Below are positions 1 through 64,000 of a DNA stretch of 64,000 nt, piece by piece (position 1 is the first letter of the stretch; every line of letters begins with the position of its first letter). Source of the DNA: Halovenus carboxidivorans (GTDB lineage Archaea; Halobacteriota; Halobacteria; Halobacteriales; Haloarculaceae). The translations under genes were made by a program, and so were the position numbers. The stretch is taken from contig NZ_WUUT01000002.1 of the NCBI RefSeq assembly GCF_009831575.1, forward strand, positions 186,001 through 250,000, given 5' to 3'. Under the pieces are notes generated by a model. That model made no database searches and was not told the DNA's origin. It saw only the letters and a program-made list of their open reading frames with translations.

Positions 1-556
1 GCGTCCGGTTCGCTCGCGTGCGCTCGCACCCCCGCCGCGTGTACGGTGCTCGCCCGTCGCCCCTTGTGGGCAACGGCGACATCAGTGACCCCCTCTGCGG
101 AGTACCCCGTCGATCCCTCACCGACGATGGCGTACGCCGGACAGAACCCGTCGTCGATTGCACCGCGTGCCCCGCGGCCGCCGGTCTCCTCGCCGACGAA
201 CGAGGCGAAGACGAGTTCGCCGCCGGAGAGCGTTGCGTCCCGGAACGCACACATCGCGGCGGCGACAGCCCCTTTCATATCGGCAGTCCCGCGGCCGTAG
301 AGACGCCCCCCCGCCGGTCGACGGCGTATCGCCCGTCGTCCAGTTGTTCGCCGGCCGGCGGCACCACGTCGTGGTGGCCGACGAGCGCGAGTTGCCGGCC
401 GGAGCCGCGACTCGCGAGCACGTTTCCGTGGCGGTCCCGGGTGACGCTCCCGTCGGTGTGGTCCCGGAGCCATCGCTCGATGTAGTCGCCCGCCTCGGTT
501 TCGTCGTCGTGGCTCGGAATCTCGACGAGAGAGCGGGTGAGTTCGGGGAGATCCAT
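1..556 (-). pseudogene. M20-family metallopeptidase (DapE/ArgE-like), frameshifted, 3' part outside window
   Basis: M20 enzymes hydrolyse N-acyl amino acids such as succinyl-diaminopimelate or acetylornithine in the cytosol. The start (ATG at 556) gives MDLPELTRSLVEIPSHDDET, the usual N-terminus of haloarchaeal members, followed by the metal-binding segment LVGHHDVVPP. The frame then stops at 275. The neighbouring frame continues the family without a break from LYGRGTADMKGAVAAA through FVGEETGGRGAR and AHKGRRASTV to the window edge. The switch occurs at seven consecutive C (306-312, plus strand); one extra base would restore a single frame. A real lesion and a sequencing error cannot be told apart here. 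It is divergent from the kinase gene at 675. The M20 assignment is firm; the substrate is open. Confidence 0.72.
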
Positions 557-674
557 ATCGGCGTTCACTCGCGACGCCGGCTAAAGCCCTCCGGTCGTCG
601 TAGGCGCTCGCTCTCCGCGCGGATCGCTCGGGGAAAACAGTCATACGTGAACCGTACCAACGACACGCAACGGA

Positions 675-2165
675 ATGGAGGGCGAGTTGCTCGGGCAGAT
701 GGTGGAGGCCGTCGGCGTCGGAGTCGGCGCTTACGACGAGACCGGCGCCTACGTCTACGTCAACCAGGCCTACGCCGACATGCTCGACACAGACAGAGAC
801 TCGCTGATCGGGACACGTATCTGGGAGGTCAACGACGCCGTCGACCCGGACCGGTTCGAGGAGTACTGGAACTCCTACGACGACGGGGAGACCCGGACCG
901 CCGAGGCCGTCCACGAGTTCGGATCGACGGCGCTCGACGTGCAGACGATCACGACTCGCATCGAGACGCCCGACGGCCGGTTCAACGTCGGAACGATCCA
1001 GGACATCTCGATTCAGAAACGGCGGGAACGACAGCTGAGTCGGCTACATGCGGTGACTGACGAGCTGATCGAAGCCGGATCAGTCGACGAGATTGCGAGG
1101 GTAATCACCGAGACCGCGGAACAGATTCTCGATTTCAACCGGACGGTCGTGAGGGTGGCGACAGACACCGGTGAACTCGAACCGGTACTGGTGACCGACG
1201 GAGCGCGGACGGATTTCGGAGACTGCTGGGCATACGACGCCGACGAGGAGACGGCCGCTGTCCGCGCCTTCGAGGAGGGTGAAACGGTCGTCGTCGAGGA
1301 TGTCACCACCCTCGACGACGGCTACGACCGCGGGGATACCGCGGCGGTTCTGTACGTCCCAATCGGGTCGTACGGGCTGATCAGTATCACCCATCACGAG
1401 CCCGGTGCCTTCGACGAGACCGACCTCGACCTCGCGTCGATCCCGGCCTCGAACGCCGAGACGGCGTTCAGACGGCTCGAAAACGAGCGCGATCTCAGGC
1501 GGCAGAACGAGCGTCTGGAAGCGTTCGTGGATGTCATAACCCACGACATCCCGAACCACCTCACCGTCGCCACGACTCGGGTCGACCTCGCCCGACAGAC
1601 CGGCGACCTCTCGCATCTCGATCAGGTGGCGAACGCCCACGACCGCATCGAATCGGTCATCTCGGACATGCATACGCTGGTCAACTACGGCGACCGGATC
1701 GAGTCAGCAACGTGGGTGCGACTGTCCGATATCGTCACCGGCTGCTGGGAGAACTGCCGAGAGGAGGAGTCGAACGGGACCCTCGAGTTCGACGGGGCCG
1801 GATACATCCGGGCCGACGAGAGCCGGCTCAAACAGCTCCTCGAAAATCTGTTCTGGAACGCGCTCAGCCACGCCGGACCCGATCCGACGGTCCGGGTCGG
1901 CCTGCTCCCCGATGGCTTTTTCGTCGAGGACGACGGACCCGGGATTCCGGAGTCACAGCGGGAGAAGGTGCTCTCTCCCGGCTTCAGCGAGGCAGACGAC
2001 GGCGACCACTCCGGGTTCGGCCTCGCTATCGTTCAGGAGATAACCCGGGCACACGACTGGGAAGTCAGTATCACCGACAGCGAACTCGGTGACGGCACGC
2101 CCGGCGCGCGGTTCGAGTTCACCGGCGTGACAGTAAACCGGGAGAACACCGCTGACGGGGCGTAA
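675..2165 (+). CDS. PAS-GAF sensor histidine kinase (soluble)
   Basis: A 496-residue cytoplasmic sensor kinase with no membrane segment. Residues about 5-115 form a PAS domain (VYVNQAYADML, then VGTIQDIS). Residues about 125-270 look like a GAF domain. The phosphoacceptor helix has FVDVITHDIPNHL with His at about 290, an unusual H-box in which the common SHDLRNPL pattern is replaced. The HATPase part has an N-box (ENLFWNALSHA), a G1 box (VEDDGPGIPES) and a G2 box (GFGLAIVQEITR), so it should be catalytically competent. No response regulator is adjacent, as is common for haloarchaeal orphan kinases. It ends 42 bp before pcn. The signal sensed is unknown. Confidence 0.87.
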   Translation: MEGELLGQMVEAVGVGVGAYDETGAYVYVNQAYADMLDTDRDSLIGTRIWEVNDAVDPDRFEEYWNSYDDGETRTAEAVHEFGSTALDVQTITTRIETPDGRFNVGTIQDISIQKRRERQLSRLHAVTDELIEAGSVDEIARVITETAEQILDFNRTVVRVATDTGELEPVLVTDGARTDFGDCWAYDADEETAAVRAFEEGETVVVEDVTTLDDGYDRGDTAAVLYVPIGSYGLISITHHEPGAFDETDLDLASIPASNAETAFRRLENERDLRRQNERLEAFVDVITHDIPNHLTVATTRVDLARQTGDLSHLDQVANAHDRIESVISDMHTLVNYGDRIESATWVRLSDIVTGCWENCREEESNGTLEFDGAGYIRADESRLKQLLENLFWNALSHAGPDPTVRVGLLPDGFFVEDDGPGIPESQREKVLSPGFSEADDGDHSGFGLAIVQEITRAHDWEVSITDSELGDGTPGARFEFTGVTVNRENTADGA

Positions 2166-2172
2166 TGACGTG

Positions 2173-2181
2173 CCTTTTTAA
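2173..2181 (+). promoter_or_regulatory. TATA-like element of pcn
   Basis: A T-rich/A element (CTTTTTAA) is centred about 30 bp upstream of the pcn start codon, the spacing expected for a leaderless haloarchaeal transcript. No Shine-Dalgarno sequence precedes the start. Confidence 0.5.
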
Positions 2182-2207
2182 CCGAAGGCAACGTAGCCCG
2201 GCACAAG

Positions 2208-2951
2208 ATGTTCAAGGCGATAGTGCGAGCGGAACGGTTGCAGTCGACGCTTGACTCCGTGGGCGTGCTGGTGGACGAGTGTAAGATCCACCTCGACGAG
2301 GGCGGGATCGAAATCCGGGCCGTCGATCCCGCAAACGTCGGGATGGTCGATCTCTCGCTGGATGCGGACGCCTTCGAGTCCTACGAGGCAGACGGGGGAC
2401 TGATCGGCGTGAATCTCGTCCGGCTACAGGATATCGCCGGGATGGCCGACAGCGACCAACTGGTCGAACTCGAACTCGACGAGGAGACCCGCAAACTGCA
2501 CATCTCCATCGACGGACTCGAATACACCCTCGCGCTGATCGACCCCGAATCGATCCGCGAGGAGCCCGACCTTCCGGATCTGGATCTCTCTTCGACCATC
2601 GTTATCGAGGGTCGCGACATCGACCGGGCGGTGACCGCCGCGGATATGGTCAGCGACCACATCGAACTCGGTGTCGACGAGGCCGACGGGGTGTTCTACG
2701 TCAAGGCGGAAGGCGACACCGACGACGTCCATCTCGAACTCGACGGGGACGATTTGATCGATCTCGTCGCCGGCGAGGCCTCGTCGCTGTTCTCGCTCGA
2801 TTACCTGCAGGACATGAACAAGGCTATCCCGAAAGACGCCGAGGTCACGATGGAACTCGGAGAGGAGTTCCCGGTGAAACTGCACTTCGACATCGCCGAG
2901 GGCGAGGGTGCCGTGACATACATGCTGGCGCCCCGGATCCAGAGCAACTGA
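2208..2951 (+). CDS. pcn: DNA polymerase sliding clamp (PCNA)
   Basis: PCNA is the homotrimeric ring that tethers DNA polymerase, FEN1, ligase and other factors at the fork. The 247 residues match the family length. The N-terminus is [18 protein letters not shown]. The interdomain region carries DLPDLDL, and the C-terminal tail [10 protein letters not shown] is the APRI-type end next to the PIP-box pocket. The surface is strongly acidic, as in halophilic clamps. The gene is preceded by its own TATA-like box and followed after 60 bp by a membrane-protein gene in the same direction. Identification is by whole-length similarity to archaeal PCNA. Confidence 0.97.
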
Positions 2952-3011
2952 TCGGCCCGTCATACCTCTGTCTGACGCACAGTTTTGTGTGGCCGCCGGC
3001 AACAGAGTTAC

Positions 3012-3575
3012 ATGACCAGTCTCGACGAGGCGTACACGCGGGATTCTCCGGTGTCGAGACCGCGGCAGGCCGCCGTCGGTGGAACTCTCGTCGGTGTCGG
3101 TGTCCTCGCGATCATCGGCGCAGTGGCCGCCGTCTGGACCGGCGGGGAGAGCACGGCTGCGAAACTGTACGCGGGAATCGCCGCCGGCGTCGGGATTCCG
3201 CTCATGTTCTCGGGAATCGTGGTCGTCCTGCCCGCGAGCAGGCGGACCCGGATCGGTGTGCTGTTCGGGACGCTCCTGTCCGGCGGTGGCGTCTGGCTGT
3301 TCCAGTACGCCTACCCGGATCGGTGGACGCGCACGGCCGATCCACTCGCCTTCGAGACGCTGTTTTTGTACGGCATCGGCTGTGCGATCGCCGTCTGGTT
3401 CGTCTTCACCGCGATTGCGAACACCCGGCTGCGGAACAACCCACAGGGCACCGTCTCGCTCGAAGTCATCACCCAGGGAGAGACGAAGACGGTCGAGGTG
3501 AGCCACCGCGAGTACCGCGAAATCGTCAGCGACGGCGGGAATCCGAGCGATTACATCGACGACCTCGACGAGTAA
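3012..3575 (+). CDS. Conserved haloarchaeal membrane protein downstream of pcn
   Basis: This 187-residue protein has a short polar N-terminus (MTSLDEAYTRDSPVSRPRQA), then four hydrophobic segments at about residues 22-43, 52-72, 79-96 and 110-130, and a roughly 55-residue polar, acidic cytoplasmic tail ending in SDYIDDLDE. The ATG at 3012 is preferred over an in-frame start at 2985 because the MTSLDEAY beginning is typical of haloarchaeal proteins I recall next to pcn (possibly DUF7139; the number is from memory). No catalytic motif is visible and no function can be given. It could be co-expressed with pcn. Confidence 0.72.
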   Translation: MTSLDEAYTRDSPVSRPRQAAVGGTLVGVGVLAIIGAVAAVWTGGESTAAKLYAGIAAGVGIPLMFSGIVVVLPASRRTRIGVLFGTLLSGGGVWLFQYAYPDRWTRTADPLAFETLFLYGIGCAIAVWFVFTAIANTRLRNNPQGTVSLEVITQGETKTVEVSHREYREIVSDGGNPSDYIDDLDE

Positions 3576-3615
3576 TCAGCTCCGTTCGTTCCGAACGAAC
3601 GGCTGACCCTCTCGT

Positions 3616-4239
3616 CTACGCCGTCTGTAATGCTTCCTGCAATCGGTCGCCTCCGTCTTCGTAGATGCTCTCGCCGTGGCCGACGAGAATCCGCTCGGGG
3701 TCCCAGTCACCGAGGCGAGTCGGTGGCTCATCGAGCACCGGGTGGACGCCGAGGACCTCCCCGTCCGGCGTGAACCCCGGCGAGGTGCCGACCGCTTCGG
3801 GGACGACCATCGTCCCGGCTGACTCGTCGACGAGAACCGCCTCCTCCCAGTCGTCGGTGTCGAACAGTTCGTGGGATTCATAGCCCGTCTCGGAAAGCGC
3901 CGAACCGAGCGGTTCGGGCTCTCCGTCCAGTTTCTCGGCACCCAGGTCCATCCACTCCGGCATGAACACGGACACGTCGTGACGCTCGGCTACGGCCGTC
4001 GCATCCCGGGTGTGGCGGTCCTGGAGAACGACGACGCCCGCCACCGTGCCGAGGTCCGAGAGGTGCCCGTCCAGCCCCTCGGCGTCGACCGGATCGACGA
4101 CCAAGACCCCCGTTTCGGTGGCGAGGGCGTGACTCGCCCGTCGCGGCTTCTCGTCGGGATCGGCGATCCAGCTGACTCCGTCGCTCCACTCGGTCACTCC
4201 GTCCAGTTCTGGTCGGTCCTGAGCGCCGTCGTCGGACAT
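3616..4239 (-). CDS. Metallo-beta-lactamase-fold protein, metal site degenerate
   Basis: A 207-residue acidic protein. The pattern GVLVVDPVDAEGL, then GVVVLQDRHTRDA, and late in the chain ERILVGHGESIYEDG follows the order of strands in MBL-fold hydrolases; the late GHG element matches their third metal-ligand region. The HxHxDH motif that normally binds zinc is reduced to RHTRDA, so hydrolase activity is doubtful. The gene is convergent with the membrane-protein gene (40 bp between stops) and divergent from the YchF-type GTPase gene. The fold assignment is inferred from motif order only. Confidence 0.6.
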   Translation of the reverse strand: MSDDGAQDRPELDGVTEWSDGVSWIADPDEKPRRASHALATETGVLVVDPVDAEGLDGHLSDLGTVAGVVVLQDRHTRDATAVAERHDVSVFMPEWMDLGAEKLDGEPEPLGSALSETGYESHELFDTDDWEEAVLVDESAGTMVVPEAVGTSPGFTPDGEVLGVHPVLDEPPTRLGDWDPERILVGHGESIYEDGGDRLQEALQTA

Positions 4240-4330
4240 GTACCCACGTACGACCCCCCGGGATAAGCATCTATCCCGTGAACCGGTCCGTGGGAAGCCT
4301 TCTCTGGCACACGACGAGCGGATAACTCAG

Positions 4331-4338
4331 TTTTTATT
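4331..4338 (+). promoter_or_regulatory. TATA-like element of the YchF-type GTPase gene
   Basis: TTTTTATT is centred about 26 bp upstream of the ATG at 4361. It supports that start over in-frame starts further upstream, and indicates a leaderless message. Confidence 0.5.
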
Positions 4339-4360
4339 CGCTCGGCGACTCGTTCGGCCA

Positions 4361-5548
4361 ATGAGTTACCGAATCGGTCTCGTCGGCAAGCCCTCGGTCG
4401 GGAAGTCGACGTTTTTCAACGCGGCGACGATAAACGACGTGCCCGAGGGGGCCTATCCCTTCACGACCATCGACCCGAGTCTCGGTGAGGCGTACGTCCG
4501 GACGGACTGTGCCGCCCCGGAGTTCGGCCGAACCTGCCAGCCCTCGGTCGGCAAGTGCGCGGACGGAACGCGGTTCGTGCCGGTCAAACTCGTCGATATC
4601 GCCGGGCTGGTCCCCGGCGCACACGAGGGCCGCGGCCTCGGCAACCAGTTTCTCACCGACCTGAACGAGACGGACGTGCTGGTCCACGTCGTCGACTTCT
4701 CCGGAACGACCGACGCCGAGGGCGAGGCCACCGAGGGACACGACCCCCGCGAAGACATCGACTTCCTCGAGGAGGAACTGGACGCGTGGTATCTCGACAT
4801 CCTCCGGAAGGGGATCAGACGCTACGAGGACAAGGAACTCTCAGATCCCGACCCGGAGGACGTGCTGGGCGAACAGCTCTCTGCGTTCGGGATCAGCCCC
4901 GCAGAGATCAAACAGGTCATCCTCTCGGTCGACCTGCCGGTCGAGCCACCGGCGTGGGACGAGCAGGACCAGCGGACACTCGCTCAGGAGATCCGCAAGC
5001 GCACCAAGCCGATGGTGATCGCGGCGAACAAGATGGACGTGCCGGCGGCCCAGGAGAACTGGGCGGAGATAACCGACGATCCGGCCTACGACCACCTCAC
5101 GTTCGTCCCCGTCTCGGCACACGCCGAGAAGGCGCTCAAAAACGGTGCCGAGCAGGGCGTTCTCGAATACACGCCCGGCAGCGACGAGTTCGAGATCACC
5201 GCCGACCTGCCCAGAGCGAAGAAGACCGGACTGGAACAGATCCGGACGTTCGTCGAGGAGTACGGCGGCACCGGCGTCCAGCAAGCCCTGGAGACCGCCG
5301 TCTTCGACGTGCTGGATCTGAAGGCCGTCTTTCCCGGGTCCGCCTCCGGCGACTGGACGAACGGCCCGTTTCGGGACTGTTTTCTGCTCCCTTCCGACGC
5401 GACCGCCGAGGACTTCGCCTACCACCTGCACAGCGACATCGGAGACGGCTTCCTGCACGGGATCGACTGCCGAAACGACCGACAGGTCGGTGCCGATACG
5501 GTGCTCGACCACCGCGCCGTCGTCGAAGTTGTCTCGACGACTCAGTAG
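4361..5548 (+). CDS. YchF/DRG-type Obg-family GTPase with TGS domain
   Basis: The 395-residue protein begins directly with a P-loop (GLVGKPSVGKSTFFNAAT). It then shows G2/G3 elements (YPFTTIDPSLG, DIAGLVPGAHEGRGLGNQFL) and G4 (NKMD at about residue 227). A helical insert at about 130-200 and a C-terminal TGS domain (about 310-390, LDLKAVFPG to the C-terminus) complete the YchF/OLA1-like architecture. These ribosome-associated P-loop NTPases are universal; bacterial YchF prefers ATP. Cys-rich spacing after the switch region (RTCQPSVGKC) is seen in archaeal members. The gene is monocistronic with its own promoter. Confidence 0.9.
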   Translation: MSYRIGLVGKPSVGKSTFFNAATINDVPEGAYPFTTIDPSLGEAYVRTDCAAPEFGRTCQPSVGKCADGTRFVPVKLVDIAGLVPGAHEGRGLGNQFLTDLNETDVLVHVVDFSGTTDAEGEATEGHDPREDIDFLEEELDAWYLDILRKGIRRYEDKELSDPDPEDVLGEQLSAFGISPAEIKQVILSVDLPVEPPAWDEQDQRTLAQEIRKRTKPMVIAANKMDVPAAQENWAEITDDPAYDHLTFVPVSAHAEKALKNGAEQGVLEYTPGSDEFEITADLPRAKKTGLEQIRTFVEEYGGTGVQQALETAVFDVLDLKAVFPGSASGDWTNGPFRDCFLLPSDATAEDFAYHLHSDIGDGFLHGIDCRNDRQVGADTVLDHRAVVEVVSTTQ

Positions 5549-5638
5549 CGAGCGCCGGAAAGAACCGTTAAGTCGTCGAGTCTCGGCCCCAACCGACCGG
5601 AGAAAGACACTTACCGAACGTGTGACCAGTAACGAGCG

Positions 5639-6064
5639 ATGGAACGACGACAGTTCGTGTTCACGTTGTTGCTCGCGGTTCTCGGCTCCGGCTGTGCCCG
5701 CAGCTCGCTGTCCGACAACGAAGACGGCGACTCGGAGAGTGACGAACGGCCAGACCCGAGTGAGGACATCTTCGTCACCGTGTCGAACCGGCGTTCCCAG
5801 CGGGTGGTCGCCGGTGTTGTCGTGCTGGAAAGCAGGGGCAGGGGTTCCGTCATCACCGAGCGGAGCGTACTGCTCGACCCCGGGGAGTCGACGGCGATAT
5901 ACACGGGAATAACGAGCCCCGGCGATTACCCGTACGAGATCTATCTCGACGGCGAACTGGCGTTCGAGGCCACGTACAACGTCGGGGAGTTCGACGTAGA
6001 GACCGGTTCGAACATCGACATCGGGATAGAGCCCGACGAGTTGGACATCGGTGCAGAGGACTAG
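5639..6064 (+). CDS. Small lipoprotein, function unknown
   Basis: The 141-residue chain starts MERRQFVFTLLLAVLGSGCA: an N-terminal arginine pair, a hydrophobic stretch and a lipobox-like SGC, so the mature protein probably begins at Cys19 and is lipid-anchored outside the cell. A short acidic linker (SDNEDGDSESDERPDPSED) follows. The rest is a beta-rich domain of about 95 residues beginning IFVTVSNRRSQRVVAGVVVL, which resembles Ig-like or carboxypeptidase-regulatory-like folds. It stands alone between ychF and a VOC gene. No catalytic residues are evident. Confidence 0.7.
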   Translation: MERRQFVFTLLLAVLGSGCARSSLSDNEDGDSESDERPDPSEDIFVTVSNRRSQRVVAGVVVLESRGRGSVITERSVLLDPGESTAIYTGITSPGDYPYEIYLDGELAFEATYNVGEFDVETGSNIDIGIEPDELDIGAED

Positions 6065-6145
6065 CTGTCCCGGAGGCCGATCGTTCTGAGACGAGCACAG
6101 CACGCTGACACAACAGTCATTTGCCGCGCGGTAGTACGGCCGGCT

Positions 6146-6832
6146 ATGCTGGATGGACTCCGCTGGCTCGCGCTCGAAGTCAAGTATCTCGACCGGGCAC
6201 AGTCGTTTTACGAGGCGTTTCTGGACCTGGAGGTGCGCTCGGAGAGCGATCACGAGGTGGCCTTCGCGGCCGGCGACACCGACCTGGTCCTCAGGCGACC
6301 GCACTCGGTCCCGCGCGGGGGGTTGCACACCCACTACGCGCTGTCGATCCCTCGCGGCGAGTACGACTCGTGGTACGAGCGACTCGACGAGCGGTTCGAT
6401 CTCGTCGAGCACACCTTCGGGGACTCGAAGTCGCTGTACTTCTACGACACCGAGGTCAACTGCGTCGAACTCGGGCAGTCAGACGTGGCGGGGCCGGGCG
6501 TCGACGGCGTCTTCGAGGTCGTCTTCGAGGTCGAGGATCTCGACCGAGCACAGGCGCTGTACGGAGAGTTGGGCTTCGAGACCGTCGACGAGGGCGACGA
6601 CCGCAAACGCGTCCGGATGACCGCCGGTTCGTTCGACATCGAACTGTGGGAGCCACACCTCGGGCTGGCGGACGCCCGCGGCGGCGTCCACGTCGACGTT
6701 GGAATCGAGGCCGACGACCCCGGAGCGGTCGTCGATTCCGCCCGGGAGCAACTGGCCGCAGTCGAGGAGACAGAGCGGGGGTATCGGCTCCGCGATCCAG
6801 ACGGACACTACCTGACGGTGGTCGAACCGTAG
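6146..6832 (+). CDS. VOC-superfamily (glyoxalase/extradiol dioxygenase-like) protein
   Basis: The 228 residues contain two vicinal-oxygen-chelate modules. Module 1 (about 1-115) starts LRWLALEVKYLDRAQSFYEA; module 2 (about 118-228) starts FEVVFEVEDLDRAQALYGEL and ends RLRDPDGHYLTVVEP, the usual RDPDGH closing strand. VOC proteins bind a divalent metal and act as lyases, isomerases, dioxygenases or antibiotic-binding proteins. The specific activity cannot be read from the sequence. The gene runs in the same direction as mch, which follows 42 bp later; each appears to have its own promoter. Confidence 0.85.
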   Translation: MLDGLRWLALEVKYLDRAQSFYEAFLDLEVRSESDHEVAFAAGDTDLVLRRPHSVPRGGLHTHYALSIPRGEYDSWYERLDERFDLVEHTFGDSKSLYFYDTEVNCVELGQSDVAGPGVDGVFEVVFEVEDLDRAQALYGELGFETVDEGDDRKRVRMTAGSFDIELWEPHLGLADARGGVHVDVGIEADDPGAVVDSAREQLAAVEETERGYRLRDPDGHYLTVVEP

Positions 6833-6874
6833 AAACCCCACGCTTTTCTATCGGCGGGCGCAGAAGTGGGGAAC

Positions 6875-7807
6875 ATGGAGAGTCTCAACAGGATGGCGAC
6901 GGAGTTGGTCGACGAGGCAATCGAGTTCGCGGACGAACTGACCGTCGACGTCCACCAGCTAACGGGCGATTCCGCCGTCCTCGATTTCGGCGTGGAAGCG
7001 CCGGGCGCGATTGAGGCCGGACTGCTGCTCGTCGAGATCCAGACCGCCGGGCTGGCGACCGTTCAGGCCCGAAGCGGAACCGTGGGTGGAACGCCGCGCA
7101 CGCACGTCGAACTCTCGACCGATCAGCCGGCACTGTCGCTGCTCTGTGCCGGAAAAGGGGGCTGGGAACTCGTCACCGACTCCTTCGAGGGGCTGGGAAG
7201 CGGCCCCGCGCGCGCCCTCGTGGCCGAGGAAGACATCTTCGACCGCGTCGGATACGCCGAGTCGTTCGACTTCGCCGTCCTCGCAGTCGAGTCCGACCAG
7301 TTGCCCGACGAGGCAGTCGCCCAGCGGGTTGCCGACCGCACCGGCGTCCCCGAGAGCGGGGTCTTTCTGCCGACCTACGCCGCGGCCAGTATCACCGGGA
7401 GCGTCGTCGGCGCGGCCCGGGCCGCGGAACTGGCCGTCTACCGACTCACCGAACTCGGCTACGACCCGTTGGATGTGCTCTCCGCGACGGGGTCTGCCCC
7501 GGTCGCACCCGTCGCCGGAGACGAATCGACCGCGATGGCGTACACGAACGACGCTGTCATGTACGGCGGCGAAGTCCATCTCGTGGTCGAAGAGCCGTTC
7601 GACCGCTTCGACGAAGTCGCCTCGACCGCCCGCAGTGAGTACGGCGACCCGTTCGCCGACATCTTCGAGGCCGTCGATCACGACTACGCCGAACTCGACC
7701 GCGAACTGTTCGCACCGGCACAGGTGACCGTCGACGTGGTCGGCGGTGAGACCCACACCGTCGGTGAGACCGCCGAGGACGTACTCGTAGAGAGCTACGG
7801 GCTCTGA
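6875..7807 (+). CDS. mch: Methenyltetrahydromethanopterin cyclohydrolase
   Basis: This enzyme interconverts N5,N10-methenyl- and N5-formyl-tetrahydromethanopterin (in haloarchaea perhaps a folate analogue) in C1 metabolism. The 310 residues match the Mch family throughout, with the N-terminal helix MESLNRMATELVDEAIEFAD, the segment TVGGTPRTHVELSTDQPALS and the substrate-loop region DAVMYGGEVHLVVEE. ATG 6875 is preferred over an in-frame GTG at 6866 because a CTTTTCTA box lies about 28 bp before it. A non-methanogenic archaeon keeping Mch is normal for Halobacteria. Confidence 0.93.
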   Translation: MESLNRMATELVDEAIEFADELTVDVHQLTGDSAVLDFGVEAPGAIEAGLLLVEIQTAGLATVQARSGTVGGTPRTHVELSTDQPALSLLCAGKGGWELVTDSFEGLGSGPARALVAEEDIFDRVGYAESFDFAVLAVESDQLPDEAVAQRVADRTGVPESGVFLPTYAAASITGSVVGAARAAELAVYRLTELGYDPLDVLSATGSAPVAPVAGDESTAMAYTNDAVMYGGEVHLVVEEPFDRFDEVASTARSEYGDPFADIFEAVDHDYAELDRELFAPAQVTVDVVGGETHTVGETAEDVLVESYGL

Positions 7808-7906
7808 GAGGGGCCGTAGGTTCGCGACTTTCTGTAGTTACGGGGCTCCCGAGAGACCGTTCGCTGTAGAACCGGGACTCGGGTGGAAACAGAAATAGTC
7901 AAGTAC

Positions 7907-7924
7907 TGACTGACCATTCAGTCA
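7907..7924. promoter_or_regulatory. Perfect 7-4-7 inverted repeat, probable TetR/AcrR-type operator
   Basis: TGACTGA-CCAT-TCAGTCA is a perfect inverted repeat lying 103 bp upstream of the MFS gene and just after an AT-richer stretch (GAAATAGTCAAGTA, 7891-7904) that could hold the promoter. Arm length and spacing suit a dimeric helix-turn-helix repressor. No regulator gene is adjacent. Confidence 0.5.
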
Positions 7925-8027
7925 ATGTGGTCAGAGGCAGACACTCACGCGATGCGCGTCGCCGCCGTCCCCTGGTCAGAGGATCGCGGCGGCGTCGATT
8001 CGACACCCGCGCAGGTGGTGGTTCGCG

Positions 8028-9329
8028 ATGAGCGACGCCGAAGAGCCCGAGCAATCCGGTCTGAGTCGCGAGCAGTACGTCATCGTCGGTTCCGTCATCG
8101 CCAGTACGTTCTTCGTCGGCTTCGGCGGCGGCGTCATCTTTCCGATCCTGCCGAACCTGGGTCAGGTACTCGGCATCTCACCGTTTTTCGTCGGTCTGAT
8201 TCTCAGCGCGAACCGGTTCTCGCGGCTGGTTGCGAACGCTCCGGCGGGCAGCGTCGTCGACCGGGTCGGAACCCGGACACCCTTCATCGTCGGCCTGTTC
8301 ATCCAGGCCGTCTCTACGTTCGGCTACGTCATCGCGTATCTCTCGCCGACTCCGGAGCCGTGGTTCCTGCTCGTCAGGATCCTCTGGGGTGTCGGCAGCG
8401 CACTCGTGTTCGCGACGGCGTACACCATCGCCGCGGACATCAGCCAGAGCGGCTCTCGGGGGACCAGTATGGGACTCATCCGGGGCGGCACCATCTTCGG
8501 CTTTCCCTCCGGACTGGTCGTCGGCGGCGTCGTCAGCGACGTCGCTGACGGTGTCTTCGCGGGGGTTCCCGGTGATGTCGTGGCCTTCATCGTCGCGACG
8601 ATATTCGCGCTGTTTGCGACGCTTCTGGCGTATCTGTTCGTCCCGGAGACCCACGTCGCGAGCGACTCGAACGAGTCGGTCAAACCCTGGGAGATCGACC
8701 GCAGCGCCACGACGCTGACGGTCGGGCTGGTGAACTTCACCATCCTGTTCGGCTACATCGGCGCGCTGTTCTCGACGCTCGTGCTCTTCCTCAACGAGCG
8801 CAATCTCAGCCTCTTCGGCTTCGCCCCGCAGGGCACCTCGGGCATCTTCATGGCGATTACGGTGCTCTCGGCGGCGGTGTTCATGCTCGGCGGCGGCTAC
8901 CTGAGCGACCACCGCGAGTCCCGCGTCCCGACGCTTCTGTTGTTCGTCGGAGTCGCGTCGGTCGGATTCCTTGTGCTTGCGGTCGCGAACTCGGTGCCGG
9001 TGTTGGTGATCGCCTGCATCCTCATCGGAAGCGGCCAGGGCGGAACGAGCGGCCCTCTCGTCGCACTCCTCGCGGACCTCACCCCCGCCGAGAAGATGGG
9101 CCGGGCGTCCGGAACGAACAACGTTCTCGGCGATGTCGGCGGTGGGCTGGGTCCGCTCGTCTCGCTCCCGCTGATCAACCTCGTCGGGTTCACGCCGGTG
9201 TACGCGGCGTGTGCGTTGCTGCCGCTCTCTGCCGGTGTGATCCTCCTCGTTGGGATCAGGTACGAGACCGGACGGCTCTTCCCCGAGACGGACTACATCG
9301 ACGTCTCGACCGAATCCACGGCCGACTGA
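8028..9329 (+). CDS. Major facilitator superfamily transporter, probable drug or metabolite exporter
   Basis: The 433-residue protein has twelve hydrophobic segments and MFS motif A after helix 2 (NAPAGSVVDRVGTRTPFIVG). The central loop (about 205-225) contains the acidic stretch EIDRSATTLTVG, and a second motif-A-like loop (GGGYLSDHRESRVPT) follows helix 8. Overall resemblance is to DHA-type proton antiporters, which expel drugs or small metabolites across the cytoplasmic membrane. The start is the ATG at 8028 (MSDAEEPEQSGLSREQ). The 220-bp region before it carries the inverted repeat at 7907-7924, suggesting control by a ligand-sensing repressor. Confidence 0.86.
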   Translation: MSDAEEPEQSGLSREQYVIVGSVIASTFFVGFGGGVIFPILPNLGQVLGISPFFVGLILSANRFSRLVANAPAGSVVDRVGTRTPFIVGLFIQAVSTFGYVIAYLSPTPEPWFLLVRILWGVGSALVFATAYTIAADISQSGSRGTSMGLIRGGTIFGFPSGLVVGGVVSDVADGVFAGVPGDVVAFIVATIFALFATLLAYLFVPETHVASDSNESVKPWEIDRSATTLTVGLVNFTILFGYIGALFSTLVLFLNERNLSLFGFAPQGTSGIFMAITVLSAAVFMLGGGYLSDHRESRVPTLLLFVGVASVGFLVLAVANSVPVLVIACILIGSGQGGTSGPLVALLADLTPAEKMGRASGTNNVLGDVGGGLGPLVSLPLINLVGFTPVYAACALLPLSAGVILLVGIRYETGRLFPETDYIDVSTESTAD

Positions 9330-9399
9330 CCGGCCGCTGATCGACACTCTCTCGGGATGCGGCACAACAATCAAACCGTGGGAGCACGAATCACCGTCG

Positions 9400-11124
9400 A
9401 TGAAAGCGGGTGATTTCGTCGGCCCAGTGGTCGTCCACGACTCCGGAACGATCCGGTACGGAAACGAGGAGTTCGCGGGGCTGGTCGGTATCGAGAACTC
9501 CGCGGAACTGGCAGGTCACTCGCTTCGCTCGTATCTCTCCGACCCACACTGGCGGTCACTCTCCGAACAGATCGACCGGATTGAGGAGGGGGAACCGGCG
9601 CTCGGGGTGCGGGTCGGCCTCGAAGGGACGAACGGGACTCACAGGGAGGTGATCGCGGTCAGTTCGCCCGTCGAATGGGAGGAGACGCCACAGGTCCAGA
9701 CGACCTTTCTCGACCTCACACAGGGTGAGTTAGCGGCCTCGCTCAGGGAGAACGCGATGCACGAGGCACCGGTCGGCATCACGATTGCGGACGCGACGGC
9801 GGAGGACACCCCGCTGGTGTACGTCAACGACCAGTTCGTCGAGATGACCGGCTACCGGCGCGAGGAGGTGCTCGGTCGGAACTGTCGGTTTCTTCAGGGG
9901 GCGAACACCCGTCCCGAGCCAGTGGCACGGCTGCGCGAAGCGATTGCCGACGAGGAGTCGGTCACAGTCGAACTGCGGAACTACCGGAAGGACGGCTCGC
10001 TGTTCTGGAACCGAGTGAGCATCTCGCCGGTCCGTGACGAGACCGGAACCGTGACACAGTTCCTGGGATTCCAACAGGACATCTCGGACGCGAAGGTGTA
10101 CGAGCGCGAGAAGACGCTGTTCGAGAGCCACGCCGAGGCGTCGGATCAGGTGATGTACGTCACCGACACCGAGGGACGGATCGAGTACGTCAACCCGGCG
10201 TTCGAGGTGACGACCGGCTACGACGCCGACGCGGTGCTCGGAGAGACGCCGGCGCTGTTCTGTACGGACAGCGACGGACCGATCCTGGGTTCGGGTTCAC
10301 CCCCTCGCGGAGAGAGCTACCAGGACGAACGCACGAACACGACGAAGACGGGCGAACTGTACCGCGTTCGTCGAACGGTCGTTCCGATTATCGACGACAG
10401 AGGCGAGACGACACACTACACCGTCATCGAGCGGAGCGTGACCGAAGAACAACTCACGACCCAGGTTCTCGGCGTCCTCGACAGAGTGCTCCGACACAAC
10501 GTCCGCACCGCGGTCAACGTGATCGACGGCTACGCGGAGTATCTGGAGTCCAACGTCGAAGGAGAGAAGCGGGAGGCCGCGACGGCGTCGATTCGGAGGC
10601 GTTCGCGGGAGCTTCGAGAGATCAGCGAGAAAGTGAGCGTCATTCGTCAGCTACTCGAAACCGAAGAGCCGTCACCGCTGGAACTCACACACCTCGACAG
10701 CGTCGTCACCCGATTGCGACGCCAACACCCGAGCGCGGAGATTGACCTCCAGGTTCCGACCGACACGCGCCGTGCAATCGCGAAGGGGAACATGTTCCAG
10801 TGTGCACTGGAGATGGCGGTCGAGCACGCGGTCGAACACAACGACAGCGACCCCGCTGTGGTCGAAATCACGGTTGCTGCCTGTGAGAGCGACAACACTG
10901 TCGAGGTCGAAATTGCCGACAACGGGACCGAAATTCCCGACTCGGAGTGGGAGATCATCGAGGGTGGGGCCGAGACCCCGCTCAGACACACGAGCGGCAT
11001 CGGTCTCTGGGTGATGTACTGGGCGGTCGTGGCACTCGGCGGTGCAGTCGAACGCGAGCGCAACGACCGCACGGGGACGACGCTCACGTTTCAGGTTCCG
11101 CTCGCGGCGACCAGTCCCGACTGA
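9400..11124 (+). CDS. LOV-domain (blue-light type) multi-PAS histidine kinase
   Basis: The 574-residue soluble kinase has a degenerate N-terminal PAS domain (about 1-110), then a LOV-type PAS domain (about 118-232). The latter holds GRNCRFLQG with the photoactive cysteine at about 162, NYRKDG and FWN (Asn 194 and 204) and FLGFQQD (Gln 225), the full set of flavin-contacting residues. A third PAS domain (about 245-350) precedes the phosphoacceptor helix LDRVLRHNVRTAVNV (His about 366). The HATPase part is altered: the N-box Asn is replaced (LEMAVEHAVEHND) and G1 reads ADNGTEIP, but G2 (GIGLWVMYW) is kept. The start is the ATG at 9400. No response regulator is adjacent. Confidence 0.86.
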   Translation: MKAGDFVGPVVVHDSGTIRYGNEEFAGLVGIENSAELAGHSLRSYLSDPHWRSLSEQIDRIEEGEPALGVRVGLEGTNGTHREVIAVSSPVEWEETPQVQTTFLDLTQGELAASLRENAMHEAPVGITIADATAEDTPLVYVNDQFVEMTGYRREEVLGRNCRFLQGANTRPEPVARLREAIADEESVTVELRNYRKDGSLFWNRVSISPVRDETGTVTQFLGFQQDISDAKVYEREKTLFESHAEASDQVMYVTDTEGRIEYVNPAFEVTTGYDADAVLGETPALFCTDSDGPILGSGSPPRGESYQDERTNTTKTGELYRVRRTVVPIIDDRGETTHYTVIERSVTEEQLTTQVLGVLDRVLRHNVRTAVNVIDGYAEYLESNVEGEKREAATASIRRRSRELREISEKVSVIRQLLETEEPSPLELTHLDSVVTRLRRQHPSAEIDLQVPTDTRRAIAKGNMFQCALEMAVEHAVEHNDSDPAVVEITVAACESDNTVEVEIADNGTEIPDSEWEIIEGGAETPLRHTSGIGLWVMYWAVVALGGAVERERNDRTGTTLTFQVPLAATSPD

Positions 11125-11142
11125 CGTCAGCCAGCCGGCATC

Positions 11143-12234
11143 TCACAGCACGCCCATCTCGTCGAGTCGCTCCGGGAGGTACGTATCGGTCACGAAGTCC
11201 AGACCGCGGGAGGCGAGTGACTGCTGTTCGGATTTCTTCTCGATGTCGAGTTGGAGTTCGATCTGTTCCTCCCAGAAGTCGGTCTGAAAGCGCGGATCCT
11301 CCAGTTCGGACTCTAAGGCGTTGATGTCTGAGTCGCTCAGCGGATCGGTCGGGAGGTCGTACTCGACGATGTCCTGCGGTCTGATCCCGATGAAGTCGGC
11401 CTCGGGCGTCGCCAGATACTCCGAGAGGTGTGCGCTTTTGATCGATCCGTAGGCGACCGAGCCGTAGATCCGGTAGCTCCACGGGTCACCGTCAGTGAAC
11501 ACCACCGTCGGGAGGTCGAGTTCGTCGTGCAGCCGTTTGGTGATCCGGCGGGTCGCCCGCGCGGGCTGGCCTTTGAGGTGGACGACGATAGCGTTGTACT
11601 CCTCGTCGAAGCCGTTTTCGACCAGCCGATCACGCATACCACCGGTCTCGACACAGAGAACGAAGTCGGCGTCGTTGTCGAGAAAGTCGATGGTGTCCGG
11701 GTTGTTCGGAATCTGGTAGCCCCCTTCTCCGACATCCTTCTGGCAGTGGATCTCTCGCTCGCCGCGGCGGGTCTGCTCGCGCAGTCTGAGCGGCCCCATG
11801 ATCGTCGCCCCGGACTCCTCGGGCCGCATGTGGAAGTCCTCTCGGGTCGCCCCGGAGACGATTTCGAGATCCTCGATCAGCGAGTTCGACTCGTCCTGAC
11901 TGCCGAACTGCGCCTCGTCGAGATCCCACGATTCCGAGAGATAATACAGCTCTCGCAGCGTCGAGGAGCGCCCTTCCTCGATCTGCTGGAGGAGGAAATC
12001 GATGGTGTAGGTGGCTTTCAGTAGCTTCTCGGCCCCGCTGACGGTCTTGGCGGTCCGGGTCGACGTCCGGTCGCCGTAGACCCAGACGTGCTTGTCCTCG
12101 TCGTACTCGATGTTCGTCTTGGTCCGGGTCGGGACCTGCATCCGGGGCACGTCGCCGTCCTCGAACTGGTCGTAGAACTGTTCTGCAAGGGCCATCAACT
12201 GCTCGCGCGGGTCGGGTGTGTCTTCTGTGCTCAT
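11143..12234 (-). CDS. top6A: DNA topoisomerase VI subunit A
   Basis: Subunit A (363 residues) is the Spo11-like DNA-cleaving subunit of the A2B2 type IIB topoisomerase, which relaxes and decatenates DNA using ATP hydrolysis by subunit B. The winged-helix CAP domain carries the catalytic tyrosine pair in [14 protein letters not shown]. The Toprim domain has the glutamate in [10 protein letters not shown] and the metal-binding aspartates in [14 protein letters not shown]. The start [12 protein letters not shown] at 12234 lies 2 bp after the top6B stop, so the two are co-transcribed. An open frame extends further upstream but only as an antiparallel continuation inside top6B. Confidence 0.96.
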
Positions 12235-12236
12235 TG

Positions 12237-14618
12237 TTAGGCGTCGATCGTGAGTTTCTCCTCTTCGATTCCTTCGACGGCGACCTCTGCGTCGGCCGAC
12301 TCGGAGACCTCGTAGGTCAGGGTCCGCTCGTCGCCGCTGTCGACGGTCGGATTCCACTTGATGAACCACTCGCCGTCCATCTCGACGACCTGGGCCTCTC
12401 CGTCGGGATCCGGCTCGTCGGTGACGATTTCGGTGATCTCCAGGTCGGCGTTGGTGTCGGCGTTGTTCTCGACGGTGAGTTCGACGGCCCCGTTCTCGCG
12501 GTGGCGCTCGACCAGCACGTCGTTCATGATCCGGGCCAGCGTGCCGTCGATGTCGAGGTCGTCGTTCCCGGTGACGTTGGCGAGTTTCTCGGCCATCTCC
12601 GGCAAGATGGTCGCCAACTTGTCCTGCTTCTGGCGGCGCTGTTCCATCGAGCGGCGCTTCTTGAGGAAGCTTTTCAGTTCGCGGGCCGCCTCCCGGACCG
12701 CGAGTTCGATCTCGTGTTCGATCTCGGGGACGTTGGCGACGGCGTCTTTCGACTCGCTGGTGAAGGGCACGTTCGTCGACGCGATGTGGACCATGATCAC
12801 GGCCGGGCCGTCCGGGAGGCCGCTCCCGCCGGGCTGGTCCAGCCCGTAATTCCGCCAGCCGATGTCTTTCAGCACGTCCGTCGTCGCGCAGGCTCCGCGC
12901 TGGTAGACCAGCGGGACGCGGTTCGCGAACCGCATCACGTCGGCCTTCCCGCCGTCTTCGAGTTCTCCGCCGTAGGCGATACCGGCCTCGACGATGAACG
13001 GATCACCGCCGTGGACCGAAGCGTCCCGCGTCGACGCGGCGTAAAAGTCCGCGTCGTACTCCTTTCGCAGCCCCGCCTCGACCAACTCCGCGGTGATCGG
13101 AGCCAGACAGTCCGTCGGCGGGGAGATGATGTCGGTCTCGCGCATCGCTTCGAGCAGTTCGGACGCGGCGTCCCGGTCGGCCGCAACCTCCGTGATCTGC
13201 GGCGGGTCGTCCGGCACCCGCGCGGCCGCCTCCCACAGCGCTTCGGTGATGTTCTCGCGGGCCGTGTCGCCGAAGGTCGCGTCGTCGCGCTCCTCCGTCA
13301 TGTCGGCGGCCCGGTCGACCAGCCGTCTGAGTTCCTCCTCGGTGAACCGGTGGGACTCGCCGGGCTCGAACTTCTCCGCCAGTCGCTCGGCCATCCCCCG
13401 AACCACGGCGTCGTCCTTTCTGGTCGTCGTCGCGTCGTCGACCAGTTCGTAGAGGTCCGCCTCGCGCTCTTCGGAGATTGCCGCCCACGCGGCGTCGCGG
13501 GCCTTCTCGCGGACCGTCGATCCGAACGTCGTTCCGTGGCCGGTCTGGATCGTATCGGCCGTCTCCTCGACGATTGTGGTGAGTTCGTGGTGAGCCAGTC
13601 GCTCGTGCTCGGCGATACGGTCGACGACCTCGGCGGCGAACTCGGCGGTCACCTCCGCGCTCTTGTTGGCGACGGCCTCGACGATTTCGCTCTCCGTGTC
13701 GAGGTCTTCGTGCGCCTGCGGCGGCCGCCACCGGAGTTCGCGGCCGTAGTATCGGTCGTTGAAGGCGTCGATGACCGAATCAGCGGTCTTCTGACCCACG
13801 CGGGTGAACTCGCCCTGCATGAAGCCGGACAGCGAGTACGAGTCCGTCTCCTCGGCCATCTTGATGAGCGTCCCGAGTTCGACGCCGTGAGGGTGCGGGC
13901 GGATTTCCTCGGTTTCGGCCGGCAGTTGGTCGGTCGCGCGCTCGAATTTGAACTCCGCCTGTGGCTCCCGAAGCTCCAGGCGGGCGTGTGGGTTGACCAC
14001 CGCCGTGTGTTTGATGTAATCGTGGAGCTGCTGGCGGGCGCGCATGTTCGCCTCCATTTCGAGTTCGATCCGCGTTCCGTGGGGCCGATCCCACTCGGTC
14101 GGCTTCTCGGTGCTGATCTCCGGCTCGTTGGTCTCGGTGTCGACGATCAACTCGAAGTACTGCGCCTGTTCGCCGTTTTCCGTGCGAGAGGTGATCTTCG
14201 CCGGCTTGCCGGAGGTCAACTGCGAGTACAACACCGCCGCGGAGATACCGATCCCCTGCTGTCCGCGGTTCTGTTCGCGTTTGTGAAAGCGGGAACCGTA
14301 CAGGAGTTTCCCGAAGACTTTCGGGATCTGCTCTTTCGTGATCCCGGGGCCGTTGTCCTCGATCACGAGCGTGTAGTAGTCCCGGCCCTCCTGGATTTCG
14401 ACGTAGATATCGGGGAGAATACCGGCCTCCTCGCAGGCGTCCAGGGAGTTGTCGACCCCCTCCTTGACGGCGGTCACGAGCCCTCGGGCCCCCGAGTCGA
14501 ACCCGAGCATGTGCTTGTTCTTCTCGAAGAACTCGGCAATGGAGATAGAGCGCTGGCTCTCGGCCAGTTCCTCGGCGATCCCCTCGTCCTCGCCGAGCTG
14601 GGACTGGTACGTTGTCAT
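12237..14618 (-). CDS. top6B: DNA topoisomerase VI subunit B
   Basis: This 793-residue GHKL ATPase subunit works with top6A. The Bergerat fold shows the N-box ([16 protein letters not shown]), G1 ([13 protein letters not shown]) and G2 ([15 protein letters not shown]). The transducer domain follows the H2TH region, which is enlarged by a helical acidic insertion at about 280-480. The Ig-like C-terminal domain (about 690-793, [20 protein letters not shown]) ends the chain. Length is typical of haloarchaeal subunit B, which is longer than the roughly 530-residue Sulfolobus form because of the insert. It is the first gene of the leftward top6B-top6A operon. Confidence 0.96.
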
Positions 14619-14781
14619 CGGCTCTCTCTACCCGGCCAATCCTTAAATGTTGTACGCAAGCGGGGTGAAACTGAAACTAGTCGCGACACGACGGGTCGGC
14701 TCTCCCGTTAGTTTCCAACAGTAACCACAATCCGTCGTTAGCTTAGCAAACTATTTACTCGTCACCGGAAAATGGGGAGCC
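14619..14781. promoter_or_regulatory. Divergent promoter region, top6BA / phosphotransferase
   Basis: In 163 bp two back-to-back promoters are visible. On the minus strand ACATTTAAGG (14650-14641) lies about 27 bp before top6B. On the plus strand CTATTTA (14751-14757) lies about 28 bp before the phosphotransferase. Between them are a tandem GAAACT repeat and an imperfect GTTAGTT/AACAGTAAC dyad, possible regulatory sites. Confidence 0.5.
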
Positions 14782-15843
14782 ATGCCAATCGAGTCGGATC
14801 TCGTCGACCGCGATCAGTTGCGGTCGTTTCTGCGCGAACACTTGGGCCCAGCCGAGACGTTCGACGTACAGCGCCACGATCAAGGGTTCTCGAACGAGAC
14901 ACTGTTCGTCTCCTGGGACGAGACGGATCTCGTCGTCCGACGGCCGCCGGTCGGGGAAACCGCCGACACCGCCCACGACGTGCTCCGCGAGTACGAGGTT
15001 GTCGACGCGCTGCAGGAGACGGACGTTCCGGTGCCGGAGACCGTCGCTGCGACGGAGGACAGCGAGATCATCGGCGCGCCCTTCTACGTGATGAAGCGGC
15101 TAGACGGCGACGTGTTGCGGTACTCCGAGCCGGACCGCTTCCAGAACTCGGAGGCCCGCGCCGGGATCGGTCGGGAGATGATCGACACCCTCGCGGCGAT
15201 TCACTCCGTCGATTACGGCGCCGTCGGTCTCGGTGAGTTCGGCACTCCCGAGGGGTTCACCGAGCGACAGGTCGAGCGGTGGGGCGAGCAGTTCGAGTGG
15301 GCCTTTCAGGAGACGACGGAATCGCGCGAGGTGCCCGAGATCGCAGAGATCGGCGAGTGGCTCGGAGCCAACGTTCCCGAGGAACCCGCACACACGCTCG
15401 TCCACGGCGATTACAAACTCGACAACGTCATCTTCGGACCCGATCCTGACCCCGAACTCGCGGGCGTCCTCGACTGGGAGATGAGCACGCTCGGCGACCC
15501 GCTGACGGATCTGGGCTGGGTTCTGTTCTTCTGGCTCGACCCGGTCGAAGGCGAGTTGTCGCCGCTGATGCAGACGATGGCGCCGACGTTCCTGACCGAG
15601 GAGGCGTATCACACGCGAGGAGAACTGCTCGACCGCTACGAACGACAGACCGGCGTCGAGGTCCGGAACCTGAAATTCTACCGCGTGCTCGCGGTCTACA
15701 AGATGGCCGCGCTGGGTGAGATGTTCTACGCCCGCTATCTCATGGGCAACAGCGACAGCACGTTTTACGCGATGATGGAAGACGGCGTCCCGCAACTGGC
15801 CGAGCACGCACTGGAGATCATCGATGACGAACGACCGATCTGA
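14782..15843 (+). CDS. Phosphotransferase family protein (APH / ACAD10-11-like kinase fold)
   Basis: This is a 353-residue small-molecule kinase-fold protein. The N-lobe has DLVVRRPPVGE (ATP-contacting Arg/Lys strand) and the C-lobe has the Brenner motif LVHGDYKLDNVIFGPD (catalytic Asp and metal-binding Asn). These are followed by the DFG-equivalent GVLDWEMSTLGDPLTDLGWV. This layout matches the ACAD10/ACAD11 N-terminal kinase group rather than true aminoglycoside phosphotransferases. Those kinases phosphorylate 4-hydroxyacyl-CoAs; the substrate here is not known. Its 3' end overlaps the next gene by 20 bp, so the two are translationally coupled. Confidence 0.85.
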   Translation: MPIESDLVDRDQLRSFLREHLGPAETFDVQRHDQGFSNETLFVSWDETDLVVRRPPVGETADTAHDVLREYEVVDALQETDVPVPETVAATEDSEIIGAPFYVMKRLDGDVLRYSEPDRFQNSEARAGIGREMIDTLAAIHSVDYGAVGLGEFGTPEGFTERQVERWGEQFEWAFQETTESREVPEIAEIGEWLGANVPEEPAHTLVHGDYKLDNVIFGPDPDPELAGVLDWEMSTLGDPLTDLGWVLFFWLDPVEGELSPLMQTMAPTFLTEEAYHTRGELLDRYERQTGVEVRNLKFYRVLAVYKMAALGEMFYARYLMGNSDSTFYAMMEDGVPQLAEHALEIIDDERPI

Positions 15844-16513
15844 GCGCTCGACCGTCCGGCGAGTCGACCGCCTGGAGGAGATTCCCGATCCCACGCCGTC
15901 AGTGGAGTTTGCGGTCGTCGACGTGATCATCTCCTCGACGAGCATCATCAGACTGCTGGAACAGGGCGCGGCCTACGTCAGGCCGTTCAGCGATCCCGAG
16001 GCCGCGCTGTCGTTCAAACAGCGGGAAGACGCCGTGCTCGTGGGTGAGGACGGGGGCGGAGCGATCGAGGGGTTCGATCTCTCGCCGCTGCCGTCGATCA
16101 TCGCTGACGCGGACATCGAGGGCCGGCCCGTCGGCATCAGGACCACGAACGGCACCCGGGCGATGGAGCGGGTCGGTTTCCCCGACGGACTGGTCGTCGG
16201 CAGCACGATCAACGCCGCCGCCGTCGCCGAGGAACTTGCCGGGCGACAGCGGGACGCGATGATCGTCGCGGCCGGCCGGCAGGGTGAGCCGGTGCCGGAG
16301 GATACGGTCGGTGCCGAACTGATCGAGGCGCGGTACACCGGCGTCGACGTCGACGAAGAACACCTCCGCGAGCGGGTGCGGGACTGCTCGACGGCCGAGT
16401 GGCTACGGGAGATCGGATACGGGAACGAACTCGACGACCTGCTCGCCTTCGACTCGACGACGGTGGTTCCGACCCTCGAAGACGGCCGGTTCGTCGACGG
16501 CTACACGTCGTAG
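15824..16513 (+). CDS. ComB-like 2-phosphosulfolactate phosphatase family protein
   Basis: The 229-residue protein has the ComB pattern FAVVDVIISSTSII near the N-terminus, VGIRTTNGTRAMERVGF in the middle and VVGSTINAAAVAEEL followed by IVAAGRQGEPVPEDTVGAEL. In methanogens ComB dephosphorylates phosphosulfolactate in coenzyme M synthesis. Haloarchaea do not make coenzyme M, so this homologue probably has another phosphate ester substrate. It overlaps the phosphotransferase by 20 bp and its tail overlaps the convergent M28 peptidase gene by 13 bp. Pairing with a kinase-fold protein suggests opposing activities on related compounds, which is inference only. Confidence 0.82.
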   Translation: MTNDRSERSTVRRVDRLEEIPDPTPSVEFAVVDVIISSTSIIRLLEQGAAYVRPFSDPEAALSFKQREDAVLVGEDGGGAIEGFDLSPLPSIIADADIEGRPVGIRTTNGTRAMERVGFPDGLVVGSTINAAAVAEELAGRQRDAMIVAAGRQGEPVPEDTVGAELIEARYTGVDVDEEHLRERVRDCSTAEWLREIGYGNELDDLLAFDSTTVVPTLEDGRFVDGYTS

Positions 16514-17808
16514 CCCTCCTCGCGGGCGCGTTCGAGAACCGTGTCGGGAGAGACGCGCTCCGTCGAGCGCTCCCCGGACGCGAGTTCGAGAACGGCCTCC
16601 GCGATTGGGACCGCGAGCGCACGAAGATCACGGCTGTCGAGTTTGTCCAGCGTGTCGCCGTGGGTGTGCCCCCAGCCGCGTCGATCCGAGCCGCCGGTGG
16701 AGTACGCCATCGCCGCCGGCACTCCCTCCCGTGCGAACGGCCAGTGATCGCTGTGTGTGTTGACACGCTCCCGGATCTCGACGGGGACGTCGTGGCTGTC
16801 CGCGGCCTGCTCGAACGCCTCCGCAATCGCGGGGAAGCCGTGCGTATCGACGGCGAGATTGCGCGTGCTTCCGATGCCGTCGAGGTTCAGTACGGCCGTG
16901 ATCTCCGACAGCGCGTGTTCCTCGGCCGCCCGTGTCGACCCCAACAGCCCGACCTCCTCGGCGCCGAAGGTCGTCAGTCGGACGGCCGTCTCGAGGTCGT
17001 CTTCGACGGTCGCGAGCAGTCGAGCGACCTCAGTGACGAGCGCACAGCCACAGCCGTTGTCGAGCGCGCCGTCCGCGATGTCGTGGGCGTCGTGGTGTGC
17101 CGTCAGCCACAGTTCACGGTCGGTGTCGGGGCCGAGTCGGGCAGAGACGTTCCCCGAGGTTCCCGGCTCGGTCCCGCAGTCGACGGTGAGTTCCGCCTCG
17201 GTGGTTCCGTCGCTGGCGTAGCGGGCGAGACGCCGGCCGACCTCACGGGAAATACCGACACCTGGAATCTCGCCGGGCGGGTCGCCGTCACCGATATCTC
17301 CCGTCGGCGGGAGACAGCCGTCTCGACGGCTCTGGAAGAGAAAGCCGTCCGCACCGCGCTCGACGGCGAGTTCGTACTTCTCGCGGCGGTGAAACCAGCG
17401 GTCGTACGACTCGGGGGTTCCGCCGGCGACGATCACGAGCGCACCCTCGACCGACTGCTCGTCGAATTCCGCCGGGGTCCCGTGACCGACGTCGACGACC
17501 CGACCGGAGACCGTCCCCGACGGCGTTCCGGGGAGGCCGATGACCTGATGGTCGCCGTCGTACTCCGCCGAGCGCTCCGGAACCGAGAGCGTCGACTCTC
17601 CCCGTTCCCACGCCGCAATCTCGAAGGAATCGACCGACACGTCGCGAGCGCCGAGCGCGCGAAAGCGCTCCGCGAGTTCGTCCATCGCGGCCCGTTCGCC
17701 CGCACTTCCGGCCATCCGCGGTGCGCAGTCGACCAGCGCCGTGAGCGTCTCCCAGGAGATCGGATCTGTCTGTGCCGTGCCGACAGTGCTGTCCGGTAAT
17801 CGTCCCAT
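16501..17808 (-). CDS. M28-family zinc aminopeptidase/carboxypeptidase
   Basis: The 435-residue peptidase has the di-zinc ligands of family M28: His and Asp in LTAHHDAHDIADGALDNGCG, the Glu-Glu pair in TTFGAEEVGLLGS, Asp in LNLDGIGS and the final His in NTHSDHWPFAREG. A PA-like insert (about 115-185, GALVIVAGGTPESYD) precedes the catalytic part. No signal peptide is seen, so it is probably cytoplasmic. The start MGRLPDSTVGTAQTD at 17808 is chosen. The frame stays open for another 2 kb upstream, but that part is antisense to gyrB. Specific substrate unknown. Confidence 0.88.
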   Translation of the reverse strand: MGRLPDSTVGTAQTDPISWETLTALVDCAPRMAGSAGERAAMDELAERFRALGARDVSVDSFEIAAWERGESTLSVPERSAEYDGDHQVIGLPGTPSGTVSGRVVDVGHGTPAEFDEQSVEGALVIVAGGTPESYDRWFHRREKYELAVERGADGFLFQSRRDGCLPPTGDIGDGDPPGEIPGVGISREVGRRLARYASDGTTEAELTVDCGTEPGTSGNVSARLGPDTDRELWLTAHHDAHDIADGALDNGCGCALVTEVARLLATVEDDLETAVRLTTFGAEEVGLLGSTRAAEEHALSEITAVLNLDGIGSTRNLAVDTHGFPAIAEAFEQAADSHDVPVEIRERVNTHSDHWPFAREGVPAAMAYSTGGSDRRGWGHTHGDTLDKLDSRDLRALAVPIAEAVLELASGERSTERVSPDTVLERAREEGYDV

Positions 17809-17860
17809 ACGCCTCGTTTCGCCCGGAGCCGCCTGAATGTACGGGCCGGGGCAAACGAGT

Positions 17861-17893
17861 GCGAGCGTGTGCGCTCGCGCTCGCGCGTGCGTG
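17861..17893. other. Alternating purine-pyrimidine / hairpin tract upstream of gyrB
   Basis: A perfect GCGAGCG-TGTG-CGCTCGC inverted repeat (17861-17878) leads into CG-rich alternating purine-pyrimidine runs, including a 12-bp run at 17882-17893. The tract ends 1 bp before the gyrB TATA-like box. Such DNA can switch to Z-form or a cruciform under negative supercoiling. Confidence 0.6.
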
Positions 17894-17894
17894 G

Positions 17895-19875
<1,981 letters not shown>

Positions 19876-19878
19876 ACC

Positions 19879-22404
19879 ATGAGCTCGGATCTACCTGACG
19901 ACCCCGAAGACGTCGAGGCACCGGCCGCGAACATCGAGCACGTCCGTATCGAGGACGAGATGGAGCAGAGCTACATCGACTACGCGATGAGCGTCATCGC
20001 AGGTCGTGCGCTCCCGGACGTGCGAGACGGACTCAAACCCGTCCACCGACGGATCCTGTACGCGATGAACGAACTCGGCGTGAGTTCGGGATCGAGCCAC
20101 CGCAAGTCCTCCTCCATCGTCGGGGAGACGATGGGTGATTACCACCCACACGGCGACTCGGCAATCTACGATACGCTCGTCCGCATGGCACAGGATTTCT
20201 CCTTGCGTTATCCGCTGGTCGACGGCCAGGGGAACTTCGGTTCGATGGACGGCGATCCGGCCGCCGCGATGCGGTACACCGAGGCCCGGATGGCACCCAT
20301 CGCCGAGGAGATGCTCGAAGACCTCGAGAAGGATACCGTCGACTTCCAGCCGAACTACGACGACCGGCTGACGGAACCGGAGGTCCTGCCGGCGAAGCTC
20401 CCGAATCTCCTGTTGAACGGCTCCTCGGGAATCGCCGTCGGGATGTCGACGAACATCCCGCCGCACAACCTCGGCGAAGTCGTCGACGCCACCGTCCACC
20501 TGATCGACAACCCCGACTGCACCACCGAGGACCTGATGGAACACATCAAGGGGCCGGACTTCCCGACGGGCGGAAACATCGTCGGCAAGGATCCGATCTA
20601 CTCGGCCTACGAGACCGGTCGGGGGCGGATCCGGATGCGCGCCGAGTACGAGATTCAGAGCAACGACTCCGGATCCGATCAGATCGTCATCACCGAACTC
20701 CCCTTCCAGGAGAACAAGGCACGGATCGTCAAGCGCATCGCCGAGGACGTCAACGAGGGGACGATCGAGGGGGTCTCCGACCTGCGCGACGAGTCCGACC
20801 GCGACGGCGTGCGGATCGTCATCGACCTCAAACGCGACGCCAACGCCGACGTTGTCGAGAACCAACTGCTGGAGCACCACCTGGAGTCGACCTTCGGCGT
20901 CATCAACCTCGCGCTGGTCGACGGACAACCGCAGGTGCTCTCGCTGAAGGAGACCCTGGAACACTACGTCGAGCACCGCAAGGAGGTCGTCCGGCGGCGC
21001 TCGGAACACGACCTCGCGGAGGCAGAGGACCGCGCGCACATCCTCGAAGGCCGGCTGAAGGCCGTCGACAACGCCGAGGCAATTGTCAACCTCATCACGG
21101 AGTCCGAGGACCGCGAGCAGGCTCAGCGGGCGCTCGAAGGTGATCTCGATCTCGACGAGTTGGACGTCGACCTGGAGTACACCGACGTGCAGTCGGAATT
21201 TGACTTCTCCGAGCGCCAGGCCGAACACATCCTTCGGATGCAGATCGGCTCGCTCACGTCGATGGAGGCCGGCGAGATCGAAGAGGAGTACGAGGAGGTC
21301 CAGGAGCGCATCGACTACCTCGAATCCGTTCTCGAATCCGAGGAGACGCTTCTGGCGGTGATCAAGGAGGAACTCCAGGAGTTGAAAGAGCAGTACGACG
21401 ACGACCGGCGGACGAAGATCCTCGAAGACGAGGGGCAGGTGACTCACGAGGACCTGATCCCCGAGGAGGACTGTCTGGTCGTCATCACCGAGCAGGATTA
21501 CATCAAGCGGATGCCCGCCGACGCCTTCGATCCCCAGCGCCGCGGCGGGAAGGGGATCATCGGTTCCGATCCCAAGGAGGGCGACCGCGTCTCGAAGGTC
21601 TTCCGGGCGAACACCCACGACTACCTGCTCTGTTTCACCAACAGGGGACAGGTCTACCGCCTGAAGACCTACGAGATCCCGGAGATGTCCCGCACCGCCC
21701 GCGGCAAATCCGCCGTCAACATCGTCGACCTCGACGACGGCGAGGAGATCACCGCGGTCGTCGACACCGACGAGTTCACCGAGGACGAGTGCCTGACGAT
21801 GGTCACCCGGCAGGGCTACGTCAAACGGACCTGTGCGGACCAGTTCGACAACATCCTCTCGACCGGGATCATCGCGGCCGAGGTCGAGGAGGGCGACGAA
21901 CTGGTCGACGTGGAGGTGACCGACGGTACCGGCGACCTCGTGATCGCGACCGAGCAGGGGATGACGATCCGGTTCGACGAGACGGAGGCCCGCGAGATGG
22001 GCCGCACCGCCCGCGGCGTCCGGGGGATCGATCTCGAAGGCGACGACCGCGTCGCGGGGATGGTCCAGACGACCGACGACGACCAGCGCGCGCTGTTGAC
22101 GGTCACCCGCCGCGGCTACGGCAAGCGCACGCCGCTGACCGAGTACCGCCCGCAGTCGCGATACGGAAAGGGACTGGTCGATATCAAGACCGACGAGCGA
22201 AACGGGCCGGTCGCGACGGTCAAGGCCGTCGACGCGGACGATCACATCGTCGTCATGAGCGACGGGGGCCAGATCATGCGCTGTCCGGTCGAGGAGATCT
22301 CGACGGTCGGCCGGAACACGAAAGGGGTCAACGTCATGGAAGTCGAAGAGGGCGACCGCGTCGCGAGCGTCACCGTCATCCCCGGCGCGACGATCGACGA
22401 CTGA
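19879..22404 (+). CDS. gyrA: DNA gyrase subunit A
   Basis: GyrA (841 residues) carries the active-site tyrosine at about 133 in [10 protein letters not shown], within the winged-helix domain that follows the quinolone-region sequence [21 protein letters not shown] coiled-coil arm spans about 360-500. The C-terminal beta-pinwheel (about 515-835) contains the GyrA box QRRGGKG, which marks a true supercoiling gyrase rather than topoisomerase IV. It is separated by 3 bp from gyrB. The tail converges with a kinase gene 7 bp away, leaving little room for a terminator. Confidence 0.97.
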
Positions 22405-22411
22405 ACAGGGG

Positions 22412-24073
22412 TCAGCGGTCGAGAACAACCGTGACCTCCGTTCCGGTCGGTTCGCGGTCGGCAAAGTGTAGCTCCCCGCCGAGTTGCGTGACTCCCCAAC
22501 GGACGAGCCACAGGCCCAGTCCGGTGCTGTGGCTGTGTTGGCTCTCCACGCCGGACTCGATCACCGCCCGCTCGTGTTCGGGGAGTCCCGGGCCGTCGTC
22601 GGTGATCGTCAGTTCGACGCCCGACGCGGACTCGACCAGCGTGACCGTCACGGTCGGCGGCGTCGCGGCGTGAACGACCGCGTTGTCGAGTACCTCGTCG
22701 AGTACCATCCTGACGACCGACCCGTACGTTCGGACCCGCAGCGTCTCCGGCGTCGACACCGACAGTTCCGCAGTCCGGTCGCGGAACTCGGCTGTTCTCT
22801 CCCGGACGACGGCACTCAGATCGACCCCGCTCGGCCCCTCTTCGACGGCCGCCATCACCTGCTCGGCGCGACGGGCCTTCTCGCTCAGCGCCTCCAGATC
22901 CTCGGCCGTCTCCCGGATCGGTTCGCGGATCTCCGGATCGGTGATTTCGCCGGTGTAAGCGTACATCACGTCCAGGCTGTTGCGGAGGTTGTGCCGGAGG
23001 ACGCGGCTGAACACGTCGAGGCGCTGTTCGCGGACGCGCTGTTCGGTGACATCGCGGAGCAACAGCGCCCGTGCGATGGCCTCTCCCGAGGGAGTGACAC
23101 CGACCGGGGAGACGCTGAACTGAAACTGCCGGCGACCGTCGCTGGTCGGTAGCCACGCCGTCCCCGTGGCCCCGGGGGTGAGATCCAGCGCTGCCAGATC
23201 CGGCGCGACGGTCGAACACTCCCGGCCAGTCGTGTCCGGCGCCAACCCGAAGGTCTCGGCTGCGCTCGCGTTTACGTCGAGTACGTAGCCGTCGTAATCG
23301 AGGATCACGACCGGTTCGCGGAGATCACGGACGACGGTCGCCCTCGCGACGGCATCCGCCCGGGGGAAACTCCCGAGGACCGGGTACCGCCGAACCGCGA
23401 CGACGGCGAGCAACCCCGCCGCGAGAAAGCCGGCCGGCACCTCTCCGAGCGGAATCGCTGCGAGCGTCTGCTCCGGCGGCCTCTCGGCAAACGCAAACTG
23501 GAGCGACGCCCAGATAAGCACCGCAAACCGGACCAGGTGGGTGGCGGCGACGAGACCGGCGAGGAGCAGAACCTGCAGTGGCGCGACGCGGCGGTGGCGA
23601 CGCGAGAGGCCGTACAGGAGCCAGGTTCCGTAACAGAACGCGACGACGGAGCCGACCAGCGCGGAGAGACCCACCAGCCCGTCGACGAACTGGAGGAGTC
23701 TCCACTCCGGCAGCGGGAGGTTCGTAAGCGCGACCGACAGCGCGGCGAGGACCGCGAGCGCGGTGACCGCCGGCGTCCGCCACTCCGTGTGACCGGTGTA
23801 ACTGCGCGCGTAGACGAGCCACGCGACCGGGAGAGAGTAACTCCCGACGCCAGCGAGCGCTTCCCAGAGCCACGCCGATCTGACCGCCGCCGGGAGCACC
23901 GCGAGATTCGAGCAGAGACTCGCCAGAAGCCACACCAACAGCGAGCAGAGCAGCGCCGCGAACGGTCGGGCGCTCGGCCGGTCCGACTGGACAGCGGTCG
24001 ACAGAGCGTACCCGAAGGCACCAACTGCGAGTGCGCCCATCACGACACCGGCCACCGTAGGTGGAGTGAGCAC
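22412..24073 (-). CDS. Membrane sensor histidine kinase with 7TM N-terminus and PAS domain
   Basis: The 553-residue kinase has about seven hydrophobic segments in residues 1-230, the pattern of the histidine-kinase N-terminal 7TM domain. A PAS domain (about 245-345, VVILDYDGYVLDVNASAAE) follows. The phosphoacceptor helix is FSRVLRHNLRNSLDVMYAY (His about 353), the common haloarchaeal HisKA variant. The HATPase part has N-box LDEVLDNAVVHA, G1 TITDDGPGLPEHE and G2 STGLGLWLVRWGV, so it should be active. No response regulator is adjacent. It is convergent with gyrA. Confidence 0.88.
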   Translation of the reverse strand: MLTPPTVAGVVMGALAVGAFGYALSTAVQSDRPSARPFAALLCSLLVWLLASLCSNLAVLPAAVRSAWLWEALAGVGSYSLPVAWLVYARSYTGHTEWRTPAVTALAVLAALSVALTNLPLPEWRLLQFVDGLVGLSALVGSVVAFCYGTWLLYGLSRRHRRVAPLQVLLLAGLVAATHLVRFAVLIWASLQFAFAERPPEQTLAAIPLGEVPAGFLAAGLLAVVAVRRYPVLGSFPRADAVARATVVRDLREPVVILDYDGYVLDVNASAAETFGLAPDTTGRECSTVAPDLAALDLTPGATGTAWLPTSDGRRQFQFSVSPVGVTPSGEAIARALLLRDVTEQRVREQRLDVFSRVLRHNLRNSLDVMYAYTGEITDPEIREPIRETAEDLEALSEKARRAEQVMAAVEEGPSGVDLSAVVRERTAEFRDRTAELSVSTPETLRVRTYGSVVRMVLDEVLDNAVVHAATPPTVTVTLVESASGVELTITDDGPGLPEHERAVIESGVESQHSHSTGLGLWLVRWGVTQLGGELHFADREPTGTEVTVVLDR

Positions 24074-24198
24074 GTTCGCCCACTTTCGGTCGGACGTGAA
24101 AACTCCCCGGGCGGCGTTTCTGACCGGCGAACGTGTTGGCGGTCGACCCGGGCGGAGGTCGGCGGTGGTATTTTTTATTTCGTCTTCGAAGCGCGGGT

Positions 24199-24501
24199 AT
24201 GAACGACCGGCGACGGTTTCGAACCGGTATCGGTGGCCTCTGTCTCGGAAACGGACTGCTCGCTGTCGGGTTCGTCTTCGACCAGTCCCTCCCCGGGATC
24301 GTCAGGCTGGCCGTCGTAGCTGGCGCGACACTCGGCGTCGTTGGGCCCGTGATCATCCTCTACGCGTCACTATCTGACTCCGAACAGTTCGGGTTCGCCG
24401 GCTCGGGCGTCAAGCGGCGAGCGCCGACCGGCGTGCTCGTGAGTGGTCTGCTGACGGTGGTTGCCGGGTCGCTCAACCTCGCGCGTGTGCTCGTGGGCTG
24501 A
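24199..24501 (+). CDS. Small membrane protein, unknown function
   Basis: A 100-residue protein with three hydrophobic segments (about 11-28, 36-57, 80-97) separated by a short polar loop (SDSEQFGFAGSGVKRRAP). A TTTTTTATTT box (24171-24180) about 23 bp before the ATG at 24199 supports that start over an in-frame start at 24133. It is divergent from the kinase gene and its stop lies 3 bp from that of the convergent universal stress protein gene. No family is recognised. Confidence 0.62.
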   Translation: MNDRRRFRTGIGGLCLGNGLLAVGFVFDQSLPGIVRLAVVAGATLGVVGPVIILYASLSDSEQFGFAGSGVKRRAPTGVLVSGLLTVVAGSLNLARVLVG

Positions 24502-24503
24502 GG

Positions 24504-24941
24504 TTAGTCCCGCCCCCGGACGACAGTCACCGGCATCGGGGCGCGACGGACGACTTTCTCGCCGACGCTGCCGAGCAGTACCCGCGAGACACCCGAGCGG
24601 CCGTGGTTGCCGATCACGATCTGGTCGATATCGTTCGCTTCGGCGTACGCGACGATTTCGCGGGCTGGCTCGCCGAACACGATCTCGGTCTCGTACTCGA
24701 TACCCGCCTCCTCGAACAGGTCGGCCGTCTGTCGGCCGACCTCCTGTCTGGCCTCCTTTTTCACCTTCTCCGGCTTCTCGCGGAAGCGCTCCTGGATGAT
24801 GTTGATCCCGGCGTCGGTCATGCCGCTGGCGACCTCGATGACGCGCAGGAGGACGATCTCCTTGTCTGCGTGTTCCTCGATTGCGTATTTCACGGCGGCC
24901 TGTGCGGGGTCCGATCCGTCGTAAGCGACGAGGACGGTCAT
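24504..24941 (-). CDS. Universal stress protein (UspA family)
   Basis: The 145-residue protein starts MTVLVAYDGSDPAQAAVKYA and ends with the ATP-binding signature GNHGRSGVSRVLLGSVGEKV (G-2x-G-9x-G-S/T) followed by APMPVTVVRGRD. This places it among ATP-binding Usp proteins, cytoplasmic homodimers linked to stress responses. The start at 24941 is chosen because a CTTTTTGTACC box (minus strand, 24971-24961) lies about 25 bp upstream; the longer in-frame start would fall inside that promoter. Confidence 0.9.
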   Translation of the reverse strand: MTVLVAYDGSDPAQAAVKYAIEEHADKEIVLLRVIEVASGMTDAGINIIQERFREKPEKVKKEARQEVGRQTADLFEEAGIEYETEIVFGEPAREIVAYAEANDIDQIVIGNHGRSGVSRVLLGSVGEKVVRRAPMPVTVVRGRD

Positions 24942-24985
24942 ACCTGTACGGACGGCTGGGGGGTACAAAAAGGCGGGTGCGGCGA

Positions 24986-26128
24986 CTACTCCGGACCGAG
25001 CAGTTCGTTGACGATCCGTTCGGGCTCGAACCGTTCGAGGTCGTCGTAATCCTGGCCGGTCCCGAGAAACAGGATGGGCTTGCCGGTGACGTGTGCGACC
25101 GAGATCGCGGCACCGCCGTCCTGATCGGCGTCGGCCTTGGTCAGAATCGAGGCGTCGATCGTCGCCGCCTTGTCGAACTCCTCGGCGCGGTTGACCGCGT
25201 CCTGGCCCGCGACGGCCTCGTCGACGAACACCGTCATGTCGGGCTCGATCACGCGGTCGATCTTTTCGAGTTGGTCCATCAGGTCGTCGCTCGTGTGGAG
25301 TCGTCCCGCCGTATCACCGAGCACGACGTCGACGTCGTTAGCCTCGGCGTACTCGACGGCGTCGTAGATGACAGCCGCCGGGTCCGAGCCCTGTTCGTGG
25401 GTGATGAGTTTGCGGTCGAGCGCGTCGGCGTGTTCCTGCAGTTGCTCGTTCGCGCCGGCCCGGTAGGTGTCGCCGTTGGCCAACACCGTCGAGTAGCCCT
25501 GCTTCTCCAGGTATCGCGAGAGCTTGGCGATCGAGGTGGTCTTACCGACGCCGTTGACGCCGGTGAACACCATCACGAACGGCTTGTCGGCCTCCGCGAC
25601 GCGCTGGTCGAAGTCGAACTGCCCGACACTGATAACGTCGTACAGCGACTCGCGGAGCGCGTCCTCGACGACGCTGCCGGTGCTCTCCAGGCGACCGCGT
25701 GCCTGGCCGGTCAGGTTCTCCTCGATGCCGTTCAGAATCTCGATTGCCACTTCGAGTTCGACGTTGCTGTCGAGCAGGGCGACCTCGAGTTCGTCGAGGT
25801 GCGGCTGGAGATCCTCCTGTTCGATGATCGTCTTCCCGGTCGCTATCGCCTTGGCCTTGCCTGTCAGGCCGAGACCACCCCCTTCGGATTCGGCGTCGTC
25901 CGCGTCCTCTTCGGCCGTTTCCTCGGTCGAAGGATTCTCCTGGCTCTCCGCCGGTGACTGCTCGTCTGGTCGTTCGACGGACTCGCCGCGTTCGGGCTCG
26001 CTATCGGTGTCACCGGCACTCGCCGTATCGGCGGTCTCGGCGTCCTCTTCGGGTTCGTCTTCGATCTCCGCGTCTTCCTCGACGTCCTCGGTGAACCCCT
26101 TGAGCTTGTCTTTTAATCCATCGAACAT
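24986..26128 (-). CDS. ftsY: Signal recognition particle receptor FtsY
   Basis: FtsY is the SRP GTPase receptor that delivers SRP54-ribosome complexes to the membrane. The 380 residues comprise a highly acidic A-domain (about 1-85, rich in Glu/Asp), an N-domain helical bundle (about 90-180) and the G-domain. The G-domain has the P-loop GVNGVGKTTSIAKLS, the switch segment LGDTAGRLHTSDDLMDQL, TKADADQDGG and LFLGTGQDYDDLERF. It is the last gene of the conserved archaeal rpl18a-pfdA-ftsY operon, starting 6 bp after the pfdA stop. Confidence 0.96.
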   Translation of the reverse strand: MFDGLKDKLKGFTEDVEEDAEIEDEPEEDAETADTASAGDTDSEPERGESVERPDEQSPAESQENPSTEETAEEDADDAESEGGGLGLTGKAKAIATGKTIIEQEDLQPHLDELEVALLDSNVELEVAIEILNGIEENLTGQARGRLESTGSVVEDALRESLYDVISVGQFDFDQRVAEADKPFVMVFTGVNGVGKTTSIAKLSRYLEKQGYSTVLANGDTYRAGANEQLQEHADALDRKLITHEQGSDPAAVIYDAVEYAEANDVDVVLGDTAGRLHTSDDLMDQLEKIDRVIEPDMTVFVDEAVAGQDAVNRAEEFDKAATIDASILTKADADQDGGAAISVAHVTGKPILFLGTGQDYDDLERFEPERIVNELLGPE

Positions 26129-26134
26129 CGCGCC

Positions 26135-26581
26135 TTACTCGTCTTGCTGCTGTTGCTGGAGCTGCTGGAGCTGTTGGGCCTGCATCTGCTCGGCCTGCTC
26201 TTCGAGTTCCTGGGTCTCGGTCTCGACCTGCGCGATCTCCTCGCGGAACTCCTCGATCTGCTCGTCGATTTTCTCCTTTTTCGTTTCGAGCGAACTGGTC
26301 GCGCCGTCCTTGTCGCGCTCGGCGGAGTAGTCCGCCCCGAGGTCGACGATGATCTCGTCCATGTCCTGCACTTCGGCACGGACGTACGCGCCGCCGCCGA
26401 TCGGGACCTGAACGGTCGAACCGTCTTCGAGTTCCTCGATGGCGTCGATGGCCTCGTCGATCTCTCGTTTCTCCTCTTGGAGCTGTTCGATCTCGGCTTC
26501 GATGGCCTGTTTCGTCTGTTCGAGCTGTTCGATCTGCTGGGTGATCTGCTGCATCTCACCGCCGCCGCCACCGAGGCTCAT
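26135..26581 (-). CDS. pfdA: Prefoldin subunit alpha
   Basis: Prefoldin alpha (148 residues) forms the hexameric alpha2-beta4 chaperone that passes unfolded proteins to the thermosome. Two long coiled-coil arms (about 8-50 and 90-142, the latter ending in a Gln-rich LQQLQQQQQDE) flank the beta-hairpin core DGSTVQVPIGGGAYVRAEV. The ATG at 26581 overlaps the rpl18a stop as ATGA, which fixes the start although the frame is open further upstream. Confidence 0.94.
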   Translation of the reverse strand: MSLGGGGGEMQQITQQIEQLEQTKQAIEAEIEQLQEEKREIDEAIDAIEELEDGSTVQVPIGGGAYVRAEVQDMDEIIVDLGADYSAERDKDGATSSLETKKEKIDEQIEEFREEIAQVETETQELEEQAEQMQAQQLQQLQQQQQDE

Positions 26582-26751
26582 GCCGCCACCTCCTCGATCT
26601 CGATCTGCGTGCGCTTCAGCCCGTGCTTGGAGCCGAACTCGGCGTAGGTGTGTTCGACCGCGACGTCCTCGTTCTCGGCTTCGAGTTCCTTCTCGAAGCG
26701 CTGCCATCCATCCCGGGCTTTCCACTTGCCGGAAACCGTGTATTCGTCCAT
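26578..26751 (-). CDS. rpl18a: 50S ribosomal protein L18a (LX, eL20)
   Basis: The 57-residue protein MDEYTVSGKWKARDGWQRFE... matches archaeal LX/L18a: a single beta-alpha-beta unit with HTYAEFGSKHGLKRTQIEIE near the C-terminus. It is the lead gene of the translation and protein-targeting operon with pfdA and ftsY. The ATGA overlap with pfdA indicates coupled translation. The start at 26751 is chosen over one 51 bp upstream because the family begins at this methionine. Confidence 0.93.
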   Translation of the reverse strand: MDEYTVSGKWKARDGWQRFEKELEAENEDVAVEHTYAEFGSKHGLKRTQIEIEEVAA

Positions 26752-26868
26752 GTCCTTTGATGGGACACCAACGGGGAAGAATCTTCCTACTCGGCAAGCC
26801 ACCGCTGTCGGCCGACCGCCCCCGGTGGAGGAGATATCTTTTTGCGAGGGGGTCGCAAAGTGGGTGAC

Positions 26869-28248
26869 ATGACGCTGGATACCACGTTTCTCACCGAGTC
26901 ACTCGGGGACGGGCAGGTGACGACAGGCCAGGACGCGCTCGAGGAACACGCGACGGACTGGGGGACTGCGACCGGGACGGAACCGGAGGCGGTCGTCTAT
27001 CCGACGACGACCGAGGAGGTCGCGACGGTGCTCGAGGCCGCCAACGAACGGGGGATCCCGGTCACGCCGTACGCCGCCGGAACGGGACTCGAAGGCAACG
27101 CGGTCCCGGCCGAGGGGGGAATCAGCATGGACCTGACGCGGATGAACGAGGTGCTCGACGTGCGCCCCGAGGACTTCCAGATCGACCTGCAACCCGGCGT
27201 GATGGGTCCGACCATCGAGGAGACCGCCGGCGAGCACGGTCTCTTCTTCCCGCCGCTGCCCTCCTCGGGGGACATCTCGACTATCGGGGGGATGATCGCC
27301 AACGCCGCCAGCGGGATGCAGACGGTCAAGTACGGAGAGGTCGCGGACTGGGTGCTCGAACTCGAAGTCGTCCTCGCCGACGGGTCGGTCATCACCGCCG
27401 GCTCGAAGGCCGTCAAAACCTCCTCGGGGTACAACCTCCGGGATCTGCTGATCGGCAGCGAGGGGACGCTCGGGGTCGTCACGCGCGCGACGCTCGAACT
27501 CGCCGGTCGACCCGAACAGATCAAGGGGGGTCGGGCGCTGTTTCCGGATCTCGATCACGCCGCCGCGGCCGTCACCGACGCGATCCAGTCCGGCGTCGAC
27601 GTGGCGAAAATCGAGCTGATCGACGAGGAATCCGCGATGATGTCGAACGCCTACACCGGGGCGGATCTGCCGGACTCGCCGATGGTCTTTCTCGAGTTCC
27701 ACGCCAACCACGGCATCGACGAGGAGATCGAGTTCTGTCGGTCGATCCTCGAGACACACGATCTGATCGAGTTCGAGATCGCAGACGAGGAGCGAATGGG
27801 TGATCTCTGGCAGGCGCGGAAGGATCTGGCCTTCGCCGTTCGCTCGTACGACCCCGACCGCCAACCGCTGCATCCCGGCGACATCACCGTCCCGATCAGC
27901 AAGTACGGCGATCTCGTCAAGGAGATCAAAGATCTGGGCGAGCAGTACGACCTGCTGACGCCCTGTTTCGGCCACGCCGGAGACGGCAACATCCACTACA
28001 CGGTGCTGGTCGACACGGACGACGAGGAGCAACTCCGACGCGGCGAGCAACTGTACTCGGAGGTTGTCGACCGCGCGATCGAAGTCGGCGGCACCGCCAC
28101 CGGAGAGCACGGCATCGGCCAGGGCAAACGCAAGTACCTGCTCGACGAACACGGGAGCGAAACCGTCGCGGCGATGCGGTCGATCAAGGACGCACTCGAC
28201 CCCAACGGAATCCTCAACCCGGGAAAGATCTTCCCGGAGACCGAGTAA
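26869..28248 (+). CDS. FAD-linked oxidase (D-lactate dehydrogenase / glycolate oxidase GlcD-like)
   Basis: The 459-residue flavoprotein has a PCMH-type FAD domain (about 40-220) with PTTTEEVATVLEAANERGIP, the pyrophosphate-binding TPYAAGTGLEGNAVP, and STIGGMIANAASGMQTVKYG. The C-terminal FAD-oxidase domain ends PCFGHAGDGNIHYTVL and GEHGIGQGKRKYL, with the His residues typical of D-2-hydroxyacid dehydrogenases. The likely reaction is oxidation of D-lactate or glycolate with electrons passed to the respiratory chain. No GlcE/GlcF or Fe-S partner is nearby, pointing to a single-subunit enzyme. The start at 26869 follows an ATCTTTTTG box. Confidence 0.9.
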   Translation: MTLDTTFLTESLGDGQVTTGQDALEEHATDWGTATGTEPEAVVYPTTTEEVATVLEAANERGIPVTPYAAGTGLEGNAVPAEGGISMDLTRMNEVLDVRPEDFQIDLQPGVMGPTIEETAGEHGLFFPPLPSSGDISTIGGMIANAASGMQTVKYGEVADWVLELEVVLADGSVITAGSKAVKTSSGYNLRDLLIGSEGTLGVVTRATLELAGRPEQIKGGRALFPDLDHAAAAVTDAIQSGVDVAKIELIDEESAMMSNAYTGADLPDSPMVFLEFHANHGIDEEIEFCRSILETHDLIEFEIADEERMGDLWQARKDLAFAVRSYDPDRQPLHPGDITVPISKYGDLVKEIKDLGEQYDLLTPCFGHAGDGNIHYTVLVDTDDEEQLRRGEQLYSEVVDRAIEVGGTATGEHGIGQGKRKYLLDEHGSETVAAMRSIKDALDPNGILNPGKIFPETE

Positions 28249-28249
28249 C

Positions 28250-29539
28250 TCAGCCGCCGGTCGGTGTGAGCGTGACTTCGCCGCCCGATCCGCTCGCGTC
28301 GACCCCGGAGACGAACGACGCCGACCCGAACAGGAGGACGACCGTGTCCGCGGTCGCCCGTCGGCGTTGCACGGTCAGGTCCGGGTCGGTGAGCGACCAG
28401 CCGTCGGCCGTTCGGTTCCCCCGGGCGTCGAAGTACGCTCCGACGGCGCTCGCGAATTCGTCGGCAGCGGCCTCGCTCTCCCAGCGGGTCACCCAGGCGT
28501 AGTTGGCGTAGGTGTCCCGGTCCGAACGGAACTGTCGCAGCGCGTCGGTGCCGAAGCCGTCAGCGACGGAGCGGGCGCGGTCGGGGTCGACGTGGCTCTC
28601 CAGCCCGTACCGGACGAAGGCCATCCCCAGCCGATTCGTCGAGATCACGTCGCGGTCGAGGGTGTTGGTGACCGACAGCGACGGCCGCGGGGGTGCGTCG
28701 GGGTCGAACAGGCGCCGACTGGTCGTCGGCGGATCGCTGTATATCTCCGGGGTTTCGCTGGGGTCGTCCAGCCGCTGTGTGACGTACTGCGAGCCGATCT
28801 GGTAGCGGCTGTTCGCCCATCGGCCGATATGCCCCGGCGGGTACAGCCGCTGTTCCTCGTCGTAGTACGGGCTGTTCAGCGTCCCGTTCTCACCGAACTG
28901 GCGGAGATACTCGTCGGTCGTGTAGACGGCCGCACCCTCGATCAGACTGCGGACGACGTACCGTCCGTCGACGGTCTGGCTACCGACCGCTTCCGCGAGT
29001 TGGGCTCGGCGGCTGTTCTGGAACTGGATGTAGTGGGTGAGTTCGTGCGCCAGCAGCATCTCCTCCTCGTCGCGCGTCGCGTTCGGCTGTGCGTACACGA
29101 CGACTGAGCCCGCGCTGAGGGTGTAGCCGTTGCCGACTCGTTCGATGAACCGCTTCCCCGAGACGGACCCGGTCTCGAAGCCGATGACATCGAAAAACCG
29201 GGGCTGACCGGCACCAAGTCCACTGCCCGGAGCCGAGTCGGCAAACTCGTCGCTCGAATTGAACGCCCGAATTCGCTCGGGAGACGGCTGGTCGGTCCCC
29301 AGAAGGACTTCCAACCGCTCGTAGACGAGGCCGGGATCGGTCCGGAGGTGTGCGCCCTCGACAGTGATATTCGCGGGGTCGGTGATCGGGAAGGGATCTC
29401 CCGTTCCGTTGTCGGCACCCCCGGGAGCCGGTTCGCTCGCGGACGGTGTCTGCGTCACACCCGGAGCCTGGCAGCCGCCGAGAACGAGCGCGACGGCGAC
29501 GACGAGCACCGCGAGGACGCGTCGGGTGGACATCGACAT
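28250..29539 (-). CDS. Surface lipoprotein with HELTH zincin-like motif (Hvo_1808-like)
   Basis: The 429-residue protein has a signal sequence ending in a lipobox (VALVLGGCQA, Cys at about 23), then a low-complexity linker (SEPAPGGADNGTGD). The main domain contains MLLAHELTHYIQFQ, an HExxH zinc motif, and 40-50 residues later LIEGAAVYTTDEYL, where the Glu could be the third ligand, as in gluzincins. It is therefore probably an extracellular lipid-anchored metalloprotease or a relic of one. It resembles the haloarchaeal Hvo_1808-type surface proteins from memory. It lies 8 bp downstream of another lipoprotein gene in one leftward operon. Substrate unknown. Confidence 0.75.
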   Translation of the reverse strand: MSMSTRRVLAVLVVAVALVLGGCQAPGVTQTPSASEPAPGGADNGTGDPFPITDPANITVEGAHLRTDPGLVYERLEVLLGTDQPSPERIRAFNSSDEFADSAPGSGLGAGQPRFFDVIGFETGSVSGKRFIERVGNGYTLSAGSVVVYAQPNATRDEEEMLLAHELTHYIQFQNSRRAQLAEAVGSQTVDGRYVVRSLIEGAAVYTTDEYLRQFGENGTLNSPYYDEEQRLYPPGHIGRWANSRYQIGSQYVTQRLDDPSETPEIYSDPPTTSRRLFDPDAPPRPSLSVTNTLDRDVISTNRLGMAFVRYGLESHVDPDRARSVADGFGTDALRQFRSDRDTYANYAWVTRWESEAAADEFASAVGAYFDARGNRTADGWSLTDPDLTVQRRRATADTVVLLFGSASFVSGVDASGSGGEVTLTPTGG

Positions 29540-29547
29540 ACCTGCCG

Positions 29548-30462
29548 TTACTGGGTCACGTTACCGGAGAACGGCGCGTCCTTGGCCGCGTCGGGGAGCG
29601 TGATATCGACACTGCCGTAGTCGTAGCGATACGAGCGGTCCGCCTCCTGCGGGAGATTACCCTGGATGCTCGACTCGGTGAACGCCGAGTCCTCGACGAT
29701 CCGCAGCGGGAGCGACGTGTCCGTCGATATCCAGAGGCTGAGTTCGACCCGCTCGGTCTCGACGACCGTCGGTCGCACGTCGGTCGCCGTCGCCGGATCG
29801 ACCGTCGCGTTCACGGCGTAGACCTCCCGACCGTCGAGTTCCGTGCGTCCTTCGAGGGTGGCGGAGGAGTTTTCGAGGAGTTGCCTGAGCCGGGCTATCT
29901 GGTCGAGTTGCCGGAACTGCTGGTCGAAGGAGTCGGAGACGTTGGTTCGGAGCCACTCCGTGCCGTACTGGCGTGCGATCTGTGCGCTCCGCTGATAGAA
30001 GGTTCCGTTCTGGAGATACTGCTCGGTCTCCGCGGTTCGGCCCTGGGTCTCCGTCGTCGCCGCCACGGTCAACCGCTCCGCCGATCGGTCGACGCGGATC
30101 GTCCGGTTGATTTGGACGGTCAACTGCTGGTTGTTCTGCTCCGCGACGAACGTTCCCGCCTCGGTGACGGTGTAGCCATCGACCTCCCCGAGCGCGTCGG
30201 TCGTCTGGGAGAGTACCTCGTCACCGGTCAGGTCGCTCTCGACCGGGTCCAACTGCCCGAACGGTGAACTGCCGTCCGAGCCGTCGGTCCCGTCTGTCGA
30301 GTTACTGTCCGTTCCGTCGCTCGGGTCCGTCGTGTTTGCGGTATCGGGCTCTGTACCCCCGTCGTCCGCGCCGAGTCCCGCACAGCCCGCGCTCACGACG
30401 AGAACGAGGACGCCGAGCACCGCCAGATATCGTCTGGATAGCGGCCACCTGAAGGAATCCAT
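29548..30462 (-). CDS. Lipoprotein with outer-membrane-LolA-like sensor domain, unknown function
   Basis: The 304-residue protein starts MDSFRWPLSRRYLAVLGVLV and reaches a lipobox (VVSAGCAG, Cys about 27). A long Asp/Thr/Ser-rich linker (about 30-70) follows, typical of haloarchaeal exported proteins. The C-terminal region (about 75-304) is beta-rich with repeated TVQINRTIRVDRSAERLTV-like strands and ends in VDITLPDAAKDAPFSGNVTQ. This pattern resembles LolA/LppX-type half-barrels (DUF7537-like from memory), so lipid or cofactor binding is possible. It is first in an operon with the HELTH lipoprotein and divergent from the LVIVD gene. Confidence 0.72.
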   Translation of the reverse strand: MDSFRWPLSRRYLAVLGVLVLVVSAGCAGLGADDGGTEPDTANTTDPSDGTDSNSTDGTDGSDGSSPFGQLDPVESDLTGDEVLSQTTDALGEVDGYTVTEAGTFVAEQNNQQLTVQINRTIRVDRSAERLTVAATTETQGRTAETEQYLQNGTFYQRSAQIARQYGTEWLRTNVSDSFDQQFRQLDQIARLRQLLENSSATLEGRTELDGREVYAVNATVDPATATDVRPTVVETERVELSLWISTDTSLPLRIVEDSAFTESSIQGNLPQEADRSYRYDYGSVDITLPDAAKDAPFSGNVTQ

Positions 30463-30508
30463 ACGTGATCGTATCAATATCTGGGAGATAAATGCTTCCG
30501 TCTCTATG

Positions 30509-30533
30509 CACCGTTTCTGTCACAGAAACCGTG
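30509..30533. promoter_or_regulatory. 25-bp near-perfect palindrome between divergent exported-protein genes
   Basis: CAC-c-GTTTCTG-TCA-CAGAAAC-c-GTG is an 11-bp dyad with one mismatch and a 3-bp centre. It sits 47 bp before the lipoprotein gene and 41 bp before the LVIVD gene, so one bound dimer could control both. A TTATTAT stretch (30542-30548) lies just beyond it, about 29 bp before the LVIVD start. Confidence 0.45.
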
Positions 30534-30573
30534 GCCGCCATCTTATTATCCGCTCCGTCCGTGACGGTTGGGT

Positions 30574-31959
30574 ATGAACCGACGACGGTTTCTGACGGCG
30601 AGTGCCGGATTCGTTGCCGGGGGAGTCGCTGCCGGGGTAACGGCGGGTCAGACCGACGGGCAACCCGACCCGTTCGAGCCGGCCGGCAGCGTCGACATCT
30701 CGGGGGCGACCGACGCCACCGTTCAGGGCGAGTTCGCATACGTCGCCGTCGGTACCGGTTTCGCCGTCGTCGACGTCTCGACGCCGGACGCTCCGACCGT
30801 CGTCGCCGAACGGCGTTCGATCCCGAACCCGACCGGTAAACCGTTCGTCGGCGCACTGGACTGCTGGAGTTGGGAGGACCGATTCGTGATCGGCGGTCCG
30901 GGGAACCCGAACGCGAACGCGGCCCACGGGTTCGCACTGTACGATATCACCGATCCGACCGATCCCCGACAGCTCTCTTTCTACGAGACGAACCACTACA
31001 TCCACAATCTCTACGTGGACGATGGGATCGTCTACCTCACGGGCAGCGGCGACCCGGAGAATCCGCTGGTCATGGTCGACATCTCCGGAGCGGACCCACG
31101 GGAAGTCGGCCGCTGGTCGCTCACTGAGTACGACTCCGGGTACGCGAACGTGTCAGTGGCCTCCCGGAGCCTCCACGACGTGACCGTCCGCGATGGAATC
31201 GCGTACGTCCCCTGCTGGGACGCCGGAACCTGGATCGTCGACGTGAGCGATCCGGCGAACCCGAGTACGCTCGCACAGATCAGCCCGTACGACCGCTCCG
31301 AACTGCAGGCGTTCACTAGGACACAGGCGATTCGGGAGTCGATCAGACCGCCCGGAAACGCACACTACACGATGGTCGACGACGACGGGACGCTATTAGC
31401 CGTCGGTCAGGAAGGGTGGGCGCTCGGGGAGACCGGCGGTCCGGGCGGCGTCGACCTCTACGACGTGAGCACGACGACCGAACCCGAACATTTGGCCAGA
31501 ATCGACGCCCCGCCGAGCGAAGACCAGAGCCGTAGCGGGACGTTCACCACCGCGCACAACCTCGATTTCGGCGGTGATCGGCTGTACACCTCCTGGTACT
31601 ACGGGGGCGTGAAAGTCCACGACATCAGCGATCCGTCGGCACCCAGAGAGATCGCACACTGGCGAGACGACACGGAGGCGAGTTTCTGGACCGCGGAAGC
31701 GGGCGAGGACGTGTTCATCGCGACGAGCGCGGACGTGTCACAGATTCTCGGGACGAATCCTCCGTCTGTGCGGGAAGCGCTGTACGTCTTCCCGTCATTG
31801 CGCGATACGGAGCGCGTACGGCCCGAGGACTCGGAAACCACTCGGAGCGAGGAAAACGCACGGGACCCCTCCGACGGCTCGGGCCCCGGATTCGGCGTTG
31901 TGGCGGCAGTCGGCGGAGCGGTCGGCGGCTACTGTCTCCGGCGTCGGGGCGGTGACTGA
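30574..31959 (+). CDS. Tat-exported LVIVD beta-propeller protein with PGF-CTERM-like anchor
   Basis: The 461-residue protein begins MNRRRFLTASAGFVAGG, a twin-arginine signal, so it is exported folded. The body contains repeated LVIVD-type blades (AYVAVGTGFAVVDVSTPDAP, HGFALYDITDPTDP, NPLVMVDISGADP, GTWIVDVSDPANP, GGVKVHDISDPSAP) forming a probable propeller. The C-terminus is an acidic Ser/Thr-rich linker then GPGFGVVAAVGGAVGGYCLR and Arg residues. That is the PGF motif, membrane helix and basic tail expected of an archaeosortase substrate. The ATG at 30574 places the arginine pair at residues 3-4. Likely a cell-surface binding protein; ligand unknown. Confidence 0.83.
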   Translation: MNRRRFLTASAGFVAGGVAAGVTAGQTDGQPDPFEPAGSVDISGATDATVQGEFAYVAVGTGFAVVDVSTPDAPTVVAERRSIPNPTGKPFVGALDCWSWEDRFVIGGPGNPNANAAHGFALYDITDPTDPRQLSFYETNHYIHNLYVDDGIVYLTGSGDPENPLVMVDISGADPREVGRWSLTEYDSGYANVSVASRSLHDVTVRDGIAYVPCWDAGTWIVDVSDPANPSTLAQISPYDRSELQAFTRTQAIRESIRPPGNAHYTMVDDDGTLLAVGQEGWALGETGGPGGVDLYDVSTTTEPEHLARIDAPPSEDQSRSGTFTTAHNLDFGGDRLYTSWYYGGVKVHDISDPSAPREIAHWRDDTEASFWTAEAGEDVFIATSADVSQILGTNPPSVREALYVFPSLRDTERVRPEDSETTRSEENARDPSDGSGPGFGVVAAVGGAVGGYCLRRRGGD

Positions 31960-32013
31960 GCCGAGGGCCGTCGAGGGCCGCATTTAAGAGGGTCGACCGC
32001 CGATACCGATGCG

Positions 32014-32538
32014 ATGTCGAACGCGAAAGGGGACCGTCGGGAGCGAGAACTCGTCAACAAACTCGACGAGGCCGGCTTTGCGGTGATGCGAGCGCCGGCC
32101 AGCGGCAGCGCGACCGAGCGCGAACTGCCGGACGTGCTCGCCGGCGACAGCGAGGATTTCTACGCCATCGAGGCCAAGTCGTCGGCGGGCGACCCCATCT
32201 ATCTCGACGGCGAGGAGGTGTACGCGCTGGTCTACTTCTCGCGGAACTTCGGCGCGAAGCCGCGAATCGGCGTCCGGTTCGACCGCGAGGACTGGTACTT
32301 TTTCCACCCCGACGACCTCTACCAGACTGACGGCGGCAACTACCGCGTCAAAAAGGAGACGGCGCTGTCGGACGGGGCGGACTTCGCCGAACTGACCGGC
32401 CACTCCGAGAAGGTCACGCTCGACGAGGTCGGAACAGACGACGACTCCGCAGACCGGTCAGACGTCCGACCCGTACTCGAAGCGATCGAGCGGGGCGACC
32501 TCTCCGTCGAGGAGGGCGTCGAGATGCTCGACTCGTAG
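32014..32538 (+). CDS. hjc: Holliday junction resolvase Hjc
   Basis: Hjc resolves four-way DNA junctions in recombination and repair. The 174 residues contain the archaeal Hjc nuclease core in the first 110. These include [20 protein letters not shown] with the first Glu, ELPDVLAG with the catalytic Asp and YAIEAKSS, the ExK motif. The Ser in PASGSATER corresponds to the conserved catalytic-loop serine. The extra C-terminal 60 residues are acidic ([20 protein letters not shown]) and seem a haloarchaeal addition. ATTTAAG (31983-31989) lies about 28 bp upstream of the start. Confidence 0.93.
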
Positions 32539-32553
32539 GACGACTGAAAATTT

Positions 32554-32577
32554 CCGGCGCTGACAGCCGGATTTTTT
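32554..32577 (+). terminator. Stem-loop plus T-run after hjc, overlapping the next promoter
   Basis: CCGGC-GCTGACA-GCCGG followed by ATTTTTT forms a 5-bp hairpin and T6 run 15 bp after the hjc stop, the shape of an archaeal terminator. The same T-run lies 27 bp before the next ATG, where a TATA box is expected, so it may serve both roles. Confidence 0.4.
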
Positions 32578-32601
32578 GTGCTGGCCTCCCAGAACGAAGA
32601 T

Positions 32602-33309
32602 ATGACGTTCAGCATCTGCGTCCGCGAACAGTACGAGGACGATTCCGGGACCGAACAGACGAGATTCGGCGTGGCCGTGACGACGCGACTGGCAGGGGTC
32701 GGGAACCTCTGTCCGTTCGTCAACGAGTACGGAGCGGTAGCCACCCAGAGTTTCGTCAACACGGAACTCGGGGAGAAGGGCGTCGAGTATCTGGCCGACG
32801 GTCTCGGCGTCGAGGACGCCCTCGAAGCGCTGTTGAACGCCGACGACGGCAGCCCGCAGCGGCAACTTCACGGCGTCGGCCGCGAAGGGGAGTTCGCGTT
32901 CTCCGGCGACGAGTGCAAGGACTGGTACGGCGACATCGTGGGCGAGAACTACACCGTCGCCGGGAATCTGCTGACCGGCGAGGCGGTCGTGGAGTCGGTC
33001 GCGGAGACGTACGAGGAGACCAGAGACGACGACCTGCCGCTCGCGAAACGCCTGCTCGACTGTCTCGCCGCCGGCCAGGCGGAAGGCGGGGACAAGCGCG
33101 AGGAACTGCACGTCCAGAGCGCCGCGATCCGCGTCGCGAAGACCGAAGACGAACCGGTCGAACCGGCGTACAACGACATCCGCGTCGACGCGACCGAGAC
33201 GCCCATCGTCGACCTGCGCGAGACGATCAAACTCGCGACCGAGAGCTACGAGATGGCGCTGGAACGGTACGAGGAGGCCTACGAGGAAGACGAGGAGAGC
33301 GGTCTGTAG
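32602..33309 (+). CDS. DUF1028 family protein (Ntn-hydrolase-like)
   Basis: The 235-residue protein starts MTFSICVREQYEDDSGTE and has the DUF1028 pattern FGVAVTTRLAGVGNLCPFV, EYGAVATQSFVNTELGEKG, and later VAGNLLTGEAVVESVAE and LDCLAAGQAEGGDKR. DUF1028 proteins have an Ntn-hydrolase-like fold with a possible nucleophile after self-processing or at an internal Ser/Thr; their substrate is not settled. The start at 32602 is set by the T-rich box 27 bp upstream. The C-terminus is a short acidic helix. Confidence 0.83.
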   Translation: MTFSICVREQYEDDSGTEQTRFGVAVTTRLAGVGNLCPFVNEYGAVATQSFVNTELGEKGVEYLADGLGVEDALEALLNADDGSPQRQLHGVGREGEFAFSGDECKDWYGDIVGENYTVAGNLLTGEAVVESVAETYEETRDDDLPLAKRLLDCLAAGQAEGGDKREELHVQSAAIRVAKTEDEPVEPAYNDIRVDATETPIVDLRETIKLATESYEMALERYEEAYEEDEESGL

Positions 33310-33351
33310 CCCGCCGCGAACAGTCTTGTATCTCCGGTCCCGAGGACGGGT

Positions 33352-33729
33352 ATGTCACAACAGACGGACCAGAGGAACGTGCTCGGAACGGAGTTGCAGC
33401 CCTGTAGCACCGATCCGGAGACCGGCTTTCTCCGGGACGGATACTGCCACGAACACCCCCAGGACCGGGGCTGTCACGAGATCTGTGCGGTCGTCACCGA
33501 AGAGTTTCTGCAGTACAGTAAGGCCCGAGGTAACGACCTGATCACGCCGCGGCCGGAGTTCGACTTTCCCGGACTGGAACCGGGAGACCGGTGGTGTCTC
33601 TGCGTCGGTCGGTGGCTCGAAGCCGAGCGCGAGGGTGTCGCGCCGCCGATCATCCTCGAAGCGACCAACGAGTCCGTCCTCTCCGACGTCGAGACGGAGC
33701 TACTGAAATCCCACGAGTACGAGCACTGA
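33352..33729 (+). CDS. DUF2237 family protein
   Basis: The 125 residues match DUF2237 over their length: RNVLGTELQPCSTDPETGFL, then GYCHEHPQDRGCHEICAVVT, FLQYSKARGNDLITPRPEF and GDRWCLCVGRWLEAEREGVA. The family is widespread in bacteria, plants and haloarchaea and is defined by conserved Cys and Trp residues. No biochemical role is established to my knowledge. The gene is 42 bp downstream of the DUF1028 gene in the same direction. Confidence 0.85.
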   Translation: MSQQTDQRNVLGTELQPCSTDPETGFLRDGYCHEHPQDRGCHEICAVVTEEFLQYSKARGNDLITPRPEFDFPGLEPGDRWCLCVGRWLEAEREGVAPPIILEATNESVLSDVETELLKSHEYEH

Positions 33730-33825
33730 TGGGGCGCGTGTCGGCTGTGCGTCGTGCTACCGGTCGGCAATCGCCGCGTCGGAAATTACAGCATTGATTA
33801 CCCTCCGTCACGTAGCCGCGAGTGA

Positions 33826-34635
33826 ATGCGGATCGAGTGTCTCGGTGGTGACGACCCCGAACTGGCAGTCGTCGGCGGAATTCACGGCGACGAACCCTGT
33901 GGTATCAACGCGGTCGAACGCGTCCTCGACGACCCCCCGGAACTGGACCGGCCCGTGAAGTTTATCGTCGCGAACGAGGAGGCAATCGCGGCCGGCGAGC
34001 GGTATCTCGAAGAGGATCTCAACCGGGCCTTCCCTGGCGACCCCGACGGACCGACCCACGAGTCCCGCCTGGCGGCCCGACTGACCGAGGAACTGGACGG
34101 CTGTCTCGTCTTCTCGATGCACTCCACGCAGTCGTACGACGGCACCTTCGCGCTCATCCACGAACCGGACGCTCGTGTGCGACCCGTCCTGAAACACCTC
34201 TCGGTGGATGCGGTCGTGGACGTCGGGAGCCACTCGGACGGTCGGCTCTTCGACGCCGTCCCGACGACTATCGAAGTCGAGTGTGGCTACCAGGGCTCGG
34301 ATCAGGCGACGGAGAACGCCAGTCGTCTCCTCCGGGAGTTTCTCGGCGCGACCGGCGCGCTCCCACAGGAGCGGACGCCGGAGGCGGATTCGGTGCCGCT
34401 GTTCCGTCTCGACCGACAGATCCCAAAGGACGAGGCGAGTAGCTACGCGGTCTACGCCTCGAACTTCGAGCAGGTGGCCGAGGGCGAGCCGTTCGCCGCG
34501 GCCGACGATCGAGAGGTGACCGCCGACGAACCGTTCTACCCTGTCCTCATGTCACCGTACGGCTACGAGACCGTCTTCGGGTACACCGCCCAGCGGCTCG
34601 GAACCGTCGAGGAGTTCGATCAGTTGGCCGAGTAG
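33826..34635 (+). CDS. Succinylglutamate desuccinylase/aspartoacylase-family zinc hydrolase
   Basis: The 269-residue protein has the M14-like aspartoacylase zinc site: His and Glu in VVGGIHGDEPCGINAV, Arg/Asn in LEEDLNRAFPGD and the distal His in VFSMHSTQSYDG. A later Glu (TTIEVECGYQGSDQAT) fits the catalytic position. Members remove acyl groups from amino acids or hydrolyse related amides. The small size and C-terminal beta domain (about 205-269) match the AstE/AspA group. Substrate cannot be predicted. Confidence 0.87.
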   Translation: MRIECLGGDDPELAVVGGIHGDEPCGINAVERVLDDPPELDRPVKFIVANEEAIAAGERYLEEDLNRAFPGDPDGPTHESRLAARLTEELDGCLVFSMHSTQSYDGTFALIHEPDARVRPVLKHLSVDAVVDVGSHSDGRLFDAVPTTIEVECGYQGSDQATENASRLLREFLGATGALPQERTPEADSVPLFRLDRQIPKDEASSYAVYASNFEQVAEGEPFAAADDREVTADEPFYPVLMSPYGYETVFGYTAQRLGTVEEFDQLAE

Positions 34636-34750
34636 CGAGTCGAGCGGGACCTGCGGAGACGGTTATGGCGGTACGGACGGAGCGTCACTAGCGAGGAGCG
34701 ACCACTCACAACGTCCTCGAACCACCGAACGGGACGGGACATCGAGACGG

Positions 34751-35197
34751 CTACTCCTGTGGCTCGAACTCGACGAGGGTGAGATCACGGTCCAGCCGAC
34801 AGTACTCGTGTGGCGGCTCACCCTCCACCGAGGCGATCCGGTACTGCTCGTCTTGGTCGGCGCCCAGCGGCTCGCAGTACTCGTGGCTCGGACAGCCCGT
34901 GTGTGGACACGGGCCGGCGAGCGCTGATTTGCTCCCGGTGTATGCGTTCCCGCTCGGAACGTTCGCCTTCACTCCGACCGGCTCGACCTCGACGGCGGTC
35001 ACGCCGGTGTCGTGGACCGCACAGTCGAGCGTGCTCGCGTTCTCCCGGAGGTCGGTGACCTGGTACCGGCGCCCCTCGGTGAGCGTGAGACACTGATCGC
35101 GGTACGGACAGCCCTCACACGCGTCGGCCTCGCCCCGGTAGACGAACTCCTCGCCCTCGGTCGCGAGCCTGGTTCCGATCAGTGTCAGCGTTCCCAT
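34751..35197 (-). CDS. UPF0179 family protein (Cys-rich, possible metal binder)
   Basis: The 148-residue archaeal protein starts MGTLTLIGTRLATEGEEFVY and has eight or more cysteines in two clusters: ACEGCPYRDQCLTLTEGRRY and GPCPHTGCPSHEYCEPLG, with another at PPHEYCRLDRD. This is the UPF0179 pattern, restricted to euryarchaea. The Cys spacing suggests zinc or an iron-sulfur cluster. No function is known. It is divergent from purB and convergent with the aspartoacylase-like gene (115 bp between stops). Confidence 0.88.
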   Translation of the reverse strand: MGTLTLIGTRLATEGEEFVYRGEADACEGCPYRDQCLTLTEGRRYQVTDLRENASTLDCAVHDTGVTAVEVEPVGVKANVPSGNAYTGSKSALAGPCPHTGCPSHEYCEPLGADQDEQYRIASVEGEPPHEYCRLDRDLTLVEFEPQE

Positions 35198-35278
35198 ACC
35201 TGTATCGACGCCGGCCAGCCGATTAAGTCTCCCGGGAGAGACCGGCAGGCTTTTTCCAGCCGGTACGGACCAACAGGT

Positions 35279-36664
35279 ATGACTGACCGCGGGCCACTCA
35301 CGGCAGTATCGCCGCTGGACGGACGATACGCCCGGTACACCGAGCCACTCACGCCGTACGCCAGCGAGTGTGCGCTGATGCGAGCGCGAACCCAGGTCGA
35401 AGTCGAGTACCTGATCGCGCTCGCCGATCTAGATGCCGTCTCCCTGTCGCTGACAGACGAGCAACAGCAGGCGCTCCGAGAGATATACGAACAGTTCGAC
35501 GACGGGGACGCGGAGATCATCAAGCAACTCGAAACCGAGGGCTACGGCGAGTACGCCGCGACGAATCACGACGTCAAGGCCGTCGAGTACTTCATCCGGC
35601 TCCGGACCCCCGAGGATCTGTCTGTCGAGCAGTGGATCCACTTCGGGCTGACCAGCGAGGACGTGAACAACCTCGCTCACCGCCTTTTGATCGACGGCGC
35701 CGTCGAGGAGGTGCTGCTGCCGGCGCTCACCCAGCGCAGAGACGACCTCGTGGAGTTGGCCCAGCGGTACCGCGGCGTTCCGATGCTCGCTCGGACCCAC
35801 GGCCAGCCCGCGACGCCGACGACCTTCGGCAAGGAGATGGCGGTCTACGCCTCTCGGCTCGGCCAACAGATCGCCCGGATCGAGCAGGCCCGCCAGGGGC
35901 TGTCCGGGAAACTCGCCGGCGCGAGCGGAACCTACGCCGCCCATCACGCCGCCTTTCCGGACGTCGACTGGCCCGCTTTCGCCCGCGAGTTCGTGACCGA
36001 GTTGGGCTTCGAGCACGAACCGCTGAGCACGCAGGTCAACCCCTGCGACGACCTCGCGGAGCTGTTCGACGGCCTGCGAGGGGCGAACAACGTCCTGCTC
36101 GATCTGGATCTGGACGCCTGGCTGTACATCTCCGACCGGTATCTCGGCCAGGAGGCCGTCGAGGGCGAGACCGGTTCCTCGACGATGCCCCACAAGGTGA
36201 ACCCAATCGACTTCGAGAACAGCGAGGGCAACCTCTCGAAGGCGAACTCGGATCTGACCTTCCTCGCGGACTACGTCACCAACTCCCGGCTCCAGCGTGA
36301 TCTCTCTGACTCGACAGTCAAACGCAATATCGGCGGGGCCTTCGCCCACTGTCTGATCGGCTACGAGAAACTCGGCAACGGCCTGGGGAAGGTCGTCCCC
36401 AACGAGCAGGTCATGCGCGAGGAACTGGAAGCGACTCCGGAGATCATCGGTGAAGCCGTCCAGACGATTCTCCGCCGAGAGGGCCACACCGACGCCTACG
36501 AGCAGGTCAAGGAACTCACCCGCGGCGAGCGGGTCGAACTTGCGGACTTCCAGGCGCTGTTTGCAGACCTCGACGTGCCGGAATCGGTCCGTACGGAGTT
36601 GCAGGCGCTGACGCCGAGCGGGTACACCGGCATCGCCGACGAACTGGTCGACGACCTGGAGTGA
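35279..36664 (+). CDS. purB: Adenylosuccinate lyase
   Basis: PurB catalyses two purine steps: SAICAR to AICAR plus fumarate, and adenylosuccinate to AMP plus fumarate. The 461 residues show the fumarase/aspartase superfamily blocks: TAVSPLDGRYARYTEPL at the N-terminus, HFGLTSEDVNNLAH, MLARTHGQPATPTTFGKEM, and the signature GSSTMPHKVNPIDFENSEGN with the catalytic serine in the GSS loop. The start at 35279 follows a GCTTTTTCC box by about 25 bp. Confidence 0.96.
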   Translation: MTDRGPLTAVSPLDGRYARYTEPLTPYASECALMRARTQVEVEYLIALADLDAVSLSLTDEQQQALREIYEQFDDGDAEIIKQLETEGYGEYAATNHDVKAVEYFIRLRTPEDLSVEQWIHFGLTSEDVNNLAHRLLIDGAVEEVLLPALTQRRDDLVELAQRYRGVPMLARTHGQPATPTTFGKEMAVYASRLGQQIARIEQARQGLSGKLAGASGTYAAHHAAFPDVDWPAFAREFVTELGFEHEPLSTQVNPCDDLAELFDGLRGANNVLLDLDLDAWLYISDRYLGQEAVEGETGSSTMPHKVNPIDFENSEGNLSKANSDLTFLADYVTNSRLQRDLSDSTVKRNIGGAFAHCLIGYEKLGNGLGKVVPNEQVMREELEATPEIIGEAVQTILRREGHTDAYEQVKELTRGERVELADFQALFADLDVPESVRTELQALTPSGYTGIADELVDDLE

Positions 36665-36690
36665 GCAAACCACAGCTGGCTTTTTGAGGC

Positions 36691-38202
36691 TTATTCTGCC
36701 GGGCTCGCTCGCCTGTCGGGCTCGGTCTCGCTGGTGGCCCGTCGCGGTTCGACCCGTTCGCGCTCGCCGCGGAGCAGTCGAAGCCGGCGCTGTTCGAGCG
36801 AGCGCTGGAATCGGTCGTGAGTCTGCTCCCGTAGCTCCTCCGCCTCCTCGATGTCGATATCGAGCGCGACGGCGTCACCGCCCCAGAACCCGCCGGAGGT
36901 CGCCGTATCGACGACGAGCGTTCCGAGGTCGCGGCGGCGCTGAAACACCGACTGCGCGGTCGAGACTGTCTGGACGCGGTAGTACGGCACGATGGTCGTC
37001 CGACGCGTCCAGAAGCCCGACTGGGTGATGATGTAGTTCTCGTCGGCGGTGTAGCCGATATTCTTCCACTTCAGGTGGGCCGCCGGCGGGACGAGGATCC
37101 ACAGCCCGGCGGTGAGAAACCAGAGGGGGACGGCGTCGGTAAACAGGTGGACGCCGCCCGCGATAGCTGTGAGAAGCCCGACGATGATGGTGTAGCGGGC
37201 GACGTACCGCGTCCGGGCGCGTTTCGGCGCTCGCTCGAACTCCGGATCACCGATGTCCTCGATCGTCCGCGCGAGTTCGAGGACGCGTTCACGCTTTGCG
37301 ATGGGGACCGCGGACTCGACGCTGTCGCTCTGTCCGGGCGCGTAGCCGGCCGTCTCGATGGCGAGACTGCCGTAGCCGACAGAACGCGCCAGCAGGTTCT
37401 CGCGGATCATCAGCGTCTGGATCTTCGACAGCGGAATCGTTCCGTCGTACTGCTGGAGCAGGCCGCGCTTGTACCGGAGTTCCTCGTCGTGTCGGTACAG
37501 CCGGAAGCCGTAGTACCGCAGCACGGCCTGGACGCCGCTGGCGATCCAGAGCAGGATCAACCCGGCGACGGCAAAGGCCGGGCCCAGAAGAAGGAGGATG
37601 CTCAGCCGCGGCGAGATCTGGTCGGCCGCGACCGGCGATGCGATGACGAACAGTCCGCCGAGCAGTCCGAGCAGGCGCACGTTCGCGGAGGTGACCCCGA
37701 GAATGCCGAGTTCGCGCCGGTCCAACTCGAAGAGGATGTCGTTTCTCGCCCCGGGGTCGCGCTCGCTCACATCGCCCTGTTTGCGTTTGCTGATCAGTTC
37801 CTGCAGTCTGTTGGCCTCCTGTCGGCTCACGTACTGGAGGCGGGCCTCGGAGTCGCCGCCGCCGCCGGCCGTTTCGAGTCGCACCTCGGCGATACCGAGC
37901 GCTCGCTGGACGACGTTCTGCGCGATGTCGACGTTCTGGATCCGGTCGAAGGGAATCTCCCGCTCGCGCCGGGAGACGACACCCGAGTAGATGTCGAAGG
38001 TGTCGGCGTCGATCCGGTACTCGTAGGCCTGCACCTCCGCGGCCTCCCAGATGCCGACCAGTACCATCCCGACGAGGAGCAGCCCCGCGAGCGAGGTGAC
38101 ACTTCTGCTGCCGCCGCTGAAGGCCCCGATAATCAGGAAGCCGACGATCCGCGTCGCGTTCTCTAAGATGCGGTAGGGAACGGAGCGATAATCGAGATTC
38201 AT
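36691..38202 (-). CDS. PH-domain membrane protein (YdbT/bPH2-like), large partner
   Basis: The 503-residue protein alternates paired membrane helices with bacterial-PH-like domains. Helices at about 15-50 precede domain 1 (EYRIDADTFDIYSGVVSRRE, EIPFDRIQNVDIAQNVVQRA). Helices at about 170-220 precede domain 2 (LRYKRGLLQQYDGTIPLSKI). Helices at about 320-365 precede domain 3 (YIITQSGFWTRRTTIVPYYR). The tail is Arg/Glu-rich. This three-domain layout matches bacterial YdbT. The start overlaps the stop of the next upstream gene as ATGA. In Bacillus the related YdbS/YdbT pair protects against certain lantibiotic-like toxins; the archaeal role is unknown. Confidence 0.83.
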   Translation of the reverse strand: MNLDYRSVPYRILENATRIVGFLIIGAFSGGSRSVTSLAGLLLVGMVLVGIWEAAEVQAYEYRIDADTFDIYSGVVSRREREIPFDRIQNVDIAQNVVQRALGIAEVRLETAGGGGDSEARLQYVSRQEANRLQELISKRKQGDVSERDPGARNDILFELDRRELGILGVTSANVRLLGLLGGLFVIASPVAADQISPRLSILLLLGPAFAVAGLILLWIASGVQAVLRYYGFRLYRHDEELRYKRGLLQQYDGTIPLSKIQTLMIRENLLARSVGYGSLAIETAGYAPGQSDSVESAVPIAKRERVLELARTIEDIGDPEFERAPKRARTRYVARYTIIVGLLTAIAGGVHLFTDAVPLWFLTAGLWILVPPAAHLKWKNIGYTADENYIITQSGFWTRRTTIVPYYRVQTVSTAQSVFQRRRDLGTLVVDTATSGGFWGGDAVALDIDIEEAEELREQTHDRFQRSLEQRRLRLLRGERERVEPRRATSETEPDRRASPAE

Positions 38203-38954
38203 AGTGCGTCGTCGCCGTCGGCCTCGATTGCGAGTTCCTTGAGTCGCTGCTGGAGGTCGCGTGCCTCGTCGGGTTTCAGCCCCGGGACCGAGACATCCGC
38301 CCCGCGCGAGCCAGCGGTGTAGACCACGAGCGTCGACAGACCGAGTGCACGTTCCAGCGCGCTTCTGCTCGTGTCGACGTGCTGGATCCGAACGTACGGA
38401 ACGATCGTTCGCACGTGGGTGACGACGCCGCGTTCGAGATACAGCGAGTCGTCGCGAATCTGGTAACACCAGATCCGATAGCTCATCACGACCCAGACGA
38501 CCGAGAGTGCGACCAGCACGCCGATTCCGACCAGTCCGAACTGGACCGGCGCGTCGAGTCCGGCTAACGCTCCCGTGAGAATCGCACCGAGCACGGCCGC
38601 GAGTATCACGGCCCGACTCGCCCACTGGATCTGCACCGCACTGTCGAGCGAGCGCCGCTCCGTCGTGTACTCGGAGATCGGGCCCCGTTCGAGGCCTGTC
38701 GCCCGCGCCTGCTCTCTGGCTAGCCGTCCGCGAGTCGGTTCCGCCAGCGGCGACTCGGGTGCGGCGTTGCTGTTCGACAGTCGGTCGGTCGAGGAGTCTG
38801 GTGTGGAGTGGTCCGCGGGCCGCTGGGTACCTTGAGACTCGCTTCCAGTCGAGTCGACGCGAGGGGTGGGAGACTGCGGTGCAGTCCGTTCACCTCGGTC
38901 CTCGGAGAGCCGATCTGGACCGTCGCCAGAGACACCGTCACCTCCGTCAGTCAT
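38199..38954 (-). CDS. PH-domain membrane protein (YdbS-like), small partner
   Basis: The 251-residue protein has a long disordered polar N-terminus (about 1-95, Ser/Asp/Arg-rich), two helices (about 112-132 and 139-160) and one bPH2 domain with WCYQIRDDSLYLERGVVTHV, IVPYVRIQHVDTSRSALERA and LSTLVVYTAGSRGADVSVPG. It is translationally coupled (ATGA) to the three-domain partner, the same pairing as YdbS-YdbT. The extended acidic N-terminus is longer than in bacterial YdbS. Confidence 0.83.
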   Translation of the reverse strand: MTDGGDGVSGDGPDRLSEDRGERTAPQSPTPRVDSTGSESQGTQRPADHSTPDSSTDRLSNSNAAPESPLAEPTRGRLAREQARATGLERGPISEYTTERRSLDSAVQIQWASRAVILAAVLGAILTGALAGLDAPVQFGLVGIGVLVALSVVWVVMSYRIWCYQIRDDSLYLERGVVTHVRTIVPYVRIQHVDTSRSALERALGLSTLVVYTAGSRGADVSVPGLKPDEARDLQQRLKELAIEADGDDAL

Positions 38955-39103
38955 CGTTACTCATTCACGGCGGTAGGCTGTTAAGTCCCCGGGTGCCGGC
39001 CTCCCGCGTCCCGCTCGGTCGCCCGCAGTCTCCGCCGTGAATCGACTCCCGCGACTGTGGAACAACCGCAATGTATTTTCACGATCCCATCCGAGAGTCA
39101 GGT

Positions 39104-39373
39104 ATGAGCACGGAACTCGAAGACGCGAGCGAGCGACTCGAATCGGCAGCGACAGACGCGAGCGACGAGGACGCGAGCGAGCGGCTCTCGGAGCTTGCCG
39201 GCCAGGTATCGAGTCTCGCGGCGGACGACTCGAAGGCGGATCACGGCCGGATCGCTCGGATCCAGGCCGCGCTCGACGAACTCCAGCCGTCCGTCGACGA
39301 CGACGTGGCCGTCACGATAGACACCGCCCGCGACGAACTCAGTTCCTACCGCGAAGGGCTCGACGGGGTCTGA
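39104..39373 (+). CDS. Small acidic helical protein (DUF7553-like)
   Basis: This 89-residue protein is almost entirely helical and acidic: MSTELEDASERLESAATDAS, then SELAGQVSSLAADDSKADHG and a final helix with DTARDELSSYREGLDGV. From memory it belongs to a haloarchaeal group annotated DUF7553. No catalytic residues are seen. The start at 39104 is preferred to an in-frame start at 39071 because the latter adds 11 residues unlike the family. A TGTATTTTC box (39071-39079) lies about 28 bp upstream. Confidence 0.68.
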   Translation: MSTELEDASERLESAATDASDEDASERLSELAGQVSSLAADDSKADHGRIARIQAALDELQPSVDDDVAVTIDTARDELSSYREGLDGV

Positions 39374-39472
39374 CGACGCTGGCCGTTCTCTCCTCAGCAC
39401 TATCCGAGGCCGTCGGTCCGCCCGTCGTCGCCCGCAACGAGACTTATGTGAACACGCCCGCTACTGTCGGGT

Positions 39473-40306
39473 ATGCTCCCGCCGATTGCCAGCAACTTCG
39501 TCGCCGGAGAGAGCCAGGAGGCGGCACTCGAGTACGTCGAACAACTCAACGAGCGGGGGATCGGGGGAATTCTCAATCTGCTCGGAGAGCACTACGAGGG
39601 GTACGACGAGCCGATTGCCGATACCGACGCCTACGTCGAACTACTCGACGGGATCGAACGCCGCGACCTGGACGCCTGTATTTCGGTGAAGCCGAGCCAA
39701 CTCGGCGTCGACGTGAGCGACAGCCTGTTCGAGCGCAACTTCGCCCGCATCGTCGACGCCAGTGACACGTTCGTCTGGCTCGACATGGAAGATCACACGA
39801 CGACGGATGTCACCCTCGACTGCTTCGAGCGTCACGCCGGCGAGACGGACGGAAACGTCGGTGTCTGCGTTCAGGCGAATCTCCACAGAACCGGTGAGGA
39901 TCTCCAGCGGTTGGCCGAACTGCCGGGGAAGGTCCGCCTCGTCAAGGGCGCGTACAACGAACCCGCGGAGATTTCGTACACGGACGACGCGACTGTCGAC
40001 GCCGTGTACCGGGATACGCTCGAGTACATGTTCCGAGAGTTCGAGGACGGAATCGCCGTGGGAACTCACGACCCGGAGATGATCGATCACGCCCGGTCGT
40101 TGTACGACGAGTACGGCACGCCCTACGAGATCCAGATGCTCATGGGGGTCCGCGAGAGCGCCCAATTCGACCTCGTCGAGGAGACAGAGGCGGACGTCTA
40201 CCAGTACATCCCGTACGGCACCAAGTGGCTGTCGTACTTCTACCGGCGCCTGCGCGAACGCAAGAAGAACGTCTCCTTCGCTGCCCGAGCGATCGTCGGC
40301 TCCTGA
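39473..40306 (+). CDS. Proline dehydrogenase
   Basis: Proline dehydrogenase is an FAD-dependent TIM-barrel enzyme that oxidises proline to pyrroline-5-carboxylate. The 277-residue monofunctional form shows the family blocks CISVKPSQLGVDVSDSLFE, VWLDMEDHTTTDVTLDCFER, VGVCVQANLHRTGEDL, KVRLVKGAYNEPAEISY and the C-terminal YIPYGTKWLSYFYRRLRER, whose Tyr and paired Arg residues bind substrate. The next gene, an aldehyde dehydrogenase 77 bp downstream, would complete proline breakdown to glutamate. GACTTATG (39440-39447) lies about 29 bp before the start. Confidence 0.93.
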   Translation: MLPPIASNFVAGESQEAALEYVEQLNERGIGGILNLLGEHYEGYDEPIADTDAYVELLDGIERRDLDACISVKPSQLGVDVSDSLFERNFARIVDASDTFVWLDMEDHTTTDVTLDCFERHAGETDGNVGVCVQANLHRTGEDLQRLAELPGKVRLVKGAYNEPAEISYTDDATVDAVYRDTLEYMFREFEDGIAVGTHDPEMIDHARSLYDEYGTPYEIQMLMGVRESAQFDLVEETEADVYQYIPYGTKWLSYFYRRLRERKKNVSFAARAIVGS

Positions 40307-40383
40307 CCGCTCGGCGGTCTCGCGGTGAGTCGCCGCACGTCCGGCAGGAGGACTTTAGTCGTCGGGAAGTGTTAGTCCCACTC

Positions 40384-41907
40384 ATGGCAGAGACTCACAA
40401 TCACTACATAGACGGAGCGTGGACCGACGGGGGCGGCCGAGAGACGTTCGCGAGTTACAATCCGGCGACCGGGGAGCGACTCGGGGAGTTCCAGCGCGGG
40501 GAAGAGGGGGATGTCGAGGATGCCATCGCGGCCGCCGAGGCGGCGTTTCCGGAGTGGCGGGCGCTGTCTCGGATCGACCGCGCGGAGTATCTCTGGGACG
40601 TGTACCACGAACTTCGGGACCGCCACGAGGAACTCGGGACAATCGTGACCAAGGAATGCGGCAAGGAGATTTCGGAGGGAAAAGCCGACGTGACCGAGGC
40701 CTGGCACATGGTCGAGTGGGCTGCCGGCGACGCCCGCCACCCGAAAGGAGATGTCGTTCCGAGCGAAGTGCCGGCGAAAGACGCCTACATGCGGCGGAAA
40801 CCGCGCGGCGTTGTCGGCTGTATCACCCCGTGGAACTTCCCGGTCGCCATCCCGTTCTGGCACATGGCCGTCGCGCTGGTCGAGGGGAACACGGTCGTCT
40901 GGAAGCCGGCCGAGCAGACGCCGCTGTGCGGCCAGATCGTCGCCGAGATGATGGTCGATGCCGGCGTTCCCGACGGGGTGTTCAACCTCGTGCAGGGGTT
41001 CGGCGACGCCGGGGCGCGGATCGTCGACGACGACCGCGTCGACACCGTGTTGTTCACCGGGTCGGCAGAGGTCGGGCACGAAGTCTCCGAGAAGGTGGCC
41101 AACGACGCCGGGAAGCGAGCGGCCTGCGAGATGGGCGGGAAGAACGGCATCGTCATCACGGAGCACGCGGATCTGGATATCGCGGTCCATGCGGCCGTAA
41201 TGTCCTCGTTCAAGACCACCGGCCAGCGCTGCGTGTCGAGCGAGCGGTTGATCGTCCACACCGACGTGTACGACGAGTTCAGGCGACGCTTCGTAGACGT
41301 CGCCGAGGACGTGGCCGTCGGTGATCCGCTCGACGAGGGGACGTTCATGGGACCGCTGATCGAGGTCGACCACGTCGAGAAAGTAACCGGGTACAACGAC
41401 CTCGCACGCGAGGAGGGGGTGAACGTCCTCGTCGACCGGACGGAGTTACCTGAGAGTGAGATTCCAGACGGTCACGACGAGGGTCACTGGGTCGGACCGT
41501 TCGTCTACGAGGCCGATCCGGACGCCGATCTGCGGTGTACCTCCGAGGAGGTGTTCGGGCCACACGTCGCTCTCCTCGAATACGACGGAGACATCGAACG
41601 AGCCGTCGAGATTCACAACGACACCGAGTACGGACTCGCGGGGGCGGTGATCTCCGAGGATTACCGCCAGATCAACTACTACCGCGACCACGCCGAGGTG
41701 GGTCTGGCGTACGGGAATCTCCCGTGTATCGGCGCAGAGGTGCAACTCCCGTTCGGCGGCGTGAAGCGGTCGGGCAACGGCTATCCCTCGGCGCGGGAGG
41801 TCATCGAAGCCGTCACCGACCGCACGGCCTGGACGCTCAACAACGACAAGGAGATCCGGATGGCGCAGGGGCTCTCGGCGGATATCAAAACCAGCGACGA
41901 GACGTAG
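40384..41907 (+). CDS. Aldehyde dehydrogenase, probable 1-pyrroline-5-carboxylate dehydrogenase
   Basis: The 507-residue NAD(P)-dependent aldehyde dehydrogenase has the N169-type anchor CITPWNFPVAIPFWHMAVAL, the cofactor loop FTGSAEVGHEVSEKVA, the general-base Glu in AACEMGGKNGIVI and the nucleophilic Cys in SSFKTTGQRCVSSERLIVH. The C-terminal FGGVKRSGNGYPSAREV is also typical. Position right after proline dehydrogenase and the FKTTGQRC context favour glutamate-semialdehyde (P5C) as substrate. That assignment is contextual; a broader aldehyde range is possible. Confidence 0.88.
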   Translation: MAETHNHYIDGAWTDGGGRETFASYNPATGERLGEFQRGEEGDVEDAIAAAEAAFPEWRALSRIDRAEYLWDVYHELRDRHEELGTIVTKECGKEISEGKADVTEAWHMVEWAAGDARHPKGDVVPSEVPAKDAYMRRKPRGVVGCITPWNFPVAIPFWHMAVALVEGNTVVWKPAEQTPLCGQIVAEMMVDAGVPDGVFNLVQGFGDAGARIVDDDRVDTVLFTGSAEVGHEVSEKVANDAGKRAACEMGGKNGIVITEHADLDIAVHAAVMSSFKTTGQRCVSSERLIVHTDVYDEFRRRFVDVAEDVAVGDPLDEGTFMGPLIEVDHVEKVTGYNDLAREEGVNVLVDRTELPESEIPDGHDEGHWVGPFVYEADPDADLRCTSEEVFGPHVALLEYDGDIERAVEIHNDTEYGLAGAVISEDYRQINYYRDHAEVGLAYGNLPCIGAEVQLPFGGVKRSGNGYPSAREVIEAVTDRTAWTLNNDKEIRMAQGLSADIKTSDET

Positions 41908-41952
41908 AACAACTGGAGGCGCCGCCGCTGTTTTCGACACCGAAGGGTTTAC

Positions 41953-41972
41953 AAATTAGATACGTCTAATTT
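41953..41972. promoter_or_regulatory. Perfect 8-4-8 palindrome, probable metalloregulator operator
   Basis: AAATTAGA-TACG-TCTAATTT is a perfect dyad in otherwise G+C-rich DNA, ending 40 bp before the GDT1-type transporter gene. It overlaps the AT-rich region where the TATA box must lie. TTAG/CTAA half-sites recall DtxR/MntR/SirR-family operators. Confidence 0.55.
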
Positions 41973-42012
41973 CACCCAGTGAGCGCTGGGGCCCCCGCAC
42001 GGGTGAGTCGAG

Positions 42013-42714
42013 ATGGCTGATCTACTGACTGTTCTCATCGTCGCGGCAGGCGCACAGTTGGCGGTGCTTCCCGGTGAGAAAGTCCAGTTGATCATCGCGA
42101 GTCTCTCGACGCGGTACCACCCACTGTTGGTCGTCTCCGCCGCTGGAACGGCTTTTGCGGGGTGGACCGTGCTCGAAATTCTGTTCGGCGAGGCCATTCA
42201 GCGGGTCGTCCCCGGCCTGTATCTCGACCTCGTGACGGCCGTGTTGTTCGCCGTCTTCGCGGTGTTGCTCTGGCGGTCGATGCCGGCCCACAGCGACGGC
42301 CAGCCGGCGACGACCGACGGCGCGGGCGTGTCTGCCGTCGATGATCTCGACCCGACGCTGTTCGGACGAGCGGTGCCGAACGTCCTCGGCGGGTTCGTCC
42401 CGATTTTTGCGATGATGACCGCCGGCGAGTTCGGTGACAAGACACAGCTCATCACGATCACGCTCGCGGCCCGGTTCGGCGCACACCCCGGGATCTGGCT
42501 CGGCGAGATGCTCGTGATTATCCCGGTGAGCCTGGCGAACGCCTACTTCTTCCACACGTTCTCGCACAGATTCGACGTGCGGAAAGCACACATGTTCGGT
42601 GCCGTGCTGTTCGCCTTCTTCGCCGCCGACACGCTACTCGCGGTCACCACCGGATTTTCGGTCTGGGAGACGGCCGTCGGCGCTGTCGCCGGGTGGATCG
42701 GATCGCTGTTCTGA
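42013..42714 (+). CDS. TMEM165/GDT1 (UPF0016) family divalent cation transporter
   Basis: The 233-residue membrane protein has six to seven hydrophobic segments in two inverted halves around an Asp-rich cytoplasmic loop (about 100-120). The second half carries the family signature AGEFGDKTQLITITLAARFG. The first-half copy is altered to LPGEKVQLIIASLSTRY, where Glu takes the place of the signature Asp. Family members move Mn2+ and/or Ca2+ out of the cytoplasm; bacterial MneA-type members export manganese. The palindrome just upstream fits metal-dependent control. Confidence 0.88.
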   Translation: MADLLTVLIVAAGAQLAVLPGEKVQLIIASLSTRYHPLLVVSAAGTAFAGWTVLEILFGEAIQRVVPGLYLDLVTAVLFAVFAVLLWRSMPAHSDGQPATTDGAGVSAVDDLDPTLFGRAVPNVLGGFVPIFAMMTAGEFGDKTQLITITLAARFGAHPGIWLGEMLVIIPVSLANAYFFHTFSHRFDVRKAHMFGAVLFAFFAADTLLAVTTGFSVWETAVGAVAGWIGSLF

Positions 42715-42758
42715 CGGTGGGCGGAACACTCATTGGGATCTCTCGTGTAGATCCGACC

Positions 42759-42855
42759 GGCCGATGACGAGACACTCCCGGTCCGACGACGCGGGGCTGG
42801 ACGGGCTTGCCCCGTTCCCCGCGTCGAGATGACGAACCCTATGAGTGCTGAGGCC
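42759..42855 (+). ncRNA. Box C/D guide RNA, sR-tMet homologue (Cm34 of elongator tRNA-Met)
   Basis: All boxes are in order. A GGCC/GGCC terminal stem (42759-62, 42852-55) encloses C box ATGACGA (42764-70), a 12-nt guide (42771-82) and D' CCGA (42783-86). These are followed by C' ATGACGA (42829-35), a 12-nt guide ACCCTATGAGTG (42836-47) and D CTGA (42848-51). D' and C' are separated by a hairpin with a perfect 10-bp stem (42787-96/42817-26). The D guide is complementary to CACUCAUAGGGU. The fifth nucleotide from box D pairs with the C of the CAU anticodon, so it should direct C34 methylation of the intron-containing elongator pre-tRNA-Met. This matches the published Haloferax volcanii sR-tMet. 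Confidence 0.82.
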
Positions 42856-42950
42856 TTCGACTCTGCTGTGGCACTTGGTAGTACCGAGGATTTTGACGGA
42901 ACTCCCGACACCACTCTGGTACCACGCCGTGGTCGAGAGTCGGCGGTAGC

Positions 42951-42958
42951 GCTTAAGC
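42951..42958 (+). promoter_or_regulatory. TATA-like element of the formamidase-like gene
   Basis: GCTTAAGC is centred about 29 bp before the GTG start at 42984, supporting that start and a leaderless message. It lies downstream of the guide RNA. Confidence 0.45.
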
Positions 42959-42983
42959 GGGTCAGGTCCGTTGGTCGGTCGTA

Positions 42984-43937
42984 GTGACAGATCACGACAT
43001 CGACTATCGACTGAGCGACGACGACGAGAACGTCCACGTCGGCGTCTGGGACAACGCCCTCGACCCTGCGCTCTCGGTGGAGTCGGGTGCAGTCGTCGAG
43101 TTCGACTGTCGCGGCGCACCGAACGGGACGTTCGACGAGGACTCGACCGCCGCCGACCTCGAAGACATGTCCTTCGAGGGGCACCCGCTGACAGGCCCCG
43201 TGTTCGTCGACGGGGCCGAACCCGGAGATGTCCTCGAAATCGAACTGCTCGGGTTCGAACACGAGGGATTCGGCGTGACCTACTTCTACCCCCGAGAGGA
43301 GGAGAAAGGCCTCGTTCCCGAGGAGTTCGACGAACCCGGCGTCCACATCTGGGACTTGGACGGCGACATCGGCCACTTCGTCGACGGGATCGAGGTGCCG
43401 CTGGATCCGTTTCCGGGAATCGCCGGCGTCGCGCCCGCAGAGGCCGGCGAGCACAGCACGACTCCGCCGCGTCGCGTGGGCGGGAATCTGGACATCAAAC
43501 ACCTCACGGCCGGCTCGACGCTGTATCTGCCCGTCGAAGTCCCGGGGGCGCTGTTCAGCATCGGGGACTGCCACGCCGCACAGGGCGACGGCGAGGTCTG
43601 TATCACCGGTATCGAAGCGCCGATGTCGGTCACCGCGCGACTCTCCGTCCGCCCGGAGATGGAGATCGAACACCCCCAGTTCGAGACGGCGGGCCCGTTC
43701 TCGCTCAGTGGCGTCGACGAGCCAGCGTACGGGACGACCGGTGTCGCACCCGAGATGCGCGAGGCGGCGAAGACCGCGATTCGACAGATGATCGATCACC
43801 TGCACGCCGAGCGCGGGCTCTCGCGAACCGACGCCTACCTCCTCTGCTCGGTGGCGGTCGATCTGAAGATCAATCAGGCCGTCAACGAACCGAACTGGAC
43901 CGTCTCGGCGTATCTCCCCGAACGGCTGTTCGAGTGA
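42984..43937 (+). CDS. Acetamidase/formamidase family protein
   Basis: The 317-residue protein starts with GTG and follows the FmdA_AmdA pattern: GAVVEFDCRGAPNGTFDE, HPLTGPVFVDGAEPGDVLEI, later GVAPAEAGEHSTTPPRRVGG, NLDIKHLTAGSTLYLPVEVP and GALFSIGDCHAAQGDGEVCI. These beta-rich enzymes hydrolyse formamide or acetamide to ammonium and the carboxylate using a metal centre. No amide transporter or urease cluster is near. The metal-site His/Asp/Glu positions appear retained (GDCHAAQGDGE). It is convergent with the DUF2891 gene, 4 bp between stops. Confidence 0.9.
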   Translation: MTDHDIDYRLSDDDENVHVGVWDNALDPALSVESGAVVEFDCRGAPNGTFDEDSTAADLEDMSFEGHPLTGPVFVDGAEPGDVLEIELLGFEHEGFGVTYFYPREEEKGLVPEEFDEPGVHIWDLDGDIGHFVDGIEVPLDPFPGIAGVAPAEAGEHSTTPPRRVGGNLDIKHLTAGSTLYLPVEVPGALFSIGDCHAAQGDGEVCITGIEAPMSVTARLSVRPEMEIEHPQFETAGPFSLSGVDEPAYGTTGVAPEMREAAKTAIRQMIDHLHAERGLSRTDAYLLCSVAVDLKINQAVNEPNWTVSAYLPERLFE

Positions 43938-43941
43938 GGGC

Positions 43942-45021
43942 TCAGCAGCCCGGCGCGATACCGCCGTCCGACCGAGTCAGCAGATAGAGGACGAACGACG
44001 AGAGCCAGTGTGAACCGGCATACGCGTCGGTGAAGGCCGCGCTGACACCCGCCTCGGCGTGGTGTCGCGCACTCGCTTCGAGACGGTCACGGTCGTACTG
44101 TTCCGGGACAGTCTCGGCGAGGCCAGCGAGACACCACGCCTTGGAGAGATTCAGGCCGACCAGATGCAGTTCGAGGCCGTCTTCGGACTCCGAGTCTACG
44201 TCGACCGGGTCGAGGATAGCGTCGTACGGGGATTGGCTGAGGTCGGGCAGGAAGGTATCGAGCCACTCGACGAACTCGGTGCCGTCGAGCACCCGTCGCA
44301 TCAGATCGGCCTCCGTAAGCGCCGGCGAGAGGAAGTCCCAGCCGAGCGGCTCGTATTCGACCGGGTAGCGCTCGTCGTCACCGAAAAACCGGATTGCGGT
44401 GTCCCGTGTCGACCGTCGAAGCGAGTCCGCGCCCGTAACTGTCGCGTAATCCCAGACGGCGGCCAGCGCGAACGCGGTGTTGTCGTGGGTGCCGACCCTG
44501 AACGGCCGGTCCCCGTTCAGAAACTCCGATTCGACCAGCTCGGCGATTCTCGATTCCAGCGGTCGCAGACACTCCCGGTACTCCTCGGCCTGCTCGTCGT
44601 CCCACAGCGCGAGTTCCGCCGCGAGTCGGAGCAGCCAGGCCCACCCGTACGGACACTCGAAGGTCGGGTTCTCCTCGAAGTACTCGACTTCGCCGCGGAC
44701 GTTCGCGGGGGTGAATCGCTCGTCGATTTCGCTGATGATCTCCTCGCGGCGAGGGTGGCTCTCGGAGAGCCTGAGCTGTCGGAGCAGACACCAGTGGCTG
44801 TGCACCGCCGAGTGCCAGTCGAAACACCCGAAAAACACCGGATGACGTTCGCTCGGTTCGATCTGGGCGTCGGGGCCGTCGACCGAGCCCTGGTAGTGCG
44901 GGTACTCCGTCCCGATAGCGTCGAGCGGGTACTCGGCGAGCGCCGACTGTAGCTCGGCGTCCGGGTCGTCGAACGTCCCCGAGAGCAGTCGATCCGCATC
45001 GAGATGGCTCAGAGGATCCAT
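43942..45021 (-). CDS. DUF2891 family protein
   Basis: The 359-residue protein matches DUF2891: HPVFFGCFDWHSAVHSHWCL near residue 60-80, then FECPYGWAWLLRLAAELALW, RPFRVGTHDNTAFALAAVWD and GLNLSKAWCLAGLA. Repeated Trp-rich helices suggest an alpha/alpha-toroid fold like glycosidases or epimerases, but no catalytic role is established. The ATG at 45021 is chosen over a GTG at 45036. It follows the large Tat lipoprotein gene with a 46-bp gap and may share its transcript. Confidence 0.82.
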   Translation of the reverse strand: MDPLSHLDADRLLSGTFDDPDAELQSALAEYPLDAIGTEYPHYQGSVDGPDAQIEPSERHPVFFGCFDWHSAVHSHWCLLRQLRLSESHPRREEIISEIDERFTPANVRGEVEYFEENPTFECPYGWAWLLRLAAELALWDDEQAEEYRECLRPLESRIAELVESEFLNGDRPFRVGTHDNTAFALAAVWDYATVTGADSLRRSTRDTAIRFFGDDERYPVEYEPLGWDFLSPALTEADLMRRVLDGTEFVEWLDTFLPDLSQSPYDAILDPVDVDSESEDGLELHLVGLNLSKAWCLAGLAETVPEQYDRDRLEASARHHAEAGVSAAFTDAYAGSHWLSSFVLYLLTRSDGGIAPGC

Positions 45022-45067
45022 GACTCGGGGATTCACGGCCCCGGCGTTTCAGTATATCGACCGAGAG

Positions 45068-47185
45068 TCAGAGCTTGTCCGCCTGCCGCGCCTGCTCGGA
45101 GCGGCGGCGTGCCTGTGCGAGCCTGTTTTCGGCGGCGTTACCGATACCGGGCGGCAGCGAGTCCCGGGCGGCGGCGAGCCGTGACCCGACGCGTTCGAGC
45201 CGGGTCGCGACTGCCGCGAGCTGCTGGTCGGTGTTCGCTCTGTCGTTCGCTCGCGCGCGCTCGGCCGCTCGTTCGGCCGCCTCGACGACGGCTTCGAGCG
45301 CCTGTGTGAGCCCCTGGACCGCGTTTTCCTGCCCCCCGGTGTCGTCGCCTCCTCCGTCGGCGCCGGGAGACTGATCGCCGTCGCTGTCGCCCACGTCGTC
45401 GTCACCCGCAGCGGCGGCGACCTGTGCACGCGTTTCCTCGGCAATATCGGCGAGATAGGACGCGAGCGACTCCTTCCCGGTTTCGGGGCGCTCGATCCGG
45501 ACCGCCTCGCCGGGGTCCGGATTGACGCGAATCGCACCGATCTCGTCGTCGGTGTCGCGGACTTCGGCAGTGAAGGCACCGCCCTCGTGAACGTAGACCG
45601 CGTCCGGGCCGGACAGCGGCGCGTCGTACAGCCGTCCCGCGAAGTCGTCTTCGACGGCGAACTGTCGCAGCTCCGCCTCGGAGTCGCGCGGATCGACTTC
45701 GAGTTTCGTCGCGTTCTCGTTCGCCACCGCGGGAATCTCGCCGTCGGCGCCGGCGAGTGTCGTCTCCCCGTCGCCGGAGACGGTCACGGTTTCGCTGTGG
45801 GGTGCGACGCCGGCGCCGTTGACCGTCAGCGTGTGTTCGCCCTCCGGAACGTCTTGCAGTACCGCGAGGCCCTGGAAGGTGGGCACCGCTTTCGGTTCGC
45901 TCTGGAACAGGGCGAACAGCTCGAGCGGCGAGGACACGCTCGCCAGTCCCTCCCCCTCCGGTGCCTCCTCTGCGGAGACGACGTTGGTCACCTTCGCGAT
46001 CACCTGATTGGCCTGCGAGGGCGGAGCGATGTCGTCGTAGCGGTTGGCGAGAGCCTGTCGGTGGTCGGTCTCCGTGATGTCGGTCGCCGGCTGCTCGTAG
46101 CGGGGGTCGTTCCACGGGACGCCGGTCGTCGTGATGTGATCGGCGACGAGATCCTCGCCGAACTCGGGAACGGCGAACGGGAAGCTCAGCTGTTCGCCGG
46201 TGAACGACTCGATGTGCTCCAGTTCAGCGGTCGGGACGAGCCGGTAGCGCTCGTCGGCGTCGGGCTGGTCTCGCCCCTCGTACTCGAACTGCAGGCCGGT
46301 CTCTCGCTCCGGGAGGTTCGTCGGCGGAGAGCGTAGCTCCTCGAACGACTGGATCGTGAGTTCCTCGGAGACGAGATCCGATTCGGCCACCGCGGGGAGA
46401 TCCGGATGCTCGTAGACCGGTTCGCCGTCCAGTTCCGGCACCAGATACGGGAGCGCGAGTCCCTCGTCCCGCGGTAGACCGTACGCGAGCGGGATGGCGG
46501 CGATGTCCTCGATGCCGTCGACGACGCTGTTGGTGATGTCTGCTAGCTCGCCGTTCTCCGGCAATCGCTGAAATCCCGTCGGGTCGTCGTTGACCGAGAG
46601 GCCGCTGGAGTGCGAGCCGAGTTCCGACAGCAGGCGCGGTCGCCGCTGGGGGTCGGGGTCGAGATGCTCGTTGTTCGGCGCCGACCTCGAATGTGCGCTG
46701 GCGACGTAGAGCTGCGGGTCGCCGCTGTCCGTGTCGACGAAGACCTGAAGCAGTTCCCAGTCGTGCCAGTGGAAGTTGGTCGCGAACTGATCGAACGCGG
46801 AGTACAGCCAGAACTGGACGACCGCAAGCGGCGACTGCTCGTACTCGACGACGTTGTAGAAGACGCTGGGCTCGGGAACGTCCGAACTCCCGCCCGCCTC
46901 GACGTAGCCGTTGAACGCGTCGAACCCGTCGACCACCGTCTGACCGTCGCGCTCGCTCTCGTACGGGCGGGGGTCGGTCGGGAACCACTTCTCGTTGCGG
47001 TCGAAGTACAGCGCCGGCGCGAACTGTTCGGCCAACTGCCGTGCCCGTTCCCCCTCGACGGCCGTGGTCTCGCCGTCGTCGCCGCGGTCGAAAAACGAAC
47101 AGCCCGCAAGCGTCGCTGCGGCACCGCCGGAGACCCCCCGGAGGATATCTCGGCGGTTAAACTCCGTCTCCGACGGGTCACTCAT
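45068..47185 (-). CDS. Large Tat-exported lipoprotein with NPP1/VPS62-like HWHDWE domain
   Basis: The 705-residue protein starts with a Tat signal and lipobox (NRRDILRGVSGG, then TLAGCSFF). The first domain (about 50-190) has FAPALYFDRNEKWFPTDPRP, YNVVEYEQSPLAVVQFWLYS and FHWHDWELLQVFVD. The last resembles the GHRHDWE signature of NPP1-like necrosis-inducing proteins and DUF946/VPS62. A beta-rich, PEGA-like segment (LQDVPEGEHTLTVNGAGVAP) lies at about 455-480. The C-terminus (about 600-705) is an Asp/Gly linker and an Ala/Arg/Glu coiled coil. It is extracellular and lipid-anchored; function unknown. Confidence 0.72.
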   Translation of the reverse strand: MSDPSETEFNRRDILRGVSGGAAATLAGCSFFDRGDDGETTAVEGERARQLAEQFAPALYFDRNEKWFPTDPRPYESERDGQTVVDGFDAFNGYVEAGGSSDVPEPSVFYNVVEYEQSPLAVVQFWLYSAFDQFATNFHWHDWELLQVFVDTDSGDPQLYVASAHSRSAPNNEHLDPDPQRRPRLLSELGSHSSGLSVNDDPTGFQRLPENGELADITNSVVDGIEDIAAIPLAYGLPRDEGLALPYLVPELDGEPVYEHPDLPAVAESDLVSEELTIQSFEELRSPPTNLPERETGLQFEYEGRDQPDADERYRLVPTAELEHIESFTGEQLSFPFAVPEFGEDLVADHITTTGVPWNDPRYEQPATDITETDHRQALANRYDDIAPPSQANQVIAKVTNVVSAEEAPEGEGLASVSSPLELFALFQSEPKAVPTFQGLAVLQDVPEGEHTLTVNGAGVAPHSETVTVSGDGETTLAGADGEIPAVANENATKLEVDPRDSEAELRQFAVEDDFAGRLYDAPLSGPDAVYVHEGGAFTAEVRDTDDEIGAIRVNPDPGEAVRIERPETGKESLASYLADIAEETRAQVAAAAGDDDVGDSDGDQSPGADGGGDDTGGQENAVQGLTQALEAVVEAAERAAERARANDRANTDQQLAAVATRLERVGSRLAAARDSLPPGIGNAAENRLAQARRRSEQARQADKL

Positions 47186-47307
47186 CGTCGGTCCCCCTTC
47201 GGCGGCGTCCGCTCGGCTCGGGGAAGCGGTCGCGTGTTCGGACGAGCGCGCATAATTCCAGAAACATATCGGCGGGAGACGAATAGGCTTTCTGGCAGCC
47301 CGACCAG

Positions 47308-47865
47308 TCAGTCGAGGTCATCCGGTTGCGTGCCGACGCCGTCGGGCCAGCCGGTCGGCTGTGCCGGCGTCGGCTCGGCGTACTCCCGTTTGAGCACCAT
47401 CGGCGTCCGTTCGAGCGAGAGCACCCGGTCGTCGTGCTGGTTGTACGCCCGCAGTTCCGTCGTGACGATACCGACGTGCTCTCGCGAGTCGCTCTCGCGT
47501 TTCGAGAGGACTTCCGACTCGGCGAAGATGGTGTCGCCGTGATAGACCGGCTCGTGGTGGCGGATGTCGTCGTAGCCGAGGTTCGCGGTCGCGTTCGCGG
47601 AGACGTCGATCACGCTCATGCCGACCGCGAGCGCGATGACGAACGTCCCGTCGACGAGGCGCTCGTCGAACTCCGTGTCGGCGGCGTAGGCCTCGTTGAA
47701 GTGCACGGGGTTGAGGTTCATCGTCAGGTTGGTGAACCAGACGTTGTCCGTCTCCGTGACGGTGCGACCGTACGGGTGTTTGTAGATGTCGCCGACGGTG
47801 AAATCCTCGAAATATCGTCCCTCCCAGCCGGAGACGAGCCGACGATCCGCGGTCTCCTCACTCAT
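47308..47865 (-). CDS. MaoC-family hot-dog enoyl-CoA hydratase
   Basis: The 185-residue hot-dog protein has GRYFEDFTVGDIYKHPYGRT and the hydratase-2 catalytic segment NLTMNLNPVHFNEAYAADTE, with the Asp/His-type pair altered to Asn-x-x-x-His. It continues GTFVIALAVGMSVIDVSANA and VYHGDTIFAESEVLSKRESD. It resembles mesaconyl-CoA hydratases of the methylaspartate cycle and related archaeal MaoC proteins. No cycle genes are nearby, so the substrate stays open. ATG 47865 is preferred over GTG 47871. Confidence 0.84.
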   Translation of the reverse strand: MSEETADRRLVSGWEGRYFEDFTVGDIYKHPYGRTVTETDNVWFTNLTMNLNPVHFNEAYAADTEFDERLVDGTFVIALAVGMSVIDVSANATANLGYDDIRHHEPVYHGDTIFAESEVLSKRESDSREHVGIVTTELRAYNQHDDRVLSLERTPMVLKREYAEPTPAQPTGWPDGVGTQPDDLD

Positions 47866-48043
47866 GACCACTCCCTCCGTGTCGAGACGGTTCGTGACGC
47901 ATCAGGTCGGGGTAGGACCGCTCGCCTCTCAAAGGTTTGCGCCGAAACTGACCCGACTGGTCGATGGGTCAACCATTTCAGTGCACGGTTTGAACTGGGA
48001 CTATGTTACCACCGTCGAGCACCGGACGTGGGGGGACAGTCGG

Positions 48044-49369
48044 ATGGTAGATCTCGTGCTCTCGGCCACGCAGTTACTCCTGGCTCTGTTTCTGGTCGTC
48101 CTCAACGGCTTCTTCGTCGCCTCGGAGTTCGCGTTCGTCCGGATCCGGTCGACCTCTGTCGAGCAACTCGCGGCGGAGGGCCGCGCCGGAGCCGGGGTGT
48201 TGCAGGACGTGATGGCCAACCTCGACGACTACCTGGCCGTGACGCAGTTGGGGATCACCATCGCCTCGCTCGGACTGGGGTGGGTCGGTGAACCCGCCGT
48301 CGCGGCCCTACTCGAACCGGCCTTAGAGGGCGTGCTCCCGGCCGGACTGATCCACCTCGTCGCCTTCGCCGTCGGGTTCAGCGTCATCACGTTCCTGCAC
48401 GTCGTTTTCGGGGAGCTGGCACCGAAGACCATCGCCATCGCGCAGGCCGAGAAACTGTCGCTGTTCGTCGCGGCCCCGATGAAGTTCTTCTATTACGTCT
48501 TCTATCCCGGCCTGATCGTGTTCAACGGGACGGCGAACGCCTTCACGCGGATGCTCGGAGTCCCGCCGGCGTCGGAGACCGACGAGACGCTGGGTGAGCG
48601 GGAGATCCGGCGCGTGCTGGCCAGGTCCGGCGAAGAGGGCCACATCGACACCGACGAGGTCGAGATGATCGAACGAGTCTTCGACCTCGATGACACCATC
48701 GCCCGCGAGGTGATGATTCCCCGACCCGACGTGGTGAGTATCGCCGCGGATGCCTCGCTGTCGGAGATCCGAACCGTCGCAACCGACACCAAGCACACGC
48801 GCTATCCCGTCGTCGAGGCGGGCAACGCCGATCAGGTGATCGGGTTTATCGACGTGAAAGACGTGATGGAGGCGGCCGACGAGGACTCGGCCGGGACGAC
48901 GGCCGGCGACCTGGCCCGCGAGATCATCGTCGTCCCCGAGACGGTGCCGATCAACGAACTGCTCGTGCAGTTCCGAACGGAACACCAGCAGATGGCCGCG
49001 GTGATCGACGAGTGGGGCGCCTTCGAGGGGATCGTCACCGTCGAAGATGTCGTCGAGGCAGTCGTCGGGAATCTCCGCGACGAGTTCGACGCCGAGGAGT
49101 ACGAACCGACGATCCAGCGCCGCGAGGACGGCGCGCTCGATATCGACGGCGGTGTCCCACTCTCGACCGCGAGCGAGACGCTCGGAGCCGATCTGGAGAC
49201 GGACGGGTTCGATACCGTCGGCGGGATGGTTCTCGAACGGATCAACCGCGCCCCCGAGGTCGGTGACGCCGTCGAGGAGGACGGCTACCGGTTCGAGGTG
49301 ACCGAGATAGACGGCACCCGGATCGTCGCTGTCGAGGCCGATCGAACAGACGGGGCCGACGGTGAATAA
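48044..49369 (+). CDS. CNNM/CorC-type (HlyC, UPF0053) membrane protein with CBS pair
   Basis: The 441-residue protein has an N-terminal CNNM transmembrane domain (about 1-190, four hydrophobic segments, starting MVDLVLSATQLLLALFLVVL and containing LHVVFGELAPKTIAIAQAEK). It has two CBS domains (about 215-335: EVMIPRPDVVSIAADASLSE, EWGAFEGIVTVEDVVEAVVG) and a C-terminal CorC_HlyC domain (about 350-435). Related proteins export Mg2+ or Co2+, with ATP binding at the CBS pair. The in-frame ATG at 48044 is chosen because upstream codons fall outside the membrane domain seen in the family. Confidence 0.88.
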   Translation: MVDLVLSATQLLLALFLVVLNGFFVASEFAFVRIRSTSVEQLAAEGRAGAGVLQDVMANLDDYLAVTQLGITIASLGLGWVGEPAVAALLEPALEGVLPAGLIHLVAFAVGFSVITFLHVVFGELAPKTIAIAQAEKLSLFVAAPMKFFYYVFYPGLIVFNGTANAFTRMLGVPPASETDETLGEREIRRVLARSGEEGHIDTDEVEMIERVFDLDDTIAREVMIPRPDVVSIAADASLSEIRTVATDTKHTRYPVVEAGNADQVIGFIDVKDVMEAADEDSAGTTAGDLAREIIVVPETVPINELLVQFRTEHQQMAAVIDEWGAFEGIVTVEDVVEAVVGNLRDEFDAEEYEPTIQRREDGALDIDGGVPLSTASETLGADLETDGFDTVGGMVLERINRAPEVGDAVEEDGYRFEVTEIDGTRIVAVEADRTDGADGE

Positions 49370-49476
49370 TCGCTGGCTCGGGGCCGAACCGTCGATCTGT
49401 TGCCGGCGGTGACTTTATGCGTCCGCCGGGTGACTCCAGTGGATGGTACGATACCGTACCGCATAGAGGAAGACAC

Positions 49477-49665
49477 ATGACAGATACGACACTCGCAAGC
49501 GACGAGTGGTGGGAAGAGTATCGCGCGGTCGTCAACGAGGACACCGAGCTGACCCGCTACCTGAGGAGGCTGAGGCCAGTGCTTGCGAATAGCACGAGCG
49601 AACCCTCGGAGCCGCTGGCGGAGGTGTTCCGGCCAGCGGACTTCGGGTCCGAGCCGAACCAGTGA
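49477..49665 (+). CDS. Small protein upstream of ADC-like gene, possible SCP2 relic
   Basis: A 62-residue reading frame MTDTTLASDEWWEEYRAVVN followed by EDTELTRYLRRL and a Pro/Glu-rich tail. The Trp-Trp-Glu-x-Tyr beginning recalls the first helix of SCP2-type sterol-carrier domains, but the rest of that domain is missing. It could be a short independent protein or a truncated relic. It ends 2 bp before the ATG of the next gene, so it may be co-translated. No firm family. Confidence 0.45.
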   Translation: MTDTTLASDEWWEEYRAVVNEDTELTRYLRRLRPVLANSTSEPSEPLAEVFRPADFGSEPNQ

Positions 49666-49667
49666 CA

Positions 49668-50456
49668 ATGTCGGACGCACCCACGCCACCGACGTACGAC
49701 GGGATGCCGCCGGGCGAGCAGATACCGGCACCGCAGTTGGTCCGGGATGCGCGCGCGCTGGTCGTCGGCTACGAGGCCGATCCGGACGCCCTGGAGTCGG
49801 TCCTGCCGCCGGGGCTTGAACCACACCCCAACAACCGGATCCAGATGAACATGTACCGGGTGGAGACGGCGACACAGACCAGCCACCTCCCGCCGTATTC
49901 GCTGACCTATCTCTGCGTGGAGGTCGCAGGTCACGACAGCACCGCGCTGAGCGAGTCGGGCGGGGAGATGGACATTCCTGGCCGGTACTGGGTGGGCTAC
50001 TGGAACGACTCCCCCCGGATGCAGTCGTTCGTCCGGGAGACGATGGGTATCCCCTGCATGCCCGGCGTCTGTCGGTGGGAGCGAGACGGCGACGAACTCA
50101 CCTCGACGCTCTCGGTCGACGGCGACCCGGTCATCACGGCGACGGCGTCGGTCGACGACGAGCAGATCGACACGCTGTCCGGACACCTCAACTACTACAG
50201 CCGCCGCCAGATTCCGGACCCGAGCGGTGCTGGGGCGCAGATCGACGAACTCGTCGAGATTCCGATCCCCTTTACCTGTGATCTGGCGACGGCACAGGTC
50301 TCCGAGGTAGAGTTCGCGTTCCCGGACGGCTCCTCGTTCCAGCGGTTCGCGCCGGTCGAACCGATATCCACCCCCTCCGTCCTGTACGGCGACATCACGA
50401 TCACCTACTCACAGGGACGACAGGTTCGGGACTATCGGGCCGCGCGAGCGGAGTGA
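49668..50456 (+). CDS. Acetoacetate decarboxylase (ADC)-like protein lacking the Schiff-base lysine
   Basis: The 262-residue protein has the ADC-like beta-barrel order: VVGYEADPDALESVLPPGLE, YSLTYLCVEVAG, GRYWVGYWNDSPRM and FVRETMGIPCMPG. In true ADC the last element reads E-x-x-x-Y-P-K-K with the catalytic lysine pair. Here the aligned residues are Cys130 and Met131, so Schiff-base decarboxylation is not expected. ADC superfamily members without the lysine act as hydratases or aldolases. The partner small gene precedes it by 2 bp. A GTG 6 bp upstream is a less likely start. Confidence 0.78.
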   Translation: MSDAPTPPTYDGMPPGEQIPAPQLVRDARALVVGYEADPDALESVLPPGLEPHPNNRIQMNMYRVETATQTSHLPPYSLTYLCVEVAGHDSTALSESGGEMDIPGRYWVGYWNDSPRMQSFVRETMGIPCMPGVCRWERDGDELTSTLSVDGDPVITATASVDDEQIDTLSGHLNYYSRRQIPDPSGAGAQIDELVEIPIPFTCDLATAQVSEVEFAFPDGSSFQRFAPVEPISTPSVLYGDITITYSQGRQVRDYRAARAE

Positions 50457-50505
50457 ACGGCTGCCGCTCCGACGGTTTATTTCGCTCGAAGCCCAACCGT
50501 GGGTA

Positions 50506-51588
50506 ATGGGACAGCGCGCGTCGACTGGTCGTCGCTCCTCTTCCGAGACGGACCCACTGAGCGAAGGAAGCGACGAGCGAGGCCAGTCGTCAGAGAGCGG
50601 ACAGGACAACGCCGACCCGGCGCTGGTCGTCGACGGGATCTCGAAGCGGTTCGGTGGCGACGACGGCGTCCTCGCAGTCGACGACGTGAGCTTTCGCGTC
50701 GACCGCGGCTCCGTCGTCGGTCTGCTCGGGCCGAACGGAGCCGGCAAGACGACGCTGATCAAGTCCGTCCTCGGGATGGTGCTTCCGGACGACGGGTCGG
50801 TACAGGTGTTCGGCTCCGACGTGACCGACGGCCGCCGGACGGCCTACGCGGACGTCGACGCGATGCTCGAAGGCGCTCGCAACGACTACTGGCGGCTCAC
50901 GGTCCGGGAGAACCTCCGGTATTTCGCGACGATCAGCGGCGTCGACCCGGACTCCGTCGCGGACCGACACGAGCGCCTCCTCGACCGCCTCGATCTGTCG
51001 GAGTACGCCGATACGCCCGTTCGGAACCTCTCCCGGGGGATGAAACAGAAAGTGTCGCTTGCGAGCGTCCTCGCCGGCGGTGCGGAACTGGTCTTTCTCG
51101 ACGAGCCGACGCTCGGCCTCGATATCGAGAGTTCGCGGACGCTCCGGACCGAACTCAAGCGACTCGCTCGGGAGGAGGGGCTGACGATCTTCGTCAGCAG
51201 CCACAACATGAGCGTCATCGAGGACGTCTGTGACCGAGTGATCGTCATGTCCGACGGACAGGTCGTCGCCGACGACAGCGTCGACGCGCTGTTGACGGAG
51301 GCGGATCGCGACCTCGTCCGAATCGAGAGCAGCGATCTGGATGCGGCGACCGTCCAGACGCTCAGATCGCAGTTCGAGGTGACTGAGACGGCGGAGTCGG
51401 GCCAGCGGGTCCGCGTCGATGTCCGGGCCGGCGGACGAGACCTCTACGCGGTGATGGATGTACTGCGCGAGGCGGACGTGAGAATCGAGCGGATCGAGAC
51501 GATCGATCCCACGCTCGAAGACGTGTTCGTCGATCTGACCGGCGACGGGAGCGGACTCAGCGCGGACAGCCCGGAGGGGTCACCGTGA
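50506..51588 (+). CDS. ABC transporter ATP-binding protein (ABC-2 type exporter)
   Basis: The 360-residue ATPase has a disordered N-terminus of about 35 residues, then Walker A (GLLGPNGAGKTTLIKSVLGM), the Q-loop, the signature RNLSRGMKQKVSLASVLAGG and Walker B with D-loop (LVFLDEPTLGLDIESSRTLR). The H-loop is FVSSHNMSVIEDVCDR. A roughly 90-residue C-terminal extension (about 265-345) matches DrrA-type exporters. The next gene overlaps its stop as GTGA and encodes the permease. GTTTATTTC (50475-50483) lies 27 bp upstream. Confidence 0.92.
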   Translation: MGQRASTGRRSSSETDPLSEGSDERGQSSESGQDNADPALVVDGISKRFGGDDGVLAVDDVSFRVDRGSVVGLLGPNGAGKTTLIKSVLGMVLPDDGSVQVFGSDVTDGRRTAYADVDAMLEGARNDYWRLTVRENLRYFATISGVDPDSVADRHERLLDRLDLSEYADTPVRNLSRGMKQKVSLASVLAGGAELVFLDEPTLGLDIESSRTLRTELKRLAREEGLTIFVSSHNMSVIEDVCDRVIVMSDGQVVADDSVDALLTEADRDLVRIESSDLDAATVQTLRSQFEVTETAESGQRVRVDVRAGGRDLYAVMDVLREADVRIERIETIDPTLEDVFVDLTGDGSGLSADSPEGSP

Positions 51589-52409
51589 GCGACGCCGATG
51601 CGACACCGCGGCGGTCAGCGGGTTCCGAGCCGAAGCCAGCGACGTATTACCACCTGGCACGGGCGGTGTTGTACCGCGAATTTCTGATCTTCGTCCGGTA
51701 TCCCGCCAACGCGATCGGCGGAATCGTCGTCGCCGTCCTGTTTTTCGGGATGCTGTTTTACGGCGGTCGTCTGCTCGCCGGTCAAGCGCTGACCGATTCG
51801 CTGGACGGAATCATCGTCGGGTACTTCCTCTGGACCCTCTCGGTCGGCGCGTACTCGGCGGTCTCGAACGACATCGGCAGCGAGGTCCAGTGGGGAACGC
51901 TCGAACGACACATCACGACGCCGTTCGGATTCGCGCCCGTCGCGTTGCTGAAAGGCGTCGCGAAACTCGTCAGAACCTTCCTCACCTCCGCGGTCGTGTT
52001 GGCCGTCATGCTGCTCGTCACGGGCCGGTCGTTGCGGCTCGACCCGTTCACGGTCGTCCCGATCGCCGCGCTGTCGATCACCTCGGTGCTCGGACTCGGG
52101 TTCGCCGCCGGCGGGGTGACCGTGCTCTACAAGCGGATCGGAAACTGGCTCAACCTCCTGCAGTTCGGCTTCGTCGTGCTCATCTCCGCGCCCGTCTTCG
52201 ACGTTCCGTGGACCCGGGCGCTCCCGCTGGCACACGGCAGCGCGCTCCTCCAGCGCGCGATGATCGACGGGGTGAGACTCTGGCAGTTCGGACCGGTCGA
52301 CCTCGCGATCCTCGTCGCCGTGCCGGCAGCCTATCTCTTCGGCGGCTACCTCGTCTTCCAGATGGCGACGCGGCGAGCGCGGCGCCTCGGTGTCCTCGGT
52401 GATTACTGA
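51585..52409 (+). CDS. ABC-2 type transporter permease
   Basis: The 274-residue membrane subunit starts with GTG overlapping the ATPase stop by 4 bp. It shows six hydrophobic segments (about 35-57, 66-88, 112-140, 147-170, 176-198, 235-258) with the ABC-2 pattern VLYREFLIFVRYPANAIGGI at the N-terminus and IGSEVQWGTLERHITTPFGF before helix 3. With the preceding ATPase it should form a (AB)2 exporter for a drug, lipid or polysaccharide; substrate unknown. Confidence 0.9.
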   Translation: MSDADATPRRSAGSEPKPATYYHLARAVLYREFLIFVRYPANAIGGIVVAVLFFGMLFYGGRLLAGQALTDSLDGIIVGYFLWTLSVGAYSAVSNDIGSEVQWGTLERHITTPFGFAPVALLKGVAKLVRTFLTSAVVLAVMLLVTGRSLRLDPFTVVPIAALSITSVLGLGFAAGGVTVLYKRIGNWLNLLQFGFVVLISAPVFDVPWTRALPLAHGSALLQRAMIDGVRLWQFGPVDLAILVAVPAAYLFGGYLVFQMATRRARRLGVLGDY

Positions 52410-52551
52410 GCAAGTCACCGGTCAGGTCGTCCGCGCCCTCGCGACTCTCGACTCGTCTGCTCCTCGATAGATCGATCCGGTGCGGTGTACGCTTCGACTG
52501 TGAGAGGGTCGAGATGGGAAACGTTCACTGTTCGGGCCTCGAAGGGGCAGT

Positions 52552-53313
52552 ATGGTCGAGCAGGTTTCGATATACCGGGCACCGACGACCGTTGCCGACG
52601 CCGAGGAGATCGCCCGATGGCTCCGAGAGCGGATCGACGCCGCCGTCGACGTTCGTGATCGGTTTACCGCGGCGCACGCCGACGAACAGTTGGCCGAGGA
52701 GTTCGCCGAGACGCGCGTGCTCTCGCCGTACGAGCGCGAGACCGGCAACACGATGCTCGGCATCGTCCGCTACGAGGAACGCGCACTGGAGTCCCCGGAG
52801 CAGGCCGGCGGCGTCATCTACGACGGACTGGCTGTGCAACGGCTGTTCGGTGACCGACTCCCGGCGGACGAACGGGGTCTCGATCACCTCCACATAGTGC
52901 TCACGAGTCGCGTGCTGGGGACCTGGGGCGATCACGACGGGCGCTGGCACAAACGCGTCAACGTCCTCGGACAGCCAGCGCTGATCTCGGTCCCCGGCCT
53001 GTACGAGGCGCCGGCCAAGCCCGAGTCCTACTACAAGGAAAAGCAGAAACACGCGCTGGTCTCCGGAGATACGCCGCCCCGGGAGGTCCTCGAATCGCAG
53101 GTCGACGGCGACTTCCTCGTCGAGGACGACCCCCGGACGACGGACGCGCTGAAGGGCTACGCGCTACAGGCGGTCCACTACCTCGACACGGGCGAGGCGT
53201 TCTGTGAGCAGGACGGCTGTCGACTCGCCAACCCGCACCGCCAGCCCGGCGTGATCGACTCCCAACTCAGGGAGCCGGCATTCTGTGCGGAGCACGCCGA
53301 CCGCTACGAGTGA
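52552..53313 (+). CDS. Conserved archaeal protein with Cys/His cluster at the C-terminus
   Basis: A 253-residue protein that I do not place in a named family with certainty. The N-terminal half (MVEQVSIYRAPTTVADAEEI) is alpha/beta. The central segment LDHLHIVLTSRVLGTWGDHD and RWHKRVNVLGQPALISVPGL is rich in His and may bind metal. The C-terminus has FCEQDGCRLANPHRQPGVID and EPAFCAEHADRYE, a C-x4-C...C-x2-H pattern that could hold zinc. The chain recalls archaemetzincin-like proteins in its C-terminal Cys pattern, but HExxH is missing. Probably cytoplasmic. Confidence 0.65.
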   Translation: MVEQVSIYRAPTTVADAEEIARWLRERIDAAVDVRDRFTAAHADEQLAEEFAETRVLSPYERETGNTMLGIVRYEERALESPEQAGGVIYDGLAVQRLFGDRLPADERGLDHLHIVLTSRVLGTWGDHDGRWHKRVNVLGQPALISVPGLYEAPAKPESYYKEKQKHALVSGDTPPREVLESQVDGDFLVEDDPRTTDALKGYALQAVHYLDTGEAFCEQDGCRLANPHRQPGVIDSQLREPAFCAEHADRYE

Positions 53314-53969
53314 TCCGCCGGACGCCGACCCCGAGCGCACCGGACGAATCCGAGGCCGATGCGCTCGGTCCCGAACGCCGTCGTCTCTGCCCGGAGCGTG
53401 TCGCTGGCGTCGCGCCACCGCGATTCGAGCGCGGCCGCGGGCGATTTGCGGCTCAGCCGACCGCCGGGGCTGGAGGCTCTGACGAACAGCCGAAAGAGCA
53501 GGTTCAGCGGCGCCGCGAGGCGACGGTCGCTCCGTCCGGCGTTCATGATCGCGATCCGACCGCCGGGGGCGAGGTGGTCGATCCACCCCGAGACGGCCTC
53601 GCCGGGGTCGCGTAGCATACCGACGAGAAACGTCGCGATGATCGCGTCGGCCCGCTCGATCGGCGGTCGGGTAGCGTCGCCGCGAACGACGCCGACGTTC
53701 TCCCAGCCCCGTTCGTCGATGCGGTCGCGTGCGCTGGCAAGCATCGCCTCGACCACGTCGAGACCGACGACTCGTCCCCGCGGTCCGACGGCGTCGCGCA
53801 GGTACGGGAAGTTCGCACCGGTGCCACAGCCCATCTCGACGACGGTATCACCGGGCGAGAGCGAGAGCGTATCGACGACGTGCTCGCGCCAGGAGCGGAC
53901 CCCGGGAGCCGTGGCGATGTAGTCGTAGAGCTGTGCCCACCGCGTGTAGAAACCCTGAACGTCAGTCAT
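53304..53969 (-). CDS. Class I SAM-dependent methyltransferase (UbiE-like)
   Basis: The 221-residue enzyme shows motif I VVEMGCGTGANFPYLRDAVG, motif II GRVVGLDVVEAMLASARDRI, motif III GVVRGDATRPPIERADAIIA and HLAPGGRIAIMNAG after it. This matches the Methyltransf_11/UbiE group acting on small molecules. Its start overlaps the ThiN-regulator stop by 8 bp, placing it third in the leftward operon dcd-regulator-methyltransferase. Its tail overlaps the convergent neighbour by 10 bp. Substrate unknown. Confidence 0.87.
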   Translation of the reverse strand: MTDVQGFYTRWAQLYDYIATAPGVRSWREHVVDTLSLSPGDTVVEMGCGTGANFPYLRDAVGPRGRVVGLDVVEAMLASARDRIDERGWENVGVVRGDATRPPIERADAIIATFLVGMLRDPGEAVSGWIDHLAPGGRIAIMNAGRSDRRLAAPLNLLFRLFVRASSPGGRLSRKSPAAALESRWRDASDTLRAETTAFGTERIGLGFVRCARGRRPADHS

Positions 53970-54861
53970 CGAGATCACGGACCGTCGTCGCGACGGCCGG
54001 CGCGTCGGAGCCGAGGATGTAGAGGACGGGTTCGACCCCGTAGCCGCCGGTCTGGTAGAGCACCGACGCGTCCGGCTGCTCCGAGAGGGCGGTTTCGATC
54101 GCCGTGTCGAGGTCAGCCTCCGCGTCGAACTCGACGGCGACCTGCCCCTCGTCGGTGAGCGTCTCGACCAACTGTTCGTCGTAGCTCACGTTCAGCGTCG
54201 CTCGGGCGTCGCTGCCGGCAGCCCGCGCGGCCAGAAGTACGCTCGCGACGTGCTGGCTCACGCCGAACTCCGGTTCGCCGGGGACGGTTAGCTGGCCGCG
54301 GATCGAGAGCAGTCTCCCCGGGACGCCGACCACGTCGTCTATCGTCTCCGCGTCCGGGAGGCACTCGACGAGATTCGAGCCGACAGCGGGAATTCGTCGC
54401 GGGAAGCCCGGCGTGTTCTGCAGGATCCGGAGTCCGCGCCGGACGGACGCGCGGGCGCGGTTGGCCTCCCGCAGTCTGCTGTCGGGGTCGTGGATGGCGA
54501 ACTCGCCGTCGTAGGCGTCGATCTCCGGAACGGCCTCGGCGTGCAGGTCGGCCAGCACGCCGCCGCGCTCCAGTTCGCGGATGCAGATCTCGGCCTCGAT
54601 CAGCGCCTCCGCCGTCGTCATCTCGCCGGTCGCGAGTCCGTCGGCCAGGCGGTCGACCAGTTCTCTGACGCGGTCGGTCTCCATGATCGCCTCGTTGCGC
54701 GCCACGTCGCCGTGGACGTACTTCGAGACGGCGCTTTGGCTGATGCCGAGTTGATCCGCGACCTCGATCTGCGTGAGACCGCGCTCGCGCAGCGCCTCGG
54801 CGAGCAGCGAGCGAAACGTCGGGAGAAACTCCTCGACGACGAGTTCCTCGACGAATTTCAT
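53962..54861 (-). CDS. HTH-ThiN transcriptional regulator (ThiR-like)
   Basis: The 299-residue protein has an N-terminal Cro/CI-type helix-turn-helix (about 18-55, [20 protein letters not shown] followed by SKYVHGDV). A helical linker with Cys and Glu-rich segments (about 60-125) follows. The C-terminal part (about 135-299, [20 protein letters not shown] to the end) matches ThiN, the archaeal thiamine-phosphate synthase domain. In haloarchaea such HTH-ThiN proteins (ThiR) repress thiamine genes on binding thiamine phosphate. No thiamine gene is in this window. It is coupled to dcd by an ATGA overlap. Confidence 0.87.
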
Positions 54862-55445
54862 TGTTCACCGCCGAACTCGCGGTCGCCGCCGATGCGTGAG
54901 GCCTGCGGGCCGGTCTGGTTCTGGTACTTCGAGCCACGCTCGCTCCCGTACGGCCGGTCGGCCGGACTCTTGAGTTCGGTAAAAGTGAGCTGTGAGATCC
55001 GCATGTCGGGATCGAGCGCCACCGGCGCGGCCCCGAGGTTCGAGAGTTCGAGGGTGATCTGGCCCTTGTAACCGGGATCGCACAGGCCCGCTGTTGCGTG
55101 GACGACGACTGCGAGACGGCCGAGCGAGGACCGCCCCTCGACGTGGGCGATCAGATCCCGCGGGATCTCGACGCGCTCTTTGGTCGTCCCGAGGACGAAA
55201 TCCCCCGGGTGGAGGACGAACTCGTCGTCCTCGTCGATGACCGTCTCCTCGACGTAGTCCTCGACTTCCTGCTCGGAGTTGGGGTGGATGCAGGGGATGT
55301 TCGTTCGCTGGAACTCGAGAAAGGTCCGGCCGAGGCGCAGATCGACGCTCGCGGGCTGAATCTGGATCTCCGGGTCGTCGAGCGGTTCGATGACGAGATC
55401 GCCGTCTTCGAGGCGGTCGAGAATGTCGCCGTCGGAGAGTATCAT
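54858..55445 (-). CDS. dcd: dCTP deaminase
   Basis: Dcd converts dCTP to dUTP (and in some archaea directly to dUMP) in thymidylate supply. The 195 residues have the trimeric dUTPase-fold blocks [39 protein letters not shown] (substrate Ser/Arg), [18 protein letters not shown] with the catalytic Glu, and the C-terminal lid [18 protein letters not shown]. Whether it is bifunctional is not decided by these motifs. It is first in an operon with the regulator and the methyltransferase. GATTTTAAC (55477-55469, minus strand) lies 28 bp upstream. Confidence 0.94.
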
Positions 55446-55530
55446 ACCTGGTAGGCGGGCCAGAGAGAGTTAAAATCCCCCGATCCGCGGTCCGCGTGGC
55501 TTTTTGTAGCCGGCTCACCGAACCCGAGAC

Positions 55531-55869
55531 ATGAAGCAGGCAATCGTCGCGCGTGCAGATCTGGGCATGGGTGAGGGGAAACTCGCCGCGCAGGTGGCTC
55601 ACGCCTCCCTGCAAGCCTACGAGGAAGCGGACGGGGCCGCCCAGCGGGAGTGGAAAGGCGACGGCCAGAAGAAGATCGTCCTCCGGGCCGACAGCGAGGC
55701 CGACCTGTTCGAGATCAACGAGCAGGCCGACGTGGAGGGGCTGCCACACGCCCTGATCCGGGACGCCGGACACACCCAACTCGACCCCGGGACGGCGACC
55801 GCCGTCGCCGTCGGTCCAGCCAGCGACCGCGCCGTCGACGCCGTGACCGGCGACCTCGCTCTGTACTGA
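55531..55869 (+). CDS. pth2: Peptidyl-tRNA hydrolase, archaeal/eukaryotic type (Pth2)
   Basis: Pth2 releases tRNA from stalled peptidyl-tRNA. The 112 residues match the family: [34 protein letters not shown] with the conserved His/Gln region, [20 protein letters not shown] and the C-terminal [20 protein letters not shown]. The length equals the Pth2 norm without an N-terminal membrane anchor. GGCTTTTTG (55499-55507) lies about 28 bp before the start. It converges with the fusion gene below, 3 bp between stops. Confidence 0.95.
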
Positions 55870-55872
55870 CCG

Positions 55873-57798
55873 TCAGTCTGCGGACTCGTACAGCAGCGAT
55901 CCGCCGCTGGTCACGAGATAGCCCGTCCCCGTCAGCGCGACGCCGGTTCGGCTATCCCGGACGAGACCGAGTTCCTTCAGCGAGGCGACGACACTCGCCA
56001 CCCGACCGGTGTTCATATCGACGAGTGCCGGGAGGTTTCGGCCGTCGCCCGCGGAGTGCAGCGCATCCAGCACCTCCCGCTGTTCGTTCGACAGCGAGGC
56101 GTTGCGGGCCTTCCGTAGCTGTCGCTCGTGGTACTCGGTGAGGTACCGCGAGAGGATCTGCTTGTCGACCTCGTCGGTGGGACGGAGTTCCACCGTGACG
56201 ACGTTCGCGTTCACCCGGAGGTGGTGGATCGTCAGCCCCATCTCGTAGCCGACTTCCGACTCCATCGGCTTCTCTTCGAGTCCGACAATCGTCGAGAGCC
56301 GGATCCGAACGGGCAGGCCCTCCGAATCGGGGTCTTCGAGTGTGAGCGTCCTCGGGGTCGTCGAGAGAATCCGCCGCTCGGGTTCGATCTCCTCGGGGTC
56401 TTCGAGCCCTTCGGAGAGGTTCGCGGTGACTGTCTCGACGTCCTCGAGCAACGACGCGAACAGCGTCTCCTGGAACTCCCAGCCGATGTCGCGGGGCAGT
56501 TCGCAGACGACGATCTTCCGGTCGTCGTGTTCGTCGTTGTAGGCGATCCCGACCGTCTCGTCGAAGACACCCTTGAGCGGGTCCGGGACGTATCCCGGGG
56601 CGACGTCGACAATCGAGTCGAAGGGGATCCGGAGCGTGTCGGCGACGCCAGTCTGGTCGCGCGAGACGAGCACGACCTCGCGCTGTCCGAGCACGACCGA
56701 TCCGCCAGTGGGGCGGCCGCTCTCGATCCCCTGACCGGCGAACCGCGTCGAGACCGACACCTGAACCGGCGAGGTGACCTGATCGCGGTACTCCGTCGCC
56801 GTCTCCTCGGACCCGACCCCGGCCTCGCCGGTTTCGGCGTACTGGTGGCGCTGGGACTCGCGTCTCCGAACCCAGTCCGACAGCGACGCGCTGACCAGTT
56901 GTGAGCCGCTGTCGGCCGCCAGTTCGCGGAGGTCGATCCGGGCGGGATCGAAGGTGCTGTCGGCGGGCGGTTCGATCGGCCGCGGGTTGCGCCCGAGCGT
57001 GTCGACCTCCTCGGCGCGGTTGCCGCGCCAGCGAGCGTCGTACTCGGTGGGGTCGAACGGTTCGCGCTCGAAGGGGTTGGGATCGCAGACCAGCCGGTAC
57101 TGCGAGTTCTCACCGCAGATGTCCGGTGCGGCGTCCGGACCGAGCGAGCGGTACATGTACTCCCGGAGTTCGCCGCCCCCGACGCGGGCGAACGCACCGG
57201 CGGTCTCCTCGTCGATTGCGAGGAGGTCTGCCAGCCGACGCGGGCCGAAGCCAGCCGTCGCGAGAAACTCCGCGGCCGAGGCACGGAGCGCCTCGGTGCT
57301 GATCGCCTCGGTGTCCAGTTCCCAGGCGTTCTCGGCGGCTTCGGTGACGATCCGTTCGATCCCCGCAACGTCGGTATCGAGATAGGGCCGCTCGCCGAGG
57401 ACGCCGTAGAGCGCGGCGGTCAGCCGTCGCGACCAGCCGAACGGGATCGTTCGCGCTCCGTCGGCCCCGTCGGGCGGGGACCAGCAGGTCTCCGCGACAA
57501 TCTCCTCGACGCTGCGGTCGCTTCCGGCCTCGGTTTTGCGCCGCCGGGCAGTCGCGAAACAGTACCGACACGCGCAGGGGTCCCGGGCGGGGACGTGTAC
57601 CTCCCCGCGCTCCCAGTCTACCCAGTCCTCGTGGAGGTGAGTGATCTCCTCGGGGCGGAGTCCGAGTCGTCCCATCAACAGGAGTACGTAACAGGCGTCG
57701 CGTCGACGAGTTTCGTCTTCGATCGTCAGCCCGCCGAGATAGAGGCTATACAGCCCCTCAGCAGAGAGCGCCTCCGCGGGCGACAGCGATGAGGCCAT
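55873..57798 (-). CDS. Inactivated tyrosine-integrase domain fused to a CheF-like/winged-helix domain
   Basis: The 641-residue protein has two parts. Residues about 1-225 follow haloarchaeal tyrosine integrases: RRDACYVLLLMGRLGLRPEE (Arg48), a C-x-C-x2-C cluster in RDPCACRYC, ARTIPFGW and TEALRASAAEFLATAGFGPR (Arg172). The other active-site residues are replaced: the His before Arg172 is Glu169, the Tyr position is Phe203, and the Lys and His/Trp are missing. Residues about 340-560 match the neighbouring CheF-like protein (DTLRIPFDSIVDVAPGYVPD, IRLSTIVGLEEKPMESEVGY). Residues 570-641 form a winged helix (LSNEQREVLDALHSAGDGRN). The linker (225-340) has a second Cys pair. It is probably a DNA-binding regulator; function unknown. 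Confidence 0.75.
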   Translation of the reverse strand: MASSLSPAEALSAEGLYSLYLGGLTIEDETRRRDACYVLLLMGRLGLRPEEITHLHEDWVDWERGEVHVPARDPCACRYCFATARRRKTEAGSDRSVEEIVAETCWSPPDGADGARTIPFGWSRRLTAALYGVLGERPYLDTDVAGIERIVTEAAENAWELDTEAISTEALRASAAEFLATAGFGPRRLADLLAIDEETAGAFARVGGGELREYMYRSLGPDAAPDICGENSQYRLVCDPNPFEREPFDPTEYDARWRGNRAEEVDTLGRNPRPIEPPADSTFDPARIDLRELAADSGSQLVSASLSDWVRRRESQRHQYAETGEAGVGSEETATEYRDQVTSPVQVSVSTRFAGQGIESGRPTGGSVVLGQREVVLVSRDQTGVADTLRIPFDSIVDVAPGYVPDPLKGVFDETVGIAYNDEHDDRKIVVCELPRDIGWEFQETLFASLLEDVETVTANLSEGLEDPEEIEPERRILSTTPRTLTLEDPDSEGLPVRIRLSTIVGLEEKPMESEVGYEMGLTIHHLRVNANVVTVELRPTDEVDKQILSRYLTEYHERQLRKARNASLSNEQREVLDALHSAGDGRNLPALVDMNTGRVASVVASLKELGLVRDSRTGVALTGTGYLVTSGGSLLYESAD

Positions 57799-57912
57799 TG
57801 GTGGCAGTGGGACCTGCCAGAATGAAAATCTATCCCTGCCGGCCGAGCACCCGTTCTCTCGGCGGCGAAAACCGGCGAGACGTATTTGTTCGAGATCGTT
57901 CTACTCGTAAAT
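57799..57912. promoter_or_regulatory. Divergent promoter region of the integrase-CheF fusion and small protein genes
   Basis: A GTATTTG box (57882-57888) lies about 28 bp before the 57913 start. On the minus strand AGATTTTC (57831-57824) lies about 29 bp before the fusion gene. The 114-bp space links expression of the two genes. Confidence 0.4.
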
Positions 57913-58188
57913 ATGGCAGACGAGACAGTTCGGGTCTGGCTGGTCGAGCGGACCTACTCGGACGACGAGCAGAACCTGATCATCCTCACGTACGCGACGC
58001 CCGACGGGGAGCAGTATTTCCGCAAGGAGCGAGCGCTGACCTCCTACACCGACACGCGCGGGACGACCGCGGCAGTCGACGCCGACCCCGAGAATCTCGG
58101 CGCGGTCGATGACGAGCGACTCCGACGGCGGTACGCCGCCGAGGCCGAGCGGATGGCCAGCGTCCACGACCCCGACGACGAGATCTGA
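57913..58188 (+). CDS. Small conserved protein between two CheF-like genes
   Basis: A 91-residue acidic protein, MADETVRVWLVERTYSDDEQ at the start, then LIILTYATPDGEQYFRKERA and an Arg/Glu-rich helix DERLRRRYAAEAERMASV. The first 45 residues look like a small beta-meander and the rest a helix. No named family is recognised. It is divergent from the fusion gene and convergent with the CheF-like gene (31 bp between stops). A TATA-like box supports the start at 57913 over an in-frame one at 57886. Confidence 0.6.
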   Translation: MADETVRVWLVERTYSDDEQNLIILTYATPDGEQYFRKERALTSYTDTRGTTAAVDADPENLGAVDDERLRRRYAAEAERMASVHDPDDEI

Positions 58189-58219
58189 CGACCGCAGCCG
58201 AGAATTGGACGGCCTCGGA

Positions 58220-59146
58220 TCAGATCATCTCGTGGGTGAACAGCATATGCCCCGTCTGTGTGAGTTCGAGTTTCGTTCCGGTTTCCTTGACCAGACCCCG
58301 CTGTTTGAGCGTCTCGAGAATCGTTGCGAGTTCCTCCGGTGTCTTGTCGAGAGCCGCGATCAGGGCCCGGTCGCGGCCGTCGTGAGAGTTCTGGAGAGCC
58401 CGTAGTACGTCCTCCTGGTCCGGATTCAGCGTGAGCCGCTTGATCTTCTCGACGCGGCGGTTGTACTCCCACATCAGGATCCGGCGAACCAGCGTGTGCT
58501 CGCGGTCCGAAACGAGCCGTATCTCCGTCGTCAACGGCGGCCCGATGAGTTGGAGATACCGAACCGACAGCGCCGGGACGTGCTCGCCTTCGTAGTACAT
58601 CTGTACGTCTTCGAGGTGGATGATCGAGGAGAACTTGATCGTCGTCCCCGTCCCTCGGTCCCCCGTCCCGCCGAATTCGAGTTCGTAGGGGTGGGCATAC
58701 AGCGTCTCGACCTCCGGTTCCTCGTCGGTCTCCTGTTGGCCCCGCTCGACCGGGTGGGCAATCGCCGCCGGAACGCCGTCGAGGATCGCAGAGAGCAGCC
58801 CCGTCAGAAACCGGCGAGTCGACATCTCGATCGGTTCGATAATGAGGATCCCTTTGTTCCGCGAGCCAGCGTACGAGAACATGACACTGGTATCGAAGAC
58901 ATCACTGTAGGCCTGCGGGGCGTATCCGGGTGCGATATCAGTCAGTGAATCGAGATCCAACTCGATGCTGGCGTCGCCGCTTTCGATGACGAACCGGTCG
59001 GTGCCGAGCGTGATCCGTCCGCTCGTGGGTTCGTGTTCGGAACTGCTCTCGACGACGAACGCGATGTCCGCCGAGATTACCGGCTTCTCGACGGTACCGC
59101 CGTCTGCCCGGATGGCCTGCTCGTCTCCCGAACCCACCTCACGCAT
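58220..59146 (-). CDS. CheF-family (archaellar adaptor-like) protein
   Basis: The 308-residue protein follows CheF-arch (formerly DUF439): GRITLGTDRFVIESGDASIE, LDLDSLTDIAPGYAPQAYSD, GILIIEPIEMSTRRFLTGLL, ILDGVPAAIAHPVERG and a second split domain through VRRILMWEYNRRVE. The C-terminus is a winged helix (NPDQEDVLRALQNSHDGRDR, ETLKQRGLVKETGTKLEL). CheF proteins connect the Che system to the archaellum. No che or arl gene is in this window, so an orphan or a different role is likely. AATTTTAC (minus strand, 59177-59170) sits 28 bp before the ATG at 59146. Confidence 0.68.
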   Translation of the reverse strand: MREVGSGDEQAIRADGGTVEKPVISADIAFVVESSSEHEPTSGRITLGTDRFVIESGDASIELDLDSLTDIAPGYAPQAYSDVFDTSVMFSYAGSRNKGILIIEPIEMSTRRFLTGLLSAILDGVPAAIAHPVERGQQETDEEPEVETLYAHPYELEFGGTGDRGTGTTIKFSSIIHLEDVQMYYEGEHVPALSVRYLQLIGPPLTTEIRLVSDREHTLVRRILMWEYNRRVEKIKRLTLNPDQEDVLRALQNSHDGRDRALIAALDKTPEELATILETLKQRGLVKETGTKLELTQTGHMLFTHEMI

Positions 59147-59512
59147 AGCTTGGCGATTCACACCCGGTCGTAAAATTCCCACCTATAGATATCACGTTTG
59201 ATAATTGGAGGGGAATCAGGCGGTTCGTGAGACAGACGCGCCCGCGAGCGCCAGTTGTCGGGGACGGAGACGGCCGATATCGAGGGAACGAACCTCCGAG
59301 AAATCGCCCGAACGAAGCGCGAAGAGCGGTATTTTCCGGTGGCAGAAGGGCTTTACTTCCAAGTCACCAACCGTCTAATAGCGGTTATACCCCCTTTCAG
59401 GCGCCTCTTCGGGATATCGTGTCGTTGCGGTTGGTGCGTATGCTACCGCAAAGCACCAATTTATATACGAGAGGCACTAACGAAAGGTAAACACAACCAG
59501 TGTGAATATCCA
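59147..59512. promoter_or_regulatory. Intergenic region with psmA promoter
   Basis: This 366-bp space contains the CheF-gene promoter at its left end and, at 59460-59467, TTTATATA, a strong TATA box about 49 bp before the psmA ATG, implying a leader of about 20-25 nt. An AACCG/CGGTT dyad with an 8-nt loop lies at 59371-59388. Nothing else convincing is seen; the open frame running through it has no family features. Confidence 0.5.
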
Positions 59513-60253
59513 ATGCAAGGAAACCAACAACAGCAAGCCTACGACAGAGGAATAACGATCTTCTCGCCGGACGGTCGGCTCTACCAGGTCGAGTACGCCC
59601 GCGAGGCGGTCAAGCGGGGCAGCGCGAGCGTCGGTATCAGGACGGCGGACGGAGTCGTTCTCGCGGCGGACCGACAGACTCGCTCGCCGCTGATCGAGGA
59701 GGAGAGCATCGAGAAGATCCACGAGGCGGACGAACACGCCGGGATTGCGAGCGCGGGTCACGTCGCAGACGCGCGCCAGCTCGTCGACTTCGCTCGCCGC
59801 CAGTCTCAGGTCGAGCGTCTGCGCTACGACGAGCCGATCGGGATCGAGACGCTGACCAAACGGACGACCGATCACATCCAGCAGTACACCCAGACGGGCG
59901 GCGCGCGGCCGTTCGGTGTCGCGCTGCTGATCGGTGGTATCGAGGACGGCGAGCCCCGGCTGTTCGAGGCCGACCCCTCGGGCACGCCCTACGAGTGGCA
60001 GGCAGTCGCCATCGGCGGCGGCCGCGAGGACATTCAGGACTACCTGGAAGAGGAGTACACGCCCGAGATGGATCTCGACGGCGGCGTGACCCTGGCGCTT
60101 GAGGCGCTCGCAGAGGGCACCGACGAGCTCGACGCCGAGAGCGTCGACATCGCGACCGTCGACACGGAGTCCGAACAACTACAGTCACTCTCCGGCGAGG
60201 AAGTGACCGACTACGCGGCCGAGGCCGACCTCGGAGGTGAAGACGATGAATGA
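59513..60253 (+). CDS. psmA: Proteasome alpha subunit
   Basis: The 246-residue subunit forms the outer rings of the 20S core and the gate for substrates. It has the alpha-type N-terminus YDRGITIFSPDGRLYQVEYA (gate helix H0 and the YDR motif), VLAADRQTRSPLIEEESIEK and LYQVEYAREAVKRGSASVGI. No catalytic Thr is present, as expected. The acidic tail is haloarchaeal. Start choice: MQGNQQQQAYDRG begins at the family start; the frame is open upstream but lacks family features. It overlaps psmB by 8 bp. Confidence 0.96.
   Translation: MQGNQQQQAYDRGITIFSPDGRLYQVEYAREAVKRGSASVGIRTADGVVLAADRQTRSPLIEEESIEKIHEADEHAGIASAGHVADARQLVDFARRQSQVERLRYDEPIGIETLTKRTTDHIQQYTQTGGARPFGVALLIGGIEDGEPRLFEADPSGTPYEWQAVAIGGGREDIQDYLEEEYTPEMDLDGGVTLALEALAEGTDELDAESVDIATVDTESEQLQSLSGEEVTDYAAEADLGGEDDE
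60233..60240 (+). promoter_or_regulatory. Shine-Dalgarno sequence deciding the psmB start
   Basis: GGAGGTGA lies 5 bases before the ATG at 60246, inside the end of psmA. It is the best ribosome binding site in the window and favours 60246 over the in-frame ATG at 60237. Confidence 0.7.
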
Positions 60254-60935
60254 ACCAACTGACTTCCCACAGAACCCATACGAACCGGAACTCGGATCGT
60301 TCGAGGAGACCAGCGAACAGGACAGCGATGCCGTCGTCAAGACCGGCACCACCACGGTCGGTGTCAGCACCGACGACGGCGTCGTAATCGGCACGGACCG
60401 ACGAGCCAGCCTTGGGGGCCGGTTCGTCTCGAACAAGAACGTCACCAAGGTCGAACAGGTCCACCCGACGGCGGCGCTGACGCTGGTCGGCTCCGTCGGC
60501 GGCGCGCAGTCGTTCATCCGGACGCTCCGGTCGGAGTCGAATCTCTACGACAGCCGACGGGGCGAACCGATGTCGATTCACGCGCTGGCGACGCTGGCCG
60601 GGAACTTCGCCCGCGGCGGCCCGTTCCTGGCGATCAACCCGATCCTGGGCGGCGTCGACGACGAGGGCAGCCACGTCTACAGCATCGACCCCGCCGGCGG
60701 CGTCATGAAAGACGACTACACCGTCACCGGCAGCGGAATGCAGCTCGCACACGGTGCTCTGGAGGGCGAGTACGACTCCGACCTCTCGATCGAGGAGGCA
60801 GAAGTGCTCACTGCCCGCGCGGTCCAGGCCGCGACCGAACGCGACACCGGGTCCGGTAACGGACTCGTCACCGCGACGGTGACCGACGACGGCGTCGACA
60901 TCCAGGAGTACGACGCCGCCACTGACCTGCTGTAA
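60246..60935 (+). CDS. psmB: Proteasome beta subunit (catalytic)
   Basis: The 229-residue precursor has a 34-residue propeptide ending VVKTG, cut before Thr35 (TTTVGVSTDDGVVIGTDRRA), which becomes the N-terminal nucleophile of the inner rings. The lysine and aspartate of the active site are in GTDRRASLGGRFVSNKNVTK. Later segments GPFLAINPILGGVDDEGSHV and AHGALEGEYDSDLSIEEAEV are typical. With psmA it forms the 20S proteasome in one operon, translationally coupled through an 8-bp overlap and a strong ribosome binding site. Confidence 0.96.
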   Translation: MNEPTDFPQNPYEPELGSFEETSEQDSDAVVKTGTTTVGVSTDDGVVIGTDRRASLGGRFVSNKNVTKVEQVHPTAALTLVGSVGGAQSFIRTLRSESNLYDSRRGEPMSIHALATLAGNFARGGPFLAINPILGGVDDEGSHVYSIDPAGGVMKDDYTVTGSGMQLAHGALEGEYDSDLSIEEAEVLTARAVQAATERDTGSGNGLVTATVTDDGVDIQEYDAATDLL

Positions 60936-61009
60936 TCGGCAGGTCTACGGTTGTCACGTCTGCGCCGACACCTCTTTCTTTCCGCGCCTCACACCGGTAG
61001 CCACGGCTA

Positions 61010-62347
61010 ATGCGGCAGGCACATCCAGTCGAGCGCGAGGTCGGCATCGAGTACTACGTCACCGACAGCGACGGGACCGGCGGTCGGCTCCGGGTCGAAC
61101 CCGAGGATTTCCGCGTTCGGGAACTCGAACAGTTCGCGTCCGAACCCATCGACGCGTCGGCGGAGAAATACCCCCACCTGCTCGTTCGGGCGACGCTGCG
61201 CCGCTGGGATACCAACGACTTCGCCCGAGAGCTGTCGAACCGGCTCGGAATCTCCCGGGAACGCGTCTCCTGGGCCGGGACGAAGGACAAACACGCAGTG
61301 ACCACTCAGTTGTTCTCTATCGAGGGGATCACCTTCGAGGCGTTGCCGGAGATCTCCGGCGTGGAGTTCGAGCCAGTCGGACGAACCGGACGGGCGATCC
61401 TGTTCGGCGACCTCGCGGGCAACGCCTTCGAGATCAGAGTCCGCGACGCCGACAACCCCGAGCGCGCCACCGAGATCACGGCGGATCTACGAGCCTTCGG
61501 CGGCGGCGATCGGGTCACAGTTCCGAACTTCTTCGGCCAACAGCGGTTCGGCAGCAAGCGGCCGGTGAGCCACGAGATCGGACTGGCGATGGTTCGCGAG
61601 CAGTGGGACCAAGCAGTTATGACCTACGTAGGTAATGCCTCGGAACGGGAACCAGAGGAGACCCAGCAGGCACGGCGGTTCGTCGAGGAGACGCGCGAGT
61701 GGGGCGAAGCGCTCGACCGGATGCCGGAGTATCTCGGCTACGAGCGGTCGATCATTCACGAACTCGACCGTCGGACCGACGGCGGTGCTCGGACGGCCGA
61801 GGAGGCCGACTTCCGTGCGGCACTTGCGGAGTTGCCCGACAATCTCACCCAACTGTTCGTCAACGCCGCCCAGTCGTACCTGTTCAATCAGATGCTCTCG
61901 AAACGGCTGGATCGGGGGCTGCCGTTCGACGAACCGGTCGAGGGGGATGTCGTCTGTTTCGCCGACAGCGACGCGCCGTCGGGACTCGAACTCCCGGATC
62001 AGGACCGGACCCAGCGCGTGACGGAAAGTCGGCTCCGGTCGGTTCGCCGGCACTGCGAGCGCGGCCGTGCGTTCGTGACCGCTCCGCTCGTCGGAACGGA
62101 GACGGAGTTCGCCGAGGGGGAACCGGGGGAGATCGAACGCGAGGTACTCGCGGATGCGGAGCTCGAACCCGGGGACTTCGAGATTCCCGACGAGTACACC
62201 TCGACGGGAACGCGCCGGGCAGTCCTCGTTCGGACGACACTGGACGTCGAGACCGACCCGCTCGAACTGTCGTTTTCGCTCCCCCGCGGGTCGTACGCGA
62301 CGGTGATGTTACGGGAGTATCTGAAAACAGATCCCGCGAACCTGTGA
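61010..62347 (+). CDS. truD: tRNA pseudouridine(13) synthase TruD
   Basis: The 445-residue enzyme converts U13 of tRNA to pseudouridine (archaeal TruD may act on other sites). The catalytic motif [20 protein letters not shown] holds the Asp at about residue 87, and [20 protein letters not shown], the TruD-specific NxxGxxRFG-type motif, follows. The TRUD insertion domain spans about 200-345. The C-terminus [19 protein letters not shown] is characteristic. It begins 74 bp after psmB with its own CTTTCTTTCC-rich region. Confidence 0.93.
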
Positions 62348-62458
62348 CATCCGCTTCCGTCTCCGCCGACGCTTAAAAGTCGCGAACGGTACGGTAACTG
62401 ATTGCGGTTCCACAGAATCATTAAGTGGCTGGTAGCCCAGTATATGCAATAGAGATTC

Positions 62459-64000
62459 ATGACTGATCTTGGCGGATTCCACGACAACGTAGCGAGGATC
62501 GATCTCAGCGAGGGAGAGATTGCCTACGAGGGAATTGACGACGAGGATGCAAAGAAGTACATCGGTGCTCGCGGACTGGGGGTAAAGTACGTCTTCGACC
62601 AGGGGCCAGACGTCGATCCGCTGGGGCCGGACAACCTGCTGGCGTTCATGAACGGGCCGCTCACGGGGACTCAGGTCACAATGAGTGGGCGGATCGCCAT
62701 CTGTACGAAGTCTCCGCTGGCCGGTCAGGTCACCGACTCCCACCACGGGGGATGGAGCGGTGCACGGCTCAAGTGGGCCGGCTTCGACGGGCTGTTGTTC
62801 GAGGGGCAGGCCGACGAACCGGTGTACGCCTACATCGAGGACGGCGAAGTCGAACTCCGCGATGCCTCCCACCTGTGGGGCAAGGGCGTCCACGAGACCC
62901 GCGACGCCATCGAGGAGGAGATCGACGGCCAGTACGGCAAGAACCTCTCGATGATGGCGATCGGTCCGGGCGGCGAGAACGAGGTCCGGTACGCCTGTAT
63001 CGTCAACGAGGACGACCGTGCCTCCGGCCGAGGCGGAACGGGCTGCGTGATGGGCAACAAGAACCTGAAGGCCGTCGTCATCAAGTCCTCGACGAAGATG
63101 CAGAAGCCGGCCGATCAGGAGACCTTCCGCGAGGGGCACAAGCAGGCGATGCAACTCATTCAGGAGTCGGAGGTCACCGCGCCGAACGAGGGCGGCCTCT
63201 CGATGTACGGGACGAACGTCCTGATGAACGTCACGGAGGAGATGGACGGTCTGCCGGTTAAAAACGGCAAGTACTCCTCGACGCGATCGATGCGGGAGTC
63301 CGAGGGCGGCGACATCGACGCCGAGGGCGTCTCCGGGGAGTACGTCCGTGAGAACATCCTCGTCGACGAGCCGACCTGTCACTCCTGTCCGGTCGCCTGT
63401 AAGAAGGAGGTCGAAGTGCAGGCGATGCACAAAGGCGAGGAGATGAACGTCCGGATGGAGTCTTTCGAGTACGAGTCCGCGTGGGCGCTGGGTCCCAACT
63501 CGGGGCACACCGACCTCGACAAGTCGGTGCTGATGGTCGACAAGTGTAACAACCTCGGTATCGACACCATCGACGCCGGGAACACCCTGGCGATGGCCAT
63601 GGAGATGACCGAGGAAGGGAAGTTCGACGGTCTCGGCGACGGCATCGACTGGGGCGACGCCGACGCGATGGTCGAGATGCTCGAACGGATCGCCCACCGC
63701 GAGGACGAACTCGCGGACCACCTCGCCAACGGTCCGAAACACCTCGAAGAGGAGTTCGACGCGCAGTCGAACTCCCTGGCCGTGAAGGGACAGACGATGG
63801 CCGCCTACGACCCGCGAGCGATGAAGGGAATGGCCATCGGCTACGCCACCTCGAACCGTGGTGCCTGTCACCTCCGGGGCTACACCCCGGCGGCCGAACT
63901 GCTCGGCATTCCGGAGCAGGTCGACCCTCACGAGCACGAGGGCAAGGGTGAGCTGTGTGCCACCTTCCAGGACCTGCACGCGATCAGCGACTCCTTCGAT
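62459..64000 (+). CDS. aor: Aldehyde ferredoxin oxidoreductase (tungsten-pterin), 3' end outside window
   Basis: AOR oxidises aldehydes to carboxylates with ferredoxin reduction using a W-bispterin cofactor and a 4Fe-4S cluster. The 514 residues in the window show MTDLGGFHDNVARIDLSEGE, the pterin-binding RGLGVKYVFDQG, NGPLTGTQVTMSGRIAICTK, GWSGARLKWAGFDGLLFEGQ and ASGRGGTGCVMGNKNLKAVV. The cluster ligands C-x2-C-x3-C are in PTCHSCPVACKKEV; the fourth Cys lies beyond the window. A long antisense open frame here is a shadow. A TATATG sequence and ATTAAG (62419-62424, about 37 bp before the start) are candidate promoter elements. Confidence 0.93.
   Translation, partial: MTDLGGFHDNVARIDLSEGEIAYEGIDDEDAKKYIGARGLGVKYVFDQGPDVDPLGPDNLLAFMNGPLTGTQVTMSGRIAICTKSPLAGQVTDSHHGGWSGARLKWAGFDGLLFEGQADEPVYAYIEDGEVELRDASHLWGKGVHETRDAIEEEIDGQYGKNLSMMAIGPGGENEVRYACIVNEDDRASGRGGTGCVMGNKNLKAVVIKSSTKMQKPADQETFREGHKQAMQLIQESEVTAPNEGGLSMYGTNVLMNVTEEMDGLPVKNGKYSSTRSMRESEGGDIDAEGVSGEYVRENILVDEPTCHSCPVACKKEVEVQAMHKGEEMNVRMESFEYESAWALGPNSGHTDLDKSVLMVDKCNNLGIDTIDAGNTLAMAMEMTEEGKFDGLGDGIDWGDADAMVEMLERIAHREDELADHLANGPKHLEEEFDAQSNSLAVKGQTMAAYDPRAMKGMAIGYATSNRGACHLRGYTPAAELLGIPEQVDPHEHEGKGELCATFQDLHAISDSFD

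Follow-up and report, generated by a model that had tools for sequence, protein, structure and literature searches.

CheF is known as the adaptor that couples CheY-P to the archaellum switch. The Methanococcus and Pyrococcus proteins form a dimer through the C-terminal domain, and in the Methanococcus structure CheY-P is bound by this domain, whose C-terminal carboxylate extends to the site of phosphorylation (PMC9126983). In 2009, genes of the CheF family were seen only in che regions, except for two H. marismortui paralogues, and deletion of OE2404R had weak effects only (PMC2666748). Tyrosine recombinases are represented by two kinds of described protein relevant to this study: MrpR, the master repressor of SPbeta, is a DNA-binding repressor with the recombinase fold and lost catalytic residues (PMC10516654), and the central recombinase of phiH1 and phiCh1 is reported to carry out tail-fibre inversion (PMC6471424).

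The window, a stretch of 64,000 nucleotides of Halovenus carboxidivorans, encodes a protein joining these two families. Judging from sequence comparisons and structural models, the fusion of a dead tyrosine-recombinase domain to a complete CheF is real and is found in several haloarchaeal genera. The open reading frame of 641 aa that the initial annotation had placed at 55873-57798 on the minus strand is present exactly as given. Its authoring model had known of no such description, and our literature searches likewise gave no earlier description of a CheF-integrase fusion, most of the apparent CheF matches in the integrase literature concerning, to judge by their titles, the gel method; the pairing appears to be undescribed so far. 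The features of the locus are as follows.

55873-57798, minus strand: fusion gene, 641 aa, comprising a dead tyrosine-recombinase domain, a linker and a complete CheF-like region (ORF list, Pfam, alignment)
57133-57798, minus strand: residues 1-222, tyrosine-recombinase catalytic-domain fold with the catalytic Lys, His, Trp and Tyr gone (alignment, model, profile)
57559-57639, minus strand: residues 54-80, with invariant H54, C75, C77 and C80, a putative structural metal site common to active relatives (alignment)
56794-57132, minus strand: residues 223-335, linker (EPFDP...NPRP...), which over its first ~85 residues shares homology with the one found in membrane-anchored recombinases (hhalign)
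55876-56793, minus strand: residues 336-641, CheF2-type CheF region of two PH-like domains and a C-terminal domain (Pfam, tree, model)
55876-56172, minus strand: residues 543-641, CheF C-terminal helical/winged-helix-like domain (profile, model; role from PMC9126983)
58220-59182, minus strand: neighbouring CheF-like protein P0002, 320 aa (Pfam, CheF tree)

Residues 1-225 had been read as following a tyrosine-recombinase pattern, and the domain does resemble these enzymes in both profile and fold. Pfam gave the single sequence a weak match, below the cut-off, to Phage_integrase (PF00589, residues 31-69, E 0.0015-0.009), and PHROGs gave weak integrase matches for the window protein and phrog_216 at E 3e-30 for an aligned solo relative. 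The family profile matched XerC-like, XerD and XerA chains of the PDB at E 2e-6 to 4e-5. The AlphaFold2 model of the N-domain (pLDDT 87) matched a staphylococcal integrase (3nkh, Z 15.4), XerA (5hxy, Z 15.2), 4a8e (Z 13.8), lambda Int (Z ~13) and Cre (Z ~12), and the MrpR/YopR chains 8a0a and 8bj6 were also among the matches (Z 10.8-11.1). These structural matches begin at model residue 6-8, inside the catalytic domain, and the core-binding domain is absent; judged by length in the alignment, the solo relatives apparently do without it too.

The active site was compared in an alignment of 33 proteins, consisting of 14 fusions and 19 unfused relatives (6 membrane-anchored and 13 solo recombinases). 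In the window protein R48 and R172 are kept, while Lys is replaced by P109, His by E169, Trp by I195 and Tyr by F203; the initial annotation had placed both active-site arginines and the Glu169 and Phe203 changes at these same positions, had also reported the loss of Lys and His/Trp, and had noted a C-x-C-x2-C insertion, which lies at C75/C77/C80. None of the 14 fusions retains Lys or Trp; His is lost in 13, Tyr in 12, R48 in five and R172 in two, and the active site is degraded in every fusion. Only the unfused relatives keep the catalytic set: K, both R, W and Y are intact in 19 of 19, with His changed in two. As aligned, the recombinase active site of the fusion is destroyed, and the domain is hence called dead. 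Because each of the 33 proteins has H54, C75, C77 and C80, the alignment suggests a structural site for a putative metal. R44, R116 and R125 are invariant.

The other half of the protein is a CheF. CheF-arch (PF04283) matched residues 365-556 at 43.7 bits against a cut-off of 25, and this CheF is very divergent, scoring 42 bits versus ~170-225 for the canonical copies of the same genome. The model of residues 333-641 (pLDDT 88) aligned with crystal CheF 7ovp over 257 residues (Z 14.9), with the two PH-like domains and the helical C-terminal tail domain present, and the sequence profile of the C-terminal region matched 7ovp at E 9e-22 and 7od9 at E 5e-12. The C-terminal ~300 residues were also correctly said to match the neighbouring CheF-like protein (27% over 305 residues, E 2e-26). 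The wording "CheF-like, winged-helix protein" holds for CheF; the winged helix belongs to CheF itself, as its normal C-terminal domain, and is no third module. A separate C-terminal winged-helix DNA-binding domain was considered and rejected, because in 7ovp and 7od9 the stretch aligned with it is the C-terminal domain of CheF, and a MarR-type winged-helix resemblance of the C-terminus was set aside as generic. In the CheF tree the CheF domains of the fusions form one clade (100/100) on the side of CheF2 (OE2404R type), away from CheF1. The whole C-terminal 306 residues are thus like CheF2 (OE2404R, PF04283/DUF439) in profile, fold, CheF2-type features and tree, whereas the ~335-residue N-terminal extension with its recombinase domain and the location outside che/arl regions set the fusion apart. 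The last ~12 residues of the window protein are unlike the ...VNx tail of CheF2 and most other fusions, and because this tail is absent, its CheY-P binding may be altered.

The suggested survey of haloarchaeal genomes gave the full-length architecture in 16 species, eight genus codes and two families, with the ORF intact in most; a sequencing error or the joining of two genes, which the initial annotation had named as a possible refutation, is rejected on this count. By the search tool's own genus and family codes (g and f), the fusions of family f1 are in g1 (three, including that of the window), g3 (one MAG), g5, g8 (two) and g13 (two), and those of f4 in g53 (three, one frameshifted), g66 (three) and g52 (one). 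Named carriers include Halosimplex aquaticum, H. salinum, Halohasta litorea, H. salina, Halonotius terrestris, a Halovenus MAG and Halobacteriaceae archaeon SHR40. The g3 MAG contig, 6.2 kb long and bearing the title Haloarcula, falls with Halohasta in the recombinase tree and in the CheF tree, a possible case of misbinning. The scan of named genomes gave no match with the single protein as query and gave matches with the alignment as query. When the whole order was searched, the recombinase family turned up in 93 of 392 genomes, and no further full-length fusion was recognised. In other genera, long open frames that precede CheF2 were considered as further fusions and rejected: the predicted CheF2 proteins (344-381 aa) are beside arlI/arlJ-like genes, and no second domain was seen. 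In several Haloferacaceae-like (f4) genomes CheF2 directly follows the archaellum ATPase and platform genes arlI and arlJ (L133-L140).

The distribution is patchy. The fusion gene is dispensable in some lineages, because in one genome (G202, L063:8004-10138) a frameshift breaks it between the recombinase and CheF halves, and in another (G137, L071:9141-9428 and L026) only a remnant is left, a short open frame in which the start of the recombinase domain runs straight into the CheF C-terminal domain. Canonical CheF genes are also present in 15 of the 15 fusion genomes checked. In family f1, where CheF is above the cut-off in 95 of 146 genomes, all nine fusion genomes are CheF-positive, for which the hypergeometric probability, near 0.02 and without phylogenetic correction, is suggestive only.

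The fusions also form one clade (100/99) in the N-domain tree, and because they do so in both the recombinase and the CheF trees, the fusion is, as far as these phylogenies tell, of single origin. Substitution ratios indicate that it is under purifying selection: the dN/dS of the N-domain is 0.13-0.42 in five species pairs, comparable to that of the CheF half, with the values of the g1 pairs approximate at a dS of about 1.1-1.2. The linker aligned by hhalign with that of the membrane-anchored recombinases over ~85 residues (probability 98.8, score 110), while 20 column-shuffled control runs all scored 11 or less. Because the two linkers are homologous, the simplest reading suggested by these data has an anchored recombinase exchanging its membrane tail for a CheF2 gene, or the reverse, with the direction taken from an unrooted tree. 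On this reading, catalysis would have disappeared no later than the base of the fusion clade.

The anchored proteins (e.g., G152, G225, and G021; 479-533 aa) share the N-domain and the homologous linker with the fusion, but they keep K, R, R, W and Y and carry a hydrophobic end instead of CheF. Among those inspected (L072:7875-9314, L069:7837-9438, L070:3964-5559, and L050:1471-2910), His is changed to Arg in two, and the C-terminal hydrophobic segments are apparently membrane-anchoring. We know of no description of this haloarchaeal family. Viral matches of the recombinase family include Int1 of phiH, phiCh1 and ChaoS9 and the HCTV-5 integrase, and plasmid integrases were also matched; identity to all these is mostly 26-37%, and Int1, the tail-fibre invertase of phiCh1 and phiH, is the nearest characterised viral relative found. 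The fusion is like the Int1/HCTV-5-type enzymes in its catalytic-domain-only size, G-R-L-G-L-R, H54, C-x-C-x2-C, W59/D61 and fold (features read in the solo relatives), and unlike them in its destroyed active site, C-terminal CheF and stable chromosomal location.

In the window the neighbours of the fusion are pth2, proteasome-like and truD-like genes, named from sequence, and the region is not one of chemotaxis or archaellum genes; the canonical CheF1 and CheF2 of the same genome are located in the che operon on C5. The surroundings of the locus are conserved within g1, g8, g13 and g53, and the neighbours differ between genera, so reading a function from a conserved gene neighbourhood was rejected. 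No che or arl genes were recognised among the neighbours across genera, and no defence-island context was noticed there. P0002 and the CheF half of the fusions of its own genus are sisters in the CheF tree (96/96, long branch), and in the two sister species no P0002 was found at this position; by its sequence it is probably a recent duplicate without the recombinase half. A small, divergently transcribed gene upstream of the fusion (57886-58188, plus strand), without a Pfam or NCBIfam match, is present in G111 and was not seen in G097, and two adjoining proteasome-subunit-like genes beside the locus (59255-60935, plus strand) are conserved in sister species.

The reading that we favour, tentatively and a little short of calling it probable, is that the fusion is a chromosomally inherited CheF2-type adaptor carrying the dead recombinase domain as a non-catalytic docking module. 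The CheF C-terminal domain would make the protein a dimer and may interact with CheY-P or a response regulator related to it, and the two recombinase folds, brought close by the CheF dimer, would hold a partner, which we take to be a protein rather than DNA. In effect, chemotaxis output would be routed or titrated either to some target besides the archaellum switch or to a switch in modified form. Non-catalytic docking is favoured because the CheF half amounts to a complete dimerising adaptor in genomes that also have canonical CheF, and because the recombinase half keeps its fold and metal-site residues and has lost its DNA-facing chemistry. It also fits that no active close recombinase relative was found in the genome of the window, which leaves no obvious recombinase partner. 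Counting against docking are the differing neighbours between genera, the missing ...VNx tail, the modest size of the charge shift, the dispensability of the gene in some lineages and the patchy distribution. The main rival, which we consider unlikely, is a DNA-binding regulator, in which the dead recombinase would bind a specific site and the CheF half would dimerise and tune it via CheY-P or a different response regulator; transcription or nucleoid position would thereby follow the chemotaxis state. MrpR/YopR is the model for it: a recombinase fold with lost catalytic residues, found among the structural matches (Z about 11) and serving as a non-catalytic factor, as is proposed for the fusion. 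DNA binding is demonstrated for MrpR and hypothetical for the fusion, and MrpR differs in having the core-binding domain, in keeping the catalytic Lys and Tyr and in lacking CheF. The strictly kept fold and H-C-C-C site, the three invariant arginines and R172, kept in 12 of the 14 fusions, fit a DNA-binding protein, but the invariant Arg residues may be structural, and the losses of Lys (all fusions), R48 and R172 and the missing core-binding domain argue against it, as does, weakly, the charge. Net charge per residue of the N-domain is -0.042 in the fusions versus about -0.007 in the relatives, a modest shift (Mann-Whitney p 4e-4, without phylogenetic correction), and the mean charge of the predicted DNA-recognition helix, by our own assignment the equivalent of Cre helix J, is -1.4 versus +1.0 in the solo enzymes. 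With domain and helix acidified and Lys, Trp and Arg lost, partner binding is therefore at least as likely as DNA binding, which keeps some probability because the shift is moderate and the helix is equally acidic in two TM-anchored relatives that retain K, R, R, W and Y. The initial view of a recombinase linked to a chemotaxis-adaptor fold is thus borne out as a conserved fusion of a dead domain to a CheF-type protein; of its "DNA- or partner-binding module", the recruitment for DNA binding is not supported as written (Lys and Trp gone in 14/14, R48 in 5, R172 in 2, and a domain and helix more acidic than in active relatives).

The remaining explanations fare less well. A functionless fused gene drifting to loss would account for the frameshift in G202, the remnant in G137 and the patchy distribution, yet the ORFs are intact in most of the 16 species, the dN/dS of the N-domain is below 0.45 and residues are invariant across genera, so we regard a decaying relic as improbable. 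More improbable still is a domesticated decoy, whose dead domain would pair or compete with active recombinases of the same family from haloviruses and plasmids and block inversion or integration, the CheF half only dimerising. The fold and surface elements are kept with catalysis lost, and the closest viral and plasmid matches are just such enzymes (Int1 of phiCh1/phiH/ChaoS9, the HCTV-5 integrase and plasmid integrases), but identity to them is low, no defence island was noticed nearby, and the retention of a whole CheF is left unexplained. A still-active recombinase using an alternative nucleophile can be practically dismissed: two fusions still have the Tyr and most retain R48 and R172, but Lys and Trp are gone from all, Tyr from 12 of 14 and R172 from two, and there is no consistent column for a substitute nucleophile.

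As a conserved CheF2 derivative of single origin with a decommissioned recombinase domain, the fusion would put the CheF fold to a second use away from the che regions, and would add to the cases in which a dead tyrosine recombinase is retained for its scaffold. It is a bolder and quite unlikely idea that the recombinase of a mobile element was captured by a chemotaxis adaptor to address DNA, giving CheY-P or some other response regulator a direct action on the archaeal chromosome; if true, there would be a transcriptional or nucleoid branch of archaeal chemotaxis signalling. The active solo, active-looking membrane-anchored and dead CheF-fused proteins together form a series for studying the domestication of mobile-element enzymes.

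Follow-up and report, generated by a model that had tools for sequence, protein, structure and literature searches.

To our knowledge, CheF is known only as an adaptor that connects CheY-P to the archaellum motor. The protein (PF04283, DUF439; structures 7ovp and 7od9) consists of two PH-like domains and a winged-helix C-terminal domain (CTD), an architecture that it shares with the fusion described here, and its genes generally lie in che regions, with exceptions in Haloarcula marismortui (excerpts of PMC2666748). The haloarchaeal CheF2 type appears in the same excerpts as a stand-alone protein of che regions whose deletion in Halobacterium salinarum caused a minimal phenotype, and CheY and CheC2 are reported interaction partners of the H. 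salinarum protein (excerpts of PMC3579733). A recombinase turned regulator has been described in MrpR of the Bacillus phage SPbeta, which has the recombinase fold, no longer recombines and serves as a repressor that binds DNA (excerpts of PMC10516654).

Here we describe a locus in a 64,000-nucleotide stretch of the Halovenus carboxidivorans genome (the window) that encodes a protein joining a dead recombinase domain to a CheF module, a combination of which we found no report in the open PMC papers on CheF, archaeal chemotaxis and inactive recombinases. We favour, with a probability of just under one half (about 0.48), the reading that this fusion is a regulatory protein with a non-catalytic DNA-binding domain and a CheF signal module, and not a recombinase. 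Open frames and profiles confirmed the gene order given in the preliminary description of this DNA, with the fusion, a 91-aa gene on the opposite strand and a separate CheF gene between pth2 and psmA:

55531..55869, forward strand: pth2 (PF01981), left flank
55873..57798, reverse strand: pseudo-integrase-CheF fusion (P0001), open frame of 641 aa
55876..55926, reverse strand: altered C-terminal tail of the fusion, YLVTSGGSLLYESAD replacing the CheF2-type ...VNxxLEDVNx (tail comparison)
55906..56769, reverse strand: CheF module of the fusion, residues 344-631, two PH-like domains and winged-helix CTD (predicted model)
57181..57777, reverse strand: tyrosine-recombinase catalytic-domain fold of the fusion, residues ~8-206 (predicted model)
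57799..57912, no strand: spacer of 114 bp between the divergent starts of the fusion and the small gene (sequence)
57913..58188, forward strand: P0003, conserved haloarchaeal protein of 91 aa (open frame)
58220..59146, reverse strand: P0002, separate CheF-like gene, 308 aa, shortened tail; alternative GTG start at 59182
59513..60253, forward strand: psmA (PF00227, PF10584; scanned from 59510), right flank; start codon at ~59513 set by frame counting

A profile scan found no CheW or ArlD/E domain in the part of contig C2 that the window covers, which for these domains bears out the earlier remark that che and arl genes are missing from the window. The fusion and P0002 are the only CheF copies in this part; the rest of the genome has 5 ordinary CheF genes together with matches to ArlD/E (4) and CheW (3), and the pth2-psmA pair sits outside the che/arl regions that are usual for CheF genes. 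TATA-like AT-rich stretches were seen by eye ~26-36 bp ahead of the fusion start and of the small-gene start, and a similar stretch, also by eye, precedes the fusion start in the congener G269. The divergent spacer, suggested earlier as a shared promoter, serves these two genes only and not P0002, which starts on the far side from the spacer and is divergent from psmA; for joint control of the three genes we found nothing beyond the spacer between fusion and small gene.

Compared with CheF, the fusion carries an additional N-terminal recombinase domain and linker of ~340 residues. In the predicted model, residues 8-206 match several recombinases at VIA Z 12-14, including Tn1549 integrase 6en2 (Z 13.9) and archaeal Xer 4a8e (Z 12.2), and the integrase half scores 16.2 bits with PF00589, below the cut-off of 27.1. 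The CheF half scores 43.7 bits with PF04283 (CheF-arch; cut-off 25), and its model, in which the CheF fold spans residues 345-618, aligns to CheF 7ovp over 261 residues (VIA Z 14.7, rmsd 8.5), with a Foldseek E of 8.5e-10 for the module, residues 568-634 resembling MarR-type winged helices. The fusions of the congeners are 79% (G269) and 68% (G256) identical to that of the window, with dN/dS of ~0.13 for the fusion against G269.

The same domain is found in haloarchaeal tyrosine recombinases 220-235 aa long and in relatives of theirs with 480 aa (L075, L076), with 29-54% identity in matched stretches; unlike the fusions, these enzymes keep the catalytic Arg, Lys, His, Arg, Trp and Tyr (1 of 20 lacks His). 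The window copy has the fold of tyrosine recombinases (PF00589) without their catalytic set, as it retains Arg-I and Arg-II and has lost Lys, His, Trp and Tyr, with Phe at the Tyr position. Across the 13 fusions of our catalytic-column count, which left out L177 (the window copy again) and L104, L198 and L095 (other kinds), Lys, His and Trp are absent throughout (versus 20/20, 19/20 and 20/20 stand-alone integrases with the residue), Tyr persists in 3 (versus 20/20), Arg-I is kept in 6 of the 12 readable copies (L150, a partial fusion, is gapped there), and a complete set exists in none. The Halosimplex copies are outside this count; their tails and catalytic positions were judged by eye. Arg 44, 116 and 125 are invariant across fusions and active integrases. 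With a net charge per residue of -0.046 versus -0.011, the integrase half of the fusion is more acidic than active integrases, yet less acidic than most neighbouring proteins. Between the window and G269, dN/dS is 0.13 in the integrase half, 0.10 in the CheF half and 0.13 in the truD control; judged by these ratios, both halves of the fusion are under purifying selection. In keeping the fold with the catalytic residues lost, the fusion resembles MrpR, whose role as a DNA-binding regulator is a precedent; MrpR differs in being a bacterial phage repressor with no CheF or other signalling module and in having an N-terminal core-binding domain, which the fusion lacks.

In a CheF tree of 50 rows, mostly picked from 84 and without the own-genome copy C1:581913, all fusion CheF halves and P0002 belong to a single clade with support of 100/98, placed towards CheF2 within the family, where CheF2 is an inferred, OE2404R-like label assigned without sequence comparison to OE2404R. 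The sequence of the fusion is nearer to this other haloarchaeal CheF type than to crystallised CheF, and most fusions have in common with CheF2 both the side of the tree and a VNxxLEDVNx-type tail, found in 11 of the 15 full copies (9/13 plus two Halosimplex copies). The CheF2-type rows are defined by their ending, and what is informative is the tail length, 13 residues in 51/51 rows, many of them near-copies. The tail has been lost from the window copy, G256 and G269, which belong to one genus, and from G002, in one other lineage; neither of the two window proteins has it. In the window's genus, where the fusion also departs from CheF in sitting outside the che region, the tail has been replaced, and CheY-P control has therefore probably been lost or changed. 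With the CheF2-type tail absent from their sequences, binding of CheY-P by the window fusion and by P0002 is doubtful.

P0002 itself (PF04283, 69.3 bits versus the cut-off of 25) is sister to the fusion CheF halves of its genus (100/97), although on a long branch, and the kinship proposed for the two CheF-like proteins is thereby upheld. As an AU test did not reject the fusions as one clade excluding P0002 (p 0.077), it is solely branch support that nests P0002 among them. A family search of 146 genomes returned no relative above 31% identity besides P0002 itself, and no solved structure was related to it by sequence at E up to 1. P0002 most probably arose as a copy of the CheF half of the fusion that is specific to this lineage. 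A defence system was considered and discarded, the PADLOC matches being only weak and confined to the winged-helix region of P0002. The small protein P0003, present in 188/194 Halobacteria genomes, has no Pfam or NCBIfam match, in agreement with its initial description as unrecognised. Its model is a small beta-barrel plus helix (predicted, pLDDT 86), for which we claim no fold because the best Foldseek E was 0.18 and the best VIA Z 3.3. PHROG 34098 matches P0003. P0003 is a neighbour unrelated to the fusion.

Fusions occur in 11 of 391 Halobacteria genomes, with 15 full copies in total, most of them long open frames, and the named carriers are Halohasta salina GSL13, Halosimplex salinum YPL4 and Halosimplex aquaticum XZYJT29; a single-protein search returned no close relative from a named organism, and an alignment search returned 9 loci. 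One fusion (G068) is divided into two overlapping frames, and L249 holds a broken remnant adjoining ffh. The locus differs from genus to genus and its position is conserved within a genus. Two congeners have the fusion at the pth2-psmA spot: G269, in which the small gene is its divergent neighbour and no separate CheF is present, and G256, whose locus has neither the small gene nor P0002 and whose small-gene copy sits elsewhere. Of the loci mapped outside this genus, none holds a small-gene relative, pth2 or psmA, and loci of different genera have no neighbour in common. The neighbourhood of the trio, for which a conservation check had been proposed, is thus not conserved (P0002 is missing in 2/2 congeners and the small gene in 1/2, and the loci mapped in other genera show none of these neighbours), which rules out the trio as a conserved unit. 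No che or arl genes lie close to the fusion at the loci read, where gene starts were set by eye; ArlD/E and CheW domains were present in 13/13 searched fusion genomes, a count that covers fusion carriers. A response-regulator-like frame lies ~3 kb from the fusion of G002. Two further ideas were rejected: an integrating element bounded by att sites, since the window locus has no tRNA and its flanks showed no convincing repeats, and a viral origin, as one viral contig had a weakly similar integrase (26%) and the small protein occurred in 0/10 candidate stretches.

These data bear on several other explanations. The fusion could be a CheF2-like taxis adaptor that uses its dead integrase half as a protein scaffold and works at the motor of the archaellum or at the chemotaxis array rather than on DNA, which we regard as rather unlikely: the CheF2-type tail of most fusions, the ArlD/E and CheW domains of all 13 searched carriers and the reported CheY and CheC2 contacts of H. 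salinarum CheF2 argue for it, whereas the loci read have no che or arl genes close by, the copies of the window, G256, G269 and G002 have no tail, and one would hardly expect a recombinase domain to be chosen as a scaffold. A decaying or selfish relic, left by a mobile integrase gene that captured a cheF copy and drifts without function, is an improbable account of the locus; its sparse distribution, the change of locus in each genus, the lost catalysis, the remnant by ffh and the split G068 frame count in favour of this reading, but most full copies keep long open frames at positions conserved within a genus, neither repeats nor a tRNA mark the window copy, and dN/dS of ~0.1 in both halves, like that of truD, had already disfavoured this reading.

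Less probable again is a functional unit of the three genes, for example regulator, small effector and modulator: in both the window and G269 the small gene lies next to the fusion and points away from it, and P0002 is kin of the fusion, yet the G256 locus dispenses with both partners, P0002 has no close relative among the 146 genomes of the family and nearly all genomes have the small protein irrespective of the fusion. We give hardly any credence to a working site-specific recombinase under chemotaxis control (a phase-variation switch), for which the fold, the two Arg residues of the window copy and the Tyr of 3/13 fusions can be cited; Lys and Trp are missing in 13/13, the window has Phe for Tyr and no catalytic set is complete, so that this reading, too, was already disfavoured.

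The fusion as a non-catalytic regulator draws on a recombinase fold without catalytic residues, which suits DNA binding and not motor control. It also draws on the equal conservation of the two halves, the common clade of the CheF halves, the CheF2-type tail of most fusions, the ArlD/E and CheW domains of all 13 searched carriers, the three invariant Arg residues and the MrpR precedent. Its dead recombinase domain would bind a specific DNA site and its CheF winged-helix end would dimerise as in CheF; in most lineages CheY-P may dock on the CheF end via the retained C-terminal tail, and docking would alter DNA binding and thereby transcription or the local chromosome state. P0002 would be expected to tune the fusion, with which it would pair via the winged-helix end. 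Counted against this regulator are the acidity of its integrase half relative to active integrases, the missing tail under the CheY-P step in the window fusion and G002, the lack of common neighbours between the loci of different genera and the minimal phenotype of the H. salinarum CheF2 deletion, and no target genes of the fusion were indicated. Of the earlier proposal of a regulatory system acting in transcription rather than motility, the regulator part gains from the dead recombinase fold and the loss of the tail, and the idea of a system loses from the unconserved trio and the lack of joint control. More tentatively, and in our view with the odds against it, the dead recombinase could, in several lineages, read DNA for a regulator that responds to CheY-P, while the regulator of the window's genus would have become detached from CheY and acquired a truncated partner derived from its own CheF half.

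The fusion is a candidate for linking chemotaxis signalling with DNA. Its CheF module, attached to a dead recombinase, offers a concrete, testable case of chemotaxis machinery away from the motor, and the regulator reading would add a further example, beside MrpR, of a recombinase that became a regulator; if the CheY-P-responsive reading is true, archaeal chemotaxis output would reach the chromosome and not the motor.

The preliminary description had placed three genes wedged between pth2 (left) and psmA (right), and all three open frames were found there:

Genes of the trio
55873-57798, minus strand, integrase-CheF fusion (P0001), 641 aa
57913-58188, plus strand, small gene (P0003), 91 aa
58220-59146, minus strand, CheF-like gene (P0002), 308 aa

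Both minus-strand proteins exceeded the CheF-arch cut-off in a Pfam profile search. As to che and arl genes, the three CheW and four ArlD/E matches of the genome (G000) all lie outside the window, as do five more CheF genes (168-226 bits). pth2 was present in 57/57 sampled genomes of the family. Comparison of 18 of these pth2 regions revealed pth2 and psmA together without the fusion in 11 (L158-L163, L165, L166, L169, L170 and L172; the two matches are ~1.4 kb apart in L165), and in the remaining seven no psmA match was found beside pth2. Among the regions compared, the fusion lies between the two genes only in the window and in its congeners G269 (pth2, fusion, small gene, psmA) and G256 (pth2, a 124-aa frame, fusion, psmA). 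A conserved trio neighbourhood is thus not borne out: the stand-alone CheF gene is absent from the locus in both congeners and the small-gene copy of G256 is on a different contig from the fusion, so that the trio is a local assembly rather than a conserved unit. The main finding of the locus is the fusion.

The small protein is near-universal, relatives having been detected in 188/194 Halobacteria genomes (E <=0.001) and matches in 45 plasmid records, with no match in the phage records searched. G000 encodes a second copy (49% identical), which as query found matches in 32/40 nearby genomes, first-kind matches included. P0003 had no Pfam, NCBIfam or PADLOC match, and 28 family members gave scattered weak Pfam matches; the family comprises two subfamilies and belongs to no curated family except PHROG 34098, of unknown function, which P0003 matches. 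Structure prediction (pLDDT 86) gives P0003 a small beta-barrel and a single helix, for which a fold search returned nothing confident. On several plasmids a relative (L116, about 7580; L117, about 7562) is near a long frame resembling a heavy-metal P-type ATPase (two read by eye). We also observed that the dCTP deaminase gene, uninterrupted in the window (dcd), carries an intein-sized insert in three relatives; that of G256 matches intein splicing, LAGLIDADG and helix-turn-helix domains:

Interrupted dCTP deaminase genes
L147:9863-11905, G256
L148 about 5160-7385, G269
L160:9434-11458, G177

A profile of the integrase half, run against 391 Halobacteria genomes, separated fusions (at least 339 bits) from other integrases (at most 173 bits), except for a divergent fusion in G002 (131 bits), and detected fusions in 11 genomes (G000, G256, G148, G068, G173, G123, G137, G372, G234, G418 and G002); with those of G269, G216 and two Halosimplex copies the total is 15. 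Fusion loci are the same within the genera compared and differ between genera. In a MAG (QS_4_69_31; L249, about 6001-6429) a broken, shortened remnant adjoins the signal-recognition-particle gene ffh, where Halosimplex salinum has a full fusion (both by eye). The G068 fusion is split into two frames overlapping by four bases (L098:7507-8385 and 8382-9638), which could mean either that the sequence contains an error or that the protein is genuinely made of two subunits. A frame ~3 kb from the G002 fusion (L103:12502-14406) starts, by eye, like a response-regulator receiver.

Alignment of 13 fusions with 20 stand-alone relatives revealed that the catalytic Lys, His and Trp are present in 0/13 fusions each versus 20/20, 19/20 and 20/20 stand-alone integrases, the Tyr in 3/13, Arg-I in 6/12 (one further row gapped) and Arg-II in 10/13, versus 20/20 for each. 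Both Halosimplex fusions lack Lys, Trp and Tyr, one retaining His (by eye). Judged from these columns, the integrase half is no enzyme. In the predicted P0001 model (pLDDT 82), residues 8-206 adopt a recombinase catalytic-domain fold (Z 12-14), residues 345-618 resemble CheF (Z 14.7) and residues 568-634 form a winged helix of the MarR type (Z 10-12); at a pTM of 0.52, how these domains are placed relative to one another is untrustworthy. Between the window and G269, the integrase half has a dN/dS of ~0.13 and the CheF half one of ~0.10, with the control truD at ~0.13; these ratios are rough because dS is near 1. Constraint was weaker between the G148 and G372 fusions (pN/pS 0.55 overall). Selection thus maintains the fusion, and an integrase half that has lost catalysis and evolves like a housekeeping gene has some other role. 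In net charge this half is intermediate, with active integrases on one side and most neighbouring proteins on the other, and fusions and active integrases share three invariant arginines (44, 116 and 125). Intact ~480-aa integrases close to this half (L075, L076, L079, L106, L107 and L193) have an unrelated, hydrophobic C-terminal end; those of L106 and L107 are downstream of a very long frame (~1,200 aa).

A 50-row CheF tree groups P0002 with the CheF halves of all fusions in a single clade (100/98). This clade shares its side of the tree with the own-genome CheF C5:215620 and not with the rows closest to the crystallised CheF; from the second haloarchaeal homologues described in PMC2666748, we infer this to be the CheF2 side. 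The five ordinary CheF genes of G000 (L001-L005) are:

CheF genes of G000 on contigs C1, C3 and C5
C5:216733, C1:580964 and C1:581913, CheF1-type
C5:215620, CheF2-type
C3:276730, on the CheF2 side

The proposed kinship of the two CheF-like paralogues was supported: the sister group of P0002 comprises the fusions of the window, G269 and G256 (100/97). The P0002 branch is long (1.39), and an AU test did not reject a fusion clade excluding P0002 (p 0.077). Given this placement, P0002 is most likely a fusion copy without the integrase half.

The CTD of CheF binds CheY-P, and in M. maripaludis the C-terminal carboxylate reaches the phosphorylation site (PMC9126983). Stand-alone CheF2-type rows extend 13 residues beyond the LTxxG motif in 51/51, of which only the length is informative because the class is defined by its own ending (VNxxLEDVNx). 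This tail is retained in 9/13 fusions, and in both Halosimplex fusions, and is missing from those of the window, G269, G256 and G002; P0002 ends four residues short. ArlD/E and CheW domains occur in 13/13 fusion genomes searched, a count confined to fusion-bearing genomes. The main rival, to which we give about one chance in four, is that the fusion is an adaptor working at the motor.

The simplest account, we infer, is instead that the fusion is a DNA-binding protein with a signal-receiving CheF module. A recombinase-derived domain turned regulator has a precedent in MrpR (PMC10516654). The analysis shows the domain architecture, the missing catalytic residues, purifying selection, the single CheF-half clade and the tail pattern; DNA binding, CheY binding and targets would belong to the proposed function, in which the CheF module would receive a signal, which in most lineages would be CheY-P, and relay it to the recombinase-derived DNA-binding domain.
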